Source: a bacterium HR29 (lineage in GTDB: Bacteria; Chloroflexota; Dehalococcoidia; Tepidiformales; Tepidiformaceae). Taken from it: DNA of 64,000 nucleotides. Both the position numbers and the translations under genes were made by a program. Numbering within the stretch: position 1 is the first letter of the stretch; the number at the start of each line of letters is the position of its first letter. Under the pieces are notes generated by a model. That model had not been told where the DNA came from and made no database searches. It saw only the letters and a list, made by a program, of their open reading frames with translations. Shown here in pieces: positions 1 through 64,000 of this stretch. The stretch is from NCBI GenBank assembly GCA_002898215.1, contig BEIF01000002.1:248001-312000 (forward strand), written 5' to 3'.

Positions 1-653
1 TCTGCCGGGTCGAAGCCGTCCGCGAGAAGGTGCTCGAGGACGGTGCTCGTGCGCCGTTTCGAGCCGATCATGCCCACGTAGCGTGCCCCGCGGCCGACAC
101 AGTGGCGGAGCGCCTCTTCGTCGTGCTTGTGTCCCCGTGTCACCAGCACGATGTGCGTCGACGGGCCGATGGGGTACTCGTCGAGCGCGGGGCCGTACTC
201 GCGGCAGATAACCTCGTCGGCCTCGGGCAGGAGTGCGGGGTCGGCGAACTCCTCCCGGTCGTCGATGATGGCGACGTGGAAGCCGAGGAAGTTCCCCAGC
301 TTCGTCAGTGCCCGGCCGATGTGGCCCGCGCCGACGACGAGCAGCACCGGCTTCGGCTCTACTACCTCCACGTAGAGGCTCGTTGCCCCGGGAAGCGTCC
401 GCCACGAGAGCCCCGAAGGGGCCACGTACACGGTGCCGACGGCGTGGTCAGCGAAGAGGGTGGGCGCGGTCGAGGCAACCAGCTCGTCGAGTTCCGAATC
501 ACCGAGGGTGCCGATCCGGTCACCGTTCGGCGTCACGGCGATGCGGTCTCCCGGGCGCAGGTGCGCGCGGGGCCCCGGCTCGAGCACCATCGCCACGAGA
601 ACGGGCTCGCCACCCTCGGCCGCTTCGGCGATGCGGCGTGTCAGCTCCAGCAT
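1..653 (-). CDS. xdhC: XdhC/CoxI family molybdenum hydroxylase maturation protein (C-terminus cut by window edge)
   Basis: The reverse-strand frame opens with [17 protein letters not shown] and runs off the left edge after about 217 residues. Residues 1-85 form the XdhC/CoxI N-terminal domain. A Rossmann segment with the dinucleotide motif [11 protein letters not shown] follows near residue 100, and the family signature [11 protein letters not shown] then GMIGSKRR lies near the cut. XdhC proteins bind molybdenum cofactor and deliver its sulfurated form to xanthine dehydrogenase or CO dehydrogenase-type enzymes. It diverges from glyA. The only visible client candidates are the cox-type genes at 57.7-62.0 kb, far away, so a direct partnership is inference. 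Confidence 0.88.
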
Positions 654-746
654 ATCGCCCCCAGTCTATCGCACCGTGCGGGGCGTGGCCGGTGCGCTTC
701 GGAGGGGTACCATGTCCCTGCAGAGCCCGCACGGAGGTGCCGCCCC

Positions 747-2018
747 ATGGGTATCCTGGCCGAACGCGACCCCGAAGTCGCCCAGATCATCGCCGACGAG
801 GAGCGCCGTCAGGTCGAAACGCTGGAGATGATCGCCAGCGAGAACTACGCCTCGGCCGCCGTCCTCGAGGCGACCGGCTCCGTCTTCACCAACAAGTACG
901 CGGAGGGATACCCGGGGAAGCGGTACTACGCGGGCAACGTCCATGCCGACCGGCTCGAGACGCTCGCCATCGAACGGGCGAAGCAGCTCTTCGGCGCTGA
1001 CCACGCCAACGTCCAGCCGACCAGCGGTGCCGAGGCGAACATGGCCGCCTACCTCGCGTTCGCCGAGCCGGGAGACGTCATCATGGGCCTCGAGCTCTCG
1101 CAGGGTGGCCACCTCACCCACGGTTCACCGGTGAACTTCTCCGGCAAGCTGTACCGCTTCGTCCCCTACGCCGTGGACCGCGAAACCGAGGTGATCGACC
1201 TCGCCCAGGTCGCGCGCCTTGCCCGGGAGCATCGGCCGAAGATCATCGTGGCCGGTTACACCGCCTACCCGCGCCTGATCGATTTCGCCGGCTTCGCTGA
1301 AATCGCCCGCGAAGTCGGGGCCATCCTCATGGTCGACATGTCCCACATCGCCGGTCTGGTGGCCGGCGGCGTGCACCCCTCGCCGGTCCCCTACGCCGAC
1401 GTCATCACCTCGACCACGCACAAGACGCTCCGGGGTCCGCGCGGCGCGATGGCCTTGTGCAAGGCCGAGCACGCGGAGCGGCTCGACAAGGCGGTCTTCC
1501 CCGGCACCCAGGGCGGCCCGCATCTCCACAGCATCGCTGCCAAGGCCGTGGCCTTCGGGGAAGCGCTCAAGCCCGAGTTCAAGGAGTACGCTCGCCGGGT
1601 GGTGGAGAACGCGAAGGTGCTGGCCGAGGAGCTCCAGCGGGGTGGGTTGCGTCTCGTCTCCGGCGGCACGGACAACCACCTCATCCTCGCCGACTGCACC
1701 TCGAAGGGTATCAGCGGCCTCAAGGCCCAGAACGCCCTCCAGGGGGCCGGCATCATCACCAATCGGAACACCATCCCGTACGACACGCGGCCCCCATACG
1801 TGGGAAGCGGCCTCCGCCTCGGCACCCCGGCCCTCACCTCCCGGGGCATGGGCCCCGACGAAATGCGGCAAATCGCCCGCTGGATCCTCCAGGTGCTCGA
1901 CGACCCCGACGGCGACGGCGTCCGCGAGCGGGTCCGCGGGGAGGTGGCCGAATTCGCCCGTGCCTACCCCGTGCCCGGGATCACGGACCGGCAGCCTGCG
2001 GCGACCCTGCGGGCCTGA
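747..2018 (+). CDS. glyA: Serine hydroxymethyltransferase
   Basis: A 423-residue PLP enzyme that interconverts serine and glycine with transfer of a one-carbon unit to tetrahydrofolate in the cytoplasm. It starts [15 protein letters not shown] and shows the family blocks [26 protein letters not shown] and the PLP-lysine segment [13 protein letters not shown], with full family length. An open frame continues 239 codons upstream, but that part is antisense to xdhC. The ATG at 747 follows GGAGGT at 734-739 and sits exactly where the conserved protein begins. A 131-base gap separates it from rpsF. Confidence 0.97.
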
Positions 2019-2047
2019 GCGGCAATGGCGCTTATCGGCCCTGCGGA

Positions 2048-2076
2048 TTGAGTCGAGCCGCCGGCGGTGTTAGGCT
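2048..2076 (+). promoter_or_regulatory. Probable sigma-70-type promoter of the rpsF operon
   Basis: TTGAGT at 2048-2053 and TAGGCT at 2071-2076 are separated by exactly 17 bases, just after the glyA stop and about 75 bases before rpsF. This is the best promoter-like pair in the gap. It would place the start of transcription a few bases before the structured leader at 2090. Confidence 0.5.
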
Positions 2077-2089
2077 GACCGCTTAGACC

Positions 2090-2138
2090 GGGGTTCCGGC
2101 CCGCCCAGAGCGGGCAATCCCAGCGGCCCGGTATCCCC
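2090..2138 (+). promoter_or_regulatory. Structured rpsF mRNA leader, candidate S6:S18 autoregulatory element
   Basis: GGGG (2090-2093) can pair with CCCC (2135-2138), and CCG (2096-2098) with CGG (2129-2131). GCCCGC (2099-2104) can pair with GCGGGC (2110-2115) around the loop CCAGA. Together they form a branched hairpin with unpaired segments that ends four bases before the ribosome binding site GGAGAGG of rpsF. In many bacteria the S6:S18 complex binds a hairpin with an exposed CCG in this leader and represses the operon. Position and operon content (rpsF with rpsR) fit; agreement with the known motif was not tested. Confidence 0.4.
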
Positions 2139-2149
2139 TTCGGAGAGGT

Positions 2150-2650
2150 ATGCGCGACTACGAAGTCACCGTCATCTACGATCTCGCCCTGGCGGAGAGC
2201 GAAGGCCGCGACGCGCCGGTCCAGCGCCTTACCTCGATGGTCCGGAACTACGGCGGGGAGGTGACCGCGGTGGACCACTGGGGACGGCGGCGGCTCGCCT
2301 ACCCCATCCGTCACAAAATCGACGGCGATTACGTGGTGGCCCGCGTCCGCCTCGACCCCGCGAACGTCCGCCCACTGGAGCACGCCCTCCGCATCGACGA
2401 GCAGGTGTACCGCTTCCTCGTTGTCCGCGCTGAGGAGCTTCCGCCCCTCACCGTGAAGAGCGCCGCGCCGGCCGCACAGGCCGATGCCCCCGCGGCCACA
2501 AGGGAAGCGCCCGCCGAACCGGGTGCGGAGCTTGCTGCGGAAGCGCCCGACTCGGCCGAGCCTCCGGCGAGCATCGAAGGTGACGACGCCGGCGAATCCT
2601 CCGAGGAGAGCGGCGAGAGCGGCCCCGAAGGGGAGGAACCCAACCCCTGA
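2150..2650 (+). CDS. rpsF: 30S ribosomal protein S6
   Basis: The first ~100 residues (MRDYEVTVIYDLALAESEG, WGRRRLAYPIRHKIDGDYVV, EQVYRFLVVR) are the S6 ferredoxin-like fold that binds the central domain of 16S rRNA together with S18. Residues ~105-166 are a low-complexity Ala/Glu/Pro-rich acidic tail, making the protein (166 aa) longer than the usual ~95-135 aa. A strong ribosome binding site GGAGAGG at 2142-2148 fixes the start. First gene of the rpsF-ssb-rpsR operon. Confidence 0.96.
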   Translation: MRDYEVTVIYDLALAESEGRDAPVQRLTSMVRNYGGEVTAVDHWGRRRLAYPIRHKIDGDYVVARVRLDPANVRPLEHALRIDEQVYRFLVVRAEELPPLTVKSAAPAAQADAPAATREAPAEPGAELAAEAPDSAEPPASIEGDDAGESSEESGESGPEGEEPNP

Positions 2651-2664
2651 CGGCGAGGTGAGCC

Positions 2665-3129
2665 ATGGCCGGCCTCAACAAAGTCCTCCTCATCGGCAAC
2701 ACCGGGCGCGATATGGAGCTGCGCTACACCGCCACGGGCGTGGCTGTCGGGCAGTTCAGCTTGGCCGTCAACAGCCGCCGCCGTTCGGCCGCTGGCGACT
2801 GGGAGGAAGCCACCGAGTGGTTCAACGTCGTCGTGTTCGGCGACCAGGCCGAACGGCTCGCGCAATGGATCACGAAGGGCAGGCAGCTCTTCGTCGAGGG
2901 TCGGCTGCAGACGCGGAGTTGGGACGACCCCGACGGGAACCGCCGAACCCGCGTCGAGGTCGTCGCCCAGAACGTCCAGCTCCTGGGGCGTCCGGGGGAT
3001 GGGGACGCCGGCGGGCGGGGTGCCGAAGAGGAGCCGTTCGAGGCGGCTTCGCGGAACCGCCGGGGCGGCAGCCCTGCCCTCGCCGACGACTTCGAGGCGA
3101 CCGACCTCGACGACCTACCGTTCGAATAG
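2665..3129 (+). CDS. ssb: Single-stranded DNA-binding protein
   Basis: A 154-residue SSB with an N-terminal OB fold (MAGLNKVLLIGNTGRDMELR, TEWFNVVVFGDQAERLAQW, KGRQLFVEGRLQTRSWDD), a Gly/Arg-rich linker from ~110, and the acidic C-terminal tip DLDDLPFE used to recruit replication and repair partners. It coats ssDNA during replication. It sits between rpsF and rpsR, the common bacterial arrangement, 14 bases after the rpsF stop. Confidence 0.97.
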   Translation: MAGLNKVLLIGNTGRDMELRYTATGVAVGQFSLAVNSRRRSAAGDWEEATEWFNVVVFGDQAERLAQWITKGRQLFVEGRLQTRSWDDPDGNRRTRVEVVAQNVQLLGRPGDGDAGGRGAEEEPFEAASRNRRGGSPALADDFEATDLDDLPFE

Positions 3130-3186
3130 CGCACCGAATCCCAACCGCGGGCGACAAGGCCGCGCCCGCTCGCAAGGAGTGAACCG

Positions 3187-3498
3187 ATGACCGCGCAAGA
3201 ACGAGCAACGCCTGAGGTCCAGGCCCGTGTGGAGAAGGCGCAACGGCGCTTCGGCCCGCGCCGGCGCGTGTGCCGCTTCTGCGCCGACCGAATGGACGTC
3301 ATCGATTACAAGGACGTCCAGCGGCTTCGCCTCTACATCTCCGAACGTGGGAAGATCGAGCCGCGTCGGAAGACGGGCACCTGTGCCAAACACCAGCGCC
3401 TGCTCGCGAAGGCCATCAAGCGGGCCAGGCATGTGGCGCTCCTGCCGTACGTGATCCAGCACGTCTGGAAGACGGGCATCTACCCGCTCCGCGGCTGA
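3187..3498 (+). CDS. rpsR: 30S ribosomal protein S18 (cysteine-containing form)
   Basis: The S18 core covers residues ~20-95 ([40 protein letters not shown]). CRFCAD and GTCAKHQ supply cysteines typical of the zinc-type S18. An N-terminal extension of ~20 residues and a C-terminal tail ending YPLRG make it 103 aa rather than ~75-80. It pairs with S6 on the 30S platform. AAGGAG at 3174-3179 supports the ATG at 3187. Confidence 0.95.
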
Positions 3499-3513
3499 AC
3501 GACCGAGGCTCTC

Positions 3514-4524
3514 ATGGCACGCCGTGACCGCACCACCGGACTTCCGCGTCGCCAACACGCCGAGCGGCCCCTCCAGGCCGGCCCGCGCGTGCGTCTCAGC
3601 GAGGGCGTGGTGCGGCTCGGCATCATCGGCACGGCCGCTTCCCTCCTCCTGCTCGTCATCGCGATCTTCGCCTGGCAGTGGTACCGCGAGAACGTAGCCA
3701 TGCCCCGGGCGACGGTCCTCACCGTGGGCGACCGGAAGGTCAGCCTCGCCTACTTCGCCGACCGCCTCCCGCAGTTCATGGTCGCCAACGGCAACAGGGA
3801 CACCGGCATCGCCGTCCAGGGCCTCCTCGGGAAGCTCGAGGAGGAGGAGTTGACGATCCTCCTTGCTCGCGAGCTCGGGCTCGAGCCCACGGACGAAGAG
3901 GTCACGCAGTCGATCGCGGAATCGCTCGGTGTCCCCGTAGGCGGGAGGGGTAGCTCCTTCGACCGGCTCTACCGCCAGGACCTCCGAATCACGGGGTTCA
4001 GCGACGCGACCTATCGACGCGTGGCGGCGGCGCGTCTCGCCAACCAGAGGCTCCTCGAACGCTATCAAGAGGAGGTCGGCACCGAAGGCGAACTGCTCAC
4101 GCTCCGCGTCATCGCCGTCGACGATGAGGCGAAGGCGAACGAGCTGAAGGTCCGCATCGAGGCTGGCGAGGACATGGGTTCGCTGGCGCAGCGCGAATCG
4201 ACCGACCAGGCGAGTCGCCAGCAGGACGGCCTCCTCGACCCGCAGCCCCTCGCCTTGCTGCCCGAGGCCGTTCGCCAGGCGGTGGGCGAGGCCGCCCCTG
4301 GTACGCTGGTCGGACCGCTCGCGGTGAACGATTCCTACTGGCTCGTCCGTCTCGAGCGCCGCGAGCGGGGCACCTACACCGATGTACAGCGCCGCGACCT
4401 CGCCCAGCAGCGGCTCGACGAGGCCCTGGCCGAACTGCGGAGCCGGACCGTGGTCCGCCGCGAGCTCTCCTCCGAAGAGACGGACTGGGCGCTGCGCCAC
4501 CTCGAATTCCCGTCCGGGAGCTGA
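3514..4524 (+). CDS. Membrane-anchored SurA/PrsA-like peptidyl-prolyl isomerase
   Basis: The 336-residue protein has a basic N-terminus and one membrane segment at ~34-54 (GTAASLLLLVIAIFAW). A SurA-like helical chaperone region follows (LARELGLEPTDEEVTQSI), then a parvulin-type rotamase domain at ~190-290 (LRVIAVDDEAKANELKVRIE, QDGLLDPQPLALLPEAV, GPLAVNDSYWLVRLERR). It probably helps fold exported proteins outside the membrane. It is 15 bases after rpsR and 4 bases before hom, so it is likely co-transcribed with both. Isomerase activity is inferred; it may act mainly as a chaperone. Confidence 0.8.
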   Translation: MARRDRTTGLPRRQHAERPLQAGPRVRLSEGVVRLGIIGTAASLLLLVIAIFAWQWYRENVAMPRATVLTVGDRKVSLAYFADRLPQFMVANGNRDTGIAVQGLLGKLEEEELTILLARELGLEPTDEEVTQSIAESLGVPVGGRGSSFDRLYRQDLRITGFSDATYRRVAAARLANQRLLERYQEEVGTEGELLTLRVIAVDDEAKANELKVRIEAGEDMGSLAQRESTDQASRQQDGLLDPQPLALLPEAVRQAVGEAAPGTLVGPLAVNDSYWLVRLERRERGTYTDVQRRDLAQQRLDEALAELRSRTVVRRELSSEETDWALRHLEFPSGS

Positions 4525-4528
4525 GGCG

Positions 4529-5821
4529 ATGGGGGAGGCTGTCGGCGTCGGCCTGATCGGACTCGGCGTCGTCGGCTCCGGCGTCGTGCGCGCCCTCGCC
4601 GAGCGGGGGGAGTACTTCGCCCGGCAGGTGGGCGCCCCGATAGTCGTCCGCCGGGCCGCTGTCCGGGACCCCGCGAAGCCCCGAAACGCGCCCATCGACC
4701 CGGCCCTCATCACCGCCGACGTCGACTCGCTCCTCGCCGATCCCGCGATCCAGGTCGTCATCGAAGTCATGGGCGGTGAGGAGCCGGCGCACCGTTACGT
4801 GCGCCAGGCCCTCGAGGCTGGCAAACACGTCGTCACGGCCAACAAGGAGCTCATGGCGAAGCGCGGCCCCGAACTCCTCGCCCTGGCTCGGGAACGAGGG
4901 TGCTACCTCCTCTTCGAGGCGAGCGTCGGCGGTGGCATCCCCCTCATCGCGCCGCTCCGGCGTGATTTGTTGGCGAACCGGATCGCCTCGGTGCGGGCGA
5001 TCATCAACGGCACCACCAACTACATCCTCACTCGCATGGCTCAGGAAGGCGCCGATTACGCCGAGGCGCTCGCCGAAGCCCAGCGGCTCGGCTACGCCGA
5101 ACCCGACCCCACCAACGACGTCGAAGGGTACGACGCCGCCTACAAGCTCGCTGTACTCGCCACCCTCGCCTTCCGTACCCGCGTCGCCCCCGAACAGATT
5201 CGGACGGAAGGCATCACCCGCCTCTCCGCCCGAGACTTCCTGTACGCCGCCGAACTCGGGTACGTCATCAAGCTCGTCGCCGTCGCCGAACGGCGGGACC
5301 GCGGCCTCCTCGCCCGCGTCGCCCCCGTGCTTCTGCACCGTGACGAACCGCTGGCGAAGGTCGACGGCGTGTACAACGCGGTCCAGATCGTCGGCGACCT
5401 CACCGGTATGGTCCTCTTCGAAGGCCGCGGTGCCGGCGCCGAGCCGACGGCCAGCGCGGTCATCGCTGACCTCCTCGAGATCGCGGAGGCCGTCGTCCAC
5501 CGCGTTCCCAATCGCGCCGCCTGGTCCCCCGAGGAGGAGCTGCCCATCCTCGGGCCCGAGGAGATCGAAAACCGCTACTACATCCGCGTCACCGTGGCGG
5601 ACCGGCCAGGCGTGCTCGCCCGCCTCGCGAAGTGCCTCGGCGATAACGATGTCAGCATCGCCGCGGTCAACCAGAAGGAGGCGAACGAGGACCAGCAGAC
5701 GGCGGAACTCGTCATCATGACGCACCGCGCCCGGGAGAGCGCGGTGCTCAAGGCTCTGGCGGAGATCGCCGAGCTGCCCGTGGTGTCGGAGGTCAGCACG
5801 TTCCTCCGCGTCGAGGAGTGA
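4529..5821 (+). CDS. hom: Homoserine dehydrogenase
   Basis: A 430-residue enzyme reducing aspartate semialdehyde to homoserine for threonine and methionine synthesis. It contains the NAD(P) motif GLGVVGSGV at the N-terminus, [17 protein letters not shown], the catalytic-domain block INGTTNYIL, the substrate region [19 protein letters not shown], and a C-terminal ACT domain ([20 protein letters not shown]) that usually mediates threonine feedback. The ATG at 4529 is 4 bases after the foldase stop and begins at the conserved N-terminus. It belongs to one pathway with thrC two genes on. Confidence 0.96.
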
Positions 5822-5824
5822 GGG

Positions 5825-6832
5825 ATGCCGGGCGAGGGAACGGTCCAGGGCCTGGCCGAGATGCTCTCGTGGCTCGAGGGCCAGGTCCGCGACGCCCGCG
5901 ATGCGCACGAGGCGCTCGCCGTCCAGGTCGAACACCTCCGCCGCCAGCTCGCGAACGCCGACGAGGAGCTCGAGGCGCTCCGGCAAGCGTTCCGCGGGCT
6001 CGAGCCTCGCCTCGCTCCTCTGCGCGGTGTTCCCGAGAAGCTCGAAGAGATGGAGCGGGAGGGGGAGGAGCTGCGTCAAGAGATCGTGGCCGCCCGCCAG
6101 GATTTCGAACACACGGTACGCCTGTTGCGGGCCGAGGCCGAGTACGACCGTCAGGAGCGCGGCGAACTCTTTCGGCGCGTCAACGACGCTCTGGCGCGAC
6201 TCGAACGGTTCGGCGCCGATGTCGCCCAGGCGCAGAACCAGGTGGCTCAGTTCGGCCAGCTCATGCAGACCCTCCTCGAGCGGCAACGGGTGGTCGAGGA
6301 CCGACTCGAGCAGTTCGGCCTGCGCCTGGACCGCGTCATGGAAGTGGCCCGGGACTACGAAACCCGCTTGCGCGACGCCATCCTCGGCGAGGTGGAGGAG
6401 CGCCTGCGGATCGTCTTCGAGCAGCTCCGCATCGTGGGCGAGATGGCGAAGCGCGCCGAAGATGTGGCCTCGGCGCTCCAGGCCCGACCCGAAAGGCAGG
6501 AGGAGATCCTCGACGAGCTCGCCACCTGGCGCGAAGAGCACCGGCGCGTCGAGGCACGCCTCGCCGCGCTGGAGGAGCTCGGCGACCGCGTGCTGGGCGA
6601 CCTCGACAAGCTCCGGGCCGACTTCACGCTGCTCGAAGGGCGCCACCAGGGGCTCGGCGAGCGCGTCGCTGGCATGCGTCGGGACATCGCCGAAATCGTC
6701 GACCACGTCCGCGCCGAATTCCAGAAGTACAACCAGCTCGTGGAGAAGCAGCGCCGCCTCCAGATTTCGATGCTCGAACAGGAGCTGCGGGAGCTGAAGT
6801 TCCACGCGCTGCGTCCGCCGGAGGAACCGTGA
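5825..6832 (+). CDS. Coiled-coil protein of unknown function in the threonine operon
   Basis: A 335-residue, nearly all-helical protein rich in Glu, Arg, Leu and Ala with long heptad runs ([60 protein letters not shown]). There is no signal peptide, membrane segment or enzyme motif. The start is 3 bases after the hom stop and the end overlaps the thrC start by 4 bases (GTGA), so translation is probably coupled to both. I do not recognise the family; a structural or scaffolding role is a guess from composition only. Confidence 0.75.
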
Positions 6833-7902
6833 ACGCTGCTCTCCTTCCCACTCGCGGGGTGCTCTTCCGCTGGGCGCACGTGCTGCCCGTCACCGACGCC
6901 ACACCGCGCGTCACGCTGGGCGAAGGCGACACCCCGCTCGTCCGTGCCGAACGGTTGGCGGCCCGCTGCGGCCTCGACGAGCTCTGGTTCAAACTCGAAA
7001 GCTGCAACCCCACTGGCTCCTTCAAGGATCGGGGGATGGTGGTGGCCGTGGCGAAGGCGCTCGAGGCCGGTGCCCGCGCCGTGCTCTGCGCCAGCACGGG
7101 GAACACCAGCGCCAGCGCCGCCGCGTACGCCGCGCGCTGCGGTCTCGCCTGCTACGTCCTCGTCCCGGAAGGGAAGGTAGCCGCCGGCAAGCTCGCCCAA
7201 GCGGTCGCCTTCGGCGCGCGCATCGTCGAGGTCCGGGGGAACTTCGACGAGGCCCTGGCGGCGGCGCGGGCCGTGACCGAACGGCACGGCATCGCTCTCG
7301 TGAACTCGGTGAACCCCCACCGCATCGAGGGCCAGAAGACCGCCGCCTTCGAAATCTGCGAAACGCTCGGCGACGCCCCCGACATCCTCGCTATCCCGGT
7401 CGGCAACGCGGGAAACATCACCGCCTACTGGCGCGGCTTCGTCGAGTGCCGGGAACGGGGCTACGCCTCCCGCTGTCCGCGGATGTTCGGATTCCAGGCG
7501 GCGGGCGCAGCGCCCATCGTCCTCGGCCGCCCGGTCGAGAACCCGACGACCATCGCCACCGCGATCCGCATCGGCAACCCGGCAAGCTGGCAGGGGGCGA
7601 TTCGCGCCCGGGACGAGAGCGGCGGGCTCATCGAAGCCGTGACCGACGACCAGATCCTCGCGGCCTATCGCCTCCTGGCCCGCGAGGAAGGGATCTTCGT
7701 CGAACCCGCCAGCGCCGCCTGCGTCGCCGGACTGCTCGCCCTCGGCGAGGCCGGACGCCTCCGCGGCGGCCGCGCAGTCGCGGTCCTGACCGGCAACGGT
7801 TTGAAGGACCCCGATACTCCCCGGGCCGTCTACCAAGCCGACGTCGTCCGTGCCCCTGCCACCCTCGAGGGGGTGGAGCGGGCCCTTGGCCTCCGCGGCT
7901 AG
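6829..7902 (+). CDS. thrC: Threonine synthase
   Basis: A 357-residue PLP enzyme converting O-phosphohomoserine to threonine. Visible features are [14 protein letters not shown], the PLP-lysine motif [29 protein letters not shown], the glycine-rich phosphate loop [15 protein letters not shown] and [18 protein letters not shown]. It uses the GTG at 6829, which overlaps the preceding TGA; the frame is open much further upstream but lies across the coiled-coil gene. It completes hom-thrC and ends just before a strong hairpin terminator. Confidence 0.95.
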
Positions 7903-7909
7903 CCCCGAA

Positions 7910-7952
7910 GGGGCCGCCGGGCGTGCGGAGCGGAGACACGCCGAGCGGCCCC
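7910..7952 (+). terminator. Rho-independent-type terminator after thrC
   Basis: GGGGCCGC (7910-7917) pairs with GCGGCCCC (7945-7952), and GGCGTG (7920-7925) continues the stem with CACGCC (7937-7942), leaving a short purine loop. The pyrimidine-rich tract GCTCTCTTCT follows. It starts 8 bases after the thrC stop and closes the rightward operon. Confidence 0.75.
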
Positions 7953-8046
7953 GCTCTCTTCTAGCACTTGCTCAGTCTCCTGCCAAGGGGCGGGGGACCT
8001 CCGGCGCTTGACCGCACCCCGGCCCGCCCTAGACTGGCCCTCGGAC

Positions 8047-8427
8047 ATGCGCCTTCGCCTCGTCGCCCTTTTCGCTGCCCTCGCCCTGGCGGTGGTCGTT
8101 TCGGCTCCGGTCGCCGCGGCGTCGGTCGACATGGCTCACTCCGCCCCGTCCGCACCGGCACAGGAGACAGGGGGCCACGGCGAGGCCCGCGGAGGTGACG
8201 CTTCGGGCGTCAGCGCCAACACCGAGCGCATCCTTTGGAGCGTGCTGGCGATTGCCCTCGCCGTTCCCATCGCCGGGGTGTTCTACCTGCTCAAGAAGCG
8301 GCTCCGCGCCTTCCCGGAGAATCCCGAATGGGTCGCGCCCATCTCGGTGATGCGCAGCCGCGACCTCCCCGATGAGCACACCTACGAAGGCGGGGAGGCG
8401 GCCGGCACGGGCCACGGCCACCACTGA
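8047..8427 (+). CDS. Small secreted or membrane-anchored His-rich protein of unknown function
   Basis: A 126-residue protein from the ATG at 8047 (MRLRLVALFAALALAVVVS), an N-terminal signal sequence with likely cleavage after VAAAS. A Gly/His/Ala-rich spacer follows, then one membrane segment at ~75-97 (ILWSVLAIALAVPIAGVFYLL), a short basic patch and a C-terminus ending GTGHGHH. The frame is open 13 codons upstream, but only this ATG gives a signal peptide. The histidines could bind metal; the function is unknown. It is preceded by the thrC terminator and faces the dehydrogenase gene. Confidence 0.65.
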   Translation: MRLRLVALFAALALAVVVSAPVAAASVDMAHSAPSAPAQETGGHGEARGGDASGVSANTERILWSVLAIALAVPIAGVFYLLKKRLRAFPENPEWVAPISVMRSRDLPDEHTYEGGEAAGTGHGHH

Positions 8428-8514
8428 GGTCTGCGACTGGCAGCAGGGCAGGCGGACATCCTCACCGAAGCCGTGCTGGCGCGGGCCATGGCCCACCACC
8501 GAGACCTGCGACCC

Positions 8515-9549
8515 TTACCCGTGGGGAACCACGATCACCTTCCCTTCGGCGGGGTCGGCTAGCGCGCGGAACGTCGCCGTCAGCTCGTCGAGTCCAATCC
8601 GGCGCGTGATCATGGGCGTCGGATCGATGACCCCTGCACCGAGCGCCTGAAGCGTTTCGGCGAACTCTTCCGGCGTGTAGCCCAGCACGAAGCGCAGCGT
8701 GAGCTGTTTCGAAATGCCGACCAACGGCCGGATGCGGTCCTCCGTCATGCAGGCCCCCGCCACAACGACCCGCCCCCCGCGAGGTGCCAGGTCCATCGCC
8801 TGCTGCAGCGTCCCCTCGATTCCCACGCACTCGAAGACGAGGGTACACGGTGTTCCCCGCTCCTCATCGACCAACCCCCGCAGCTCCTCGGTCCTCGGGT
8901 CCACGACGATGTCGGCGCCGAGCCTCGACGCCATCTCCCGTCGAGCGGCCGAGGGCTCGCTCACCACGACCGTCCCGGCGCCTTCGTGCTTCGCCCAAAG
9001 GAGCGTCATGAGCCCAATGGGGCCCGCCCCCATGATGAGCACCCGTTCGCCCCGCTGCAGTCCCGACTGGCGCACCGCATGCAGCCCCACGGCGCACGGC
9101 TCGGTCAAGGCCGCCGCTTCGTCCGAGAGGCCCTCCGGCACCGGCAGCAGGAGCGGAGCGCTCAAGAGCACGTACTCGCTGTAGGCGCCGGGGAGCCCGG
9201 CCGTGTAGCCGATGGCGCGCACTCCCCGCGGCGCGGAAGGGTCGATGAGGACCGGCATGCTGGTCACGCGGGTTCCCGGCGCCCACCCCTCGGCACCCGG
9301 CCCCGCCGCCGCGACCTCGGCCACGAACTCGTGCCCCATGACGATCCCCTCGGTGAGGGCGCGTTCATCCCACTCCCCACCGGACTGCCTCGACGCCTCG
9401 ATGAGCTGGGGCAAATAGAGGGCCGCGTGCAGGTCGCTCCCGCAGATCCCACACGCCCGCACCTTCGCTAGGACCTGCCCGGGCCCCGGCTCCGGCCGCG
9501 GAACCTCCTCGACCCTCAGTTCACCATCCCGCAAGACGACGGCTCGCAT
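8515..9549 (-). CDS. Zinc-dependent alcohol dehydrogenase-family oxidoreductase
   Basis: A 344-residue medium-chain dehydrogenase/reductase. The catalytic-zinc region RACGICGSDLH and GHEFVAEV, the invariant Glu region LTEPCAVGLHAV and the NAD(P) Rossmann motif MGAGPIGLMTLLWAKHEGAG are all present. The four-cysteine structural-zinc loop normally found after GHE is missing; the stretch there has no Cys cluster. Substrate is unknown; butanediol, sorbitol or threonine dehydrogenase-like enzymes are closest in general form. The ATG at 9549 starts the conserved MRAVVLRDGELRVEEV. A palindrome lies 20 bases upstream. Confidence 0.88.
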   Translation of the reverse strand: MRAVVLRDGELRVEEVPRPEPGPGQVLAKVRACGICGSDLHAALYLPQLIEASRQSGGEWDERALTEGIVMGHEFVAEVAAAGPGAEGWAPGTRVTSMPVLIDPSAPRGVRAIGYTAGLPGAYSEYVLLSAPLLLPVPEGLSDEAAALTEPCAVGLHAVRQSGLQRGERVLIMGAGPIGLMTLLWAKHEGAGTVVVSEPSAARREMASRLGADIVVDPRTEELRGLVDEERGTPCTLVFECVGIEGTLQQAMDLAPRGGRVVVAGACMTEDRIRPLVGISKQLTLRFVLGYTPEEFAETLQALGAGVIDPTPMITRRIGLDELTATFRALADPAEGKVIVVPHG

Positions 9550-9567
9550 CGCTCCGATCCCCCCAGA

Positions 9568-9588
9568 CGTTTCGTATCCGGCGAAACG
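9568..9588. promoter_or_regulatory. Palindromic operator-like site between the dehydrogenase gene and rdgB
   Basis: CGTTTCG (9568-9574) and CGAAACG (9582-9588) are perfect inverted arms separated by 7 bases. The site lies in the 93-base divergent gap, 19 bases upstream of the leftward dehydrogenase start. Size and symmetry suit a dimeric repressor site, but no regulator gene is adjacent, so the role is inference. Confidence 0.35.
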
Positions 9589-9642
9589 ATACCACGCTCC
9601 GGATGGCTTGAGAGCCGGCCGCGCTCCCGCGAAACTCGTACC

Positions 9643-10248
9643 GTGCCGCGCCTCGTCCTGGCGACGAACAACCCCGGCAAGGTTGCCGAACTCCGCCGCC
9701 TCCTCGTCGGCACCGGGTACGAGGTCGTAACTCCTTCCGAGCTCGGCGTAGCGTTCGAGGTCGACGAGACCGGGGCCACCTACTTCGAAAACGCCGCCGC
9801 CAAGGCCCGTGCCGCCGCCCGGGCGGCCGGTTGCCTCGCCCTCGCCGACGATTCCGGTATCGAAGTCGACGCTCTTGGCGGTCGTCCGGGAGTGCAGTCG
9901 GCGCGGTACGGGGGCGAAGGGCTCGACGACCGGGGTCGCGTCGAACTGCTGCTCCGCGAGCTGGAAGGCGTGCCCGATGGGAAGCGAACAGCCCGGTTCC
10001 GGGCGGTCGTCGTTATCGCCGCGCCCGACGGCAGGATCCTCCAAACGTTCGAAGGCATCGCCGAAGGGAGCATCGCGCGCGAGCCCCGGGGCGCCGGCGG
10101 CTTCGGCTACGACCCGGTCTTCACCGTGCGTGGGCTCGGCAAGACGATGGCTGAACTCACCCCGGAAGAGAAGGACGCCGTGAGCCATCGCGGTCAAGCC
10201 GTGCGTGCCGCTGCCGCTTGGCTCCGCGCCCGCCTGGAACACGGATGA
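9643..10248 (+). CDS. rdgB: Non-canonical purine NTP pyrophosphatase (RdgB/HAM1)
   Basis: The 201-residue protein hydrolyses dITP, XTP and similar damaged nucleotides to monophosphates, keeping them out of DNA. It starts PRLVLATNNPGKVAELRRLL, which contains the family nucleotide-binding SNNxGK-type motif, followed by FENAAAKARAAA, LADDSGIEVDALGGRPGVQSAR-type catalytic block and the C-terminal AGGFGYDPVF and SHRGQA motifs. GTG start at 9643 is directly at the conserved N-terminus; no clear ribosome binding site is visible. Its stop overlaps the next gene by 4 bases. Confidence 0.95.
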   Translation: MPRLVLATNNPGKVAELRRLLVGTGYEVVTPSELGVAFEVDETGATYFENAAAKARAAARAAGCLALADDSGIEVDALGGRPGVQSARYGGEGLDDRGRVELLLRELEGVPDGKRTARFRAVVVIAAPDGRILQTFEGIAEGSIAREPRGAGGFGYDPVFTVRGLGKTMAELTPEEKDAVSHRGQAVRAAAAWLRARLEHG

Positions 10249-10748
10249 GGGCGTCGGCCGCCTTAGCGGCTGCTGCGGCTGTCCTCATCGCCACGTGCGG
10301 GGGCGGTGGGCTCCGCGAACCGGCGGAATGCCCTCCCTTCGCGCCGCCCCCCGCCGGCCCACGCTCCGCCTACGCGGCCTCAGTCACGTACGGCCTCGAA
10401 CAGATGCTCGCCGTCGAGGACGCCTTCCGCCTCGCCTGGCCCGACCGGCGCCTTCGAGAGCGGGAGCAGTTCCGCCGCGACTTCGTCGCCTACGCCCACG
10501 CCATGCGCTGCTTCGCCCGGGCGACCGCGGCCCTGGAGCCGGAGGTGTCAGCCCCCGCTGCGGCGAATTTCCCCGCCTTCGACCAGTTCCTCGAAGGTGA
10601 GCTCGCCTTCGTCCTCGAGACGATCGACCTCGGCTGGAAGGCGGTGGAAAGCCGGAACCGGAGCAAGTACCGGGAGTTCATCGAGCGGGCGGAGGAGATG
10701 CACACCCGCCTCCTCTCGGCAGCGAACGGTGCCCGTGCCCTGCCGTGA
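10245..10748 (+). CDS. Putative lipoprotein of unknown function
   Basis: A 167-residue protein starting at the ATG that overlaps the rdgB stop (ATGA). Residues 1-17 are a short Ala-rich signal peptide and Cys18 lies in LIATCGGG, a lipobox-like context with an unusual Thr before Cys. The mature part is helical and charged (RRLREREQFRRDFVAYAHAM, EGELAFVLETIDLGWKAVES) with no recognised domain. Overlap with rdgB indicates co-translation; the job is unknown. A longer start at 10218 would destroy the signal peptide. Confidence 0.65.
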   Translation: MRASAALAAAAAVLIATCGGGGLREPAECPPFAPPPAGPRSAYAASVTYGLEQMLAVEDAFRLAWPDRRLREREQFRRDFVAYAHAMRCFARATAALEPEVSAPAAANFPAFDQFLEGELAFVLETIDLGWKAVESRNRSKYREFIERAEEMHTRLLSAANGARALP

Positions 10749-10762
10749 CCCGGGCCGGCGAC

Positions 10763-11944
10763 TCAATCTCCGCGCGGCAGACCGAGCCCGCGCGTCGCAA
10801 TGATGTTCTTCTGGATCTCCGACGTGCCACCGCCGATGGGGCCCGCATGCGAGAGAAGGTAGCTGGTGAGCACGCGGCCGCGCAGCTTCGCCCACTTCGA
10901 ACCCGGGGTCAGCATCCCGAAGGGGCCCAGTAGGTTCACGCCCACGTTCGCGACCTTGATGCCGAGCATGGCCATGAAGACCTTGCTCATGCTCGCCTCG
11001 GCGTTGGGGATCTCGCCCTTCGACTGTAGCCACGCGACCCGGTACGCCAGCAGCCGCCCGACTTCGCAGTCGACGGTCAGGTCGGCCAGCGCGTGACGGA
11101 CCTTCGGGTCGTCGAACGGCCGCCGTCCGTTGTGGCGCTCCTTCGCCCAGCGGACCAGCTCGTGCGTGGTGCGCCGAGCCCCGCTGATGGCGGCGATGTT
11201 CGACCGCTCGAAGTCGAGCGTGGTCGTCGCCACGTACCACCCCTGGTTCTCGCCGCCGAGCAGGTTCTCCGCCGGCACGCGGACGTTCTCGAAGAAGACC
11301 TGGTTGAAGTCCCGCCGGTAGGCGATGTTCGGAATGCCCTGCACGGTGATGCCCGGCGAGCGCATATCGACGATGAAGGCGCTGATGCCTCTGTGCTTCG
11401 GCACGTCCGGGTCCGTGCGCGCCAGCAAGAGCATCTTGTCGGCGACATGCGCGTTCGAAGTCCAGATCTTCTGGCCGTTGATGACGTACTCGTCGCCATC
11501 GCGCACCGCGCGGGTTTGCAGGCTCGCCAGGTCACTTCCCGACCCCGGTTCGGAGAACCCCTGGCAGTACCACACCTCGCCTCGGGCCATCTCCGGCAGC
11601 CAGCGTCGCTTCTGCTCCTCAGTGCCGTGGACGAGGATGGTGGGTCCTGTAATCCCGATGGTGAAGAGCCTCCCGCCGTGCGGGGCCCGGTGGTACGCGA
11701 GCTCCTCGTTCAGGATCATCTGCTCGATTGGCGTTTTCCCCATCCCGCCGTACTCCACCGGCCAGGCCGGTGCGAGCCAGCGACGCGCCCCCAGCTTCTT
11801 CATGAACTCCTTGGCGAAGGCGACCTGCTCCTCGTTGTCGAAGAAGTCGTCGTCGCCCTCGAAGTCCGGCGGCAGCTCCTGGCGAAGGAAGGCGCGCAGC
11901 TCCTCGCGCCAGGCTTCGGTCTCGGGAGAGAAGCGGAAGTCCAT
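10763..11944 (-). CDS. Acyl-CoA dehydrogenase
   Basis: A 393-residue FAD flavoenzyme starting MDFRFSPETEAWREELRAFL. N-terminal helices, the middle beta domain (YCQGFSEPGSGSDLASLQTRA, INGQKIWTSNAHVADKML) and C-terminal helical domain (GWYVATTTLDFERSNIAA, HAGPIGGGTSEIQKNIIATR) are all present and in order. It oxidises an acyl-CoA to the enoyl-CoA, passing electrons to ETF. Chain-length preference cannot be read here. It converges on the lipoprotein gene 14 bases away and diverges from the GH38 gene. Confidence 0.93.
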   Translation of the reverse strand: MDFRFSPETEAWREELRAFLRQELPPDFEGDDDFFDNEEQVAFAKEFMKKLGARRWLAPAWPVEYGGMGKTPIEQMILNEELAYHRAPHGGRLFTIGITGPTILVHGTEEQKRRWLPEMARGEVWYCQGFSEPGSGSDLASLQTRAVRDGDEYVINGQKIWTSNAHVADKMLLLARTDPDVPKHRGISAFIVDMRSPGITVQGIPNIAYRRDFNQVFFENVRVPAENLLGGENQGWYVATTTLDFERSNIAAISGARRTTHELVRWAKERHNGRRPFDDPKVRHALADLTVDCEVGRLLAYRVAWLQSKGEIPNAEASMSKVFMAMLGIKVANVGVNLLGPFGMLTPGSKWAKLRGRVLTSYLLSHAGPIGGGTSEIQKNIIATRGLGLPRGD

Positions 11945-12015
11945 GCCGCTCAGTGTACCGGCGCCTCGGGCGAGCGGCATTCTGGACCACCGCTCCGAAC
12001 GAGTACGATTCCGCC

Positions 12016-14778
12016 ATGCGGCCGCTCTTCATCGTTCCCCACACGCATTGGGACCGCGAGTGGTACCAGCCGCACGAGCTCTTCCGGTGGCGGCTGGTCC
12101 GCATGATCGACGAGGTCATCGACCACCTCGAGGCGCACCCTGACTATCCCTGTTTCAACCTTGACGGTCAGGCCATCGTCGTCGAGGACTACCTCGCCCT
12201 CCGCCCGGAACGCCGCGAACGTCTGGCCGCCTTGGTCCGCGCCGGACGGGTGGTCATCGGCCCCTGGTGGGTGCAGCCCGACGAATTCCTTCCCACGGGT
12301 GAATCCCACATCCGCTCGCTCGTCCGAGGCACCCGCTACGCGCGCCGCTTCGGTGCCTCTTCCCGCGTCGGTCACTGTGCCGACCAGTTCGGACACATCG
12401 CCCAGATGCCCCAGATCATGGCCCAGCTCGGCCTCGTGGCCGCCTGCCTGTGGCGCGGTGTTCCCGACGCCGTTCCCGGCTGGAGCTTCTGGTGGGAGGC
12501 TCCCGACGGCACGCGTATCCCCGTCCTCTCCCTTCGCCACAGCTACTCGAACGGCTGGCGACTCCCCCGCGACCCGGAAGCCCTCCTCGCCCGCGTCCGC
12601 GAGGCGGAAGAGGGGCGGGCGCCCGGCGAACCCCTCCTGCTCATGAACGGCACGGACCACAGCCGCATGGAGCGCCACCTGCCGGAACTGCTGCCCGTCC
12701 TCCGCGCTGCCGGCTACGACGCTCGCATCGTCACCCTCGACGCCTACGCCGAGGAGATGCTCGCCTGGGGGATCGACGAGGTCGTCCACCGGGGCGAGCT
12801 CCGCTCTCCCGACCGGTCAAACGTGCTGCCGGGGGTCCTCTCCAGCCGAATGAATCTGAAGCAGCGCGACTTCGAGGTTCAGTCGCGCCTCGAGCGCATC
12901 GCCGAGCCCCTCGAGCTCCTCGCCAGGCTTCGCGGCGGGCCCGACGGCGCGCCGGCCCTCCGTCATGCCTGGTCGCTCGCGCTCGAAAACTCCCCCCACG
13001 ACTCGATCTGCGGCTGCTCGGTCGACCAGACCCACCGCGAGATGCTCCCTCGCTACGACCGCGCCGAGCAGCTCGCCGAGGCCGTCACCCGCGAGGCCCT
13101 CGCCCACCTCGCGAGCTGCGCGGACGTGCCCGAACCGGGCGGCATACTCCTCTTCCGGCCGGCCCCCTTCGCTCCCGTGCCGCTCGAGGTGGAGGTTCCC
13201 TCCTCGTGGGGTGGCACGTGCCTCCGCTTGTCGAACGGGCGAACGCTCCCCGCGGCGTTCGGACCGCCCTCGCCGGACCGAGTCCTCGTCGACCGCGAGG
13301 TGTCGGTTCGTGCTGCGCTCGCGCACCTCGACTTCCTCCGCGAGGGCCGCTACGACGACCGCTGGCTCGAGGAGGTTCGCGTCGAGCTGACGGAGGGCTC
13401 GCTGCTGGTCACGACGGTCGTAGGCCGAGGCGTCTCCCCTGTCGACGACGAGGGTGCACGCGCCGAGGCCCGCCGACTCGTCCGCGAAGGGGCGCCCTCG
13501 CGGGCACGGGTGCGGGTCATCGAACGCGGAATGCGGACAGTGCGGGCCGTGCTCCCGCCTTCGCCCGCGATCGGCGTCGAGCTGCTGTGTCCCGATACCG
13601 CGCCGCACCAGCCTCCGCCCCTGGTCGCCGACGGCCGGGAGATCCGCTCCGAGCGGTTTCGTGTCCGGCTGGAAGGTCGCGGGCTCGCCATCGACGACAC
13701 GCTCGCTGGCGTCGAGCTGCGCGAGGCGGCCCTCTTCCTGGACGAAGGCGACCGGGGCGACGAGTACAATGCCGACATCCTCGACGACGCCATCTTCGAG
13801 CCCTCCTCCCTCGAGTTCCTCGGCTCTTCGGCCGACGCCGTCACTGCTGAGCTGCGGTACCGCGTGCGCCTGGCGATTCCCCGGCGCCTCGCGGCCGGCC
13901 GTGACCGGCGCACGCAGGAGGACCTAGTTCCGCTCGAAGCCGAGGTGCGGGCGCGGCTGTGGCATGCCGTCCCCTGGGTCGAGCTCACCGTCGCCGTCGA
14001 CAATCCCGCCGAAGATCATCGTCTCCGCCTCGCGTTCCCCCTCCCGTTCGAAACGGAGGCCGTCTGGACCGAGAACCAGTTCCACGTGGCCGAACGCTCC
14101 GTACGGCCCCAGCCGTGGAACGGCCGCTCCGACGAGCTCCCCACGGCGGCCTTTCCCCAGAAGTGCTTCGCCGCCGTCGAGCGGGATGGGCGCGGGGTCG
14201 CGGTTTTCAACCGAGGCCTGCCTGAAGGGGAGGTGGTCCACCTCCCCGACGGCCGCCAGGCCTACACCGTCACGCTCCTACGTTGCGTGGGCTGGCTCTC
14301 CCGTCCCGACCTGCGCACCCGCCGCGGCGCCGCCGGGCCCACCATCGCCACGTTCGATTCCCAGATGCTCGGAGGCCACGTCTTCCGGTTGGCCGTCGCT
14401 CCATACTCCGGCACGTGGCGAAGCGCGGGAGTGCTGCCGCTGGCGCACGCCTTCGCCCACCTGCCTGCGGCGGTCTGGGCCTCCGCGCGACAGGGAGCGG
14501 CTCGGGGGCCGTTGACGCTGGCCGAGTTCGACGCCCCCGACGTCGTCCCTTCTGCCCTGGCGAGGAGCGAAACCGACGGGCGGCCCTACCTCCGTGTCTG
14601 GTCGGCAGGGGAAGCGCCCCGCGAGGCGCACATCCGCCTCCCTTGGGCGGCATCCGCCGAAAGGACGAACCTCCTCGGAGAGGACGCGCGTCCCCTCGCC
14701 GTGGACCGAGGCGCGGTACGTCTGCCGCTGCGCCCGTGGGAGATCGCGACCATCGCCGCCGACCCTGTCGGCGGCTAG
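12016..14778 (+). CDS. Glycoside hydrolase family 38 alpha-mannosidase
   Basis: A 920-residue enzyme. The N-terminal catalytic domain has the zinc motif PHTHWDREWY (His9, His11 and Asp13) and the nucleophile block GHCADQFGHIAQMP (Asp123). DGTRIPVLSLRHSYSNGW and NGTDHSRMERHLPELL follow, then HDSICGCSVDQTHREM near 330 and the long beta-sandwich C-terminal half. It cleaves alpha-mannosides and may resemble 2-O-mannosylglycerate hydrolases (MngB-like). No signal peptide is seen, so it is probably cytoplasmic. No sugar transporter or regulator is adjacent; it appears monocistronic. Confidence 0.9.
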   Translation: MRPLFIVPHTHWDREWYQPHELFRWRLVRMIDEVIDHLEAHPDYPCFNLDGQAIVVEDYLALRPERRERLAALVRAGRVVIGPWWVQPDEFLPTGESHIRSLVRGTRYARRFGASSRVGHCADQFGHIAQMPQIMAQLGLVAACLWRGVPDAVPGWSFWWEAPDGTRIPVLSLRHSYSNGWRLPRDPEALLARVREAEEGRAPGEPLLLMNGTDHSRMERHLPELLPVLRAAGYDARIVTLDAYAEEMLAWGIDEVVHRGELRSPDRSNVLPGVLSSRMNLKQRDFEVQSRLERIAEPLELLARLRGGPDGAPALRHAWSLALENSPHDSICGCSVDQTHREMLPRYDRAEQLAEAVTREALAHLASCADVPEPGGILLFRPAPFAPVPLEVEVPSSWGGTCLRLSNGRTLPAAFGPPSPDRVLVDREVSVRAALAHLDFLREGRYDDRWLEEVRVELTEGSLLVTTVVGRGVSPVDDEGARAEARRLVREGAPSRARVRVIERGMRTVRAVLPPSPAIGVELLCPDTAPHQPPPLVADGREIRSERFRVRLEGRGLAIDDTLAGVELREAALFLDEGDRGDEYNADILDDAIFEPSSLEFLGSSADAVTAELRYRVRLAIPRRLAAGRDRRTQEDLVPLEAEVRARLWHAVPWVELTVAVDNPAEDHRLRLAFPLPFETEAVWTENQFHVAERSVRPQPWNGRSDELPTAAFPQKCFAAVERDGRGVAVFNRGLPEGEVVHLPDGRQAYTVTLLRCVGWLSRPDLRTRRGAAGPTIATFDSQMLGGHVFRLAVAPYSGTWRSAGVLPLAHAFAHLPAAVWASARQGAARGPLTLAEFDAPDVVPSALARSETDGRPYLRVWSAGEAPREAHIRLPWAASAERTNLLGEDARPLAVDRGAVRLPLRPWEIATIAADPVGG

Positions 14779-14780
14779 GG

Positions 14781-14996
14781 TCACTTGGTGGTGCGGCGGA
14801 AGAGCTCCCAATCGATAACGAGGTGATGGACGAGGCCGTACGCTACGATGCCAGCTCCGGCGACGATTCCCCCGGCGATGGCCATCGCCCCGCTGTCGTT
14901 CGCGGCACCGAACCCCAGGACGACCGCTCCCGCGGCAGCGATGAGTGCCGCGAGCGTCGGAAGCGCGTGCCCGGACTCTCCTCCGTGTTGCCTCAC
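14781..14996 (-). CDS. Small two-pass membrane protein of unknown function
   Basis: A 71-residue protein with two hydrophobic helices (LPTLAALIAAAGAVVLGFGA and MAIAGGIVAGAGIVAYGLVH) and a charged end FRRTTK. The second GTG (14996) is preferred because GGGAGG at 15005-15010 lies 8 bases upstream; the in-frame GTG at 15005 would overlap that site. It ends 2 bases from the converging GH38 stop. No family recognised. Confidence 0.6.
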   Translation of the reverse strand: MRQHGGESGHALPTLAALIAAAGAVVLGFGAANDSGAMAIAGGIVAGAGIVAYGLVHHLVIDWELFRRTTK

Positions 14997-15084
14997 TGTT
15001 CGCACCTCCCGATGGCTGGCGCCATTCTAGCCGCTGCCACCGACGTCCGGCGGCGCACGGCTCATCCATCCCGCGGTGCGAGGC

Positions 15085-16329
15085 TCACCATCGGTTGAGC
15101 CGCGCCCGCAGGCGCGCCTCCCGGGCGGCGAGCTCGCCCGGAGACGTTCCGCTGCCCGGACGGCCCGGCCGCGCCAGCCCTGCCGCGAGGAGACGCTGGG
15201 CCGCCTCGGTGCACTGCAGCGCGCTCTCGAGGTCACCCAGCTTCCGCTCGAACAGCTTCGCCGCCTCGACCCAGGGCCGGAGGAACCGTCCCGGAGGCTC
15301 GTGGGCGAGCGCGAGCCAGCATCGCACCGCGTCGACAGGCCGTCCTGCTCGCGCGTAGGCGCGAGCGGCGCGCTCCAGGGCTCGGCGACGGATGGCCCGC
15401 GGTGCGCCCTCGGCGGCCGATTCGTAGGTCGCGGCGGCGGTCGCCTGGTCGCCGGCGTGTTCGGCCGCTCGCGCGCGCTGCAGCGGCTCCCCTTCGCCCG
15501 CGGCGATCGCTCCCAGACGTCCGAGCAGGGCAACGAGCGAGAGCACGTCCCACGCGTTGTGCCGGAGGACGGGCAGAATGTACGACGGGTCGCCCGTCCT
15601 CTGGAAGAGGAAGTACCGTTCCGGCACCTCTCGCGACGGACAGTCGTCGCCTCGCTCGAAGCCGAGTACTCTCGTCTCGACGTCGACGAGGCGGTGGGAG
15701 GGGAGGTCCTCGGCGAACACCCGGCGGCTCACGTGGAGCAGGTCGACGTGCGGGGCGCTCCGCGAGGGCGGGCGCATCCGCTGGAGCACGTACCGCGCCT
15801 CGAGCATGGGTGCGTCGAAGGAGCGGCCGTTGTAGCTCACGAGGCCGCCCGCCTGGGCGAGCTCGTCGGCCAAGCCCCCGAGGAGGCCGCCCTCGTACTC
15901 GGGACCCGGCAGCAGGTATTGGCTGAGCACGAGTGCGCTCCCTTCGAACCGTGCCACGCCGGCGAGGAATACCATCGCTCCCGCGCCCGCGAGCCCCGTC
16001 GTCTCCGTGTCGATGAAGCGGAGGGCCTCGATGTCCGCAGGCGGGGTGGTCCGGGCCAACGCTGCCAGCGTGTCCAGTGGGGCGCGGAGTGCCTCGTAGA
16101 GCGGGACGGTCCCGTGCACGAAGCCCACGTCGTACCGGCTCACGATGCGGTAGCCCGGCCCGTGCGGCGTTTCGAACCAGTGCCCACCGAGGATGCGGAG
16201 GTCAGTGTCTTCCGTCACCGCTGCCACACGCGCGGGCGGGTCCCGCCGCAGCGGCTGGCGAAGCGCCGCGCGCAGCCGCTCACGGAGCCCTTCGCCACCC
16301 GCGCTGGCGGAGGCGGCCTGTTCGAACAT
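15085..16329 (-). CDS. Ribonuclease H-like (YprB-type) exonuclease domain protein with helical-repeat tail
   Basis: A 414-residue protein. The central domain (~95-275) shows the DEDD-like pattern: LRFIDTETTGLAG (Asp-x-Glu), LVSYNGRSFDAPMLEARYVL and HNAWDVLSLVALLGR. This matches the RNase_H_2 domain seen in YprB-like proteins. Residues ~290-410 are Ala/Arg-rich helices (YESAAEGAPRAIRRRALERA) resembling TPR repeats. Nuclease activity on RNA or DNA is inferred from motifs; substrate unknown. The ATG at 16329 is chosen at MFEQAAS, as upstream sequence is antisense to murJ's end region. It follows murJ in the same direction by 11 bases. Confidence 0.78.
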   Translation of the reverse strand: MFEQAASASAGGEGLRERLRAALRQPLRRDPPARVAAVTEDTDLRILGGHWFETPHGPGYRIVSRYDVGFVHGTVPLYEALRAPLDTLAALARTTPPADIEALRFIDTETTGLAGAGAMVFLAGVARFEGSALVLSQYLLPGPEYEGGLLGGLADELAQAGGLVSYNGRSFDAPMLEARYVLQRMRPPSRSAPHVDLLHVSRRVFAEDLPSHRLVDVETRVLGFERGDDCPSREVPERYFLFQRTGDPSYILPVLRHNAWDVLSLVALLGRLGAIAAGEGEPLQRARAAEHAGDQATAAATYESAAEGAPRAIRRRALERAARAYARAGRPVDAVRCWLALAHEPPGRFLRPWVEAAKLFERKLGDLESALQCTEAAQRLLAAGLARPGRPGSGTSPGELAAREARLRARLNRW

Positions 16330-16340
16330 ACGTTCGTATG

Positions 16341-17972
16341 CTACGCTGGGCCTCCGTTCCGAGGAAGCCTCCCCCGCAGACGCTGCAGCTGGGTGGCAGC
16401 TCGCTCCGCCAGCTCGTACACCTCGGGCACCTGCAGAAGCGCAGCCATGGCGAAGTAGGCGAGCGCGCCGGCCGCTGCCCCCAGGAACGCGTCCACGAAC
16501 GCTTCGAGGGTGCTCCCTTCGTGCCGGGTCCCGAATCCGGCAGCGATCGCCACGCCCATCGTCCCCGCCGCGACCGCCACCCGGGCGAGGGCGTGGAGGT
16601 CCTCGGTCGTGCCGTCGCCGAGACGCCGCGCGGCGAGCGTCCAGAGCCCGCCCCATTCGAGCCACGAAGCCGCGGACACGGCGAAGGCCAGCCCCGACAC
16701 TCCGAACGGTTCCCACAACACCGCCGAAAGGGCGGCGTTCACGGCGAGGGCGGCCAGCGCCATGACCACAGGCGTTCGCGTGTCGCCGAGGGCGTAGAAG
16801 GCCCGGCTGTGGATCTCAATGCCTGCCTGGGGCACGATGCCGAGGCAGTACCAGCCCAGCGCCGCTGCCGTCACCCGCGTGTCCCCAGCCGTGAAGGCAC
16901 CCCGCTGGAGGAGCACCTCCACCACCGGCTCCCGCAGGAGCGCGAGGCCGACGGCCGCGGGCACGGTGAAGAACATGATCAGCCTCAGCAGCCGCGAGGT
17001 CTGCGCTCGCAGGGCCTCCCAATCCCCCTCCGCAGCGATGGCTGCCAGGCGGGGGAAGGCTGCCGTCGAGACGGCCATGCCGAAGACGGCGAGAGGCAGG
17101 TTGGCCACGATCCAGGCGTAGTTGAGGCTGGCGATGGCACCCGCCCCGACGCGGGAGCCGAAATAGGTGGCGATGAAGTACACGTTCACCTGCGCCGCGG
17201 CCAGTCCCGCCACCCGTGGCGCCATCAGACGGCCCACCTCGCGCACGGCGGGGTCGGCCCAGGTGAGCGAAGGCCGGTAGCGCATCCGCTCCTGCCAGAG
17301 CCCAGGAAGCTGCACGGCGAAATGGAGCGCCGCGCCGCACACCACGCCCACGGCGAGCCCGCGGACGCCCAGCGGCTCAGCCAGGACGAGCGCGCCGAAG
17401 ATGATCGCGAGGTTGTACAGCATGGGCGCGATGGCCGGATAGAGGAACCGCTCGCGGGCGTTCAGGATGCCCGTCACCATCCCGCTCATCGCGAAGAGCA
17501 AGGGGGAGAGGAGCATCAGCCGCGTCAAGAAGACCGCCTCGGCGACCAGCTCCTCCCGTCGGCCGATGTCCGCCCCCAGCCCTGGCGCGAAGAGCGGCAC
17601 CAGGGCCGGCGCCAGCGCCCAACCGGCCAAGCAGAGGGCTGCCGTGGCGGCTGTCACCAGATTGAACGCCCGGCTGGCCAGCAGCCAGGCGCGTTCCTCG
17701 CCTTCGGAGCGCAGGGTGCGCGCGAAGACGGGGATGAAGGCGCTGCCGAGCGTCGCTCCCGCCAGCACCTGGAAGATCAGGTCGGGGATGCGGAAGGCCA
17801 CCTGGTAGGCGTCCAGTTCGGGCGAGGCCCCGAAGGCCCGGGCAATGGCGACCGTCCGCAGCACGCCCAGGAGCCGGGAACCGAGGAACCCTGCCGCGAC
17901 GATGGCCGCTGCCATCGCCAGGCCGCCGGCGCGCCTCCGCGTTCCCGGTGAGGCATCCGCCATGGCCGCCAT
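16341..17972 (-). CDS. murJ: Lipid II flippase MurJ (MviN family)
   Basis: A 543-residue integral membrane protein with ~14 hydrophobic helices. Family blocks are SRLLGVLRTVAIARAFGAS, DAYQVAFRIPDLIFQVLAGA near the N-terminus and LGSAFIPVFARTL. The central charged cavity residues and GWYCLGIVPQAGIEIHSRAFY and YALGDTRTPVVMALAALAVN are typical. It flips lipid-linked peptidoglycan precursor across the cytoplasmic membrane. Two close ATGs (17972, 17963) are possible and neither has a clear ribosome binding site. It diverges from an MFS gene. Confidence 0.93.
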   Translation of the reverse strand: MAAMADASPGTRRRAGGLAMAAAIVAAGFLGSRLLGVLRTVAIARAFGASPELDAYQVAFRIPDLIFQVLAGATLGSAFIPVFARTLRSEGEERAWLLASRAFNLVTAATAALCLAGWALAPALVPLFAPGLGADIGRREELVAEAVFLTRLMLLSPLLFAMSGMVTGILNARERFLYPAIAPMLYNLAIIFGALVLAEPLGVRGLAVGVVCGAALHFAVQLPGLWQERMRYRPSLTWADPAVREVGRLMAPRVAGLAAAQVNVYFIATYFGSRVGAGAIASLNYAWIVANLPLAVFGMAVSTAAFPRLAAIAAEGDWEALRAQTSRLLRLIMFFTVPAAVGLALLREPVVEVLLQRGAFTAGDTRVTAAALGWYCLGIVPQAGIEIHSRAFYALGDTRTPVVMALAALAVNAALSAVLWEPFGVSGLAFAVSAASWLEWGGLWTLAARRLGDGTTEDLHALARVAVAAGTMGVAIAAGFGTRHEGSTLEAFVDAFLGAAAGALAYFAMAALLQVPEVYELAERAATQLQRLRGRLPRNGGPA

Positions 17973-18057
17973 GCTACGATGCCCCGGCGCTTGGTTCCCC
18001 TCTGCTGGGCTGGCCGACCCTCGCCTTCACGTAAGCGTCAACGGTACGATAGCCCCG

Positions 18058-19359
18058 ATGCGGCTTTTCCGGCGTCTCGCTGCTGCCCAGGCGTTCCGCG
18101 CCCTTCGCCACCGGAACTACCGCTACCTCTGGCTCGGGCAGCTGGGCCACTCCGCCACCCTCTGGATGGACCAGGTCGCGCGGGCGGTGCTCATCCTCGA
18201 CCTCACCGGCTCGGCGATGATGCTCTCCCTCGTCATCGCCACGCGCCTCGCCCCCATCCTCCTCTTCGGGCTCGTCGCCGGGGCCGTGGCCGACCGTGCG
18301 AACCGGCAGCGCGTGCTCATGACGACGCAGGCCGTCACCTTCGCCTCGCACCTCTTCCTCGGGCTGATGGTGACCTCCGGGCTCATCGAGGTGTGGATGG
18401 TGTTCGTGACCGCTTTCGTGGCGGGCACGGCTATGGCCTTCAACCAACCTGTCCGTCAGTCGCTCATTCCGATGACCGTCCCCCGCGAGGACCTGCTCAA
18501 CGCCGTCGCCCTGAACTCCACCGCCTTGAGCGTGATGCGGATCGGCGGCGGCAGCCTTGCCGGCGTCCTGCTCATCCCCTTCGATCCCGGCGGCGTCTAC
18601 CTGGTCACCGCCGGCATCTACGCCTACGTCATCTTCACAACCTGGATGATGCGGTTCCCGGAAGCGCCCGTCGCCCGGCGCAGCGAGGCGTCGCTCCTCG
18701 GCGACCTGCGCGAAGGGTTCGCCTACGTGGGGCGCAACCCCGAGCTCGCCGTGGTGGTGGGGCTGGCCGTCATCCTCTTCGTCCTCGGCTTCCCCTACCA
18801 GCAGGTGTTCACGCCCCTGCTGGCGAAGCGCGTGCTCCACATGGGCGATTCCGGGGTCGGGTTCCTGGCAGGCGCCACGGGCGTCGGGGCGTTCCTCGGC
18901 TCGCTCGTCGTGGCCGCGAAGTCGAACATCGCCCGCCCCGGCCTGCAGCTCCTGGCGAACATGTTCGTCTTCGGCGCAGTTCTCGTCCTCATCTCCCTCC
19001 AGGCCACGGTGTGGGGGACTGCCATCCTCCTCGCGGTGGCCGGGTCGATGACCGTCACCTACATGGCCTTCACCAACGGCATCCTTCTGGAGCGGAGCGA
19101 CCCCGCCATGCACGGGAGGGTCATGTCCCTCCTCAGCCTCGACCGCGGGCTGATCCCCCTCGGGGCCATCATCGCTGGTGGTCTCGTCGAAGTCGTCGGC
19201 GTGCGCCCGGGGCTCTTCGTGCAAGGGGTGCTCGTGCTCGCCTGCGTGACCATCGCCGCCGTCGCCGCCGGGCCGCGGCTCGCCGCCATCCGGTCGGCCG
19301 CGGCGGGCGAAGGCGCCCGCCGGCCGGCCGCGGCCGCACCGCCAGCGGGCCGCGGCTAG
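18058..19359 (+). CDS. MFS transporter (enterobactin-exporter/EntS-like type)
   Basis: A 433-residue protein with 12 predicted membrane helices. It starts at MRLFRRLAAAQAFRALRHRN and YRYLWLGQLGHSATLWMDQV, which closely resembles the N-terminus of EntS/MFS_3 type carriers; the loop VADRANRQRVLMTTQ is the MFS motif A. SDPAMHGRVMSLLSL late in the sequence is typical of this subgroup. The substrate is unknown; drug or small-molecule export is the usual role. The Ala/Pro-rich C-terminal tail is cytoplasmic. It converges on the carboxylase gene 11 bases away. Confidence 0.85.
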   Translation: MRLFRRLAAAQAFRALRHRNYRYLWLGQLGHSATLWMDQVARAVLILDLTGSAMMLSLVIATRLAPILLFGLVAGAVADRANRQRVLMTTQAVTFASHLFLGLMVTSGLIEVWMVFVTAFVAGTAMAFNQPVRQSLIPMTVPREDLLNAVALNSTALSVMRIGGGSLAGVLLIPFDPGGVYLVTAGIYAYVIFTTWMMRFPEAPVARRSEASLLGDLREGFAYVGRNPELAVVVGLAVILFVLGFPYQQVFTPLLAKRVLHMGDSGVGFLAGATGVGAFLGSLVVAAKSNIARPGLQLLANMFVFGAVLVLISLQATVWGTAILLAVAGSMTVTYMAFTNGILLERSDPAMHGRVMSLLSLDRGLIPLGAIIAGGLVEVVGVRPGLFVQGVLVLACVTIAAVAAGPRLAAIRSAAAGEGARRPAAAAPPAGRG

Positions 19360-19369
19360 GACCGCGTCC

Positions 19370-20926
19370 TCACGGCCGGTAGCCGTGCGTCCGCGGTCCC
19401 AGCCGTACGGCCTCCACGTCGTAGGCCATCTCCACCCACTCGCAGAGGATCCGCCGTGTGTCCCGCGGGTCGATGATGTGCTCGATCCCGAATGCCTCTG
19501 CCGTTCGGAAGGGCGAGCGGATACGGTTGAAGCGCTCCTCGAGCTGCCGACGAAGCGCTTCGGGGTCTTCGGCTTGCTCGAGCTCCCGTCGGTAGGCCGC
19601 CTCGATGCCGCCCTCCAGCGGCAGGCTCCCCCAGTCGCCGCTGGGCCAGGCGTAGCGCAGGTTGAGGCGGCCGGTGTTCCCGTGGCCGGCGCCCGCCACC
19701 CCGAACACCTTGCGGATGATGATCGACACCCACGGGACTTCGGCTTGAAATATCGCCGCCAGTGCTCGTGCACCCTTCCGGATTGTCGCCGCCTTCTCAG
19801 CCTCCACGCCGATGACGAAGCCCGGCTGGTCGACGAAGTTCACGACCGGCAGGTGGAAGGTGTTGCACAGGTCGACGAAGCGCTCCATCTTCTCGGCTCC
19901 CTGGGCGGTGAGGCCCCCGCCGTAGCAATACGGGTCGTTCGCCATCACCCCCACCGGATAGCCGTTCAGTCGGGCGAGCCCGGTGACCACCGAGCGGCCC
20001 CAACCAGCCCCGATCTCGAAGAACGAATCCCGGTCGAACACCGCCGTGAGGATGTCGCGGACCTTGTAGGGGCGGCGCCGGTCCCGCGGGATGGCCTCGA
20101 TGAGCCACTCCTCCCGCCGATCCGGCGGGTCGCTACAGGGCGTTCGGGGCGGCTGTTGCCACACGTTCTGGGGCAGGTAGGAGAGGAACTGCCGAATTTG
20201 CCGGAAGCAGTCCTCCTCGTCTTCGGCCAGGTTGTCGATGACGCCGTTGTGGTAGTGGATCTCCCAACCGCCGAGCTCCTCCTTCGTCACCTGTTCACCC
20301 ATCCCCCTCGCCACCACCGGAGGGCCGGCGACGAAGACCTGGGATGTCCCCCTCACCATGATGTTCCAGTGGGCAGTCACCACCCTCGCTGCGCCCAGGC
20401 CGGCCACGCTCCCCATGGCTGCCGCGATGACCGGAACCTCACCGAGCATGTGCACGATGGTGTCCCAGCCGGGGTTCGCGGGCACGTACGTCCGCGGCAT
20501 CGTCTCGTAGGTGCGAACCGAGCCCCCGCCGCCCGTCCCGTCCACGAGGCGGATGATCGGGATTTTCAGCTCGCGGGCCATCACTTCGCCGTACACCTGC
20601 TTCTGGGCGATGGCCGCGTCGGCGGCGCCGCCGCGCACGGTGAAGTCGTCACCCCCGACGACGACGCGGCGCCCACCGATGCGCGCGAGGCCGACGATGT
20701 AGTTGGCAGGCCGGAAGGAGACGAGATTCCCTTCTTCGTCGTACTCCGCCCTCCCGGCCAGCACCCCCGTTTCTTCGAAGCTTCCCGGGTCCACCAGCCG
20801 CTCGATGCGCTCCCGGACGGTGAGCTTCCCGCCTTCGTGCTGGCGGCGAACGTTCTCCGGGCCGCCCATCTGCTTCGCCAGCTCGATGCGCCGATGGAGC
20901 TCCGCGATTTCCGGCTCCCAGCTCAT
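19370..20926 (-). CDS. Acyl-CoA carboxylase carboxyltransferase (beta) subunit
   Basis: A 518-residue carboxyltransferase with two crotonase-like halves. The N-terminal half has GGKLTVRERIERLVDPGSFEE, VVGGDDFTVRGGAADAA, LVDGTGGGGSVRTYE and the acyl-CoA-binding oxyanion region VAGLGAARVV. The C-terminal half has NDPYCYGGGLTAQGAEKMER, LPVVNFVDQPGFVIG and biotin-binding RKVFGVAGAGHGN. It moves carboxyl from carboxybiotin to acetyl- or propionyl-CoA. No biotin carboxylase or BCCP gene is adjacent, so the partner must be elsewhere. Acetyl, propionyl or methylcrotonyl specificity is not resolved. Confidence 0.92.
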   Translation of the reverse strand: MSWEPEIAELHRRIELAKQMGGPENVRRQHEGGKLTVRERIERLVDPGSFEETGVLAGRAEYDEEGNLVSFRPANYIVGLARIGGRRVVVGGDDFTVRGGAADAAIAQKQVYGEVMARELKIPIIRLVDGTGGGGSVRTYETMPRTYVPANPGWDTIVHMLGEVPVIAAAMGSVAGLGAARVVTAHWNIMVRGTSQVFVAGPPVVARGMGEQVTKEELGGWEIHYHNGVIDNLAEDEEDCFRQIRQFLSYLPQNVWQQPPRTPCSDPPDRREEWLIEAIPRDRRRPYKVRDILTAVFDRDSFFEIGAGWGRSVVTGLARLNGYPVGVMANDPYCYGGGLTAQGAEKMERFVDLCNTFHLPVVNFVDQPGFVIGVEAEKAATIRKGARALAAIFQAEVPWVSIIIRKVFGVAGAGHGNTGRLNLRYAWPSGDWGSLPLEGGIEAAYRRELEQAEDPEALRRQLEERFNRIRSPFRTAEAFGIEHIIDPRDTRRILCEWVEMAYDVEAVRLGPRTHGYRP

Positions 20927-20995
20927 GTGGCCCTCCTCGGTCGAACAGCTCGTGCGCTCATCCTAGCTCAGGAGCGTCGCCTCGTCGGTCCGTCC

Positions 20996-21283
20996 TCAGT
21001 AGGGGATGAGTTCGGTGTGCACCTCGAGGAGCTCTCCGTCGACGTCCCATCGCTGGATGGCCGCGGCGATGGTCTGGAGCTGTGCGTCCGCATGGTCGCC
21101 GGCATTGGCAACGGCCACGAGCGCCACCGTGGCGAAGCCAGCGGTGTCCAGGTCGTCGACTTCGGCCGCCGCCACGTTGAACCGGGCCCGCACCCGGTCG
21201 AGGAGGGAGCGGATGACCATGCGCTTCTCCTTCAGGCTCGCGGCATCGAGCCGGTAGCGCAGCACCAGCACGCCGATGACCAT
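20996..21283 (-). CDS. ylxP: DUF503/YlxP family protein
   Basis: A 95-residue protein beginning VIGVLVLRYRLDAASLKEKR, followed by SLLDRVRARFNVAAAEVDDL and FATVALVAVANAGDHAD. This is the full DUF503 fold, usually 90-100 residues. YlxP genes often sit beside translation or ribosome-assembly genes, and RNA or ribosome association has been suggested; the exact role is unsettled. It follows scpB by 4 bases, with AGGAAG just before the ATG. Confidence 0.88.
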   Translation of the reverse strand: MVIGVLVLRYRLDAASLKEKRMVIRSLLDRVRARFNVAAAEVDDLDTAGFATVALVAVANAGDHADAQLQTIAAAIQRWDVDGELLEVHTELIPY

Positions 21284-21287
21284 CTTC

Positions 21288-21854
21288 CTAGAAGGGGTCT
21301 TCGGCTTCGGGCTCCGGCTCCTCCGGCAGCGGCGGGAGCTCGTGCGGCCCCTGCAGGCCGAAGTATTCGAAGAACTTGGCCGTCGTTCGGTACAGCTTCG
21401 GACGGCCCGGTGCGTCGGCTTGCCCAGCGACCGCCACCAGCCCTCGCTGCTCGAGGGACTGGATGAGCTTGTCGCAGTTCACCCCACGAATGGCCTCCAC
21501 CTCAGCGCGCGTGCACGGCTGCTTGTAGGCGATGATGGTCAGGGTTTCGAGCGCCGCCCGCGAGAGGCGTGGGCCGTCGGCGCCACCCAGGAAGCGCTCG
21601 ACGTACGGCGCGAACTCGGGGGCCGTCACCAACTGGTAGCCCCGGCCGTCCTCCAACAAGCGCAAGCCGCGGGTGCGGCACGCCTCCCGCAGCTGGGATA
21701 TCGCCTTGCGTACAGCGCCCTCGGCCACGCCTGTCGCCCGGGCCAGCGTGGCGGCGGTCACGGGTTCCTCGGCCACGAAAAGCAGCGCTTCGATCACCGC
21801 CGGCAGCTGCTCGGCGGGCGGAGCGGAGATGGTCGCTTCAGCCGGTGCGCTCAT
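21288..21854 (-). CDS. scpB: Segregation and condensation protein B
   Basis: The 188-residue kleisin-associated protein has two winged-helix domains: PAVIEALLFVAEEPVTAATLA with DGRGYQLVTAPEFAPYVERF, then LSRAALETLTIIAYKQPCTRAEVEAIRGVNCDKLIQ-type core split over residues 95-135. It binds ScpA in the SMC condensin complex. The ATG at 21854 gives the short N-terminus MSAPAEAT and overlaps the end of amaP by 17 bases. scpA, normally the immediate neighbour, is absent from the window. Confidence 0.93.
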   Translation of the reverse strand: MSAPAEATISAPPAEQLPAVIEALLFVAEEPVTAATLARATGVAEGAVRKAISQLREACRTRGLRLLEDGRGYQLVTAPEFAPYVERFLGGADGPRLSRAALETLTIIAYKQPCTRAEVEAIRGVNCDKLIQSLEQRGLVAVAGQADAPGRPKLYRTTAKFFEYFGLQGPHELPPLPEEPEPEAEDPF

Positions 21855-22554
21855 CGCCTCCCTCGCTGGCGTCGTTTCCGTTCGGCGTTGGGGACTTGGC
21901 CGGCTCACTCCCGACCTCCTCTCGTGGGGGTGGCGGGATGGGCGGCGGCGCAGCCGTCGCACTGGTCGCGGTTGCGGTGTGCGGCGTGGGCAGAGGCCGC
22001 GGAGCCGTCCCGGGCGCGTACGCGATTCGCACCACCGGCCGCTGCACGTCCAGCGCGCCCACCTGCTCCCGCAACACCCGGAACGTGATATCGCTCGCCG
22101 CGTGGCTCAGCTCGGAGACCGTCACCGTTCCGTCGACTGTCAGCTCCAGCTCCGTCGCCACCGTTCCGCCCGAGGCGCGCACGATGGGCCTCGTCTCGCG
22201 CACCCCGGCAAGCCCACGGAGGGCGTCCCGCAGCATCCCCTCGATGGTCGTGGCGGGCATCTCCAGGACGCTCCCGTCGGCTTGGCGCCAACGCACCGTC
22301 CCGCGGCTTCCCCGGGCGGGTCGGCGAATCGCCAGGAGTATGGCCCCCAGCGCCGCCAGCACGAGCACGGCCAGCGCTCCCGTCAGACCCCACTTCTCGG
22401 CCGTGCCGGCATCCACGTACGCCACGAAGTTGAAGTTCTCGATGTCGAGGTCGATCTGCTGGTCCTGGTTCCAGGCCAGCCCCGCCAGCACCCCGCACGC
22501 GGCGATGAAGAGCGCCGAGTACACCAGGACCAACAGCCGAAGGACGGCGTTCAT
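21838..22554 (-). CDS. amaP: Alkaline shock response membrane anchor protein (AmaP-like, Asp23-related domain)
   Basis: A 238-residue protein with two N-terminal membrane helices (LLVLVYSALFIAACGVLAGLA; LTGALAVLVLAALGAILLA), matching AmaP. The soluble part (~110-190) resembles an Asp23/DUF322 domain, with IEGMLRDALRGLAGVRETRP and ELELTVDGTVTVSELSHAAS. A Pro/Ala/Thr-rich tail follows. AmaP anchors Asp23 at the membrane in Gram-positive bacteria and is linked to envelope stress; the partner asp23 gene is not here. It starts on the mtaB stop (ATGA). Confidence 0.72.
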   Translation of the reverse strand: MNAVLRLLVLVYSALFIAACGVLAGLAWNQDQQIDLDIENFNFVAYVDAGTAEKWGLTGALAVLVLAALGAILLAIRRPARGSRGTVRWRQADGSVLEMPATTIEGMLRDALRGLAGVRETRPIVRASGGTVATELELTVDGTVTVSELSHAASDITFRVLREQVGALDVQRPVVRIAYAPGTAPRPLPTPHTATATSATAAPPPIPPPPREEVGSEPAKSPTPNGNDASEGGDERTG

Positions 22555-23834
22555 GCCGCACCTCCCGCGACGACGGCGCGGGCACCGTCGAGGTAGGGCT
22601 CGCCGATGACGGCGGGAACGATCCGGTTCCGAAGCCCCTCGCCGGAAGCGTAAACCGGGATGTAGTTGTCCGTATACCCGTGCCAGCGCAGGCCGTCGGG
22701 GGTGGGCCGCTCCTCTTCCCAGAGGACGGGGCGCCGCCTCCCACGGTTGGCTGCCGCGAACCGCTCTCGCAGCTTCCTCCCCAGCTCCGCCAGGGCCGCA
22801 GCGCGCTCCCGCTTAACCTCGGGCGGCACCTGCTCCGGCAGCTTCGCAGCCAACGTCCCCCGCCGGGGAGAGAACGGGAAGACGTGGATTCGGGCGAACC
22901 CGACTTCCTCGCACACGCGGAGCGTGGCCCTGAAATCCTCCTCCGTTTCACCCGGAAATCCGGCGATGACGTCCGTGGTAATCGCTGCGTCGGGAACAGC
23001 GGCCCGGATGCGGGCTACCGCCGCCAGGTACTCGCGGATGGTGTACCGACGACGCATCGCTGCCAGAATCCGATCGCTGCCCGACTGCAGGGCGAGGTGG
23101 AAGTGCGGCATGAGCCGCGGGTCGCTCCAGAGGGCCAGCAGTTCGGGCGTGATGTCCTGCGGCTGTAGCGAGCTGAATCGCAGGCGGGGAACTTCCGTAC
23201 GCTCCAGCACGCCGGCGATGAGGTGATGCGGCCGAAGCGGGGGAACCAGGTCCCGGCCCCACGCGCCGAGCTGCGTTCCGGTGAGGACGACCTCCTTCGC
23301 TCCGGCTGCCCCCGCGGCTTCGACCTCGGCCACGACGCGCTCGATGCTCCGCGATTCCTCACGGTGGCGGGTGCGCGGCACGATGCAAAACGCGCAGACG
23401 TCGTTGCATCCCTCCTGGGCCTTGATGAAGGCGCGGATGCGCAGCCCAGCTTCGGGCGAGGTTTCCTGGGGGGTGGAGCGTCCCGCCCGGGCAGAAAGCG
23501 CGGCAACCAGTTCCGCTTTGTCGGCGTCCCGCGTGCCGGCAACGATGTCCGCGCCGAGCGCCCGAACGGCGTCGAAGCCGGCGGTCTGCGGGTAGCACCC
23601 GGTCACCGCCACGGCCGCCCCGGGCGCCAGTCGCCGCGCGGCGCGGATGAGCCGCCGCGATTTCTGGTCGGCGACGTGCGTGACCGAGCAGGTGTTGATG
23701 ACCACCGCCTCGGCCTCGCAGAGGCGATCGACGACCTCGTACCCCGCTCGGCGGAGTGCGCGGGCGATCTCCTCGCTATCGGCGAGGTTCAGCTTGCACC
23801 CGAGGGTAAGGACGGCGGCGACCGGGCGGCTCAT
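22551..23834 (-). CDS. mtaB: tRNA (t6A37) C2-methylthiotransferase MtaB
   Basis: A 427-residue radical-SAM enzyme. The N-terminal UPF0004 domain has LTLGCKLNLADSE, NTCSVTHVADQKSRR and TGCYPQT, whose cysteines hold the auxiliary 4Fe-4S cluster. The radical-SAM domain has CNDVCAFCIVPRTRHREESR with CxxxCxxC, then TDVIAGFPGETEEDF. A C-terminal TRAM-like domain follows. It makes ms2t6A at position 37 of ANN-decoding tRNAs. LGCKLN rather than the MiaB-type N-terminus supports MtaB over MiaB. Confidence 0.9.
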   Translation of the reverse strand: MSRPVAAVLTLGCKLNLADSEEIARALRRAGYEVVDRLCEAEAVVINTCSVTHVADQKSRRLIRAARRLAPGAAVAVTGCYPQTAGFDAVRALGADIVAGTRDADKAELVAALSARAGRSTPQETSPEAGLRIRAFIKAQEGCNDVCAFCIVPRTRHREESRSIERVVAEVEAAGAAGAKEVVLTGTQLGAWGRDLVPPLRPHHLIAGVLERTEVPRLRFSSLQPQDITPELLALWSDPRLMPHFHLALQSGSDRILAAMRRRYTIREYLAAVARIRAAVPDAAITTDVIAGFPGETEEDFRATLRVCEEVGFARIHVFPFSPRRGTLAAKLPEQVPPEVKRERAAALAELGRKLRERFAAANRGRRRPVLWEEERPTPDGLRWHGYTDNYIPVYASGEGLRNRIVPAVIGEPYLDGARAVVAGGAA

Positions 23835-23870
23835 GCCAACATCGTACTCGCCGGCGGGGCTCGCCGCCCC

Positions 23871-25028
23871 TCAGGCCCGGGTGGGGCCGTTCGCCTCGGC
23901 TGTGCCGTTGGCAGCCAGCTCGCCCGCGAGCTGCACCCGGTCGAGCAGCTCACGTCGGGTGATGAGCCCCACCATGCGTCCATCTTCCAGGACTGGCACC
24001 TGGTTGAGTCGGTTCTGACCGACGAGCATCAGCACCTGGATGGCGGGCGTGCTCGCATCGACCGTGATCACCCGCTCCTTCGGCGTCATCGCTTGCCGCG
24101 CAGGGATGTGAGGCCATTCCGCCCGAGGGTATCGCCGGACGTCCGAGACGGTGAGGATGCCCTCCACCTGGTCGCCCAGCGCCACCACCACCGCCCGGTG
24201 CCCGCCCGACACCATGTATTCGTCCACAACCTGGGCGAGCGACATCCCCGGTGGGACCACGGCGAAATCGGTGCTCATCACGTCCCGCGCTCGCAGCCGC
24301 GCCAGGACCGATTCGAGGAAGACGCTCTGCCCTTCGGCCCGCGCCGCCGACATCAGGAACCAGCCGATGAAGGCGAACCAGATGCCGTTGATGAGGTAGC
24401 CGAACAGGATGAACCCCAGCCCCGCGAACAACAGGCCATAGCCGAAGGCGACGCCGACGCCGGAGGCCACCTCCGTCGCCCGTCGGAAGCTTCGCGTCCG
24501 TCCCCAGATGATCGAGCGGAGCACCCGGCCCCCGTCGAGGGGGAAACCCGGCAGGAGGTTGAACGCCGCCAGGACGCCGTTCACGAAGCCGAGGTAGGAG
24601 AAGATGGCCTCGAGGTACTCGTTCCGACCCGAGGCGGCGAAGGCGATGCCGATCGATGCCCCGGCGATGAGGATGCTTGTCGCCGGTCCCGCCGCCGCGA
24701 TGGAGAACTCCTCGCGCGCGCTGCTCGGCTGCCTGCCCAAGTGCGAGACGCCCCCGAAGATGAAGAGGCTGATCTTCGGCACCGTCAGGCCCCGAGCCTT
24801 CGCCACCAGGGCGTGGGCCAGCTCGTGGAGCAACACCGTGCCGAAGAGGAGCAGCGCGGCGACAATGCCCACCGTCCACGCCGTCCCTTCGCTCCAGTTC
24901 GGGTACTCCTCGGGGAAGACGCGGTCGGCGAGCGTCCAGCTCACCAACGCGAAGACGAAGAGCCACGAGAGGTCGATCTCGATGCGGATGCCGAACAGCT
25001 TCGCGATGGGAATGCCGCGGCCGAACAT
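23871..25028 (-). CDS. Site-2 protease family membrane metalloprotease with CBS pair
   Basis: A 385-residue protein with ~6 membrane helices. Zinc ligands lie in LLHELAHALVAKARG (His68, Glu69 and His72), with the third ligand in AAFNLLPGFPLDGGRVLRS near 160. Residues ~250-370 form two CBS domains (ARDVMSTDFAVVPPGMSLA and ARQAMTPKERVITVDASTPA), suggesting gating by adenine nucleotides, as in SpoIVFB-like archaeal and bacterial S2Ps. It would cut membrane-embedded regulators, perhaps anti-sigma factors; no such target is adjacent. Confidence 0.92.
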   Translation of the reverse strand: MFGRGIPIAKLFGIRIEIDLSWLFVFALVSWTLADRVFPEEYPNWSEGTAWTVGIVAALLLFGTVLLHELAHALVAKARGLTVPKISLFIFGGVSHLGRQPSSAREEFSIAAAGPATSILIAGASIGIAFAASGRNEYLEAIFSYLGFVNGVLAAFNLLPGFPLDGGRVLRSIIWGRTRSFRRATEVASGVGVAFGYGLLFAGLGFILFGYLINGIWFAFIGWFLMSAARAEGQSVFLESVLARLRARDVMSTDFAVVPPGMSLAQVVDEYMVSGGHRAVVVALGDQVEGILTVSDVRRYPRAEWPHIPARQAMTPKERVITVDASTPAIQVLMLVGQNRLNQVPVLEDGRMVGLITRRELLDRVQLAGELAANGTAEANGPTRA

Positions 25029-25067
25029 GGGCGAAATGGTACCAGACGCGGCTTGGCTGCCGGTGCT

Positions 25068-25877
25068 CTAGCCGCGCCGCCGGGCCGCCACGAAGTCGGG
25101 CGTCCGCTTCTCCATGAAGGCGTTCACCGCCTCCTTGTGCTCCGCCGTGGTGTAGGCGTGGGCGAGCGCCTTCCCCTCCCGCTCCATCACGCGGCGGTAG
25201 TCGCCGTCGACCGCGTTCTGGTGGAGCAAGCCCCGGATGAGGTGGATCGCCGAGAGGGGCTGCTTCGCCAACGTCTCGCCCAGCTCGAGGGCACGGTCGA
25301 GGAGCCGCTCCGGTGGCACCACCTCCGTCACCAACCCGGCCGCCAGCGCCTCCTGGGCCGAGATCATCCGGCCCGTCAGGCACCACTCCATAGCCCGGCC
25401 GAGGCCCACGAGCTGGGGCAGCAGGTAGCTGCTGGCCAGCTCGGGGACGAGGCCCATCCGGACGAAAAACATCCCGATCTGCGCGTTCTCGCTGGCGATG
25501 CGGATGTCCATCGGCAGGATCTGCGTGATGCCGACGCCGACGGCAGCGCCGTTGATGGCTGCGATGGTCGGCTTCGGCATGCGCAGGAGGAAGCCGATCC
25601 AGTCCTCGGCTTCGGCGGGGACGTCCTCCCGTTCGCCTCCGCCGTCGCCTTCGTCGATGCGGCGCTTCCAGAGCGAGATGTCGGCACCGGCGCAGAACGC
25701 CCGCCCCGCTCCCGTTACCACGATGGCGCCGACAGCGTCGTCCTCGTTCGCCTTGGCGATGGCGTCTCGCATCTCGGCCATCATCTTCGGGGTCCACGCG
25801 TTCAGCTTCTCCGGCCGATTGAGCGTGATGAGGCCCACTGCCCCACGGGTTTCGTACAGGATCTGTTCGTATGTCAT
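25068..25877 (-). CDS. Enoyl-CoA hydratase/isomerase family protein
   Basis: The 269-residue crotonase has LITLNRPEKLNAWTPKMMAE, oxyanion-hole block GRAFCAGADISLW and the second oxyanion region AAINGAAVGVGITQILPMDIR, followed by FVRMGLVPELASSYLLPQLVG where the catalytic glutamate lies (Glu in VPELAS). Hydration of enoyl-CoA is the default function; isomerase or hydrolase roles are possible. The spacing to neighbours (39 and 60 bases) is larger than in the rest of this leftward run. Confidence 0.9.
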   Translation of the reverse strand: MTYEQILYETRGAVGLITLNRPEKLNAWTPKMMAEMRDAIAKANEDDAVGAIVVTGAGRAFCAGADISLWKRRIDEGDGGGEREDVPAEAEDWIGFLLRMPKPTIAAINGAAVGVGITQILPMDIRIASENAQIGMFFVRMGLVPELASSYLLPQLVGLGRAMEWCLTGRMISAQEALAAGLVTEVVPPERLLDRALELGETLAKQPLSAIHLIRGLLHQNAVDGDYRRVMEREGKALAHAYTTAEHKEAVNAFMEKRTPDFVAARRRG

Positions 25878-25937
25878 GGCGGGACCTCCCGATGGTTCGT
25901 TCAGGCCGAAGGGTACACCATCCGGGGGTCGTGTGGC

Positions 25938-26549
25938 TCAGAGCAGGAGCGCCGCTACGGCATCCCACGCGGCGGACTCCACCGCCTCGAGGGGCTGGGC
26001 CGCGTCCACCAGCACCCATCGGTCAGGGGAAGCGGCGCACAGCTCCCGATACCCCTTCCGCACGCGCTCATGGAAGGCGAGCGCCTCGGTGCCCGTGCGC
26101 ACGTCTCCTGGCTGGGCGCCCTTCCGGCGCAGCCCCTCCACCGGGTCGATGTCGAGGAGGATGGTGAGGTCCGGCTCCAAATTGCCGGTGGCCACGCCGT
26201 TCAGCAGCCGCAATGCCTGCAGGTCGAGTCCTCGGCCGTACCCCTGGTAGGCGAGCGTGCTGGCCGCGAAGCGGTCACAGATGACCCAGACCCCTTGCGC
26301 GAGCGCCGGCCGAATGACCTCGGCCGTGAGCTGCGCCCGCGCCGCCAGGAAGAGAAAGGTCTCGGCCCAGGGGTCGAGCTCGTCGCGAAGGAGTACCCGC
26401 ACCCCTTCCCCGACGGAGGTGCCGCCGGGCTCGCGCGTCTCGACCACGGCGACCCCGCGGCTCCGCAGCCGTGCGGCGAGCCGCGGGAGCAGGGTGCTCT
26501 TGCCCGTGCCCTCGCCCCCCTCGAGGACGATGAAACGCCCCCTCCTCAC
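25938..26549 (-). CDS. tmk: Thymidylate kinase
   Basis: A 203-residue P-loop kinase phosphorylating dTMP to dTDP. It has [14 protein letters not shown] (Walker A), [11 protein letters not shown], the DRF-type motif [19 protein letters not shown], and [11 protein letters not shown] with the LID region. The GTG start at 26549 overlaps the R3H-ATPase stop (GTGA), so translation is coupled. The end lies 60 bases before the enoyl-CoA hydratase gene. Confidence 0.95.
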
Positions 26550-28201
26550 CGGCCGGCACCGGCGTCGATGCTCGGCAGGATGCGCACCCGCCGGAAGGGC
26601 TCCTTGCCGGCGCTCTGGCTTTCGAGGTTGTACCGGCTGGCGATCTGGTGCTGCAGCCGCCGGATGTAGCTGTTCGCTGGCGGAAGCTCGACCGGCCGAC
26701 CCTCCTGCAGAACCCGGGCGACCGCCTCCTCCGTCTCCCGCCAGACGTCCAGCAGCGGGTCACGCCGCACGGACCGTTCGCCCTCGCGGAACTGCAAGAG
26801 CGCCTGCTCGATCTGGTATGCGGTGCTGCTCTTGATGACGTAGGTGGGGAGGTTCAGCTCCTCGGCCTCGCGGAGCGCCGGCGGCTTCCGTCGGTAGTAG
26901 TTGCGCAGGGTCAGCACGGCGTCCGCCTCCCGCACGTCGTCCACCAGGACGACGGGCACGCCGGTGGCTCGGATCGCCGCTTCGAGCCGGCTCCGCGAGA
27001 TTCCGAACGGATAGACGCGCACCGGTTTCGGCGCTCCGCTCCCGGGTGCCTCGAACGCCCCTGGCGCTACCACCGACGCCCGTGTTGGCGTGGGCAAGCG
27101 CTCGCCGCTCGGCGCCCGGCCCTCCGGTTCGAACTCGTAGTCGTCATCCCACGGTCGGATCACCCTCACGGTGCCGTCCGGCATGAGCTGTCGGACTTCG
27201 GGACGCACGGTGTAGCCACGCAGGAGCGCATCGACCGTCGAAGCCACATCCTCGTGGATGGCGACGCGGTGCCAGGTTTGGATCTCCACGACCACGTCGA
27301 AGGTCGGCGGCGCCTTCCGCTCGAGGATGGACTTCTGAGTGCCGCGGCGGCGGGCCTCTTCGTCGCCCAAGGTCACCGACTGGATGCCGCCGATGAGGTC
27401 GGAGAGGGTGGGGTTCATCATCAGGTTCTCGAGCGAGTTGCCGTGGGCCGTGCCCACGAGCTGCACGCCCCGTTCGGCGATGGTGCGCGCCGCCGCCGCT
27501 TCGAGCTCCGTGCCGATCTCGTCGATGATGATCACTTCCGGCATGTGGTTCTCCACTGCCTCGATCATCACCGCGTGCTGCAGCGCTGGCGTCGGAACCT
27601 GCATTCGCCGTGCTCGGCCGATGCCGGGGTGGGGGATGTCCCCGTCGCCGCCGATCTCGTTCGACGTATCGACGATGATCACCCGCTTCTTCGCGTCGTC
27701 GGCCAGGACGCGCGCCACCTCGCGCAGCATCGTCGTCTTGCCGACACCGGGCCGACCCAGCAGCAGGATGCTCTTCCCGCTCATCACGAGGTCTTCGATG
27801 ACCCGAATCGTCCCGAAGACAGCGCGGCCGATACGGCAGGTGAGACCGACGATCTTCCCACGACGGTTCCGGATGCACGAGATGCGGTGGAGCGTCCGCT
27901 CGATGCCGGCGCGGTTGTCCGCACCGAACTCGCCGATTCGGGCGATGACGTATTGGATGTCCTCCTCGGTCACCTCCCGGTCCGAGAGCACGAGCTCGCT
28001 TCCCGGGTAGCGCGCTTCCGGCAGCCGTCCCAGGTCCAGCACGACTTCGAGCAGTGCGGTCCGCCGCTCGGGCGGCTGGAGGGCCGCCGAGATATGCGGG
28101 GGAAGCGCGGCAAGGAGGGCATCCAGGTCGTCGGTCACGACCTGCTCCGCTGGACCCCGTTCGAATGCGTATCGTTCGTTCACCATTTGCTCCTGCGTCA
28201 T
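26546..28201 (-). CDS. SpoIIIAA/Ycf45-like AAA ATPase with C-terminal R3H domain
   Basis: A 551-residue protein. Residues ~20-125 are the conserved N-terminal domain ([37 protein letters not shown]). The ATPase core has Walker [20 protein letters not shown] (149-157 for the loop) and Walker [42 protein letters not shown] follows. After a Pro-rich linker (~350-395), a second conserved region ([37 protein letters not shown]) leads to an R3H nucleic-acid-binding motif at [13 protein letters not shown]. Plastid and cyanobacterial relatives exist (Ycf45). Function is unknown; RNA-linked ATPase is plausible. Confidence 0.87.
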
Positions 28202-29124
28202 CGCGGCACCATGGCCGATGCCGGTATCGGCACCGCCTCTTTCAAAGGTTCGAGCCGTGCCAGGCGGCGTGCGGCTGCTTCACGGCACCCGAGCGGGACG
28301 AAGCCGCGCAGCATGGCCGCCTCGGCCAGCTCTGGCGCGAATTCCGGCACCACCAGCACACCGTGACGGCCCAGCCTCGCGAGCACCGTGTCGATGGCGA
28401 GCTCCCGCAGTTGGGGGCCGCCGTTCGGGTCTATCAGCGCCCGCGCCTCGCGCTCGCCGATTCCCACCCACACGGCCACGCGGTCATCGCAGCGCGCAGC
28501 GTACTGCTCATCGCAGTCGTACGAGTCGAGCACGGCACGCCAGTCGGCCGCGGTGGGGGCCTCCGTTCGCCGAACCCGCTCCGGCACCGCCCGGGAGTAG
28601 AGCCGGAAAACCCCGGCCCGGTCGGCGCGCGATACGGGCCGGACCACGGGCGGGAGGTGTCCGCTGCCGGTCTTCGGCGGTGGCGCGTACAGCTCCTCGC
28701 GCAGATAGGTGGTCAGGCCCGCCCGCCGTACGGCTTCCCGGTGAGGGGAGCCGTCGGGTAGCCGCACGAGGAGCTGCAACCCGCCCCGCCGCGCCGCATC
28801 GGCGCTGGCTGCGTCCACGAGGGCGATGATCGCCTCGTCGTCCACCTCCCGCTCCAGCCGGAGGGACACGATCTCCCACGCCCGGCCGCCCGCCAGCGCG
28901 CGGGCGACGATGATCCCGCGGTAGGCGAGGCCGCGGCGGACGGCCGCCACCAGCGTCCGTGGCAGCCGCGGCAGCCGGTCGAGGCCCGTCGCAGCCAGGC
29001 CGGCCGCTAGCAACAGCCGCTCACCGGTGCGCGTGGCCACCACCTCGGTGCTCAGCTTGTGAAGCTGGGGCCAGAGCGTCGCGGCATCGATCGGGCTGAG
29101 CGGCTCGGCGCGAAGCTCCGTCAT
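28198..29124 (-). CDS. GNAT-fold-like protein of unknown function
   Basis: The 308-residue protein looks like two GNAT-like halves: residues ~60-150 ([34 protein letters not shown]-type end) and ~160-290 ([57 protein letters not shown]). The classical Q/RxxGxG/A acetyl-CoA loop is not clear, so enzyme activity is doubtful. The ATG overlaps the pdxT stop (TAATG) and the end overlaps the R3H-ATPase start (ATGA). Tight coupling with that ATPase suggests a shared role. Confidence 0.6.
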
Positions 29125-29744
29125 TACTTCCCCGTTCCGGACGCCCGCGCGGCCATCGCCAGGAAGAGCTGGTGGAACCGCGGGTCGTCCGTCAGTTCGG
29201 GATGGAACGACGTCGCCAGCAGATTCCCCTGCATGGCGGCGACGATGGTTCCATCGTCGAGGCGAGCGATCGCCCGTGCCGGCGGGAACACCGCCTCGAT
29301 CTTCGGGGCGCGAATGAAGACAGCCCGAAACGGCCCCCCTGCAAGCCCCTCGACCTCGATGTCGGCCTCGAAACTCTGAATCTGCCGACCGAAGGCATTC
29401 CGCCGCACGGCGATATCCATCACCGCGATTCCCGGCCGGTCCAGACGGTCGACCTGCCGGGCAAGGAGGATAGCGCCCGCACACGTCCCCCACACCGCCC
29501 GGCCGCTCGCACAGAACGCCCGCAGCGGGTGCAGCAGGTCGTTCGATTCGATCAGTCGGGCGATCGTCGTGCTCTCGCCCCCGGGGATGATGAGGCCGTC
29601 GAGGCCTTCCAGGTCACGCGGGCGCCGGACTTCGCGGACGGAAATCCCCAGTCGCTCGAGCACCTCCCGGTGCTCGCGCACGTCACCTTGTAACGCGAGG
29701 ACGCCAACCAGGCTGGGCCGGTTCGCCGGAAACGGATTGGTCAT
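29124..29744 (-). CDS. pdxT: Pyridoxal 5'-phosphate synthase glutaminase subunit PdxT
   Basis: A 206-residue class I glutamine amidotransferase that supplies ammonia to PdxS for PLP synthesis. Visible are VGVLALQGDVREHREVL, LIIPGGESTTIARLI, the nucleophile elbow VWGTCAGAILLA with the catalytic Cys, DIAVRRNAFGRQIQSFE and the His/Glu pair in SFHPELTDDPRFHQLF. pdxS, usually adjacent, is not in the window. It is the first gene of the long leftward run, 120 bases from the exported hydrolase gene upstream. Confidence 0.94.
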   Translation of the reverse strand: MTNPFPANRPSLVGVLALQGDVREHREVLERLGISVREVRRPRDLEGLDGLIIPGGESTTIARLIESNDLLHPLRAFCASGRAVWGTCAGAILLARQVDRLDRPGIAVMDIAVRRNAFGRQIQSFEADIEVEGLAGGPFRAVFIRAPKIEAVFPPARAIARLDDGTIVAAMQGNLLATSFHPELTDDPRFHQLFLAMAARASGTGK

Positions 29745-29864
29745 CGGTTGTGCGGTGCGCTCGACCCTCCGCAGCGGGTGCCCGCCTCATTGCCGTCGCA
29801 GCATAGGCAGCGGGCTCTACGGAAATTGTACAGCATCCGCCCGCGGCCGTTCCCGGCGAGCGGG

Positions 29865-31295
29865 TCACTCCCGCCGACGTAGAGCTGCGCCCGCGGCCGC
29901 TGCCGAGAGTACGGCGAGCACGGCCAGACCCGCGACCCACGCGCCTGGCTCCCCGGGGCTGCTGCCTGCTTCGAGGCCGCTGCCGGTCCGCGGCGGCGCT
30001 GGCGTCGCTGCCGGAAGCGGCGGGCGCAACGTCCCGGGGTCGCCATCGCGCAACGGTTGCGTGAACTGGAGCCCGGCGTTCTCGAGGCTGGCGAAGACAT
30101 CGTCGCCAGCCGGCCGGGGGCCACCTGTCGCCCAAGCGGTCAGGTCGTCGAAGGCGCGCTGCACCTCCTCAGTGCTGAAGCCACAATGCCGCGCGTCGCG
30201 GATGATCCGCTGCACGAGGAGCGATCCCTTCCCCGCGGCCTCGACCGCTCGCCGGAGGTCCCGCTGCAGGAAGATGGGCACGAACATGTCGCCCGTCGTG
30301 TGGAGCGTCATGAGGGGCCGACCGATGTTGCCCGAGAAGGGCTTCAGCTCCTCGTACGGCCCGCTCGGCCCACGGAGCGCCGGGTCGCCTGGGAGACGTC
30401 GGACGGCCTGGTTGAGCGCCGCTTCCGACAGCCCGAAGCGCTCGTCGATGTGGTACTCCCAATCGGCGTTGCTCGCGGCGCGGGCGAGGAGGCTCTGGTC
30501 GCCCGCCAGCTTCGCGCCGCTGATCGTCCGCGCGAAGTACGGGCCGAGGCCGTCGAAGGCGAACGGCCGAGCGCCGCCTGAGCTCTCGATCATCACGCTC
30601 GCCATCTGCAAGCCCTTCGCCGTGTAGTTCGGCGGCTCACCGAATATGGAGAGGATGCGGCCCAGCGTGTCCCCGGGCGGCTCGTTCGGCGAGAACTGAA
30701 TCCCGCTGATGACCTCCGCCGCTGCGCCGTTGGCGGCGAAGTAGTCGAACAGCGTCGGTCCCGCCGGGCAGAGGGCCAGGATGCCCGCGAACCGCTCCGG
30801 ATAGACGTGGTCCGCGAGGATGGCGATGTGCCCGCCCATCGAGACGCCCACGAGGTAGACGCGGTTCGGCGCTGACCGCCCCGTCACCTGAGGGAACATG
30901 TCGATGAGCGCCACCGTGTCGCGCAGCCCGATGCCCGGCACGTAGCTGTTGCACGCGTAGCTGGAGGCGGCCCAGGCGTAGCCCTGGTCGATGAGATGCT
31001 GGCGAATCCAGGGCGGCGAATCGACGGTGAGGCGGCTACCCTCGCCGCGGTAGCCATGCGCGTACAGCACGAGGTCGCCGTTCCAATTCGCGGGAACTTC
31101 TATCCGGTAGATGCCGCCCTCGTACGACCCGTAGAACGCCTGGGCACCCGGAAGGGCCTCGAACGCCGGGTCCGCGGGCTCCCACGCCTGGTCGCGGCAG
31201 GGTACCGGCTGGAAGGTATCGGCTTGTGCCGGGACAGCCGCCGCTGCCCCGAGGGCCACGAAGACGAGGGCCGCCGCAGCAACGATCGCTCGCAT
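29865..31295 (-). CDS. Exported, C-terminally membrane-anchored alpha/beta hydrolase
   Basis: The 476-residue protein has a signal peptide (RAIVAAAALVFVALGAAAAV, cleavage near VPAQA-D). The alpha/beta-hydrolase domain (~50-385) shows DLVLYAHGYRGEGSRL and the nucleophile elbow YLVGVSMGGHIAILA, with GDMFVPIFLQRDL (acid region) and RDARHCGFSTEEVQRAF (His). A Pro/Thr/Gly-rich linker (~400-445) leads to a membrane helix and RRRE tail. It probably hydrolyses an ester outside the cell. GAGGAGG precedes the ATG. Confidence 0.8.
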   Translation of the reverse strand: MRAIVAAAALVFVALGAAAAVPAQADTFQPVPCRDQAWEPADPAFEALPGAQAFYGSYEGGIYRIEVPANWNGDLVLYAHGYRGEGSRLTVDSPPWIRQHLIDQGYAWAASSYACNSYVPGIGLRDTVALIDMFPQVTGRSAPNRVYLVGVSMGGHIAILADHVYPERFAGILALCPAGPTLFDYFAANGAAAEVISGIQFSPNEPPGDTLGRILSIFGEPPNYTAKGLQMASVMIESSGGARPFAFDGLGPYFARTISGAKLAGDQSLLARAASNADWEYHIDERFGLSEAALNQAVRRLPGDPALRGPSGPYEELKPFSGNIGRPLMTLHTTGDMFVPIFLQRDLRRAVEAAGKGSLLVQRIIRDARHCGFSTEEVQRAFDDLTAWATGGPRPAGDDVFASLENAGLQFTQPLRDGDPGTLRPPLPAATPAPPRTGSGLEAGSSPGEPGAWVAGLAVLAVLSAAAAGAALRRRE

Positions 31296-31650
31296 CCGAG
31301 CCTCCTCGAAGGTATCCGGCTTCAGGGGGAAAGCCGCGCTCGCCCGCGGACCCTACCCCTTTCCCGGGACCCGCGTCAAGCGCCGAGCCGCCCTCGCCGT
31401 CGAGCCTTCCGGGGCCCGACACGGCGGCAGTTTTTGCGCGCTCTTTACCCGCCGACGGCAGCCATGGGGGAAACCCCGCATGACGGATGCAGGTCTCGGT
31501 CTCTACACTGGTGGCCGATTGTGAACTGCGGAACGAAGCCGGGTGGGGAGGTCGAGGGGCTGAGGCGGAGCCTTCAGTTCCGGCCCGGGGCGCCGAAACC
31601 CGTAGTGTGCGTTCCCCGCATCCTGGCCGTCGCGTCCATGGGTCCCCGTC
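31296..31650. other. 355-base divergent intergenic region, no gene recognised
   Basis: Between the leftward hydrolase and the rightward MFS gene I find no convincing coding frame. It contains a possible rightward promoter (31480-31509), a small hairpin GGGG-GAAA-CCCC at 31467-31478, and an imperfect hairpin CTGAGGC/GCCTTCAG at 31560-31577 in the MFS leader. I could not assign it to a known riboswitch class. Confidence 0.5.
31480..31509 (+). promoter_or_regulatory. Possible promoter of the MFS gene
   Basis: ATGACG at 31480-31485 and TACACT at 31504-31509 are spaced by 18 bases on the + strand, resembling sigma-70 elements. This would give an untranslated leader of roughly 135 bases before the GTG at 31651. 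Confidence 0.35.
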
Positions 31651-32946
31651 GTGAGTGAGGGTCGGCGCCGGGCCGCCGCCTTCTACGGCGTTCGAGCCGC
31701 CAGCCAGTTCGGTCAGAGCCTCGCTCTGGCAGGCCTCTTCGTGCTTGCCGGAACGAGCGCCCACATGGCATGGGGCCTGAGCTCGGTGTTCGTCGGGATG
31801 ATGGCCGGTGCCATCATCTTCGGCCTCCCGGGGGGAGCGCTCGCCGACCATCTCGGGCCAGGCCGCGCGTTGGTGCTCGGCGCTGCGCTCCGCCTCGTGG
31901 CCATCGTCGGCGCGCTCCTCGTCGTCTCCCAGCCAGCGTTCGTGATGGCCGCTTCGTTCGCCTATTCGGCCGCCTCCCAGGTGTTCTCCCCGGCCGAGCT
32001 CGCGCTGGTATCGGCACTCCACCCCGGTCGGGCCGCTCGGGCTCACGGGGTGCTCATCGCTGCGCAGTACGCGTGCCATGGCATCGGGGCGGCGCTTGCT
32101 CCGGTGCTCTTCCTCCTCTGGGGCCCCAGTGCCGCCATCCTGGCTGCCGCTTTCGTCTACGCCGCCCTCATCCCCCTGACGGTGTTCCTGGCGCGCGAGG
32201 TCGTCCGCGCTGGAGGTGAGTACCGCGTCCCCCCGCGCGCGGCGTTCGCCCTCCGCCACGTGGCCGCGTTCTTCCTTCGGCGGAAGGCTGCCGGTCAGGC
32301 GGCGCTGGCGCTCGTCTTCAACGACCTGGCGACGAAGTGCCTCATGGTGGCAGCGCCGGTGTACCTCCATCGGGAGCTCGGCCTCGCTCGCAGCGAGCTC
32401 GCCCTCCTGGCAGGACCGGCGGCCGTCGGCGTGGTCGCGGGTTCGCTCTGGGCCGTGCGCTCGGCTCGCGGCCCGGCCGCGGTTTCCGCTGTGCGTGCCG
32501 CCGTCGCCGGGGCGACCGTGGGACTCGTGGCGCTTGCCGGCCTGAGTGACGGTCTCGCGGCGGCCTTGTCCCGTGCCCCCAACGACCTCGCTCCCCTCAC
32601 CGATCCGGGGACAGCGCGGCTCGCAGTGGCTTTCCCCGTCGCGCTCCTGCTTGGTGCCGCCTTCGGGACGGCGCCCATCGCCGGGCGGGCGGCGCTTTCC
32701 GAACTTACGCCCCGTACGCTTCAGGCCCGCACGTTCGCTGCCCAGGCATCCCTGAGCGACCTGGTAGTGCTCGCACCGCTCATCGGAGCCGGGATGGGCG
32801 TCGAAGCAGTGGGGGCGCGGCTCGCCTTCGCCGTCGTGGCAGGGTTCGGCCTTGCCCTGCTCCTCCTGTTCGAGAGCGCCAGGCTTCGCCGCTGGGCTGC
32901 CGCAACCCTCCTCGAGGACGCGCCCGTCGGCGAGCGTCTCGCCTGA
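31651..32946 (+). CDS. MFS transporter
   Basis: A 431-residue protein with about 12 membrane helices. It starts at GTG 31651 (SEGRRRAAAFYGVRAASQFG); the loop GGALADHLGPGRALVLGAAL is motif A of MFS proteins, and RAARAHGVLIAAQYACHGIG is typical of MFS_3-like exporters. The last cytoplasmic segment is EDAPVGERLA. Substrate unknown. No strong ribosome binding site is visible upstream. It is followed after 79 bases by the PAP2-family gene. Confidence 0.8.
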   Translation: MSEGRRRAAAFYGVRAASQFGQSLALAGLFVLAGTSAHMAWGLSSVFVGMMAGAIIFGLPGGALADHLGPGRALVLGAALRLVAIVGALLVVSQPAFVMAASFAYSAASQVFSPAELALVSALHPGRAARAHGVLIAAQYACHGIGAALAPVLFLLWGPSAAILAAAFVYAALIPLTVFLAREVVRAGGEYRVPPRAAFALRHVAAFFLRRKAAGQAALALVFNDLATKCLMVAAPVYLHRELGLARSELALLAGPAAVGVVAGSLWAVRSARGPAAVSAVRAAVAGATVGLVALAGLSDGLAAALSRAPNDLAPLTDPGTARLAVAFPVALLLGAAFGTAPIAGRAALSELTPRTLQARTFAAQASLSDLVVLAPLIGAGMGVEAVGARLAFAVVAGFGLALLLLFESARLRRWAAATLLEDAPVGERLA

Positions 32947-33025
32947 ACCCCGTCCGCCTTGCCGACGCGTGGTAGCATGGGAAGGCCCTGGACGCACCAT
33001 GCGCCTGCACGGCGGGAGGCAGCGA

Positions 33026-33820
33026 ATGACCAGCGGCAGCGACGCCGCGGTCGCAGAGCGGTCGACGGTCCGGGCGTTCGCGTTCGAAGCGGTCCTCGTC
33101 ACCCTCGCCGTCCTGGCTTACTTCGGGGTGCGCGGTCTTACCGAAGGCTCGGCTGCGGAGGCAGCGGCCAACGCCTTGCGCATCGTCGACCTCGAACGGG
33201 CCCTCTCGATCGCCTGGGAGCGCCAGCTCCAGGAGTTGGTGCTCGTCAGCCACGTCCTCGTGTCTGCCGCGAACTGGGTGTACATCTGGGGGCACTGGCC
33301 GGTCATTGCCGCCGTCGCGTGCTGGCTCTTCTTCTTCCGCCGCCCTTTCTACCTGCTCTACCGGAACGCCCTCCTCATTTCCGGCGGTGCAGGGCTGGTC
33401 ATCTTCGCCCTCTTCCCCGTTGCCCCGCCCCGGCTCATGGACCTGGGAACCATCGATACCGTCACCCAGTACTCGCGCGCCTACCGGGTGCTCCAGCCTC
33501 CCGCCTTCGTCAACCAGTACGCCGCCATGCCGAGCCTCCACCTCGGCTGGGACCTGTTGGTCTGCATGGCGCTGTTCCAGTCGACCCGTTGGCGTCCCGC
33601 TCGGCTGTTCGCCCTGCTCCTACCGCCGGCCATGTTCGCCGCCATCGTCCTCACCGCCAACCACTACATCGTCGATGGCGTCGCGGGCATCGCCCTCGCC
33701 TTGGCTGGCTTGGGGGTGGCACGCTGGCTTGCGGGGCGTCGAGCGATTCCCGGCCGGGCAGTCGCAACCGCAGGCTCGCGGTACCCTGGAGACGATGCGG
33801 TTCCCCCTCCGTCGAGCTGA
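33026..33820 (+). CDS. PAP2 superfamily membrane protein (Aur1/inositolphosphotransferase-like)
   Basis: A 264-residue protein with ~6 membrane helices. Active-site motifs of the PAP2_3/Aur1 group are visible: FPVAPPRLMDLG, QYAAMPSLHLGWDLLVCMA and ILTANHYIVDGVAGIALAL, with His in PSLH and His/Asp in NHYIVD. It would hydrolyse or transfer a lipid phosphate. The ATG at 33026 is chosen because GGGAGG lies ~7 bases upstream; an ATG at 32999 is also in frame. The end overlaps the GDPD-like gene by 26 bases. A paralogue lies at 62.7-63.5 kb. Confidence 0.82.
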   Translation: MTSGSDAAVAERSTVRAFAFEAVLVTLAVLAYFGVRGLTEGSAAEAAANALRIVDLERALSIAWERQLQELVLVSHVLVSAANWVYIWGHWPVIAAVACWLFFFRRPFYLLYRNALLISGGAGLVIFALFPVAPPRLMDLGTIDTVTQYSRAYRVLQPPAFVNQYAAMPSLHLGWDLLVCMALFQSTRWRPARLFALLLPPAMFAAIVLTANHYIVDGVAGIALALAGLGVARWLAGRRAIPGRAVATAGSRYPGDDAVPPPSS

Positions 33821-34457
33821 CCGACCCGTCATCATCGCTCACCGTCGGGGCAACCACGACACAGCGCTGCCCCCTGGCGCCGATGCCTTGGAGGCCGACG
33901 TGTGGCTCTTCCGGGGACGGCATGAAGTCCGACACCTGAAGACCCTCGGTCCGCTGCCGGTCCTCTGGGATCGTTGGCAGCTCGCCCCCGGGTGGCGTGC
34001 CCGTACACGTGTGGAGGAGCTCCTCGCCTCGGTCCCGCCGGATGTTCCCCTCCTCCTCGATCTGAAGCGAGCCGCCGATGCCGAGGCCCTTCGCCGCCTT
34101 CTGGAGCAGCATCGCGGCCGCCCCCTCGCCGTCTGCTCGCAGTACTGGAGCCACCTGCCCGCCTTCGAGCCGCTCGATATCCCCATCGTCTACTCTCTGG
34201 CCAGCGAGCGACAGCTCCGCCGGCTGCCGGCGGCCGTTCGCGGGCGGCGCTGCGACGCACTCTCGGTTCATGCTCGGCTCCTCTCCGCTGAATCCGTTCG
34301 CCGCCTCCGGGAGCTTGCGCCGGCCATCCTCTGCTGGCCGATTCGCCCTTGGGACGTGCCCTGGGCGCTTGCTTTCGGCATCGAAGCCCTCATCGCCGAC
34401 GATCCCGGCGCTGTGGCTGCCGCGGTCGGCCGCTGGGTAGGGGTGCACGGCCCGTGA
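33795..34457 (+). CDS. Glycerophosphodiester phosphodiesterase-like protein (short form)
   Basis: The 220-residue protein starts RFPLRRADRPVIIAHRRGN and keeps the GDPD TIM-barrel pattern: IIAHRRGN, ADALEADVWLFRGRHEVRHL (metal Glu/Asp and His), VPLLLDLKRAADAEALRRLL, and WPIRPWDVPWALAFGIEALIADDPGAV. The usual helical insertion after the first His is shortened, and the standard HRG...EN pair is altered to HRRGNHD. It probably processes glycerophosphodiesters, but the active site differs enough that this is uncertain. Overlaps the PAP2 gene by 26 bases and the next gene by 4 (GTGA). Confidence 0.68.
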   Translation: MRFPLRRADRPVIIAHRRGNHDTALPPGADALEADVWLFRGRHEVRHLKTLGPLPVLWDRWQLAPGWRARTRVEELLASVPPDVPLLLDLKRAADAEALRRLLEQHRGRPLAVCSQYWSHLPAFEPLDIPIVYSLASERQLRRLPAAVRGRRCDALSVHARLLSAESVRRLRELAPAILCWPIRPWDVPWALAFGIEALIADDPGAVAAAVGRWVGVHGP

Positions 34458-35512
34458 CCGAGGTGCTCTCGGTGGACCCCGAATCCCCCGACCCCGCAAC
34501 CATCGCCCGGGCGGCCGAGGTCATCCGTCGAGGCGGGCTCGTTGCGTTCCCCACCGAAACGGTGTACGGCCTCGGAGCCAACGCCTTCGACGATGCGGCC
34601 GTGGGGCGCATCTTCGCCGCCAAGGAGCGAGACCCGTCGGACCCGGTCATCGTCCATCTCGCTGAGCCGGCGGACGTATCCCTCGCCGCCCGTGCCATCC
34701 CACCCCTCGCCCTTGCCCTGGCGGAACGGTTCTGGCCCGGCCCCCTCACCCTCGTCCTGCCCCGCGCGGAGCGCATTACACCGCGGGTGAGCGCCGGGCT
34801 CTCCACCGTTGCCGTCCGGGTGCCGGCCCATCCGGTGGCCCACGCCCTCATCCGGGCGGCGGGCGTTCCCGTGGCTGCGCCGAGCGCGAATCGCTTCGGG
34901 CGCACCAGCGCCACCACTGCCGCTCATGTGCTGGCCGACCTCGCCGGGCGCATCGACCTCGTCCTCGATGGCGGGCCGTCCCCCCACGGCGTCGAATCCA
35001 CTGTGGTCGCCTTCGAGAACGGCGAGGCCGTGGTTCTCCGTCCCGGTGCCCTGACCCTCGAGGCGCTCGCTGCCGCCCTCGCCGAGCTCGGCGCGCCACC
35101 CCCGGCCGTGCGGCGGCGGGGTCCGTCCTCGGGGAGCCCAGGGCTGCTGGAGCGCCACTACGCCCCTCGCTCCCCCCTCGTGCTGGTACGGGGGCCGGCG
35201 GAGCGGGTGCGTGCCTGGCTGAGGGAAGCGCTCGACGCCCGCCCCGACACGCCCGTAGGGTTGCTCCTGTTCGACGAGGATGCTGCCGCGCTGCAGCCGC
35301 TGCGGCCGTGTCACCGGTTCGTATCCCTCGGCGGGCGGTCGGACCTCGCCGGTGCGGCCCGGCGCCTCTTCGCCGCCCTGCGGGAGCTCGATGCCGACGC
35401 GCCGGCCGCCATCTACGCCGTCGAGCCGGAGCAGAAGGGGCTGGGGCTGGCCATCGCCGACCGCCTGCGCCGGGCTGCCGAGGAGGTCGTCGACCTCGGG
35501 GCGGACGGCTGA
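34454..35512 (+). CDS. L-threonylcarbamoyladenylate synthase (Sua5/YwlC type)
   Basis: A 352-residue protein making threonylcarbamoyl-AMP for the t6A tRNA modification. The YrdC domain (~15-205) has RGGLVAFPTETVYGLGANAF, FAAKERDPSDPVIVHLA, RFWPGPLTLVLPRAE, VPVAAPSANRFGRTSATTA and PHGVESTVVAF. The C-terminal Sua5 domain begins SPGLLERHYAPRSPLVLV and runs to the end. GTG start overlaps the GDPD-like stop. mtaB elsewhere in the window uses the same t6A product as substrate. Confidence 0.92.
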   Translation: MTEVLSVDPESPDPATIARAAEVIRRGGLVAFPTETVYGLGANAFDDAAVGRIFAAKERDPSDPVIVHLAEPADVSLAARAIPPLALALAERFWPGPLTLVLPRAERITPRVSAGLSTVAVRVPAHPVAHALIRAAGVPVAAPSANRFGRTSATTAAHVLADLAGRIDLVLDGGPSPHGVESTVVAFENGEAVVLRPGALTLEALAAALAELGAPPPAVRRRGPSSGSPGLLERHYAPRSPLVLVRGPAERVRAWLREALDARPDTPVGLLLFDEDAAALQPLRPCHRFVSLGGRSDLAGAARRLFAALRELDADAPAAIYAVEPEQKGLGLAIADRLRRAAEEVVDLGADG

Positions 35513-35513
35513 C

Positions 35514-36773
35514 CTACGGCTCGTACCGCTTCAGAACGAGGCAGCTGTTCTGGCCCCCGAAGCCGAAGCTGTTCTTGAGGGCCACCCGTACCTCGGCCCG
35601 CCGCGCGGTGTTGGGCACGTAGTCGAGGTCGCACGTCGGGTCGGGGTACTCGTAGTTGATGGTCGGGTGGATGATGCCCGTTTCGATGGTCTTCACCACC
35701 GCAACGGTCTCCATCCCGCCGCTCGCCCCCAGTCCATGGCCGATCATGCTCTTGGTTGCGCTGATGGCGACCCGATACGCGTGCTCGCCGAACACCCGCT
35801 TGATGGCGTTCGTCTCCGCCGTGTCGCCGAGGGGTGTTCCCGTGGCGTGTGCGTTGATGTAGTCCACCTCTTCGGGGGTCACGCCGGCATCGGCGAGGGC
35901 TTCGGCCATGGCACGGGCCGCGCCCTCGCCATCCTCCGGCGGGGCCACGACGTGGAAGGCATCGCTGGTGCAGCCGAACCCGGCCAGCTCGGCGTAAATC
36001 CGCGCCCCCCGTTGGAGGGCGTGCTCCTCGCTCTCGAGGACGAGCGCTCCGGCGCCTTCGCAGGGAACGAAGCCGTCGCGCTTGGCGTCGAAGGGCCGGC
36101 TCGCCTTCTCCGGCTCGTCGTTCTGGGTCGAGAGCGCCCGCATCACCGAGAAGCCCGCCAGCCCCAGCTCGCAGATGCCGGCCTCGCAGCCGCCCGTGAC
36201 GATGACGTCGGCACGGCCGGCGCGGATCATGTCCAGCGACTCGCCGATGGCCTGGGTACCGGCCGCGCAGGCGGTGACGATGGTGCCGTTGTACCCCCGC
36301 AGCCCGAAGATCATCGCCACCTGGGCTGCGGCCATGTTCCCCAACGTCCGTGGAAAGTAGAGCGGGTCGAGGCGCATGCCGCCCTTCTCGAACACCGTCC
36401 GCGCCCCCGCTTGGATGTCGGGGTAGCCGCCGCCGCCGTTCCCGATCAGCACCCCCACACGGTCGCGGTTCACCTTCTCGAGGTCGAGCCCGGCGTCGGC
36501 GATGGCCTGGGCCGCTGCTGCCACCATGAACTGGGAGAAGCGCGCCATGCGCCGGGCCGTCTTCCGGTCCATGTACTCCCCCGGCTCGAACCCCTTTACT
36601 TCGCCGGCTATCCGGCAAGGAAAGTCGCTCGGGTCGAATTGAGTGATGGGTCCGATGCCGGAGCGCCCTTCGACGAGCGCCTGCCAGAAGGTCGCGACGT
36701 CGTTTCCGACGGGAGTAATCGCGCCCAGGCCGGTGACTACGACCCTTCGTCTCGCGTTCCTGCCGCGTTCCAT
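35514..36773 (-). CDS. fabF: Beta-ketoacyl-ACP synthase II
   Basis: A 419-residue elongation condensing enzyme of type II fatty-acid synthesis, from the ATG at 36773 (MERGRNARRRVVVTGLGAITP). The catalytic Cys is in NGTIVTACAAGTQAIGE, the first His in YINAHATGTPLGDTAET and the second in SATKSMIGHGLGASGG; the nucleotide-like loop NSFGFGGQNSCLVL is intact. The stop is one base from the converging Sua5 gene. Contrast with the ketosynthase-fold protein at 55.2-56.4 kb, which lacks these residues. Confidence 0.95.
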   Translation of the reverse strand: MERGRNARRRVVVTGLGAITPVGNDVATFWQALVEGRSGIGPITQFDPSDFPCRIAGEVKGFEPGEYMDRKTARRMARFSQFMVAAAAQAIADAGLDLEKVNRDRVGVLIGNGGGGYPDIQAGARTVFEKGGMRLDPLYFPRTLGNMAAAQVAMIFGLRGYNGTIVTACAAGTQAIGESLDMIRAGRADVIVTGGCEAGICELGLAGFSVMRALSTQNDEPEKASRPFDAKRDGFVPCEGAGALVLESEEHALQRGARIYAELAGFGCTSDAFHVVAPPEDGEGAARAMAEALADAGVTPEEVDYINAHATGTPLGDTAETNAIKRVFGEHAYRVAISATKSMIGHGLGASGGMETVAVVKTIETGIIHPTINYEYPDPTCDLDYVPNTARRAEVRVALKNSFGFGGQNSCLVLKRYEP

Positions 36774-36859
36774 GCGGCTAGGGTACAAGCTGGGGCAGCG
36801 CGGGCGCATCCTTCCCGCCGTTCTCCCCTCGGTCGAGGGGTGGCGCTACCCTAAAGGCA

Positions 36860-37579
36860 ATGGTCGACATCCCCGCCCTCCCCGCTCACGTGGCCGAGCG
36901 GCGCCGCGACGGCCGCATCGAGGTGCTCCTCCACCGTTCCGTCGCTCTCATCTCCCCCGAGCGCATCGAGGTGAAGAGCGCCCGCAGCACCGTGTGGCTT
37001 CCGCTTCTGGGCATCGCCGCCACCGCTGCGGCGACCTACTACCTCATCGTGGCGGGGCTGAGCCTCCCCTTCTGGGCGTTGGTCACTGCACTTCTCCTGC
37101 TCCTCCTCCTCTTTCCCGTCTCGGTGATGGGGCTCATCGGCGCCCTCGTCGGAGCCGATGTCGTCGCCGATGCCCGCAAGGGCTCCGTCACGTTCCAGCA
37201 GGGCTTCCTCGGTATGGGCATCGGCACGAAGGAACTCGTCCCCTTCGCGAAGGTCGCGCACCTCGAAATCGTGGTCGAAGGCGACACACCCGATCGCTGG
37301 CGCGGCCACACCGACGACCTCCGGCAGTTCACGCTCCTGCTCGTCAAGACCAGCGGGAAGCGGCTGAGCATCGCCACCGTTCCGGTGCCCGCCTTCGGCC
37401 AGCTCGACGGAATGGACCGCACCTTGGCCGTCGGCCAGGCCCTCGCCGCGCTCATCGGCACCGAAGTCCGCATCCCCGAGGGGTGGGAGCTCGTCGAGGT
37501 CGACGCCGAGACGGGAGAGCCGCTCCCTCGTCCTCAACGCCGCAGCCGAAGGAGGACCCGTTCCCGTGGCCGACACTGA
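36860..37579 (+). CDS. Two-helix membrane protein of unknown function
   Basis: A 239-residue protein: a short soluble N-terminus (RIEVLLHRSVALISPERIEV), two adjacent membrane helices at ~47-100 (LPLLGIAATAAATYYLIVAG; FWALVTALLLLLLLFPVSVM), then a soluble beta-rich region (KGSVTFQQGFLGMGIGTKEL, QFTLLLVKTSGKRLSIAT) and a very basic tail RRSRRRTRSRGRH. The soluble half might be PH-like, but I do not recognise it firmly. The end overlaps the CoA-binding gene by 14 bases. Confidence 0.7.
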   Translation: MVDIPALPAHVAERRRDGRIEVLLHRSVALISPERIEVKSARSTVWLPLLGIAATAAATYYLIVAGLSLPFWALVTALLLLLLLFPVSVMGLIGALVGADVVADARKGSVTFQQGFLGMGIGTKELVPFAKVAHLEIVVEGDTPDRWRGHTDDLRQFTLLLVKTSGKRLSIATVPVPAFGQLDGMDRTLAVGQALAALIGTEVRIPEGWELVEVDAETGEPLPRPQRRSRRRTRSRGRH

Positions 37580-37994
37580 CCCTGCCGACGCTGCCGCCCT
37601 CGAGGCGCTCCGCCAGGCGAAGACCATCGCCGTCGTCGGGCTCGACAATCGTCCCGACCGCGCCGCCTTCCGCGTCGCCCGCTACCTGCAGGAGCACGGG
37701 TACCGCATCGTTCCCGTACCCGTGCAGCGTCCCGCCGAGGAAGTGCTCGGTGAGCGGGCCTACCCGTCGCTCCGCGATATCCCCTTCCCGGTCGACCTCG
37801 TCGACATCTTCGTTCGTCCCGACGACACCGATCGCTTCATCGACGACGCAATCGCGATTGGGGCGAAATGCGTCTGGCTCCAGCTGGGCATCCGCAACGA
37901 GGCGGGAATCGCCCGTGCCCGCGCCGCCGGCCTCGCGGCCACGCACGACCGTTGCACCATGGTCGAACACCGTCGGCTGGCGGGCGGGAGCTAG
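37566..37994 (+). CDS. CoA-binding domain protein (YccU/CoA_binding_2 type)
   Basis: A 142-residue single Rossmann domain: KTIAVVGLDNRPDRAAFRVA, YLQEHGYRIVPVPVQRPAEE, VDLVDIFVRPDDTDRFIDDA and CVWLQLGIRNEAGIARARAA. This matches CoA_binding_2 proteins, whose function remains poorly defined. GTG start with GGAGG ~10 bases upstream. The stop TAG shares the sequence CTAG with the stop of the oppositely directed membrane gene. Confidence 0.85.
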   Translation: MADTDPADAAALEALRQAKTIAVVGLDNRPDRAAFRVARYLQEHGYRIVPVPVQRPAEEVLGERAYPSLRDIPFPVDLVDIFVRPDDTDRFIDDAIAIGAKCVWLQLGIRNEAGIARARAAGLAATHDRCTMVEHRRLAGGS

Positions 37995-38458
37995 CCCCCG
38001 GGCTTCGCGACCATCAGCCAGAGGGCCACGAGCCACGCTGCGCTCAACAGGACCCCAACGGCTGTCGGGAAGGGCGCTCGAAGCTTCCTGCGCAGCTCCT
38101 CGGTGACGGTGCTTTCGCCCAACGCGGCTGCCTCGTCACGGACACGGCGCACATGGCGAAGGTACACCGCGTGGTCCACCGCCAAGGCTCCGATGAGCAG
38201 GGCGTACGCCGCCGAGATCCACGGCTCACCGAAGTCGTGGCCGGCCTCGTTCACCAGGAGCGTGCCGAAGAGGAGCACGAGCGCCGCTCCGACCGATGTC
38301 ACCACCCGCTCCGACCAAAGCTGCAGGTCGAGCAACGTCACCACGGTCACGGCGTGTCGCGCCCGTCCGGCCGCGATGGCAGCCCCCGTGGTCAGGCCGG
38401 TCGCAGCCAGCAGCACGAACGCCCCCAGGATGTGGCCGAACAGGAGCCATTCGTCCAC
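37991..38458 (-). CDS. DUF2269-like four-helix membrane protein
   Basis: A 155-residue protein starting at GTG 38458 (VDEWLLFGHILGAFVLLA), with GGAGG about 12 bases upstream. Four membrane helices are visible (LLFGHILGAFVLLAATGL; VVTSVGAALVLLFGTLLV; WISAAYALLIGALAVDHAVY; PTAVGVLLSAAWLVALWLMV) with His in the first and third. It resembles DUF2269-type predicted integral membrane proteins. It is 131 bases downstream of nirK in the same direction, with a strong hairpin between them. A link to nirK is inference. Confidence 0.65.
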   Translation of the reverse strand: MDEWLLFGHILGAFVLLAATGLTTGAAIAAGRARHAVTVVTLLDLQLWSERVVTSVGAALVLLFGTLLVNEAGHDFGEPWISAAYALLIGALAVDHAVYLRHVRRVRDEAAALGESTVTEELRRKLRAPFPTAVGVLLSAAWLVALWLMVAKPGG

Positions 38459-38513
38459 GTCGCCGCTTCCCTCCACACGTGTGTAAGAGGACTCGGACGC
38501 CCCTCTCCGCGCC

Positions 38514-38537
38514 GGTGCCCCCGTTTCCGGGGGCACC
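38514..38537 (-). promoter_or_regulatory. Perfect 10-bp hairpin with GAAA tetraloop between nirK and the DUF2269-like gene
   Basis: GGTGCCCCCG (38514-38523) and CGGGGGCACC (38528-38537) are perfect complements. On the leftward transcript the 4-base loop reads GAAA, a GNRA tetraloop, closed by a G-C pair. No T-run follows in either direction, so it is not a classical terminator. It may slow transcription, protect the 3' end of the nirK message or set the nirK-to-downstream ratio. Confidence 0.6.
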
Positions 38538-38589
38538 ATAGCAAGGGCGCTGCCGTCGCGAAACTCCCCGGATGCGCTGCCCTTCGTGC

Positions 38590-39906
38590 CTAGGAAGGGT
38601 TCCGCCACATCGACGGCGACGGACTGCACATGAAGGTGAGTCGAGCATGGACCCCTTCGAACCGGTACGCCACGGTGGGAGCGGAAGGGGCGTCGGTCGG
38701 ACCGGAGGCGAAGGTGGATACCCGCGTGGTGGCCTCCGAGGGCGTATCGGGAAGGAGAGCCGCCCCCTCAACCTTGCGGAAGATGTCGGGGTTCTCGGGG
38801 CCTTCGATGCGGATGTACCCCACCGCGCCGCGGTAGAACGTTCGCACGAGGGCATGGTCCACGAGGACCACCTTCATGGGCACAAGGCCGACGAGTTCGA
38901 CGACGGTTCCGCCCCCGGCGGGCACAAGCGTCGTCTGCGAACCGCGGATCGGCACGTTCGCAGGATGCGTCGCTCCCTCGGGATAGACGACGTCCCAATG
39001 GGAGCCGATCGGGTGGAAGCTCGAGATGAGGTTCAGCCCTTCGTTCACGAAGTAGATGCGCGCTCGCTCGCCGACGCGCATGCTCAGCTCGTTCTCGTTC
39101 ATGAGTGCCGTCGTCACTCCGTTGAAGGTCACGTAACGCGGCTCTTCGGCGGCGAGCCGTTCACGATCGAACTGCGTCATGCCGTTGGCATCCGGGGCCG
39201 TCACGTACCACTCGCTCTGCATGATCGCCCATTCGTGCTCCACGGGCGGCAACGGCTCCTCGGGGTCAACGATGAACATGCCGTACATCCCGTGGGCGAT
39301 ATGCTCGGGTACGTCGCCTGCGGCACAGTGGTACATGAACACGCCTGGATACAGGAGGCGGACCTCGATCGTCGCCGATTCCCCGGGCAGCACGGTGAGC
39401 GCTGCGGCACCACCTCCCTGGCCGGTCACGGCGTGAAAGTCGATGTTGTGCGGCTGCTTGTTGGTCGAGAGGTTCGTGAGCTTGATGCGGGCGATGTCGC
39501 CGGCTCGCCCTCGCAACACCGGGCCGGGTGAGCCGCAGCGCACCTGATCATCACCGGCGATCCGATATCCCCACTTCTCCGTCTTGACGCCGTTGGCGGG
39601 GTCGAGGTCGCAGACTGCTTCGACGATCTCGAGGTGGACTTCGAAGGTGCGCTGCTCTTTCCGGCTGACCGGCGGGGGTACGTTCGGGGCGTACGCGACG
39701 TGCACCTCCGACGGGTCCGCCTCCTTCAGGTTCGCCATTGGTGTCAGCTTCGGCAGGATGCTCTGGTCAGCCGGGTCTTGCGCTGCCGCTCTCGGCGATT
39801 CGGGGGCTCCCTCCCCGTCCTGGAGGACGAGGATGAGCGAGAGAACGACCGCAGCCACGACGCCGGCGATGATGCCCGCAATCGCCGTGACCGTGTACGT
39901 CTTCAC
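38590..39906 (-). CDS. nirK: Copper-containing nitrite reductase, membrane-anchored
   Basis: A 438-residue two-cupredoxin enzyme reducing nitrite to NO. One uncleaved N-terminal helix (~9-28) and a linker precede the domains. The type 1 copper ligands are His153, Cys194, His202 and Met207 (PHNIDFHAV; MYHCAAGDVPEHIAHGM). The type 2 copper site has His158, His193 and His351 (VLVDHALVR). The catalytic Asp156 and His298 (FHPIGSHWD) are present. All residues are therefore intact. The loop between Cys and His is one residue shorter than in Alcaligenes-type NirK. GTG start with GGAGG upstream. The closest-looking style is of archaeal and Chloroflexota NirKs. Confidence 0.87.
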   Translation of the reverse strand: MKTYTVTAIAGIIAGVVAAVVLSLILVLQDGEGAPESPRAAAQDPADQSILPKLTPMANLKEADPSEVHVAYAPNVPPPVSRKEQRTFEVHLEIVEAVCDLDPANGVKTEKWGYRIAGDDQVRCGSPGPVLRGRAGDIARIKLTNLSTNKQPHNIDFHAVTGQGGGAAALTVLPGESATIEVRLLYPGVFMYHCAAGDVPEHIAHGMYGMFIVDPEEPLPPVEHEWAIMQSEWYVTAPDANGMTQFDRERLAAEEPRYVTFNGVTTALMNENELSMRVGERARIYFVNEGLNLISSFHPIGSHWDVVYPEGATHPANVPIRGSQTTLVPAGGGTVVELVGLVPMKVVLVDHALVRTFYRGAVGYIRIEGPENPDIFRKVEGAALLPDTPSEATTRVSTFASGPTDAPSAPTVAYRFEGVHARLTFMCSPSPSMWRNPS

Positions 39907-39944
39907 GTCGGGCCTCCTGTGAAAGAATTCACGAATCTCGAGCT

Positions 39945-39975
39945 ATGGTACTTCCGGTAGGAGTCCGACCTTCAA
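39945..39975 (-). promoter_or_regulatory. Weak promoter-like pair upstream of nirK
   Basis: On the reverse strand, TTGAAG (complement of 39970-39975) and TACCAT (39945-39950) are separated by 19 bases, a little wide for sigma-70. They lie in the 123-base gap between the GGDEF/EAL gene and nirK. Support is weak; nirK could also be read through from upstream. Confidence 0.25.
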
Positions 39976-40029
39976 TGTCCATATGGCCCTTCATGGAGGA
40001 CCTGTTTGGTGGGACGGCGGCGAGGACGT

Positions 40030-41988
40030 TCAGGCCGCTTTTGCCAGCGGGTTGGCGCGCAGCCCGAACTCCAGCTTCCCCGGCCGTCCGAACAGGTATC
40101 CTTGGACCGCGTGCACTAGGAGCTCCCGCTCCTCCGACCGCAAGCCGCCCCTCCGGACCAGGTCCAGCATCGCCTCGTTCTCGATCCCCTCGGCGATGAC
40201 CTTCGCTCCGGTGACGGCCGCGAAGGCGATGATGGCCACCATCACGGCCCGCCCGGTCTGGCTCTCCATCGCACTCAGGAGCACCCCGCGGTCGATCTTG
40301 ACGTAATCGACGGGAAGCCGTCGCAGCATCTCCAGGCCGGCGTTCCCCGACCCCACGTCGTCGAGGGCCACCTTGAAGCCGGCTGCTCGAAGCTCTCGAA
40401 CGCGCGCGGCGAGGAAGTCGACCGAGACGGAGGAACGCTCCGTGACTTCCAGCACCACTTGTCGGGGGTCGATGCCGGCCAGCCTGAATTCCTCGGCGAG
40501 GGCCGCCGCCCAGTTCACGAACGGCCCTCGTTCGGCGACGCAGGGACACGGCTGCTGGTGGCTGAGCGTGTAGGGCGAGAGGTTCACGAAGAGGAGCACG
40601 TCCTCGGGCAGGCCGGCTGCGGCTCGGAGGATGGCGTGGCGGCAATGCATGTCCAACTCGTGTGCCCGCCCGATGCGCTCCGCCAGGTCGAACGCCTCCT
40701 GAGGGCCGCGCAGCGACGTCTTGTCGGCGGGGAGGCGGCTGAGGCCCTCGAATGCCAACAGGCGTCCCGTCCCCATCTCCCAGATGGGCTGGAAGACGGC
40801 GTGGATACGACCTTCGTTCAGCAGGCGGCGGAGGTCGCCGGCCCGGGCCGCGCTCGCGAGCGAGGCGAACATCGCGGGGTCGTACCCCACCACCATGTTC
40901 CTGCCCCGCCGCTTGGCCTCGTCCAGCGCCGCCGTCGCCTGCTCCTGGAGGAGCGACGCGTCCCCCTCCGCGAACTCCGAAGTCGAAAAGCCGATGCTCA
41001 CGCTCGTGCCGTCGAGTTCCTTGTCGCAGCTCTCCCGGAGCCGCTCGCAAAGGTAGTACGCCGCGTCCCGGCCCGTCCCGGGCATGAGGATCGCGAACTC
41101 GTCGGCGCCGACCCGGAACGCGCGGTGTTGCGGCTCGATCGTCGCCGTCAGGACGCTCGCCACCGCATGGAGGGCGAGGTCCCCCGAGGCCGGGCCGTAC
41201 ACTTCGTTGATCTCCCGCAGGTGGTCGACATCGAGAATGGCCAGCGCACACGGCCCGGAGGCGACCTCGACACACTCGCGTAGCGCCTGTTGGAATGCCC
41301 GGCTGTTCCCCAGCCCCGTCAGGTGGTCGACCGCCGCCAGCACGCGGAGCTGTTCGATCTCCGCCGCGGCGCGGCCCTCCCGCCGGCTGTACACCCGGGT
41401 GAGGACGCCGAAGACGGATGCCAGCAGCACCGACAGGACCGAAAGCGCCGCCGTGGCCGCCGTTGCCCGTCGTTGGAAACCTTCCAGGGCGGACATCCTC
41501 GCCTCGCTCCGCGCCCGGAATTCGTCCACCAGGGCGCGGAACTCGTCGAGGAACGCCCGCGCTTCGGCAGGGGTCGGGAGCGTGACGCTCGGCGTTTCGC
41601 CCCGGAGCGATGCCCGGGCTGCCTGCCGGTACCGCTCGGAAAAGGACCGCTGCCTCATGGCGAGCGGCTCGATGCGGGCCCGATCCTCGGGGCTCGCCAC
41701 GGCGAAAAGGCGCTCGTACTTCTCGGCGATGCCGTCAAGCGACGCCTCGAACCGCTGGAGCGTGGCCTCGCTCGGGGCGAGGAGGTAGGACGTTCCCGCG
41801 AACTCCGCCTCGTCGGTCGCGTCGCTCACCGCCTCGAGCGCCGCCCACACGCTTCTGGCATAGGCAGCCTCCTGCACGCTCCGGTGGACGCGGATGCTCG
41901 TCCAGACGGTGAAGGCTGCCAGCGCCGCCAAAACGAGCGTGAGCCCCGCGAGGGCGAGTGCGCTCGTTCGCCGCCAGGGGATGCTCAC
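40030..41988 (-). CDS. Membrane-bound GGDEF-EAL cyclic-di-GMP signalling protein
   Basis: A 652-residue protein with an N-terminal membrane helix (~10-30), a helical extracytoplasmic sensor (~35-170), a second helix (~178-198) and a GGDEF domain (~205-365). The GGDEF site is GADEF (294-298), and the RxxD inhibitory-site positions are lost (IEPQHRAFRVGADEF). The EAL domain (~375-640) keeps FEGLSR, LFVNLSP, VLEVTERS, LDDVGSGN, VKIDRG and IAEGIENE, so phosphodiesterase activity is more likely than synthesis. No signal or target gene is adjacent except nirK, 123 bases downstream. Confidence 0.9.
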   Translation of the reverse strand: MSIPWRRTSALALAGLTLVLAALAAFTVWTSIRVHRSVQEAAYARSVWAALEAVSDATDEAEFAGTSYLLAPSEATLQRFEASLDGIAEKYERLFAVASPEDRARIEPLAMRQRSFSERYRQAARASLRGETPSVTLPTPAEARAFLDEFRALVDEFRARSEARMSALEGFQRRATAATAALSVLSVLLASVFGVLTRVYSRREGRAAAEIEQLRVLAAVDHLTGLGNSRAFQQALRECVEVASGPCALAILDVDHLREINEVYGPASGDLALHAVASVLTATIEPQHRAFRVGADEFAILMPGTGRDAAYYLCERLRESCDKELDGTSVSIGFSTSEFAEGDASLLQEQATAALDEAKRRGRNMVVGYDPAMFASLASAARAGDLRRLLNEGRIHAVFQPIWEMGTGRLLAFEGLSRLPADKTSLRGPQEAFDLAERIGRAHELDMHCRHAILRAAAGLPEDVLLFVNLSPYTLSHQQPCPCVAERGPFVNWAAALAEEFRLAGIDPRQVVLEVTERSSVSVDFLAARVRELRAAGFKVALDDVGSGNAGLEMLRRLPVDYVKIDRGVLLSAMESQTGRAVMVAIIAFAAVTGAKVIAEGIENEAMLDLVRRGGLRSEERELLVHAVQGYLFGRPGKLEFGLRANPLAKAA

Positions 41989-42145
41989 GCCTGCCGCCTC
42001 CGCATCCGGCCCTCTCCGTCCATGCTCGCCACGGTTATCGTCGAGGAGCCCGGCCGTCTTCCTCGGGGAAATCCCCGATCTTCCATCGCCCCGATCATCG
42101 GCACGCTCGCGTGCTTCGTTCGCCCTGCCCTACCCGTCAATCCCG

Positions 42146-42151
42146 TATACT
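42146..42151 (+). promoter_or_regulatory. Probable -10 element (TATACT) of the purF-purM operon
   Basis: TATACT occurs in the 199-base divergent gap, 36 bases before the purF start and followed by a purine-rich leader with GGGAGG. No convincing -35 hexamer lies 16-18 bases upstream, so the assignment rests on the near-consensus -10 only. Confidence 0.4.
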
Positions 42152-42187
42152 GAACGTAGGCCCACGGAGGGGGAGGCGGCGCCCGGC

Positions 42188-43654
42188 GTGATTTCCGCGT
42201 CCGACGAACCGCGAGAAGCCTGCGGCATCTTCGGCGTTTACGCGCCGGGCGAAGACGTAGCGCGGCTTACCTTCTTCGGACTGTACGCGCTCCAGCATCG
42301 CGGCCAGGAGAGCGCCGGCATCGCCGCGGCCGACGGGGAAGACCTGGCGGTGCGGACCGGCATGGGGCTCGTCTCCCAGGTGTTCGACGAAGAGGACCTC
42401 GCCTTCCTCCGCGGGCACATCGCAATCGGCCACACCCGCTACAGCACCACTGGCAGCTCGGTGGTCTGCAACGCCCAGCCCATCGTCGTCCGCGACGGGG
42501 CCACCGGCCGGCCGATCGCCCTCGCCCACAACGGCAACCTGGTGAACTACCGCGTTCTCCGGGAGGACCTCGAGGCGCAGGGCGTTCAGTTCGAGACGAC
42601 CACCGACTCGGAACTCATCGCCCACCTCCTCGCCCTCGCGCCCGGCGCCACCTGGGAGGAGCGGTTCCACTACGTCATGCGGCGGGCCGAGGGCGCCTAC
42701 AGCCTCGTCATCATGACGCCCGATACGCTGTTCGCCGTTCGCGACCCCCTTGGGGTCCGGCCGCTGTGCATCGGCCGCCTCGGCGAGGGCTGGGTGGTTG
42801 CCTCCGAATCGTGCGCCCTGGAGCACCTTGGCGTTCCCATGGAGCGCGAGGTCGCCCCCGGGGAAGTCATCCAGATCGACGCCAACGGCGCACGGAGCTT
42901 CTTCCCCGCCGCGCCGGCCCCGAGGCTCGCCCTCTGCACGTTCGAGTTCATCTACTTCGCCCGCCCGGACAGCTACCTCGCGGGGCACCTTCTCTACCCC
43001 ATCCGAGAGGAGATGGGCGCCCAGCTCGCTCGCGAGCACCCGGTCGACGCGGACATCGTCATCGGTGTTCCCGATTCGGCGGTGCCCGCGGCTATCGGCT
43101 TCGCACGCGAGAGCGGCATCCCCTACCGTGAGGGCCTGGTGAAGAACCGGTACGTGGGCCGCACGTTCATCCAGCCCGACCAGCGGATCCGCGAGGCCGG
43201 GGTCAGCCTGAAGTTCAACGCCCTCCACGAAGTGCTGGCTGGGAAGCGGGTCGTCATCGTCGACGACAGCATCGTTCGCGGTACGACGACACCCCGCGTG
43301 GTGAACCTCGTCCGGCGCGCTGGCGCCCGCGAGGTCCACATGCGCATCACCGCGCCCCCCATCGTCTCGCCCTGCTTCTTCGGCGTCGACATGGCCACCA
43401 AGTGGGAGCTCATCGCGGCCAACAAGTCGGTGGAGGAGATCCGGCAGCACATCGGGGCCGACTCCCTCGGCTACCTCAGCCTCGAGGGGCTCATTCGGGC
43501 CACGCGCCAGTCCCCGGATACGCTCTGCAACGCGTGCTTCACGGGGGTGTACCCCATCGATGTCCAGATGCAGATGGACAGCCTCGAGCCGCCCTCGGAG
43601 CGCGCCCGGGAGCTGGCAGCCCTCGAAAGCCTCAACCGCGCCGGACGTCCCTGA
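42188..43654 (+). CDS. purF: Amidophosphoribosyltransferase
   Basis: A 488-residue enzyme making phosphoribosylamine from PRPP and glutamine, the first step of purine synthesis. It starts at GTG 42188 with a short propeptide, then EACGIFGVYAPGEDVARL, where the Cys at residue 12 is the Ntn nucleophile. FFGLYALQHRGQESAGIA, HNGNLVNY and the PRTase motif VVIVDDSIVRGTTT are clear. GPDS-like CFFGVDMATKWELIA and CNACFTGVYP hint at the Fe-S type of PurF. GGGAGG is 11 bases upstream; the frame is open further but lies in the divergent gap. purM starts 5 bases after its stop. Confidence 0.96.
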   Translation: MISASDEPREACGIFGVYAPGEDVARLTFFGLYALQHRGQESAGIAAADGEDLAVRTGMGLVSQVFDEEDLAFLRGHIAIGHTRYSTTGSSVVCNAQPIVVRDGATGRPIALAHNGNLVNYRVLREDLEAQGVQFETTTDSELIAHLLALAPGATWEERFHYVMRRAEGAYSLVIMTPDTLFAVRDPLGVRPLCIGRLGEGWVVASESCALEHLGVPMEREVAPGEVIQIDANGARSFFPAAPAPRLALCTFEFIYFARPDSYLAGHLLYPIREEMGAQLAREHPVDADIVIGVPDSAVPAAIGFARESGIPYREGLVKNRYVGRTFIQPDQRIREAGVSLKFNALHEVLAGKRVVIVDDSIVRGTTTPRVVNLVRRAGAREVHMRITAPPIVSPCFFGVDMATKWELIAANKSVEEIRQHIGADSLGYLSLEGLIRATRQSPDTLCNACFTGVYPIDVQMQMDSLEPPSERARELAALESLNRAGRP

Positions 43655-43658
43655 GCGC

Positions 43659-44744
43659 ATGTCCCAGCATCCGCCAGAGCGGCCGCACGAGCCTTCCGGT
43701 CGAGCCTACGCCGCCGCCGGAGTGGACCTCGCCGCCCGCAGGGCCTTCGCGGAACGGCTGCCGGAGCTTCTCGCCCGCACCCGCGGCCCCGGAGTCCTCG
43801 CCGATGCGGGTCCATTCAGCGGGCTGTTCCGCGTGCCGGTCGCGGGCTTCCGCGAACCCGTTCTGGCCGCCAGCGCCGACGGCATCGGCACGAAGGTGAA
43901 GCTGAACGCCGCGGCGGGGCGCCTCGACCTCTGTGGCGCCGACATCGTGGGCCACAGCGTCAACGATATCCTCACCTGCGGCGCGAAGCCCCTCTTCTTC
44001 CTCGACTACATCGCCGGCAACGGCCTCACCAACGAGCAGAAGACTGCCCTCGTCCGCGGCGTTGCCGATGCCTGCGCCGCGGTCGGCTGCGCCCTCTTGG
44101 GGGGAGAAACGGCCGACATGCCCGATGTCTACCCGCCGGGCGAATTCGACCTCGCGGGCTTCATCGTCGGCATCGTCGAACGCGACCGCATCATCGACGG
44201 ACGGAGCATCGCTCCAGGCGACGTCCTCATCGGGCTTCCCAGCAGCGGTCTCCACACCAACGGATACTCCCTGGCCCGCCGCGTGCTCGGCCTCGCCGTC
44301 GGCGAACCGCTTGAAGAAACCCGGCGCCGTCTCGCCGAGCGTCCGCCCGAGCTCGGCGGCGAGACGCTGGGCGATGCCCTCCTCCGCCCGCACCGGGCCT
44401 ACCTCGCTGACCTCGACCCGGTCCTCGACCGCGTGAAGGGCATCGCCCACATCACCGGCGGTGGCTTTCCCGAGAACCTCCGCCGAATCCTCCCGGAAGG
44501 CGTCACCGCTTCCATCGATACGCGGGCGTGGGAGCCGCTGCCCATCTTCCGGCTCATCCAGGCGCGGGGGCGCATCGTGGCCGAAGAGATGTACGAGGTG
44601 TTCAACATGGGCATCGGCATGGTCATCGCCGTCGCCCCTGAGGATGCCGACCCGGTCGCCGCTGCCCTGCCCGAGGGGGCCGTCATCGGCCGCATCGAGC
44701 CGTGGCGAGGGCGTCCAGTGGAGCTCGCGAACCTTACTCCTTGA
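43659..44744 (+). CDS. purM: Phosphoribosylformylglycinamidine cyclo-ligase (AIR synthetase)
   Basis: A 361-residue enzyme closing FGAM to AIR with ATP. It starts MSQHPPERPHE; visible are AYAAAGVDLAARRAFAERLP, the ATP-binding SADGIGTKVKLNAAAG, HSVNDILTCGAKPLFFLDYI, LLGGETADMPDVYPPGEFD and ITGGGFPENLRRILP. Second gene of purF-purM. Its final 11 bases overlap the tail of the converging carbonic-anhydrase gene. Confidence 0.96.
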   Translation: MSQHPPERPHEPSGRAYAAAGVDLAARRAFAERLPELLARTRGPGVLADAGPFSGLFRVPVAGFREPVLAASADGIGTKVKLNAAAGRLDLCGADIVGHSVNDILTCGAKPLFFLDYIAGNGLTNEQKTALVRGVADACAAVGCALLGGETADMPDVYPPGEFDLAGFIVGIVERDRIIDGRSIAPGDVLIGLPSSGLHTNGYSLARRVLGLAVGEPLEETRRRLAERPPELGGETLGDALLRPHRAYLADLDPVLDRVKGIAHITGGGFPENLRRILPEGVTASIDTRAWEPLPIFRLIQARGRIVAEEMYEVFNMGIGMVIAVAPEDADPVAAALPEGAVIGRIEPWRGRPVELANLTP

Positions 44745-45279
44745 GCAGGCGCACCCCCGAACGGTGCAGGTCGCGCAGCCAGGCGTACCGTTTGGGGTTT
44801 TCGCGCACCCACTCCTCGGCGGGCGTTCCGGACAAGGGGCGCTTCACCTCGGCTGGCACTCCCACGGCAAGCATGCCCGCGGGAATGACGGCCTCCGGCG
44901 GCACCACCGCCCCGGCGCCGACCAGCGCGCCTTCGCCCACTTCCGCGCCGTCGAGCACGACGGCTCCGTTGGCGATGAGGGCGCGAGCGCCGATGCGGGC
45001 GCCGTGCACCACGCAGTTGTGGGCGATCGATGCCTCCTCGCCGATGATGGCCGGCTGCCCGGCCCGGCTGTGGACCACCGCGCCGTCCTGGATGTTCGCT
45101 CCCCTGCCGATGTGGACCGAACCGGTATCGCCCCGCACCACCGCTCCGTACCACACCGATGCCCCCGCTTCGATCACCACATCTCCCACCACGGTGGCCG
45201 TGGGGGCGATGAAGGCCGTCGGGTCGATGCGGGGAACCTTGTCACCCACGGCATAGATCGGCACCGCTCGCACTCCCAT
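44734..45279 (-). CDS. Gamma-type carbonic anhydrase family protein
   Basis: The 181-residue protein is a left-handed beta-helix of hexapeptide repeats (IAPTATVVGDVVIEAGASVW, ANIQDGAVVH, ARIGARALIANGAVVLDGAE). The metal histidines fit VVRGDTGSVHIGRG..VVHSRAG and SIAHNCVVHGARIG. Catalytic activity as carbonic anhydrase is possible; many relatives have other or no activity. ATG 45279 starts MGVRAVPIYAVGDKVPRIDP. Tail-to-tail overlap with purM. Confidence 0.87.
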   Translation of the reverse strand: MGVRAVPIYAVGDKVPRIDPTAFIAPTATVVGDVVIEAGASVWYGAVVRGDTGSVHIGRGANIQDGAVVHSRAGQPAIIGEEASIAHNCVVHGARIGARALIANGAVVLDGAEVGEGALVGAGAVVPPEAVIPAGMLAVGVPAEVKRPLSGTPAEEWVRENPKRYAWLRDLHRSGVRLLKE

Positions 45280-45342
45280 CCGAAGGTCGCGCCTCTGGTA
45301 TCGTAGGCGGCGCACCAGCTCACGCAACGAAGGAGTTCCTTC

Positions 45343-46098
45343 ATGGAAATCGCAGGCCGCACCGCCGTCGTCTCGGGCGGCGCGTCCGGCATCGGGCGCG
45401 CCATCTGCCTCGCCCTCGCCCGCAAGGGCGCGCGCATCGTCGTCGCCGACATCGACGAAGCCGGTGGCCACGAAACGGTGCGGCTCGTCGGAGAGGCGGG
45501 CAGCCAGGCCGTCTTCCAGCGCTGCGACGTGACCCGTTCCGAAGACCTGGTTGCCATGCTCGAGGCCGCTCTCTCCCATTTCGGCAGCCTCGACATCGTC
45601 TGCAACAACGCGGGCATCGGCGAACGGCAGGACCTCTTCGAGGACGAAACGCGGGAGTTCGAACGCGTCGTTGCCGTTGACCTCACCGCCGTCATCGATG
45701 CCACGCGGCTCGCCGTCCGGGCGATGCGCACCCGGGGAGGCGGCGTCATCATCAACACCGCCTCCATGGGTGGCCTCCTCCCCATGCCGAACAACCCCGT
45801 CTACGCCGCTGCCAAAGCTGGCGTGGTCAACTTCACCCGCTCCCTCGCCCACCTGGCCGAGACGTGGAACATCCGCGTCAACGCCATCTGCCCCTCCTTC
45901 ACCGACACCCCCCTCGTTCGTCAGGCCGGCGAGGAGCGGATGCGGGAGGTGGCGCAACTGGTGGGAGGCATCCTCCAGCCGGAGTTCGTGGCCGAAGGTG
46001 TCGTCGAGCTCGTCGAAGACGACAGCCGAGCTGGGGCGATCATGCGCGTCACGGTGCGCGGCGGGCGGGACTTCGCCAAGGAGCTCCGGCCCTACTGA
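45343..46098 (+). CDS. Short-chain dehydrogenase/reductase
   Basis: A 251-residue SDR. It has the cofactor motif VVSGGASGIGRAI, VADIDEAGG (Asp implying NAD preference), NNAGIGE, and the catalytic NTASMGGLL with YAAAKAG (YxxxK). AAGGAG is 7 bases before the ATG. The substrate is unknown. It diverges from the carbonic anhydrase gene and is followed by a 3-hydroxyacyl-CoA dehydrogenase, so a role in acyl-CoA metabolism is possible. Confidence 0.9.
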   Translation: MEIAGRTAVVSGGASGIGRAICLALARKGARIVVADIDEAGGHETVRLVGEAGSQAVFQRCDVTRSEDLVAMLEAALSHFGSLDIVCNNAGIGERQDLFEDETREFERVVAVDLTAVIDATRLAVRAMRTRGGGVIINTASMGGLLPMPNNPVYAAAKAGVVNFTRSLAHLAETWNIRVNAICPSFTDTPLVRQAGEERMREVAQLVGGILQPEFVAEGVVELVEDDSRAGAIMRVTVRGGRDFAKELRPY

Positions 46099-46166
46099 TG
46101 GTTGCCGTGCTCCGTCCGCCCGCGTAGCATCCCATCGCAACGCCCGAAGGACGATCGGAGTCTCAC

Positions 46167-46922
46167 GTGAACGTCGACGATATCCGTACGGTCGGCATCC
46201 TTGGCGGCGGCGTCATGGGCGCTGGCATCGCCATGACCTTCGCCCAGGCGGGCTACCAGGTCATCGTCCGCGACATCTCCGAGGAAGCGCTAGCCAGGAC
46301 GCGTCAGCGGATGCTGGAAGGCCGCTTCGGCTGGCGCCGCGGCGTCGAACTCGGCCGCTTCACCGCCGAGCAGGTCGAGGAATTCCTCGGTCGCGTCCGT
46401 CTTACCACCGATCTCGCCGACCTCGCCCAGGTGGACCTCGTCATCGAGGCGATTCCGGAGGACGAAGAGCTGAAGAAGCGCGTCTGGGCGGAAGTCGACC
46501 GTGTCGTGAAGCCGGAGGCCATCTTCGCGACCAACACCAGTGGCTTCGCCATCTCCTCGCTCAACCAGGCCGTTTCACCGGAGCGCCGCAAGCGGTTCCT
46601 GGGCATGCACTGGTTCAGCCCGGCGAACATCATGAAGCTGGTGGAGCTCGTTTACACGGAAGAGACCTCGCCGGAGACGCTCGCCGCCATGGAGGAGCTG
46701 TGCCGGCGGATTGGGAAGACGTCCATCCGCGTGAAGGACGCTCCGGGAACGTACGGCTTCGTGGCCAACCGCATCTTCTTCGCCGCCGTCGCCGAGGCGC
46801 GCAAGATCGTCGAGGCGGGCATCGCTGCCCCCGAAGACGTCGACACCGCCATGAAGCTGGGTTTCAACTGGCCCAGCGGGCCGTTGGAGATGTTCCGCGG
46901 CGCCCGCAGCGGCTGGGAGTAG
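46167..46922 (+). CDS. 3-hydroxyacyl-CoA dehydrogenase (short form)
   Basis: The 251-residue protein has the NAD motif VGILGGGVMGAGIAMTFAQA, DLVIEAIPEDEELKKRVWAE, NTSGFAISSLNQAVSPERRK and the catalytic region GMHWFSPANIMKLVELV, then GTYGFVANRIFFAAVAEAR. The C-terminal helical domain stops at GPLEMFRGARSGWE, about 30-40 residues short of typical FadB2/PaaH-type enzymes. This could be a natural short subfamily or a shortened gene. GTG start. It ends 5 bases from a converging hypothetical gene. Confidence 0.85.
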   Translation: MNVDDIRTVGILGGGVMGAGIAMTFAQAGYQVIVRDISEEALARTRQRMLEGRFGWRRGVELGRFTAEQVEEFLGRVRLTTDLADLAQVDLVIEAIPEDEELKKRVWAEVDRVVKPEAIFATNTSGFAISSLNQAVSPERRKRFLGMHWFSPANIMKLVELVYTEETSPETLAAMEELCRRIGKTSIRVKDAPGTYGFVANRIFFAAVAEARKIVEAGIAAPEDVDTAMKLGFNWPSGPLEMFRGARSGWE

Positions 46923-46927
46923 CGCGG

Positions 46928-47296
46928 TTACGGACCGGGCGGGAAGGGGTCGATGGGGCCTTGCCCGCCCAGCTGCTCCATGATTCGGCGGGCGATCTCC
47001 TCGAGCTGTTCGGGCGTGATGCCCATCCGCTCCATCGTCTGCCGCAGGAGGCGCTGCACCTCCTCCAGGTCGCCGCGGATGAGGGCATCTGCCAGCTCGA
47101 GCTGCGTCTCCACGGCCAGGAACCCCTGGCGCCGTTCGAACGCGCTTCCCGTGGAGAGAATCGTCGACATCAGCCGGGTGAAGAGGGTCGTCGTCCGCGC
47201 GATGCGGACGCGATCCTCGGGGTCGGGCGGGAAATCGCCCGTGACGGTGACTTCCAGTCCGGTGCGCTTGTCGGTGGCGGCGTACTGTTGGGGCAT
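46928..47296 (-). CDS. Hypothetical helical protein next to gyrB
   Basis: A 122-residue protein with a short beta start (LEVTVTGDFPPDPEDRVRIA) and long amphipathic helices (TTTLFTRLMSTILSTGSAFE; QLELADALIRGDLEEVQRLL; MERMGITPEQLEEIARRIME), ending PIDPFPPGP. No signal peptide or known domain. It follows gyrB in the same direction by 25 bases, so it may share the gyrB transcript. Confidence 0.65.
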   Translation of the reverse strand: MPQQYAATDKRTGLEVTVTGDFPPDPEDRVRIARTTTLFTRLMSTILSTGSAFERRQGFLAVETQLELADALIRGDLEEVQRLLRQTMERMGITPEQLEEIARRIMEQLGGQGPIDPFPPGP

Positions 47297-47321
47297 GGCA
47301 CACCCCCGTTGCGGCGCGCGG

Positions 47322-49304
47322 TCAGACGTCGAGGTTGACGACGTTCTTCGCGTTCGCCTGGATGAACCGTCGCCGGTGGGCGACCTCTTCGCCCATCAGC
47401 TGGTAGAAGATCGCCTCGGCCGCTGCCGCGTCCTCGATCGCCACTTTGAGGAGGATGCGCGTCGTCGGGTTCATCGTCGTCTCCCAGAGCTGGTCGGGGT
47501 TCATTTCGCCGAGGCCCTTGAACCGCTGGACGGCGACGTTCTTCTTCCCCTTCAGGAACTCCTGCAGCTCCGCGTCGGAGAAGAAGTACCGCACCTCCTT
47601 CCCGGTGCTTGCGCGGTAGAGCGGCGGCTGGGCGATGTAGAGGTGACCCGCTTCGATGAGTTGCCGCATCTTCAGGAAGAAGAAGGTGAGGAGCAGCGTC
47701 CGGATGTGTGCCCCGTCCACGTCGGCGTCGGTCATGATGATGACCTTGTGGTAGCGGAGGTTCTTGAGGTTGAACTGCTCCCCGATGCCCGTCCCCAGCG
47801 CCGACACCATCAGCTTGATGGCGTCGTTCGCCAGCATCTTGTCGGGACGCGCCTTCTCGACGTTCAGGATCTTCCCTCGGAGCGGCAGCACTGCCTGCGT
47901 ACGCCGGTCGCGCGCCTGCTTCGCAGACCCGCCGGCGCTGTCCCCCTCGACGATGAAGAGCTCCGATTCCTCCGGGTCGCGCGACGAGCAGTCGGCCAGC
48001 TTACCGGGGAGGGTGCCGACCTCCAGGGGCGACTTCCGGAGGACGAGCTCGCGCGCTTTCTTGGCGGCCTCCCTCGCCCGCTGTGTCTGGAGGCACTTCT
48101 CGATGAGGCGGCGCGCCTCGGCAGGGTGCTCGTCTAGGTACTCCCGCAGCGCTTCACGCACCACGGTTTCGACGAGGCTCGTGACCTCGCTGTTGCCGAG
48201 CTTCTCCTTCGTCTGCCCCTCGAACTGCGGGGTTTGGACCTTTACCGAGATGACCGCCGCCAGTCCTTCGCGCGTGTCCTCTCCGGAAAGCTGCTGGTCG
48301 TCCTTCAACAGCTTCGCCCGCTTCCCGTACGCATTCAGCTCGCTCGTGAGCGCCTTCCGGAAGCCGGTGACGTGGGTGCCACCCTCCCTCGTGTGCACCG
48401 CGTTCGCGAAGGCGTAGACGGTCTCCGCATCCCCGTCGTTGTACTGGATCGCGACTTCCACCGACACCGGCCGCCCCTGCTCGTCCGTGACCTCCCGCTC
48501 GGCGTACACCGGCTCCTCGTTCAGCACGCGGTGCCCGCGGTTGATGTGCCGGACGAAGCTCTTGATGCCGCCCTCGAAGTAGTAGTTCACCTCCCGGCCG
48601 TCCCGCTCGTCGACGAGCCGGAACCAAACACCTTTCACGAGGTAGGCGTACTGGCGCAGCCGGTCGGCTTCGAGCTTGAAATCGAACGTCAGGCCCGGTT
48701 CGAAGATTCCCTCAGGGTCGGCCGGAAACCGCTTGATGTCGGGCTTGAAGCTCACCGTGGTGCCGCGGCCCCTGCCAGGGGGGCATGGGTACGCCTCGAG
48801 TTCGGTCAACACGAGGCCCCGCGCGTACTCCTGCCGGTAGACCTTGCCGGCGTACTCCTCCCCTTGCGCCTCGGGGTCCGGGACGACTTCGACCCACATC
48901 CGCTCGGAGAGGGCGTTCACCACGCTCGCTCCGACCCCGTGGAGGCCGGCCGAGACCTTGTAGCCACCGCCGCCGAACTTTCCGCCGGCGTGGAGTCTCG
49001 TCATCACCGTTTCCACGGCCGAGCGCCCCGTATCCTGGTGGATGCCCACGGGAATGCCGCGGCCGTTGTCCCGTACCGTGCACCAACCGTCGGCGTGGAA
49101 TATCACCTCGATCCGGGTGCAGTAGCCGGCTAGTGCCTCGTCGACGGCGTTGTCCACCAGTTCCTTCACGAGGTGGTGAAGGCCCTGCTTGTCCGTCGAC
49201 CCGATGTACATGGCGGGCCGGACGCGGACGCCTTCGAGTCCTTCAAGAACCTGGATCTGTTCAGCGGTGTACGAGGGGGCCGAAGTTGCGGGTGTACTAG
49301 CCAT
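47322..49304 (-). CDS. gyrB: DNA gyrase subunit B
   Basis: A 660-residue type II topoisomerase ATPase subunit. The GHKL domain has YIGSTDKQGLHHLVKELVDN, VRDNGRGIPVGIHQDTGRSA and GGGGYKVSAGLHGVGASVVN. The toprim domain has the metal motif IVEGDSAGGSAKQARDRRTQ and MTDADVDGAHIRTLLLTFFF. The C-terminal GyrB end FKGLGEMNPDQLWETTMNP is intact. ATG 49304 is preferred because GGGAGC lies just upstream; a TTG-side alternative at 49328 would not have one. A probable -10 TAAACT lies 58 bases upstream. gyrA is not in the window; ParE is unlikely given GyrB-type motifs. Confidence 0.95.
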   Translation of the reverse strand: MASTPATSAPSYTAEQIQVLEGLEGVRVRPAMYIGSTDKQGLHHLVKELVDNAVDEALAGYCTRIEVIFHADGWCTVRDNGRGIPVGIHQDTGRSAVETVMTRLHAGGKFGGGGYKVSAGLHGVGASVVNALSERMWVEVVPDPEAQGEEYAGKVYRQEYARGLVLTELEAYPCPPGRGRGTTVSFKPDIKRFPADPEGIFEPGLTFDFKLEADRLRQYAYLVKGVWFRLVDERDGREVNYYFEGGIKSFVRHINRGHRVLNEEPVYAEREVTDEQGRPVSVEVAIQYNDGDAETVYAFANAVHTREGGTHVTGFRKALTSELNAYGKRAKLLKDDQQLSGEDTREGLAAVISVKVQTPQFEGQTKEKLGNSEVTSLVETVVREALREYLDEHPAEARRLIEKCLQTQRAREAAKKARELVLRKSPLEVGTLPGKLADCSSRDPEESELFIVEGDSAGGSAKQARDRRTQAVLPLRGKILNVEKARPDKMLANDAIKLMVSALGTGIGEQFNLKNLRYHKVIIMTDADVDGAHIRTLLLTFFFLKMRQLIEAGHLYIAQPPLYRASTGKEVRYFFSDAELQEFLKGKKNVAVQRFKGLGEMNPDQLWETTMNPTTRILLKVAIEDAAAAEAIFYQLMGEEVAHRRRFIQANAKNVVNLDV

Positions 49305-49360
49305 GCTGCTCCCTGCGGCGGCCGCCACCGCCCGCCGCGATATCGATCGGACGCGTCAAC

Positions 49361-49366
49361 AGTTTA
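49361..49366 (-). promoter_or_regulatory. Possible gyrB -10 element (TAAACT)
   Basis: The reverse strand reads TAAACT at 49366-49361, in the 114-base gap upstream of gyrB. No good -35 hexamer is found at 16-18 bases spacing. Included as the only AT-rich promoter-like core in this gap. Confidence 0.3.
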
Positions 49367-49418
49367 CCACACCCAACCCCGCTCGTCGACCGAACATCAT
49401 TCTGAGATGACTGCACAG

Positions 49419-49637
49419 TCAGCGCCATTCGTCAATCGGCCATCCGTCGCGGACGTACCGAGCCTGGAGCCGCCGGCGCCTCCTCCCCAACAGGCGTTCC
49501 ACCAGGCCGGGAGGCAGCTCGGTCTCGGTCACGTCGGCGAGTCGCCAACCCCGCGCTTCCCAGCGGCGCCGGTCCGCCGCCAGCGCTTCGGGCGAATCGT
49601 ACGCCCGCCACGCCTCCACGAGCCGCGAGACCTCCAC
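49419..49637 (-). CDS. Small hypothetical protein
   Basis: A possible 72-residue protein starting GTG 49637: VSRLVEAWRAYDSPEALAAD and RRRWEARGWRLADVTETELP, ending YVRDGWPIDEWR. It has protein-like composition (Trp, Asp, Arg balance) and lies head-to-head with the TrmO-like gene. No family is recognised. Several longer starts and an overlapping frame exist, so the exact boundaries are uncertain. Confidence 0.45.
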   Translation of the reverse strand: MEVSRLVEAWRAYDSPEALAADRRRWEARGWRLADVTETELPPGLVERLLGRRRRRLQARYVRDGWPIDEWR

Positions 49638-49699
49638 GGTTCCACGATACCCGCTCTCCCGCCTTGCCGCCCGGCCAGCGTCTGCCGCACCCTGCCAAC

Positions 49700-50170
49700 G
49701 TGCTCCTGCGTTTCTTCCGCCGCCCGCGCTTCCAACGTCCGCCCCCGTCCTCAAAAATTACCCTGACCCCCATCGGCTGGGTGAGGAACCGCCGCCCTCG
49801 CCCCCACCCGCGCGGCTGGGAACGCTTGCGCAGCCGCATCGAGCTTCTCCCGGAGCACGCTCCGAAGGCCGAGGGCCTGGAGCGGTACAGCCACGTCGTC
49901 GTGGTCTGCTACCTCGACCTGGCAGAGTCGGCTCCCGAGCACCCCGCTCGGATGCGCCTCCCCAGCGGACGCGAAGTCGGTATCCTCGCCACGCGCAGCC
50001 AACTCCGCCCCAACCACCTCGGCGTGAGCGTTTGCCGGCTCCTCGGTCGCGAGGGCGCGGTGCTGCACGTGGTGGGCCTCGACGCCATCGACGGCACGCC
50101 CGTCCTCGATGTCAAGCCGTACCTCCCCGCCTACGACGCCGTCCCCGATGCTCGCGTGCCCGATGCCTGA
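49700..50170 (+). CDS. TrmO/YaeB-like tRNA methyltransferase family protein
   Basis: The 156-residue form matches the TsaA/TrmO beta-barrel: LTPIGWVRNRRP, RIELLPEHAPKAEGLERYSH, VVVVCYLDLAE, GILATRSQLRPNHLGVSVCR and LDAIDGTPVLDVKPYLPAYD. Proteins of this fold N6-methylate t6A in tRNA-Thr using SAM. The start is uncertain: GTG 49700 or TTG 49664 are in frame and neither has a good ribosome binding site; the conserved domain begins near residue 23. Ends just before a perfect bidirectional hairpin. Confidence 0.78.
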   Translation: MLLRFFRRPRFQRPPPSSKITLTPIGWVRNRRPRPHPRGWERLRSRIELLPEHAPKAEGLERYSHVVVVCYLDLAESAPEHPARMRLPSGREVGILATRSQLRPNHLGVSVCRLLGREGAVLHVVGLDAIDGTPVLDVKPYLPAYDAVPDARVPDA

Positions 50171-50175
50171 AGCAC

Positions 50176-50203
50176 GGCGCCCCCGGTCGGGGCCGGGGGC
50201 GCC
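50176..50203. terminator. Bidirectional hairpin between converging TrmO-like and thiolase genes
   Basis: GGCGCCCCCGG (50176-50186) and CCGGGGGCGCC (50193-50203) are perfect 11-bp arms with a 6-base loop, centred in the 59-base gap between two converging genes. No T-run on either side is long, so termination may need help, but the location is typical of a shared terminator. Confidence 0.6.
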
Positions 50204-50229
50204 GAGAATGGCCGGGGTGGTCCTTCGGC

Positions 50230-51537
50230 CTAGTAAATCGCCTCGAGGATGGTGCTGATGCCCATCCCGGCGCCGATGCACTGGGTCGCCAGGCCGTACC
50301 GTTTGTTGCTCCGCCGGAGCTCGTGCGCCAGCGTCAGCACGAGGCGCGCCCCGGTCGCACCCAGTGGGTGCCCGATGGCGATCGCCCCGCCGTTCACATT
50401 CACCTTCTCCAGGGGGATGCCAAGCTCACGGCACGAAGGGATGACCTGGGCTGCGAACGCTTCGTTGAACTCCACCCGGTCGATCTGGTCGACGGTGATG
50501 CCGGCGTGTTTCAGGGCCTTGCGCGTGGCGGGCACCGGCCCGAGCCCCATGATCTGCGGCTTCACCCCGGCGATGCCGAACCCGATGATGCGCGCCAACG
50601 GCTCCAGCCCGAGCTCGAGCGCCTTCTTCTCGCTCATGATGAGCACCGCGCTGATGCCATCGTTCGTCGGGCAGCTGTTCCCGGCAGTGATCCGCAGCTC
50701 CTGACCCGTGGGGCTCACCAGCCCCTTCACGGGCGGAAGCTGGGCGAGCGCCTCGAGGCTCGTGTTCGGGCGAATGCACTCGTCGCGGTCGAAGATCACC
50801 TTCGGGCCCCGCTCCGACTCGACCCAGTTGCCCGCTTCGTCGAACACCGGGTCCTCCACCTCGAGGGGCACGATCTCGTCCTTGTAGATACCGTTTTCGT
50901 AGGCGGCGTGCGCCTTCTTGTGGCTCCAGAGGGCGAATTCGTCGAGCTCCTGGCGGCTCAGGTTGTACATTTCGGCCACGTTCTGGGCCGTCTGGACCAT
51001 CGAGAGCACCGGCGAGTAGTCGAGGATGGCGTCGGGGATCGGCACGGAGAAGTTCTCGAAGTGGTCGGGGGCCATGTTCCGCTGTTCAGGCGTCTGTTCG
51101 AGCCGGCGCCGGTTGAACTCCGTGACCCGGTTCGTCGGGCCCCGCTGTCCGCCGCCCAACTGGCGGCCCATCCGTTCGATCCCCATGGCGATGCCGCACT
51201 CGGTCGCGCCCACCATGATCGACTGGGCGATGCGGTGCACGGCCTCCATGCTCGAGCCGCACTGCCGGTTCATGTCGACCGCCGAGACTTCGGCCGGTAG
51301 GCCGGCCAGCCGGGCCACGATGTCGGCCCCGAGCCCGGCCAGCTCCCCCGCTCCGAGCACGTTGCCGAGGGCGATGTCCTCGATCATGCGCGGTGAGACC
51401 TTCGGGTTCCGTTCGAGCAGTGCCCGGAGCACTTGCGCTCCGGCCTCGTCGAGCCGCGTGGCGACGAGCTTGCCGCGGCCCCCTCGCGCGAACGCCGAGC
51501 GGACGCCATCGACGATGACTGCGGTCTGGAGTTCCAC
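50230..51537 (-). CDS. Acetyl-CoA C-acyltransferase (thiolase)
   Basis: A 435-residue thiolase. The nucleophile Cys is in VDMNRQCGSSMEAVH, with RVEFNEAFAAQVIPSC, VNGGAIAIGHPLGATGARLV (catalytic His) and TQCIGAGMGISTILEAIY (second Cys) at the C-terminus. It is longer than the ~390-residue norm because of a loop around 125-190 (GIERMGRQLGGGQRG...NRRRLEQTPEQ). It probably serves beta-oxidation or ketone metabolism. GTG start with AAGGAG inside a short hairpin. Confidence 0.92.
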   Translation of the reverse strand: MELQTAVIVDGVRSAFARGGRGKLVATRLDEAGAQVLRALLERNPKVSPRMIEDIALGNVLGAGELAGLGADIVARLAGLPAEVSAVDMNRQCGSSMEAVHRIAQSIMVGATECGIAMGIERMGRQLGGGQRGPTNRVTEFNRRRLEQTPEQRNMAPDHFENFSVPIPDAILDYSPVLSMVQTAQNVAEMYNLSRQELDEFALWSHKKAHAAYENGIYKDEIVPLEVEDPVFDEAGNWVESERGPKVIFDRDECIRPNTSLEALAQLPPVKGLVSPTGQELRITAGNSCPTNDGISAVLIMSEKKALELGLEPLARIIGFGIAGVKPQIMGLGPVPATRKALKHAGITVDQIDRVEFNEAFAAQVIPSCRELGIPLEKVNVNGGAIAIGHPLGATGARLVLTLAHELRRSNKRYGLATQCIGAGMGISTILEAIY

Positions 51538-51542
51538 CGATA

Positions 51543-51556
51543 CACTCCTTCGAGTG
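51543..51556 (-). promoter_or_regulatory. Hairpin enclosing the thiolase ribosome binding site
   Basis: In the leftward mRNA, CACTC and GAGTG flank the loop GAAG, and AAGGAG (complement of 51545-51550) is in the loop and 3' arm, 7 bases before the GTG at 51537. It could limit ribosome access. The stem is only 5 bp. Confidence 0.35.
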
Positions 51557-51564
51557 GTGTGGGT

Positions 51565-51582
51565 GCCCTGCCGGCGCAGGGC
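51565..51582 (-). promoter_or_regulatory. Inverted repeat in the thiolase upstream region
   Basis: GCCCTGC (51565-51571) and GCAGGGC (51576-51582) form a 7-bp perfect palindrome with a 4-base loop, just upstream of the ribosome binding site hairpin. It could be an operator or part of an RNA leader. Confidence 0.35.
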
Positions 51583-51596
51583 CGATGCCGGGATGA

Positions 51597-51611
51597 TAGG
51601 CGAAACGCCTA
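51597..51611 (-). promoter_or_regulatory. Second inverted repeat in the thiolase upstream region
   Basis: TAGGCG (51597-51602) and CGCCTA (51606-51611) are perfect 6-bp arms around AAA. Together with the palindrome at 51565 it gives two symmetric sites 15 bases apart in the 296-base divergent gap between the thiolase gene and the next gene. The rest of the gap shows no gene. Confidence 0.3.
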
Positions 51612-51833
51612 CGAATGTCGAACGCCGATCGGCGAAAGGAAGGCGCCGACGTCAGGCCCGAACCGAGCTCACCGGGTACGCGCTGGCGGTCAAGCGTGAC
51701 GGGGCGTGCGGAGGCAGCCGGCTCCGGCGGACGCCTCATGCGCGCCTGTACGCCTTGGCGCGATGCGGCTATAGGATCGCGAAGCCGTCGAACGAACACG
51801 GCGGACCCCGAACGACCCAGGAGGAGGGTTGAG

Positions 51834-52301
51834 ATGCTGGCAGGGTTCTGGCGATCGCTGCCCCTCGCAGCGAAGGTACCCATCGTCACGTCGGTGGTCG
51901 TCCTCGCGCTTCTCGGTTCGGGATGGGCCGCAGTGGCCGCTTGGGCTGGCGTGCAGGGTGTGGCAACCGTTCAGTTGGACAACGTGAACTGCGGGCCGCT
52001 CGAGCCGCCGCCCGGTATCGTCCGCACGGTGACAGCGCTCGTCCCGAGGGTGAGCGTACCCGGCGCACCGATCGACTCGGGGCAACGCGGCGAGTACCGC
52101 GTCCCTTCGGGGACGTACCAGGTGAAGCTGACCGGAAACCGGGTCGAGGGTCGGTGGCGCTTCATCACCGTCGAAGGCGAGCTCACGGGGAAGCTGCTCT
52201 CGGCGCAGCTTGACGGGCGTGAGCTGGTCGATCAGGGAGAGGTGACGCTGGAGTTGGAGAAGGGGCGGACGTACGTCCTCACGCTTCGCTGCGGCGCGTA
52301 G
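51834..52301 (+). CDS. Membrane-anchored small protein of unknown function
   Basis: A 155-residue protein with one N-terminal helix at ~13-38 (AAKVPIVTSVVVLALLGSGW) and a beta-rich extracytoplasmic part: CGPLEPPPGIVRTVTALVPR, TYQVKLTGNRVEGRWRFITV, GQVTLELEKGRTYVLTLRCGA-type end. Two cysteines (~54 and near the C-terminus) could pair. AGGAGG precedes the ATG. The frame is open 73 codons upstream without a plausible start. Function unknown. Confidence 0.65.
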   Translation: MLAGFWRSLPLAAKVPIVTSVVVLALLGSGWAAVAAWAGVQGVATVQLDNVNCGPLEPPPGIVRTVTALVPRVSVPGAPIDSGQRGEYRVPSGTYQVKLTGNRVEGRWRFITVEGELTGKLLSAQLDGRELVDQGEVTLELEKGRTYVLTLRCGA

Positions 52302-52639
52302 CTCCCCGGGTCGCGCACTCGGCCCGTGAAGCAGTCGGCCCGTTGTCGCGAAGCGTCACCCGCTGCGCGATGGCGGGTTCCGGTGTCGGCGCAGCTGGAG
52401 TGCGCCGGACGCCGTCCGGTGAGCTTCCGCCCACTGCACCGAGGCCGGCTCCGAGGAGCTGTGCCGGGTGGTCGAGGAGCCAGCCGGTGTGCTGGAGGCC
52501 GTCGGCCTCGGTGGGGAGGAGGCGTACGTCGGAGCCGCGCTCCGCGGCGGTCGCCGCCCTGTACTCCCGTCCCTCGGCCCGCCCTTGCGGCGAGCCCGTA
52601 GCCACGCCCCGGTGACGCTCCTCCGACTCGGACGGAAAA
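52302..52639. other. Intergenic stretch with no recognised gene
   Basis: About 340 bases between the small membrane protein gene and the tRNA terminator. Open frames exist on both strands but have low-complexity, Arg/Pro/Gly-rich translations typical of GC-rich noncoding DNA. I see no feature inside it beyond the terminator that borders its right end. Confidence 0.5.
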
Positions 52640-52663
52640 GGGCTCGACGGCTACGTCGAGCCC
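52640..52663 (-). terminator. Rho-independent terminator of tRNA-Ser
   Basis: GGGCTCGACG (52640-52649) and CGTCGAGCCC (52654-52663) are perfect 10-bp arms around a 4-base loop. On the reverse strand the 3' arm is followed by TTTTCC (52639-52634). It begins 12 bases after the tRNA 3' end, so it is a standard terminator for that gene. Confidence 0.85.
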
Positions 52664-52674
52664 GGAGTCACGTC

Positions 52675-52763
<89 letters not shown>

Positions 52764-52805
52764 GGCATCGAGTGTAGCAGGCGCCGCCCGTCGCGGAACG
52801 CCCCC

Positions 52806-54452
52806 TCAGGCGGCTCGCCGGCCCTCCTTCTTCGCGACGGTCTGCTTCGCCGCGAAGCTTTCCATCTCGCGGATGGATTGCCTCAGCTGCTCCGCCATCT
52901 GCGCCAGCTCGCCGAGCTGCGCGGTCACCTCCTCCACCGAAGCCGACACCTCCTCCGTCGCGGCGACGCTCCCCTCGGCGGCGGCGCTCACCTCCCGGGC
53001 CGAGGCCACGGTGCGCTCCAGCGATGCCGCCATCCGTTCGGCGAGCTCCATCACTCGCTGGGCCACCTCGCGCACCTTCGCAGTCTGGGCTCGGCCGCGG
53101 TCGCTGGCGGCGGCCGATTCGCGTGCCAGCCCTTCGATGCGGTGCCCCTGGTCGGCCGCGCTGCTCACGCTGGCGACGATGCGCTCCAGGGCCTGGCCGA
53201 CGGCCTGCGCTCGAGCTTCGCCAGCCCCGACCTGCTCCACCGCCTGTTCGATGCTCCGCACCGCCCGTCCCGTGCCCTGCTGCACCGCGGCCACCAGCTC
53301 CGCCACCTGCTTCGTCGAAGCGGCCGTCCGCTCGGCCAACGCGCGGACGTTGTCGGCGACGACGGCGAAGCCGCGGCCCTGTTCACCGGCACGGGCAGCT
53401 TCGATGGCGGCATTCAGGGCGAGGAGGTTCGTCTGGGAGGCCACGTCTTCGATGATCTCGACGATCGCCCCAATTTCCTGCCCCCGCTGCCCGAGCTCGA
53501 CCACTTCGGCAGCGGCGGCCTGAACCGACTCCTTCGCCGCTCCGAAGGCTCGCAACGCCTCGCCCACCGACGCGGCTCCCTCGCGGGCCAGCATGGCCGA
53601 CTCCTGGAGGGCTCCGGCTACCGCACGGGACTCCTCCGCCACGGAGGCGACCGCCTCCGCGATGGCGTCGAAGTCGACGCCCGCCTGCTCCACTGCCGCG
53701 ATCTGCTCCTGGGCCCCGCCGGCCAGTTCACGCACGCCGTCCTGCACGCTCTCGAGTTCGCGGGTCAGCGACTCGATTTGCGAGAACTGCCGGTGCGCCC
53801 CCTCCGCGATGGACTGCACGGCCCCAGCGATCTCGTGCGCGGCCGTACGCAACGGCGAGATGGTGCGGTCGAGCTGCTCCGCCGCTAGGCGGACGGGCTC
53901 GGCGGCCACCTCCACGGTGTCGGCCAGGTAGGCGTTCACCGTTTGCCCGGCATCGAGCATGAAGAGCTTCACGAAGGCGTTCAGCGCCGGGAGTAGCTCC
54001 TCGCTCCGCTTCCAGCGGCGGGCGAGCCGCGGCGCCACGAGCGAGAAGTACACGGCGTAATCGCCGAGGTACCACTCGGGCCGGACGTCGAGACGGGCGT
54101 GGGCCGCTCCGATCGCCCAGCGCTCGCGTAGGTACTCCTCGTCGATCCGACCCTCGAGCAGGCTCAGGAAGTACGCCTTCTGCTTCGCGCTGATGCGCGC
54201 CCGGGTCGACTGCGCCCGTTCGAGCGCCTCGAGGAAGTGGCGGAAGCGGAAGGAGTGGTCGTAGAAGGCTTCGACGATGGCATCGGCTTCCTCCCGGAGG
54301 AAGAGCCCCGCGCGGCGGACCGCCGCGAGGTCGGCCGGGCCAAGCTGCAGCCACTCGGCCAAGGTGCGGTCGAGGCCCTTCAGCGCCTCGGACGGGTCGG
54401 GTAGCTCGGCGGCGGGAGCAGCGGCGGATGCGCTGCGGCGGAAGAGGTTCAT
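52806..54452 (-). CDS. Cytosolic globin-coupled methyl-accepting chemotaxis protein (HemAT-like)
   Basis: A 548-residue protein without membrane helices. Residues ~25-185 are a protoglobin sensor domain; the proximal haem His is His118 in [18 protein letters not shown]. Residues ~250-530 form the MCP signalling coiled coil, with the conserved hairpin tip [20 protein letters not shown] and [19 protein letters not shown]. It should sense O2 or another gas and signal to CheA. No che genes are in the window. The Ala-rich N-terminal ~20 residues are variable. It follows the MBL gene (115 bases) in the leftward run. Confidence 0.92.
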
Positions 54453-54567
54453 GCGACGAACACCTCGTCTCGGAGAGATTCCGGAGGCAATCGTCGAAGC
54501 TTCCAGGCGCCTGGCCCATCGGGGCCGTGCCGGATTCCCACCGGCCGGCTCCCTGCAGGGCGCGCGG

Positions 54568-55197
54568 CTATCCCCGGGGCTCGAGCACGACGACCGTCAG
54601 CTCCTCGGGAACCTGCCCCGGGGAGACGGAGAGGCGTGGCTGGGGTTCGGCTTTCGCGCCGGTTTCCCGGAGAAAGCGGTCCAAGGGCTCGAGGTCCAAC
54701 CGCTCCTTCTCCGTCTTGTAGTGCATCGGGACGGCGATGTGCGGGTCGAGGGACGTCATCACATCCGCGGCTGTTGAGGGCCCCAGCGATTCGCCCCCGC
54801 CGACGGGCAGGAGGAGCACGTCCACGTCGTCCATCTGCTCGACGAGGGAGCTATCCGGCGCCTTGGCCGGGAGGCCAAGGTGGGCAATCCGAACGCCCTC
54901 GAGCTCGATGACGAACACCACGTTTCGGACGCCATCGGGGCGTCGGTCGGCCAGTGCCGTGATGAGGGCGTCCCCGATCTCGTACTCCCCCGGCGCCTCG
55001 AGCACCATGGGCTCTCCCTGCACGGCTGCCAGGTAGCTGTACCGTGGGTCGTCGCGACGGGAAAGGGTGACGATGGCGGCCGATTGCTTCCCCAGGCGGT
55101 ACCCGCTCTCGGGTGGACAGGGGTCGGTGAGGATGGTCACCGTCCGCCCGCGGATGCGGAAGCACGTCCGCCCGAACCAGACGATCTCGACGGGCAT
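54568..55197 (-). CDS. Metallo-beta-lactamase-fold protein lacking the metal motif (UlaG-like pseudoenzyme)
   Basis: A 209-residue protein resembling UlaG-like hydrolases: [66 protein letters not shown] and [15 protein letters not shown]. The HxHxDH motif expected around residues 46-52 reads SRRDDPR, the early GH becomes GR, and the HLGDxGH block reads HLGLPAK. Only His106 and His159 remain of the metal ligands. It is therefore unlikely to be an active zinc hydrolase; a binding or structural role is inferred. It lies 26 bases after the ketosynthase-like gene. Confidence 0.75.
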
Positions 55198-55223
55198 GGG
55201 GCCGATCCTACGGACGCGTTGGG

Positions 55224-56384
55224 CTACGGGCGATCGGCGCTCGCCCGCTCAACGATGAGGGCGGCGTTCGTGCCCCCCAGCGCGAACGCGGTGACCACGA
55301 CCGCCTCCGTCCTCTCGGGGCGAACTGCCCGCGCGTAGGAGAGCTCGAGGTCGGGTTCCGGCTCTTCGAAGCCGGCGATGGGGGGCACTGCCTGGCGCCG
55401 GATGCATTCGAGCGCGACGACGGCGGCGAGCGCCGCCGAAGCGGCGAGCGCGTTGCCGATGGCTCCCTTCGGCGCCGTGACGGTGGCGTAGTGGGCGTGG
55501 CGGCCGAAGACGCGGCGGATCGCGTACCCTTCGGTGAAGTCGCGGGCGATGCGGCCGTCGGCGCCGGCGACGACGAGGTCGACCTGTCCTTGAAGCATCC
55601 CCGCCGCGGCCAGCGCGCCCTGGACGGCCCGCCCCGTCTCGGCCGGTTCGGAGAAGGCGAGCGGCTCCGCGCCGGGGTCGAAGGTGACGCAGGCGCCGGT
55701 GAGCGCGGCGACCGCTGGCACGCCGCGTTGCGCGGCGTGTTCGGCCGCTTCGATGACCAGGAAGGCGGCGCCTTCGCCCGGCACGAAGCCGCGGTGGCGC
55801 CGGTCGAACGGGCGAGCGGGCTCGTCCGACGCCCCCAGCTCGGCGAGGTGTGCGAGGAGCTGGGCCTGGAGGGCCTGCGCGCCTCCCGCGAAGGCCACGT
55901 CGACCACGCCCTCGGCGACCAGCCTGGCGGCGCGAGCAACGGCCAGCGCCGAGCCGGCCTCGCCGGCGGCGACGCTCTCCACCGGCCCGCGGATGCCGAG
56001 AGCCCTCGCCACCGTGTGTCCGTAGGGGACGTAGATGGCGGGTTGGCCTGGCGCTCGCAGGGGGAGGGCGTCGATGAGGGCGAATCGGCGGGCATCGCCC
56101 GAGCCAGGGCCCAGCCCGGCCATGGCCGCCGCTTGCAGGGCCGCGTCGAGGGCCATCGCCGAGCCCCGGTCGAGGGCGTGCCGCACGCTGCGAGGGATGT
56201 CGGGGTGTGGGCGGTATCCGTCCGGAAGCGGCGCGGCGAACCGCTCCGGGCCGCCATCATCCGGCACCCAAGGCCGCCCCGCTGGACGGCCCTCGGCGAG
56301 GGCAGCCCACAGCGGCTCGAGGCCACTGCCCCAGTGGCCGACCGCTCCGTACCCCGTCACGACCGGACGTCGTGGGTCGGTCAC
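55224..56384 (-). CDS. Ketosynthase-fold protein without catalytic triad (chain-length-factor-like)
   Basis: A 386-residue thiolase-fold protein starting at GTG 56384 (TDPRRPVVTGYGAVGHWGSG). It keeps the FabF-like frame: PARPFDRRHRGFVPGEGAAF, the lysine TAPKGAIGN (Lys306) and FALGGTNAALIVE. The catalytic Cys position holds Glu142 (SVAAGEAGSALAVAR). The first His block reads VVAGADGRI and the second His is Asn311. All three catalytic residues are gone, as in KS-beta/chain-length factors. It probably pairs with another ketosynthase or binds a ligand. No KS-alpha or ACP gene is adjacent. Confidence 0.82.
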   Translation of the reverse strand: MTDPRRPVVTGYGAVGHWGSGLEPLWAALAEGRPAGRPWVPDDGGPERFAAPLPDGYRPHPDIPRSVRHALDRGSAMALDAALQAAAMAGLGPGSGDARRFALIDALPLRAPGQPAIYVPYGHTVARALGIRGPVESVAAGEAGSALAVARAARLVAEGVVDVAFAGGAQALQAQLLAHLAELGASDEPARPFDRRHRGFVPGEGAAFLVIEAAEHAAQRGVPAVAALTGACVTFDPGAEPLAFSEPAETGRAVQGALAAAGMLQGQVDLVVAGADGRIARDFTEGYAIRRVFGRHAHYATVTAPKGAIGNALAASAALAAVVALECIRRQAVPPIAGFEEPEPDLELSYARAVRPERTEAVVVTAFALGGTNAALIVERASADRP

Positions 56385-56393
56385 AGCGGGACG

Positions 56394-56507
56394 CTACTCC
56401 AGCTCCTCGTCCAGGAACTCGTCGTCGTCCTTGTTCCGCCGGAGGAAGGCGACCACCCCGCCCACCACCGCGGCGATACCCAGCAATCCCAGCAATCGCT
56501 TGAACAT
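56394..56507 (-). CDS. 37-residue single-pass membrane micro-protein
   Basis: A very short gene: MFKRLLGLLGIAAVVGGVVA begins a membrane helix (about residues 5-22) that continues to a basic/acidic tail RRNKDDDEFLDEELE. AAGGAG lies 7-8 bases before the ATG. Positive residues flank one side and acids the other, so the C-terminus is probably cytoplasmic or interacts with a partner. It starts the run upstream of the ketosynthase-like gene with 9 bases between. A decayed copy lies 266 bases upstream. Function unknown. Confidence 0.72.
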   Translation of the reverse strand: MFKRLLGLLGIAAVVGGVVAFLRRNKDDDEFLDEELE

Positions 56508-56586
56508 GGCCAATCTCCTTCCGCCGCCCGGTCGTTACCGGAGGCGTCGTGGTCGAAGGTCACCATACACCAGCGCCGCCGAAGGG
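56508..56586 (-). repeat. Leader copy 1 of an imperfect tandem duplication
   Basis: On the reverse strand this ~80-base leader of the 37-residue gene closely matches 56774-56849, about four bases in five by eye. It contains CCGGT-CGTT-ACCGG, an inverted repeat whose arms differ from copy 2 but remain complementary. The shared block continues into the first codons of the downstream gene. Confidence 0.65.
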
Positions 56587-56686
56587 CCTATGCCTGCCTC
56601 GCCTCGGGTGCGCCACGGCTCGCGTGTTCATCGCTCCGCTGCCGCCGGAAGCCACCACAGCTCGGGCGAACCGCTCGCGGCGCAGG

Positions 56687-56773
56687 TTAGGCCGGGCATC
56701 CTCTTTCGCCGGGAGACCCATCGAGCCGATCGGCGTGGCGATTGCCTGGCCGCCCTGGGAGCCGCTTCGGCAT
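56687..56773 (-). pseudogene. Decayed duplicate of the 37-residue membrane micro-protein gene
   Basis: From an ATG at 56773 the frame reads MPKRLPGRPGN and stops at 56687. It aligns with MFKRLLGLLGI of the intact copy at DNA level; a one-base insertion then shifts the frame (ATCGCC in both copies). The ribosome binding site AAGGAG of the intact copy has become GGGTGG. The hydrophobic helix is destroyed. Everything from 56508 to 56862 is otherwise free of recognisable genes. Confidence 0.45.
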
Positions 56774-56849
56774 AGCCAACCACCCGCCGCTCCGTCGTTA
56801 ACGGAGGCGGGGTGGTCGGAGGTCATCACCCACCGGCACCGCCGTGGGC
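56774..56849 (-). repeat. Leader copy 2 of the tandem duplication
   Basis: Matches 56508-56586 on the same strand. The internal hairpin here is CTCCGT-CGTTA-ACGGAG, so both arms have changed together compared with copy 1. This pattern hints at selection for structure, or at least shared ancestry with paired changes. A 3-base gap removes part of the ribosome binding site region. Confidence 0.6.
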
Positions 56850-56862
56850 CGACGCGGGCTCC

Positions 56863-57699
56863 TCAGAACGTCCGGCGCCGCTTCAGGGCTCGTCCCTCCT
56901 CCGCTGCCCGCAGGAACTCCAGCAGGACGTCGGCGAAGCGCTCGGGACGGAGAATTGGCACGCCGTGTCCCGTCTCCCGGAAGAGCGCCACGGTAGCGTG
57001 GGGCAGCTCGTCCGCCATGACCTCGGCGGCACAGGCGACGGGGTCGTCGAGCCCGGCGGCGATGAGGACGGGCATCGTCAGGCGCGCCCTCAGGAGCGGC
57101 ACGAGGTCCTTCCGCTCCCGCCGTGCTTTCGCCGCACCGAGGAACCCCTCCGTGCGCATACGCCCGTAGAGCGCGCGGACCGCATCGGCGAGGAACGGGT
57201 CGGCGAACTCCTTGGCGAGCCGCCGCCCCAGCTCCAGCGTCCCGAACCGGGCAGCGACCGTTTCCAGCTCGTGAATGCGCCGTTCGCGTGCTCGGAACTC
57301 CTCGGTGTACCGCTCGTGGTCGGGCGCGGGCGAGGTGTCGCTCAGCGCCAGCGCTGCCACCGGTTCGGGAGTCTCGACCGCGAGCTGGAGCGCTGCCATG
57401 CCGCCGAAGCTGCAGCTGACGAGGGCGTACCGCTCTGCTCCGACGGTCCGAGCCAGCGCCCGCACGTCCTCGGCGTACGTCTCCATCGAGTACGCGTCGA
57501 GGTCGCCCGGAGCGTCGCTGCGACCGTGCCCGCGAAGGTCGGGGGCCAGTAGCCAGTATTCGTGCGCGAGCCGCGAGGCCACCGGATGCCACCAGCGGGC
57601 GTCCCCCGTGAAGGGGTGGAGGAGGATGACCGGCGGGAGCGACGGGTCGCCCCACGTCTCGTAGGCCAGTGTGACGCCGTCCCGCTCGTAGAAAGGCAT
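56863..57699 (-). CDS. Alpha/beta hydrolase (3-oxoadipate enol-lactonase-like)
   Basis: A 278-residue protein from ATG 57699: MPFYERDGVTLAYETWGDPS. It has VILLHPFTGDARWWHPVASR (oxyanion HPF), LLAPDLRGHGRSDAP, the nucleophile elbow YALVSCSFGGMAALQLA (the usual Gly before the Ser motif is Ser), acid region VLIAAGLDDPVACAAEV and the catalytic His in RETGHGVPILRPERF. Substrate unknown; esterase, lactonase or epoxide hydrolase types share this layout. It lies downstream of the cox-like genes, 50 bases away in the same direction. Confidence 0.85.
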   Translation of the reverse strand: MPFYERDGVTLAYETWGDPSLPPVILLHPFTGDARWWHPVASRLAHEYWLLAPDLRGHGRSDAPGDLDAYSMETYAEDVRALARTVGAERYALVSCSFGGMAALQLAVETPEPVAALALSDTSPAPDHERYTEEFRARERRIHELETVAARFGTLELGRRLAKEFADPFLADAVRALYGRMRTEGFLGAAKARRERKDLVPLLRARLTMPVLIAAGLDDPVACAAEVMADELPHATVALFRETGHGVPILRPERFADVLLEFLRAAEEGRALKRRRTF

Positions 57700-57749
57700 G
57701 GCCCCAGTGTAGGGAAACTGGGGCCATGGGAAGGACGTGGCTCGCTCGT

Positions 57750-58604
57750 TCAGGCGCGAGCGACGGCGCGCTCCAGTGCTCGGCGGGTGAAGACCTTCAC
57801 CATCGCCCGACGGTACTCCTCCGAGGCGTGGATGTCGCTGTTTACGTCCTCGAGGGTATCCCCTGCCACGGAGGCTGCCTCGTCGATGACTGCTTGCGTG
57901 GGCTGGCGTCCCACCAGCCGCTCCTCCACGTTGGGGAGCCGTTGGGCGTGCGTCGACGCCCCGGTAACGGCGACCCGTGCCGAGCGGATGGTACCGTTCT
58001 CGATGGCCAAGGCGGCGCAGACGCCCACGATCGCGTAGTGGGAGGCGCGCTGGTGCAGCTTCGCGTACGCCGCGTGCCACACCGGCCGGAACTTCACCGC
58101 CGCGAGCACTTCGTCCGGCTGCATGTCGACCGTGAAGAGGTCCTGGAAGAACGACTCGGCGGGCACCGTCCGCCAGCCGTTGGGCCCCTTGAGGTGGATC
58201 TCCGCGTCGATGGCCACCATCACCGCCGGCAGGTCGGCAGCCGGGTCGGCGTGGGCCAGGCTGCCGCCGATGGTCCCGCGATGGCGGACCTGGGGGTCGC
58301 CGATTTCCGCCGCTGCTTCGCTGACCACCGGGGCGAGGCGCCGAAGCAGCTCCGAGGTGGCCAGCTCGTGGTGGGTCGTCGTGGCCCCGATTTCGATGAG
58401 GCCGTCCCGCTCGCGGATGCCCCGGAGGTCGGGGATGCGACCGATGTCGATGAGCAGCGCGGGCTCGCTGAGGCGGAGCTTCATGAGCGGGATGAGGCTA
58501 TGGCCTCCAGCCAGCAGCTTCGCCTCTCCGCCCGATTCCTGGAGGAGACGGATCGCCTCGTCGATGCTCGCTGCCCGCCGGTAGGCGAACTTCGTCGGAA
58601 TCAT
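57750..58604 (-). CDS. FAD-binding subunit of CO dehydrogenase-type molybdenum hydroxylase (CoxM-like)
   Basis: A 284-residue FAD subunit: FAYRRAASIDEAIRLLQESG, the FAD motif LLAGGHSLIPLMKLRLSEP, IEIGATTTHHELATSELL, HRGTIGGSLAHADPAADLP (second FAD motif) and the CoxM C-terminal domain. It passes electrons from the molybdenum site toward the respiratory chain. The ATG overlaps the coxL-like stop (ATGA). Together with the next two genes it forms the M-L-S trio. Confidence 0.9.
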   Translation of the reverse strand: MIPTKFAYRRAASIDEAIRLLQESGGEAKLLAGGHSLIPLMKLRLSEPALLIDIGRIPDLRGIRERDGLIEIGATTTHHELATSELLRRLAPVVSEAAAEIGDPQVRHRGTIGGSLAHADPAADLPAVMVAIDAEIHLKGPNGWRTVPAESFFQDLFTVDMQPDEVLAAVKFRPVWHAAYAKLHQRASHYAIVGVCAALAIENGTIRSARVAVTGASTHAQRLPNVEERLVGRQPTQAVIDEAASVAGDTLEDVNSDIHASEEYRRAMVKVFTRRALERAVARA

Positions 58605-61036
58605 GCCTGGCCCCTCCCGTGGATGATTCGCCACAGCTTTTCGGGCCGCAGCGGCATATCGATGTGCTTCACCCCAAATTCCGACAGCGCATCGACTGCC
58701 GCGTTGACGACCGCCGGCGTCGACCCGAGCGTGCCAGCCTCGCCCACGCCCTTCGCGCCGAGCGGGTTCACCGGCGTGGGGGTCACGGTTCGGTCGAGCT
58801 CGAACCAGGGGAAGTCGGTCGCCCGGGGGAGGGCGTAGTCCATGAAGCTGCCGGTGAGGAGCTGCCCATCGGGGCCGTACACCACCTCCTCGAACATCGC
58901 CTGCCCGATGCCCTGGGCGAGCCCACCGTGCACCTGACCTTCGACGATGAGCGGGTTGATGACGTTGCCGCAGTCGTCCACGGCGAAGAACTTGAGCAGT
59001 CGGGGCTCCCCCGTCTCGCGGTCGATTTCGAGCATGCAGATGTGGGCCCCGAACGGGTAGGTGTTGTTGGGCGGCTCGAAGAACGCCTCCTCCGAGAGGC
59101 CGGGCTCCAGTCCGGGAGGCAGCGGCACGGGCACGTAGGCGTACCGGGCCACCTCGGCGAAGCTCTTCCCGGTGGACGGGGAGCCCTTGACGTAAATCAT
59201 GCCGTTCTCGAAGACGAGGTCCTCCTCGTTGGCGTCCATGAGCGCCGCGGCGAACTTCGCCATCTTCTTCCGGACCTTCTCGCCGGCCATCATCAGCGCC
59301 GTCCCGCCGACGGCCTGGGAGCGGCTGCCGAAGGTGCCGATGCCCTGGCGCACCACGCCGGTGTCGCCGTGCTCGATGGTGATGTGCTCGATGGGCACCC
59401 CGAAGAGGTCGGCCAGCATCTGGGCGAAGGTGGTCTCGTTTCCCTGGCCGTGGGGCGAGGCTCCGGTCGTCGCCCGGATGCGCCCGTCCCGCTCCACGGT
59501 GACGCTGGCGTGCTCCCAGCCACCGGTAGGCAGGGATGACGAAGGCCCGAGTCCGCACACCTCGACGTAGAAGGCGAGCCCGACGCCGACGAGCCGTCCC
59601 TCCGCGCGCAAGCGGTCGCGCTCGGCGATGAGCTCATCCCACTTCGCGAGCTGCAGCACCCGGTCGAGGGCCTTCTCGTAATCGCCCGAGTCGTAGACGG
59701 CGCCCGTCTGGGTGGTGTAGGGGAACTTCTCTTTCGGGATGAAGTTCCGGCGCCGCACCTCCGCCGGGTCGAGCCCGAGCTCTCGAGCGAGCATGTCCAT
59801 GCCCCGCTCCAGGAAGTACGTCGCCTCCGGGCGGCCGGCGCCCCGATAGGCGTCCGTGGGGGTCTTGTTCGTGAAGACCTCCGTGAGCTCGCAGCGGATG
59901 GCGGGGATGTCGTACGTTCCGCTCGCCATCAGCATCGTGAGGGTGGGGATGGCTGCCGTGAGCAGCATGTTGTAGGCGCCGATGTCGGCGATGAGCTTCA
60001 TCTTGACGCCGAGGATCCGGCCGTCGCGACGGGCGGCGATGTCGAGGTAGCAGATGAGGTCCCGACCGTGGATCGTCGCCATGAACGCTTCGGAGCGGTC
60101 CTCGATCCACTTCACCGGGCGCTCGAGGATGCGTGAGAGCGCGGCGGCGACGTACTCCTCGCCGTAGATGTTGATCTTGCAGCCGAACCCGCCGCCCACC
60201 TCCGGGGCGATGGCACGAACCTGGTGCTCGCCCAACCCGAGCACCGCGGCCACCATCGACTTGAGGATGTGCGGGTTCTGCGTGGCGCTCCAGATGGTGA
60301 GGAATTCCTTCCCGGCGTCCCAGTGCGCCACCACGCCGCGGGGCTCCATGGCGTTCGGCGCCACCCGGTGGTTCACCATCCGCTGGGAGATGACCACCTC
60401 CGCCTCGGCAAAGGCGCGGTCGATGGCGGAGTTGTCGACCTGGCCCGTGGCCGGGTCGACCCCGGTGCCCATCGGCACGTAGGGGAGGGCGAGGTTGTTC
60501 GGGAAGCCCTCGTGGATGACGGTGGGCTGGCCCTGCATGGCCAGCTCCGGGTCGACCACGGCCGGAAGTTCTTCGTACTCGACCACGATCGCGTCCACCG
60601 CGTCGCGGGCGACGTACCGGTCCTCCGCCGCGACCACGGCCACGGGCTCACCTACGTACCGCACCACTTCGGGCGCGATCGCGTAGTGGTCGGGAGATGG
60701 GAAGGGAGTGCCGATGGGCATGGGCGGTAGCCCCGCCCCGATCTTCGCCGCGTAGGTCCCCCTTGCACCGACCGGTCGCGTCGCCCCGGGCAGAGCCATG
60801 AGGTCCTTCCCGGTGAACACTGCGACGACGCCGGGCATGGCTTCGGCCGCGCTGGTGTCGATCCGCTTGATGCGGCCGTGGGCCACGTCGCTGCGCTTGA
60901 ACGCCAAGTGCAGCATCCCCGGCAGCTTGATGTCGTCGACGTAGGTCGCCCGGCCGCGGATGAGCCGCGGGTCTTCGCGCCGCTTCACCCGCGCGCCGAT
61001 GAGCTTCGGGAGCACCGGACGTTCCATCGTCGTCAT
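58601..61036 (-). CDS. Molybdopterin-binding large subunit, form II CoxL type
   Basis: An 811-residue protein: [60 protein letters not shown] and the C-terminal catalytic [20 protein letters not shown]. The active-site loop is AYRGAGR (396-402), the form II signature; true CO-oxidising form I enzymes have AYxCSFR. The substrate could be another small aldehyde, purine or aromatic; CO cannot be assumed. ATG 61036 overlaps the coxS-like stop (ATGA). Confidence 0.92.
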
Positions 61037-61518
61037 GAGCTCACCCCCCGCATCCGCGCGGCGGCGTACTGCGCCGCTTTCACGATGTGTTGGTACCCGG
61101 TGCAACGGCAGAAGTTGCCGGAAATCCCGGCACGGATCTCGGCTTCGGTCGGGTTCGGGTTCTCGTTCAGGAGGTCGACGACGGAGACGATCATCCCCGG
61201 CGTGCAGTAGCCGCACTGGAGGCCATGCTCCTCCCAGAACCCCTCCTGCACGGGATGGAGCTGGCCGTCCCTCTCCAGCCCCTCGATGGTGACGACCTCC
61301 GAGCCGTCGGCCTGCACGGCGAACACGGTGCACGACTTGGCGCTCCGGCCGTCGAGCAGCACCGTGCAGGCGCCGCATTGGCTGGTGTCACACCCCACGT
61401 GCGTGCCCGTGAGGAGCAGCTTCTCGCGCAGGAGGTGTACGAGCAGCAGCCGAGGCTCCACCTCGAGCTCGTACCGTCGTCCGTTGACGGTGATGGAAAT
61501 CGGAACGAGGTCCGACAT
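61033..61518 (-). CDS. [2Fe-2S] small subunit of CO dehydrogenase-type molybdenum hydroxylase (CoxS-like)
   Basis: A 161-residue protein with a plant-type ferredoxin cluster ([20 protein letters not shown] and the first Cys in THVGC) and a second cluster in the helical domain ([29 protein letters not shown]). It relays electrons from the molybdenum to FAD. GAGGAGA precedes the ATG. First of the trio S-L-M in transcription order. Confidence 0.94.
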
Positions 61519-61579
61519 TTCGTCTCCTCTCCTCCTCGATGCCTCCGTCGGTGTGTGCCGACAGCGTTCGCCCCGCGTT

Positions 61580-62026
61580 TCAGGCGGGACGTCGTTGCAG
61601 CTGGGATTCCATGCCTTTGAAGAATTGACCGATGAGGAGCTTCGCCGCGCCGGTGAGGAGCCGGCTGCCCAGGCGGGCGATCGCCCCCCGGGCGCGCACT
61701 TCGCCGCGGTACCGGACGAGCGTCCCGTCGCCGTCCTCGCTCAGCTGCAGTTCGGCTTCGCCCTCCACGCTCCCGGGCTTCCCCTCTCCCGTGACCAGCA
61801 TCCGGTACGAGGTCTCCGGCTGCTGGTCGGCGATGCGGACGGTGCCCGTGTAGGTCCCTTTGATGGCCGCGATGCCCACCTTCAGCGTGACGGAGTAGGC
61901 GTCCTCCCCGATGCGTTCGAGCTGCTCGCAGCCGGGAATCGCCTCCCGCAACGCTTCCGGGTCGAGGAGGGCTTTCCAGACGGCTTGCCGCGGCGCCCGG
62001 AAGCGGTGCTCCCCTGCCAGTTCCAA
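61580..62026 (-). CDS. CoxG-like SRPBCC domain protein
   Basis: A 148-residue single START-like domain: [60 protein letters not shown] and [20 protein letters not shown], ending QLQRRPA. CoxG proteins accompany CO dehydrogenase genes and have been linked to membrane attachment or quinone transfer. TTG start at 62026 with GGGGGTG upstream; other starts give no ribosome binding site. It is 62 bases upstream of the coxS-like gene. Confidence 0.85.
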
Positions 62027-62172
62027 TACGCACCCCCTTCTGCTCGTGCTCGGGTTCCCTCGCAGCCCCGGCCCGCCTATCCTACCCCTCGGTCGAACGC
62101 CGCAACAAGACGCCACCAATTCGATCCGAAGCTTTCACCGTTCGGCGCCTGCGTTCGGGCGACAATTTCGGT

Positions 62173-62691
62173 GTGGACGGTAGCGTGGCGCAATTCACGG
62201 TTGGCGACACGGTAAGCGTTTCGACCGAGGCCGGACCTCCGCTACGCGCCCGGGTGGTCGAGACAGGGCACGGCCGCCTCGTGCTCGAGTTCGAGGACGA
62301 GGTCGTTACCGGGAGGCCGGCATCGAGGCGCCGCAGTCCGCGCTATCCTGCCGAGCTTCCGTGCGCGGTGGTGCTGCCCGAAGGCGGCACCCTCCCCGCG
62401 CGCACCCTCGACCTCTCGGACTCTGGCGTTGCACTCCTGCTCACCCGAGCGCCGCGCACCGGTTGGTTCTGGGTGGAGTTCGGCCGCCAGCGTCCCCTGA
62501 GGGTGCGGGTCGAGGTCGTGACGGTCGAGGATACCCTCCTCGGCTACGTCCACCACTGTCGCTTCCAGTTCGACACCATGGAGGCACGCCAGGCGATTGC
62601 ATCGCTCGTGGCCGCCTGCCGCGACCGGTTCGCCGTCGGACAGCGTGCGGTGGCCCTACGGCGGCTCGGCCCCCTCCATCCCAACCCCTAG
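62173..62691 (+). CDS. PilZ domain protein, probable cyclic-di-GMP receptor
   Basis: A 172-residue protein. Residues ~8-50 (FTVGDTVSVSTEAGPPLRAR) look like the YcgR-type N-terminal fold. The PilZ domain follows, with RxxxR in ASRRRSPRYPAELPC and DxSxxG in LDLSDSGVALLL. Both c-di-GMP-binding motifs are present. A short helical tail ends LGPLHPNP. GTG start. The GGDEF/EAL protein at 40 kb is the only other c-di-GMP gene seen. Confidence 0.82.
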   Translation: MDGSVAQFTVGDTVSVSTEAGPPLRARVVETGHGRLVLEFEDEVVTGRPASRRRSPRYPAELPCAVVLPEGGTLPARTLDLSDSGVALLLTRAPRTGWFWVEFGRQRPLRVRVEVVTVEDTLLGYVHHCRFQFDTMEARQAIASLVAACRDRFAVGQRAVALRRLGPLHPNP

Positions 62692-62708
62692 GCGGCCCGG
62701 CTTCGAGA

Positions 62709-63533
62709 TCAGCGGCGCGGGGTGAGCACGGCCGCGGCCAGCCGTCGCCGCCCTGCTTCGCGCCACGCGTGCCAGGGCAGCCGCGATGCCCACCAGACGA
62801 GCGCCCACGAACCGGCGACGACCACCCCTCCGAAGACCATGTCGAAGAAGAAGTGGTTGCCCGTCACGGTGACGGACCACCACATGGCCGCCGCGAGCGC
62901 GACGGCCGCGCCGCGCAGCAGGCGGTTTCGCGTGGCCCGCCATATCGCCGCCGAGGCCAAGGCGATCCATCCGAAGTGGTAGCTGGGGACGGCGGCGAAG
63001 TCGTTCACGAATGGGCCCGGCTGGAAGTAGTGGACGCCGCTCGCAGCACCGTGCACCGTGTCCACGAAGCCGAAGTCGTACCCGTACAGCTCCAGCAGCC
63101 GCGGCGGGGCAGCGGGGAGGATCCAATACGCTGCCAGCCCGAAGAGCCCCGAGACGGCCATCACGTTGCGCACGAACCGGAAGCTCCGCAGGTCGCGGAA
63201 GAGAAGCCATACGCCCACCAGGCCCAACACCGGGAAGTGCAGCCAGGCGTAGATGAAGTTCGCGGCCTGCAACAGGAGCTCCCGGTCCAGCACCGCCGCC
63301 TGCCAGACCGGTTCGTAAAAGATGCCGAGGCGCTGCTCGAAGCGCACGATCTCGAGCGAGCGCCGGACAGCTTCGTCCACCGCCGGCGGGCGCATCCCCC
63401 GCAGCAGAAAGTAGATCCCTAAGAAGGCGAGCGTGAAGGCGAACTCCGCCCCCGCGACGGCGAGCCGTCGCCGCCGGTTCGGAACCCACCATTCGCGAAG
63501 CCGAATGCCGAGCTGCCCCCACGCCCCGGCCAT
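62709..63533 (-). CDS. PAP2 superfamily membrane protein (Aur1/inositolphosphotransferase-like)
   Basis: A 274-residue protein from ATG 63533 with ~6 helices. It has YWILPAAPPRLLELYGYDFG, NDFAAVPSYHFGWIALASA and VTVTGNHFFFDMVFGGVVVA, parallel to the motifs of the protein at 33.0-33.8 kb (PSLH and NHYIVD there). It likely acts on lipid phosphates at the membrane. The N-terminus is Arg-rich (RRRRLAVAG). It converges on the PilZ gene 17 bases away. Confidence 0.82.
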   Translation of the reverse strand: MAGAWGQLGIRLREWWVPNRRRRLAVAGAEFAFTLAFLGIYFLLRGMRPPAVDEAVRRSLEIVRFEQRLGIFYEPVWQAAVLDRELLLQAANFIYAWLHFPVLGLVGVWLLFRDLRSFRFVRNVMAVSGLFGLAAYWILPAAPPRLLELYGYDFGFVDTVHGAASGVHYFQPGPFVNDFAAVPSYHFGWIALASAAIWRATRNRLLRGAAVALAAAMWWSVTVTGNHFFFDMVFGGVVVAGSWALVWWASRLPWHAWREAGRRRLAAAVLTPRR

Positions 63534-63648
63534 CGGCACCGTTCGCACGCTGTTCACGGTCTGTTCAATTGTCGGCGGTACCCTCCTTCCGGGAAACCCC
63601 GGGCCGCCCCTATTTCGGCGTTGGTACCCAACCTGCCAACGGAGTAGG

Positions 63649-63906
63649 ATGGAGCCGATGGGTGACACCGAACTCCGCGCAACACCGCTGCCGGTGAACA
63701 TGGAGCTCACGAAGCTGTTCCGCTGCGCGCGCTGTGGCATCTCGTATTCGCCGAGTAAGTCCACGAGCTCGCTCCGGCTCACGTACTGCAGCTTCTTCTG
63801 CGAGCTCGGCGACCTCGGCTTCTCCATGTCCGGTCTGGAGCACATGCAGCTCCGTCCGCGGCAGGACAGCGTGGAGCCGCCGAGCCCGGTCGGCGCCCGC
63901 GATTGA
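63649..63906 (+). CDS. Small four-cysteine protein, probably zinc-binding
   Basis: An 85-residue protein: MEPMGDTELRATPLPVNMEL, then LFRCARCGISYSPSKSTSSL and LTYCSFFCELGDLGFSMSGL. The Cys-x2-Cys...Cys-x3-Cys pattern suggests a zinc ribbon. Two start codons (63649, 63658) are possible. It is preceded by GGAG. Regulatory, DNA- or protein-binding roles are possible; the family is not recognised with confidence. The last 94 bases of the window after it show no clear gene. Confidence 0.65.
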   Translation: MEPMGDTELRATPLPVNMELTKLFRCARCGISYSPSKSTSSLRLTYCSFFCELGDLGFSMSGLEHMQLRPRQDSVEPPSPVGARD

Positions 63907-64000
63907 GGCTCACGCCGTCTCCCTGTCGCGTTCTTCCTCGAACACCCGCTCCGCGAAGGACAACAGCACCGGGCTGAGCGGCGATGCTGGCTGTGCTCAG

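Follow-up and report, generated by a model that had tools for sequence, protein, structure and literature searches.

A conserved, predicted single-pass membrane micro-protein encoded beside two putative pseudoenzymes in one family of Dehalococcoidia

The window, a stretch of 64,000 nucleotides from bacterium HR29 (Chloroflexota; Dehalococcoidia; Tepidiformaceae; contig BEIF01000002.1), belongs to a genome of 2.34 Mb in four contigs. Its minus strand carries, in the order of reading, an alpha/beta hydrolase gene (56863..57657), a micro-ORF of 37 codons plus stop (56507..56394), a ketosynthase-like gene related to FabF (55224..56384), a gene with a metallo-beta-lactamase (MBL) fold (54568..55197), and the gene of a protoglobin chemotaxis transducer. 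The micro-ORF is preceded by an AAGGAG site and encodes MFKRLLGLLGIAAVVGGVVAFLRRNKDDDEFLDEELE; the hydrolase gene lies upstream of it in part of the family to which the window belongs (family f1). Downstream of the MBL-fold gene, the transducer gene (54452-52806, minus strand) fuses a protoglobin to a methyl-accepting chemotaxis signalling domain, and its product is probably a haem-based gas sensor. Molybdenum hydroxylase (CoxM/L/S-like) genes and a CoxG-like gene occupy positions 57750-62119 on the minus strand, just upstream of the hydrolase, and such a block is likewise found near the micro-gene in genome G006 (L044). Apart from one tRNA, the window has no Rfam matches.

The micro-protein consists of a short N-terminus with Lys or Arg, one transmembrane (TM) segment supported by hydropathy, an Arg-Arg pair, and the acidic tail DDDEFLDEEL. 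A protein search at E 0.1 finds homologues in 23 of 41 genomes, nearly all of family f1, and in a profile search homologues reach E 4e-22. With the searches combined, the gene is present in 30 of the 34 family f1 genomes with known outcome, in one convincing copy each; unlisted family members without a match may still exist in the class sample. Thus, homologues of the peptide, whose absence from related genomes the sequence-only reading had named as evidence against itself, occur in most of the family, and those with names belong to assemblies of uncultured Dehalococcoidia and Chloroflexi. The family genomes without a match are 69-85% complete; one of them, G014 (85% complete), does carry the MBL-fold gene. 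Throughout family f1, the peptides (35-37 residues) follow a single, near-invariant pattern, MKK-TM-RR-DDDEFLDEEL, with Lys3, Asp29, Phe31, Leu32, Asp33, and Leu36 invariant and amino acid conservation focused on the C-terminal tail. A single hydrophobic stretch (best 17-residue KD 2.0-3.2) is common to all of them; it is preceded by two basic residues and followed by two to four, and the tail carries six to ten acidic ones. Substitutions relative to the closest relatives are distributed over the three codon positions as 6/4/18, 9/3/25, and 11/6/23, and this excess of third-position change indicates selection on the protein. As the frame is also intact in the homologues, the micro-ORF behaves as a protein-coding gene under selection and is almost certainly a real, conserved gene.

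No Pfam or NCBIfam model covers the micro-protein, and literature searches returned no account of its gene. The sequence-only reading had proposed an undescribed micro-protein with a structured leader beside pseudoenzymes; the gene, its pseudoenzyme neighbours, and its absence from Pfam and NCBIfam hold up, and its conservation reaches farther than the letters of the window could show; the leader structure does not hold up (see below). Among described families, DLW-39 (NF038356) gives a weak match (E 0.011-0.059); it shares with the micro-protein the M-K-K start, the single TM segment, and a short charged tail but lacks the DEFLDEEL motif in the matched stretch, and with 13.2 and 15.6 bits against a curated cut-off of 24, membership is rejected. 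Sortase or CTERM anchor domains (LPXTG, IPTL-CTERM) likewise score below cut-off throughout, and the ORF is free-standing rather than the C-terminus of a larger protein.

The micro-gene is preceded by a leader (56508..56593, minus strand; copy 1) that contains a -10-like hexamer, TATGGT, at -60 (56562-56567), a short hairpin (56528-56541), and the AAGGAG ribosome binding site (56515-56520). In 18 of 20 family relatives, the start is preceded at a distance of 26-75 nt by a TATNNT hexamer (against a mean of 1.5 and a maximum of 5 in shuffled sequences), and most of their micro-genes have a clear ribosome binding site. These features suggest that the micro-gene is under its own promoter and leads its own operon, with which the downstream genes would be co-transcribed.

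A second, matching leader of about 80 bases (copy 2; 56774..56855) lies on the same strand between the hydrolase and the micro-gene. As had been noted from the letters of the window, the two blocks are clearly related: 63 of 82 ungapped columns are identical, with a local score of 86 against a maximum of 39 in 1000 shuffles. The similarity runs for about 60 nt past a second ATG (56711..56773), where the decayed start of a micro-ORF reads MPKRLPGRPG before its frame is shifted by one inserted base (31 of 60 positions identical, 0 of 1000 shuffles). Farther downstream the homology is not significant, and homology of copy 2 over the whole unit is rejected. Copy 2 has also lost 3 nt of the ribosome binding site as well as the -10 hexamer, so its earlier description as a copy without ribosome binding site and out of frame is borne out. 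Relatives with the same hydrolase have a gap of approx. 90-125 nt between hydrolase and micro-gene; here the gap has grown to 355 nt because of the duplication, with the ATG of copy 2 lying 89 nt after the hydrolase stop. The matched leader and start, together with the enlarged gap, fit a tandem duplication followed by decay of the upstream copy. As judged from the sequence, copy 2 is a local, decayed tandem duplication of the promoter and gene start. A dispersed intergenic repeat family, the other outcome that would have spoken against the sequence-only reading, is excluded, since only these two copies occur in 2.34 Mb.

The central hairpins of the two leaders had been read as differing in sequence while remaining paired. 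On the two-copy alignment, however, CCGGT pairs with ACCGG in copy 1 (columns 4-8 with 13-17), whereas CTCCGT pairs with ACGGAG in copy 2 (columns 2-7 with 13-18), i.e., in a register shifted by one column, and neither structure contains a single compensatory pair. Covariation of the leader is therefore scarcely credible, and the case demonstrates how two repeats can give a neat impression of "covarying hairpins" that does not survive a check of the pairing registers. It could still be argued that both hairpins duplicate a structured RNA element acting in cis, or else the operator of a dimeric repressor: copy 2 folds far better than its shuffles (z -4.0 to -4.7, 0 of 200), and more of its leader than of its coding part has been preserved (63 of 82 against 31 of 60 positions, Fisher p 0.002). 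Yet copy 1, which precedes the live gene, folds ordinarily (z -1.0 to -1.4), and the shifted register and missing compensatory pairs tell against this explanation as well. Moreover, in the genome a covariance model built from both copies matches these two sites alone, and in 35 loci of relatives it yields no convincing match (best E 0.11, away from any micro-gene); the leaders of nearly all relatives fold no better than shuffled sequence. A homologue of the leader was found neither in 20 family f1 relatives nor elsewhere in the genome, an outcome that the sequence-only reading had itself listed as adverse. A shared cis-acting element is thus very unlikely, a riboswitch or attenuator is rejected for want of compensatory substitutions and of a conserved fold in relatives, and the hairpins do not represent a conserved regulatory RNA.

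The hairpin of copy 2 is unusually stable in its own right: it spans 44 nt (56776-56819, minus strand), has no T-run, and lies just past the hydrolase gene. Its position, approx. 43 nt beyond the hydrolase stop codon, and the derived changes that lengthen its stem might mean that this hairpin has been retained or remodelled to serve as a 3' stem-loop that protects or ends the hydrolase mRNA; as the T-run is lacking and the case is a single one, this is rather unlikely.

The two genes downstream of the micro-gene encode, very probably, pseudoenzymes, as their motifs indicate and as had been supposed from the window itself. The MBL-fold protein is a member of PF13483 (107.7 bits against a gathering threshold of 24; Pfam E 8e-31) and belongs by sequence to the same family as TM0207, its closest solved structure (1vjn, E 2e-28). 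TM0207 keeps its metal ligands, as do other Dehalococcoidia families, whereas the window's family has lost all of them. In particular, in 13 of 13 aligned family f1 proteins WLGHSCF has become WxGRTCF, SHxHxxH has become SxRDDP, the TYHD segment is deleted, and HLGDLGH has become HLGLP, so that the metal-binding His/Asp motifs of an active enzyme are absent. In a tree, these ligand-less proteins form one clade with 100/100 support, and the ligand-bearing MBL proteins, with or without a micro-gene, fall outside it. In another family, the MBL gene at 4025 of locus L123 (G029) seems to have lost the metal motif too (WMGRRCF, SLGEMD), which would be independent of the loss in family f1. Although alignable to FabF, the ketosynthase-like proteins have lost the active-site Cys and both catalytic His, and hence the Cys-His-His triad of an active KAS II. 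They recall the ketosynthase chain-length factors (KS-beta; 1tqy_B, E 3e-22), which belong to the FabF fold family and likewise lack the active-site Cys. Chain-length factors carry Gln at that position, where most of the ketosynthase-like proteins have Glu. Further differences are the loss of both catalytic His, a score that is higher against FabF than against 1tqy_B, and the lack of an adjacent KS-alpha gene in the window.

Among the 34 family f1 genomes, the MBL-fold gene is found in 31 and the ketosynthase-like gene in 25. In most, the micro-gene adjoins one or both of them, the ketosynthase-like gene lying in between in most members. Linkage to the MBL-fold gene is not obligatory, as the two genes lie apart in six genomes (G003, G004, G015, G016, G017, and G023). 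Five genomes (G005, G015, G017, G019, and G023), of which three are 92% complete or better, have no ketosynthase-like gene but retain the micro-gene, its tail motif, and the MBL-fold gene, which makes the MBL-fold protein a likelier partner than the ketosynthase-like protein. The same observation bears on the suggestion that the micro-ORF is a leader peptide controlling the ketosynthase-like gene by translation, with the hairpins as part of an attenuator. Only 9 nt separate the micro-gene stop from the ketosynthase-like start, and a hairpin does stand ahead of the ribosome binding site; however, conservation is concentrated in the C-terminal tail of the peptide, neither a conserved leader fold nor a terminator was found, and the micro-gene outlives the ketosynthase-like gene, which renders this explanation most improbable.

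A longer form of the micro-protein (39-55 residues; MAE...KKGG-TM-FWRRR followed by a mostly acidic tail) occurs in four more Dehalococcoidia families (f59, f34, f53, and f70), cross-family orthology of the short forms resting on the TM segment, the Arg triplet, and gene order. In 22 of 22 loci read in these families, a TM0207-like MBL-fold gene lies directly downstream on the same strand; its metal motifs are intact in all 17 aligned sequences (16 genomes) from those loci, and the ketosynthase-like gene is absent from 10 of 10 tested genomes with the longer form. The tails in these families are simply acidic or short, so that DEFLDEEL need not be an MBL docking site. In seven further Dehalococcoidia families, the region upstream of the MBL genes showed no small ORF related to the micro-gene. 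When the phylum was searched with the broad alignment, matches outside the class were all weak, and the best of them (G606) has no MBL neighbour. Matches in families f21, f17, and f63, which also lack an MBL neighbour, look like unrelated small MKK-TM proteins and were set aside. Small MKK/MKR-TM-acidic proteins at L089 and L090 (f21) and at L091 and L092 (f17) are conserved within their own families, have no MBL neighbours, and are probably unrelated.

Gene order and conservation suggest, with about an even chance of being right, that the micro-protein spans the membrane once and partners the MBL-fold protein, most likely as its membrane anchor or as a subunit that regulates it. The hydrophobic stretch would sit in the membrane, and the acidic tail, DEFLDEEL in family f1, may dock the partner on the cytosolic side. 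Adjacency to MBL-fold genes is seen in five families, and the simplest story is that of an ancestral pair, a loss, and an addition: the micro-protein would originally have been paired with an MBL-fold protein that looks like an active metallo-hydrolase in the sister families; MBL catalysis would have been lost in the ancestor of family f1 while the micro-protein was kept; and a dead ketosynthase would have been added between the two genes in most members. The resulting complex may act as a scaffold or sensor instead of an enzyme. It is possible, though decidedly tentative, that the whole family carries such a membrane-tethered complex, in which two dead enzymes, the MBL-fold and the ketosynthase-like protein, are held by a 37-residue anchor, an ancestral micro-protein/metallo-hydrolase pair having become a non-catalytic scaffold or sensor. 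The micro-protein might, alternatively, be an independent small membrane protein, e.g., a stabiliser of another membrane complex, whose position ahead of the MBL-fold gene reflects inherited gene order and no physical partnership. The six family f1 genomes with unlinked MBL-fold genes and the poor conservation of the tail in detail outside that family agree with such independence; the adjacency in all 22 loci of four other families, in differing surroundings (for example near hrcA/grpE or pyrG, by ORF reading), does not, and this alternative is regarded as possible but doubtful.

A membrane partner of the MBL-fold protein would have parallels among known small subunits. CydX is an operon-encoded small single-pass membrane subunit (PMC4325964). 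The micro-protein is like CydX and MgtU in having 30-50 residues and one TM segment and in being encoded by a short gene, easily missed by annotation, beside the gene of a larger partner; no sequence relation to such subunits rises above the curated cut-off. Subunits of the CydX/MgtU type partner integral membrane proteins, and, unlike them, the micro-gene has MBL-fold and ketosynthase-like pseudoenzymes as its neighbours. The locus thus adds an undescribed micro-protein family, near-universal in one family of Dehalococcoidia and supplied with a predicted partner. Moreover, it offers an evolutionary before and after, in which the small membrane protein accompanies an apparently live MBL enzyme in the sister families and, in family f1, the dead descendant of that enzyme, and the question of what a pseudoenzyme does once catalysis has been lost becomes directly testable.
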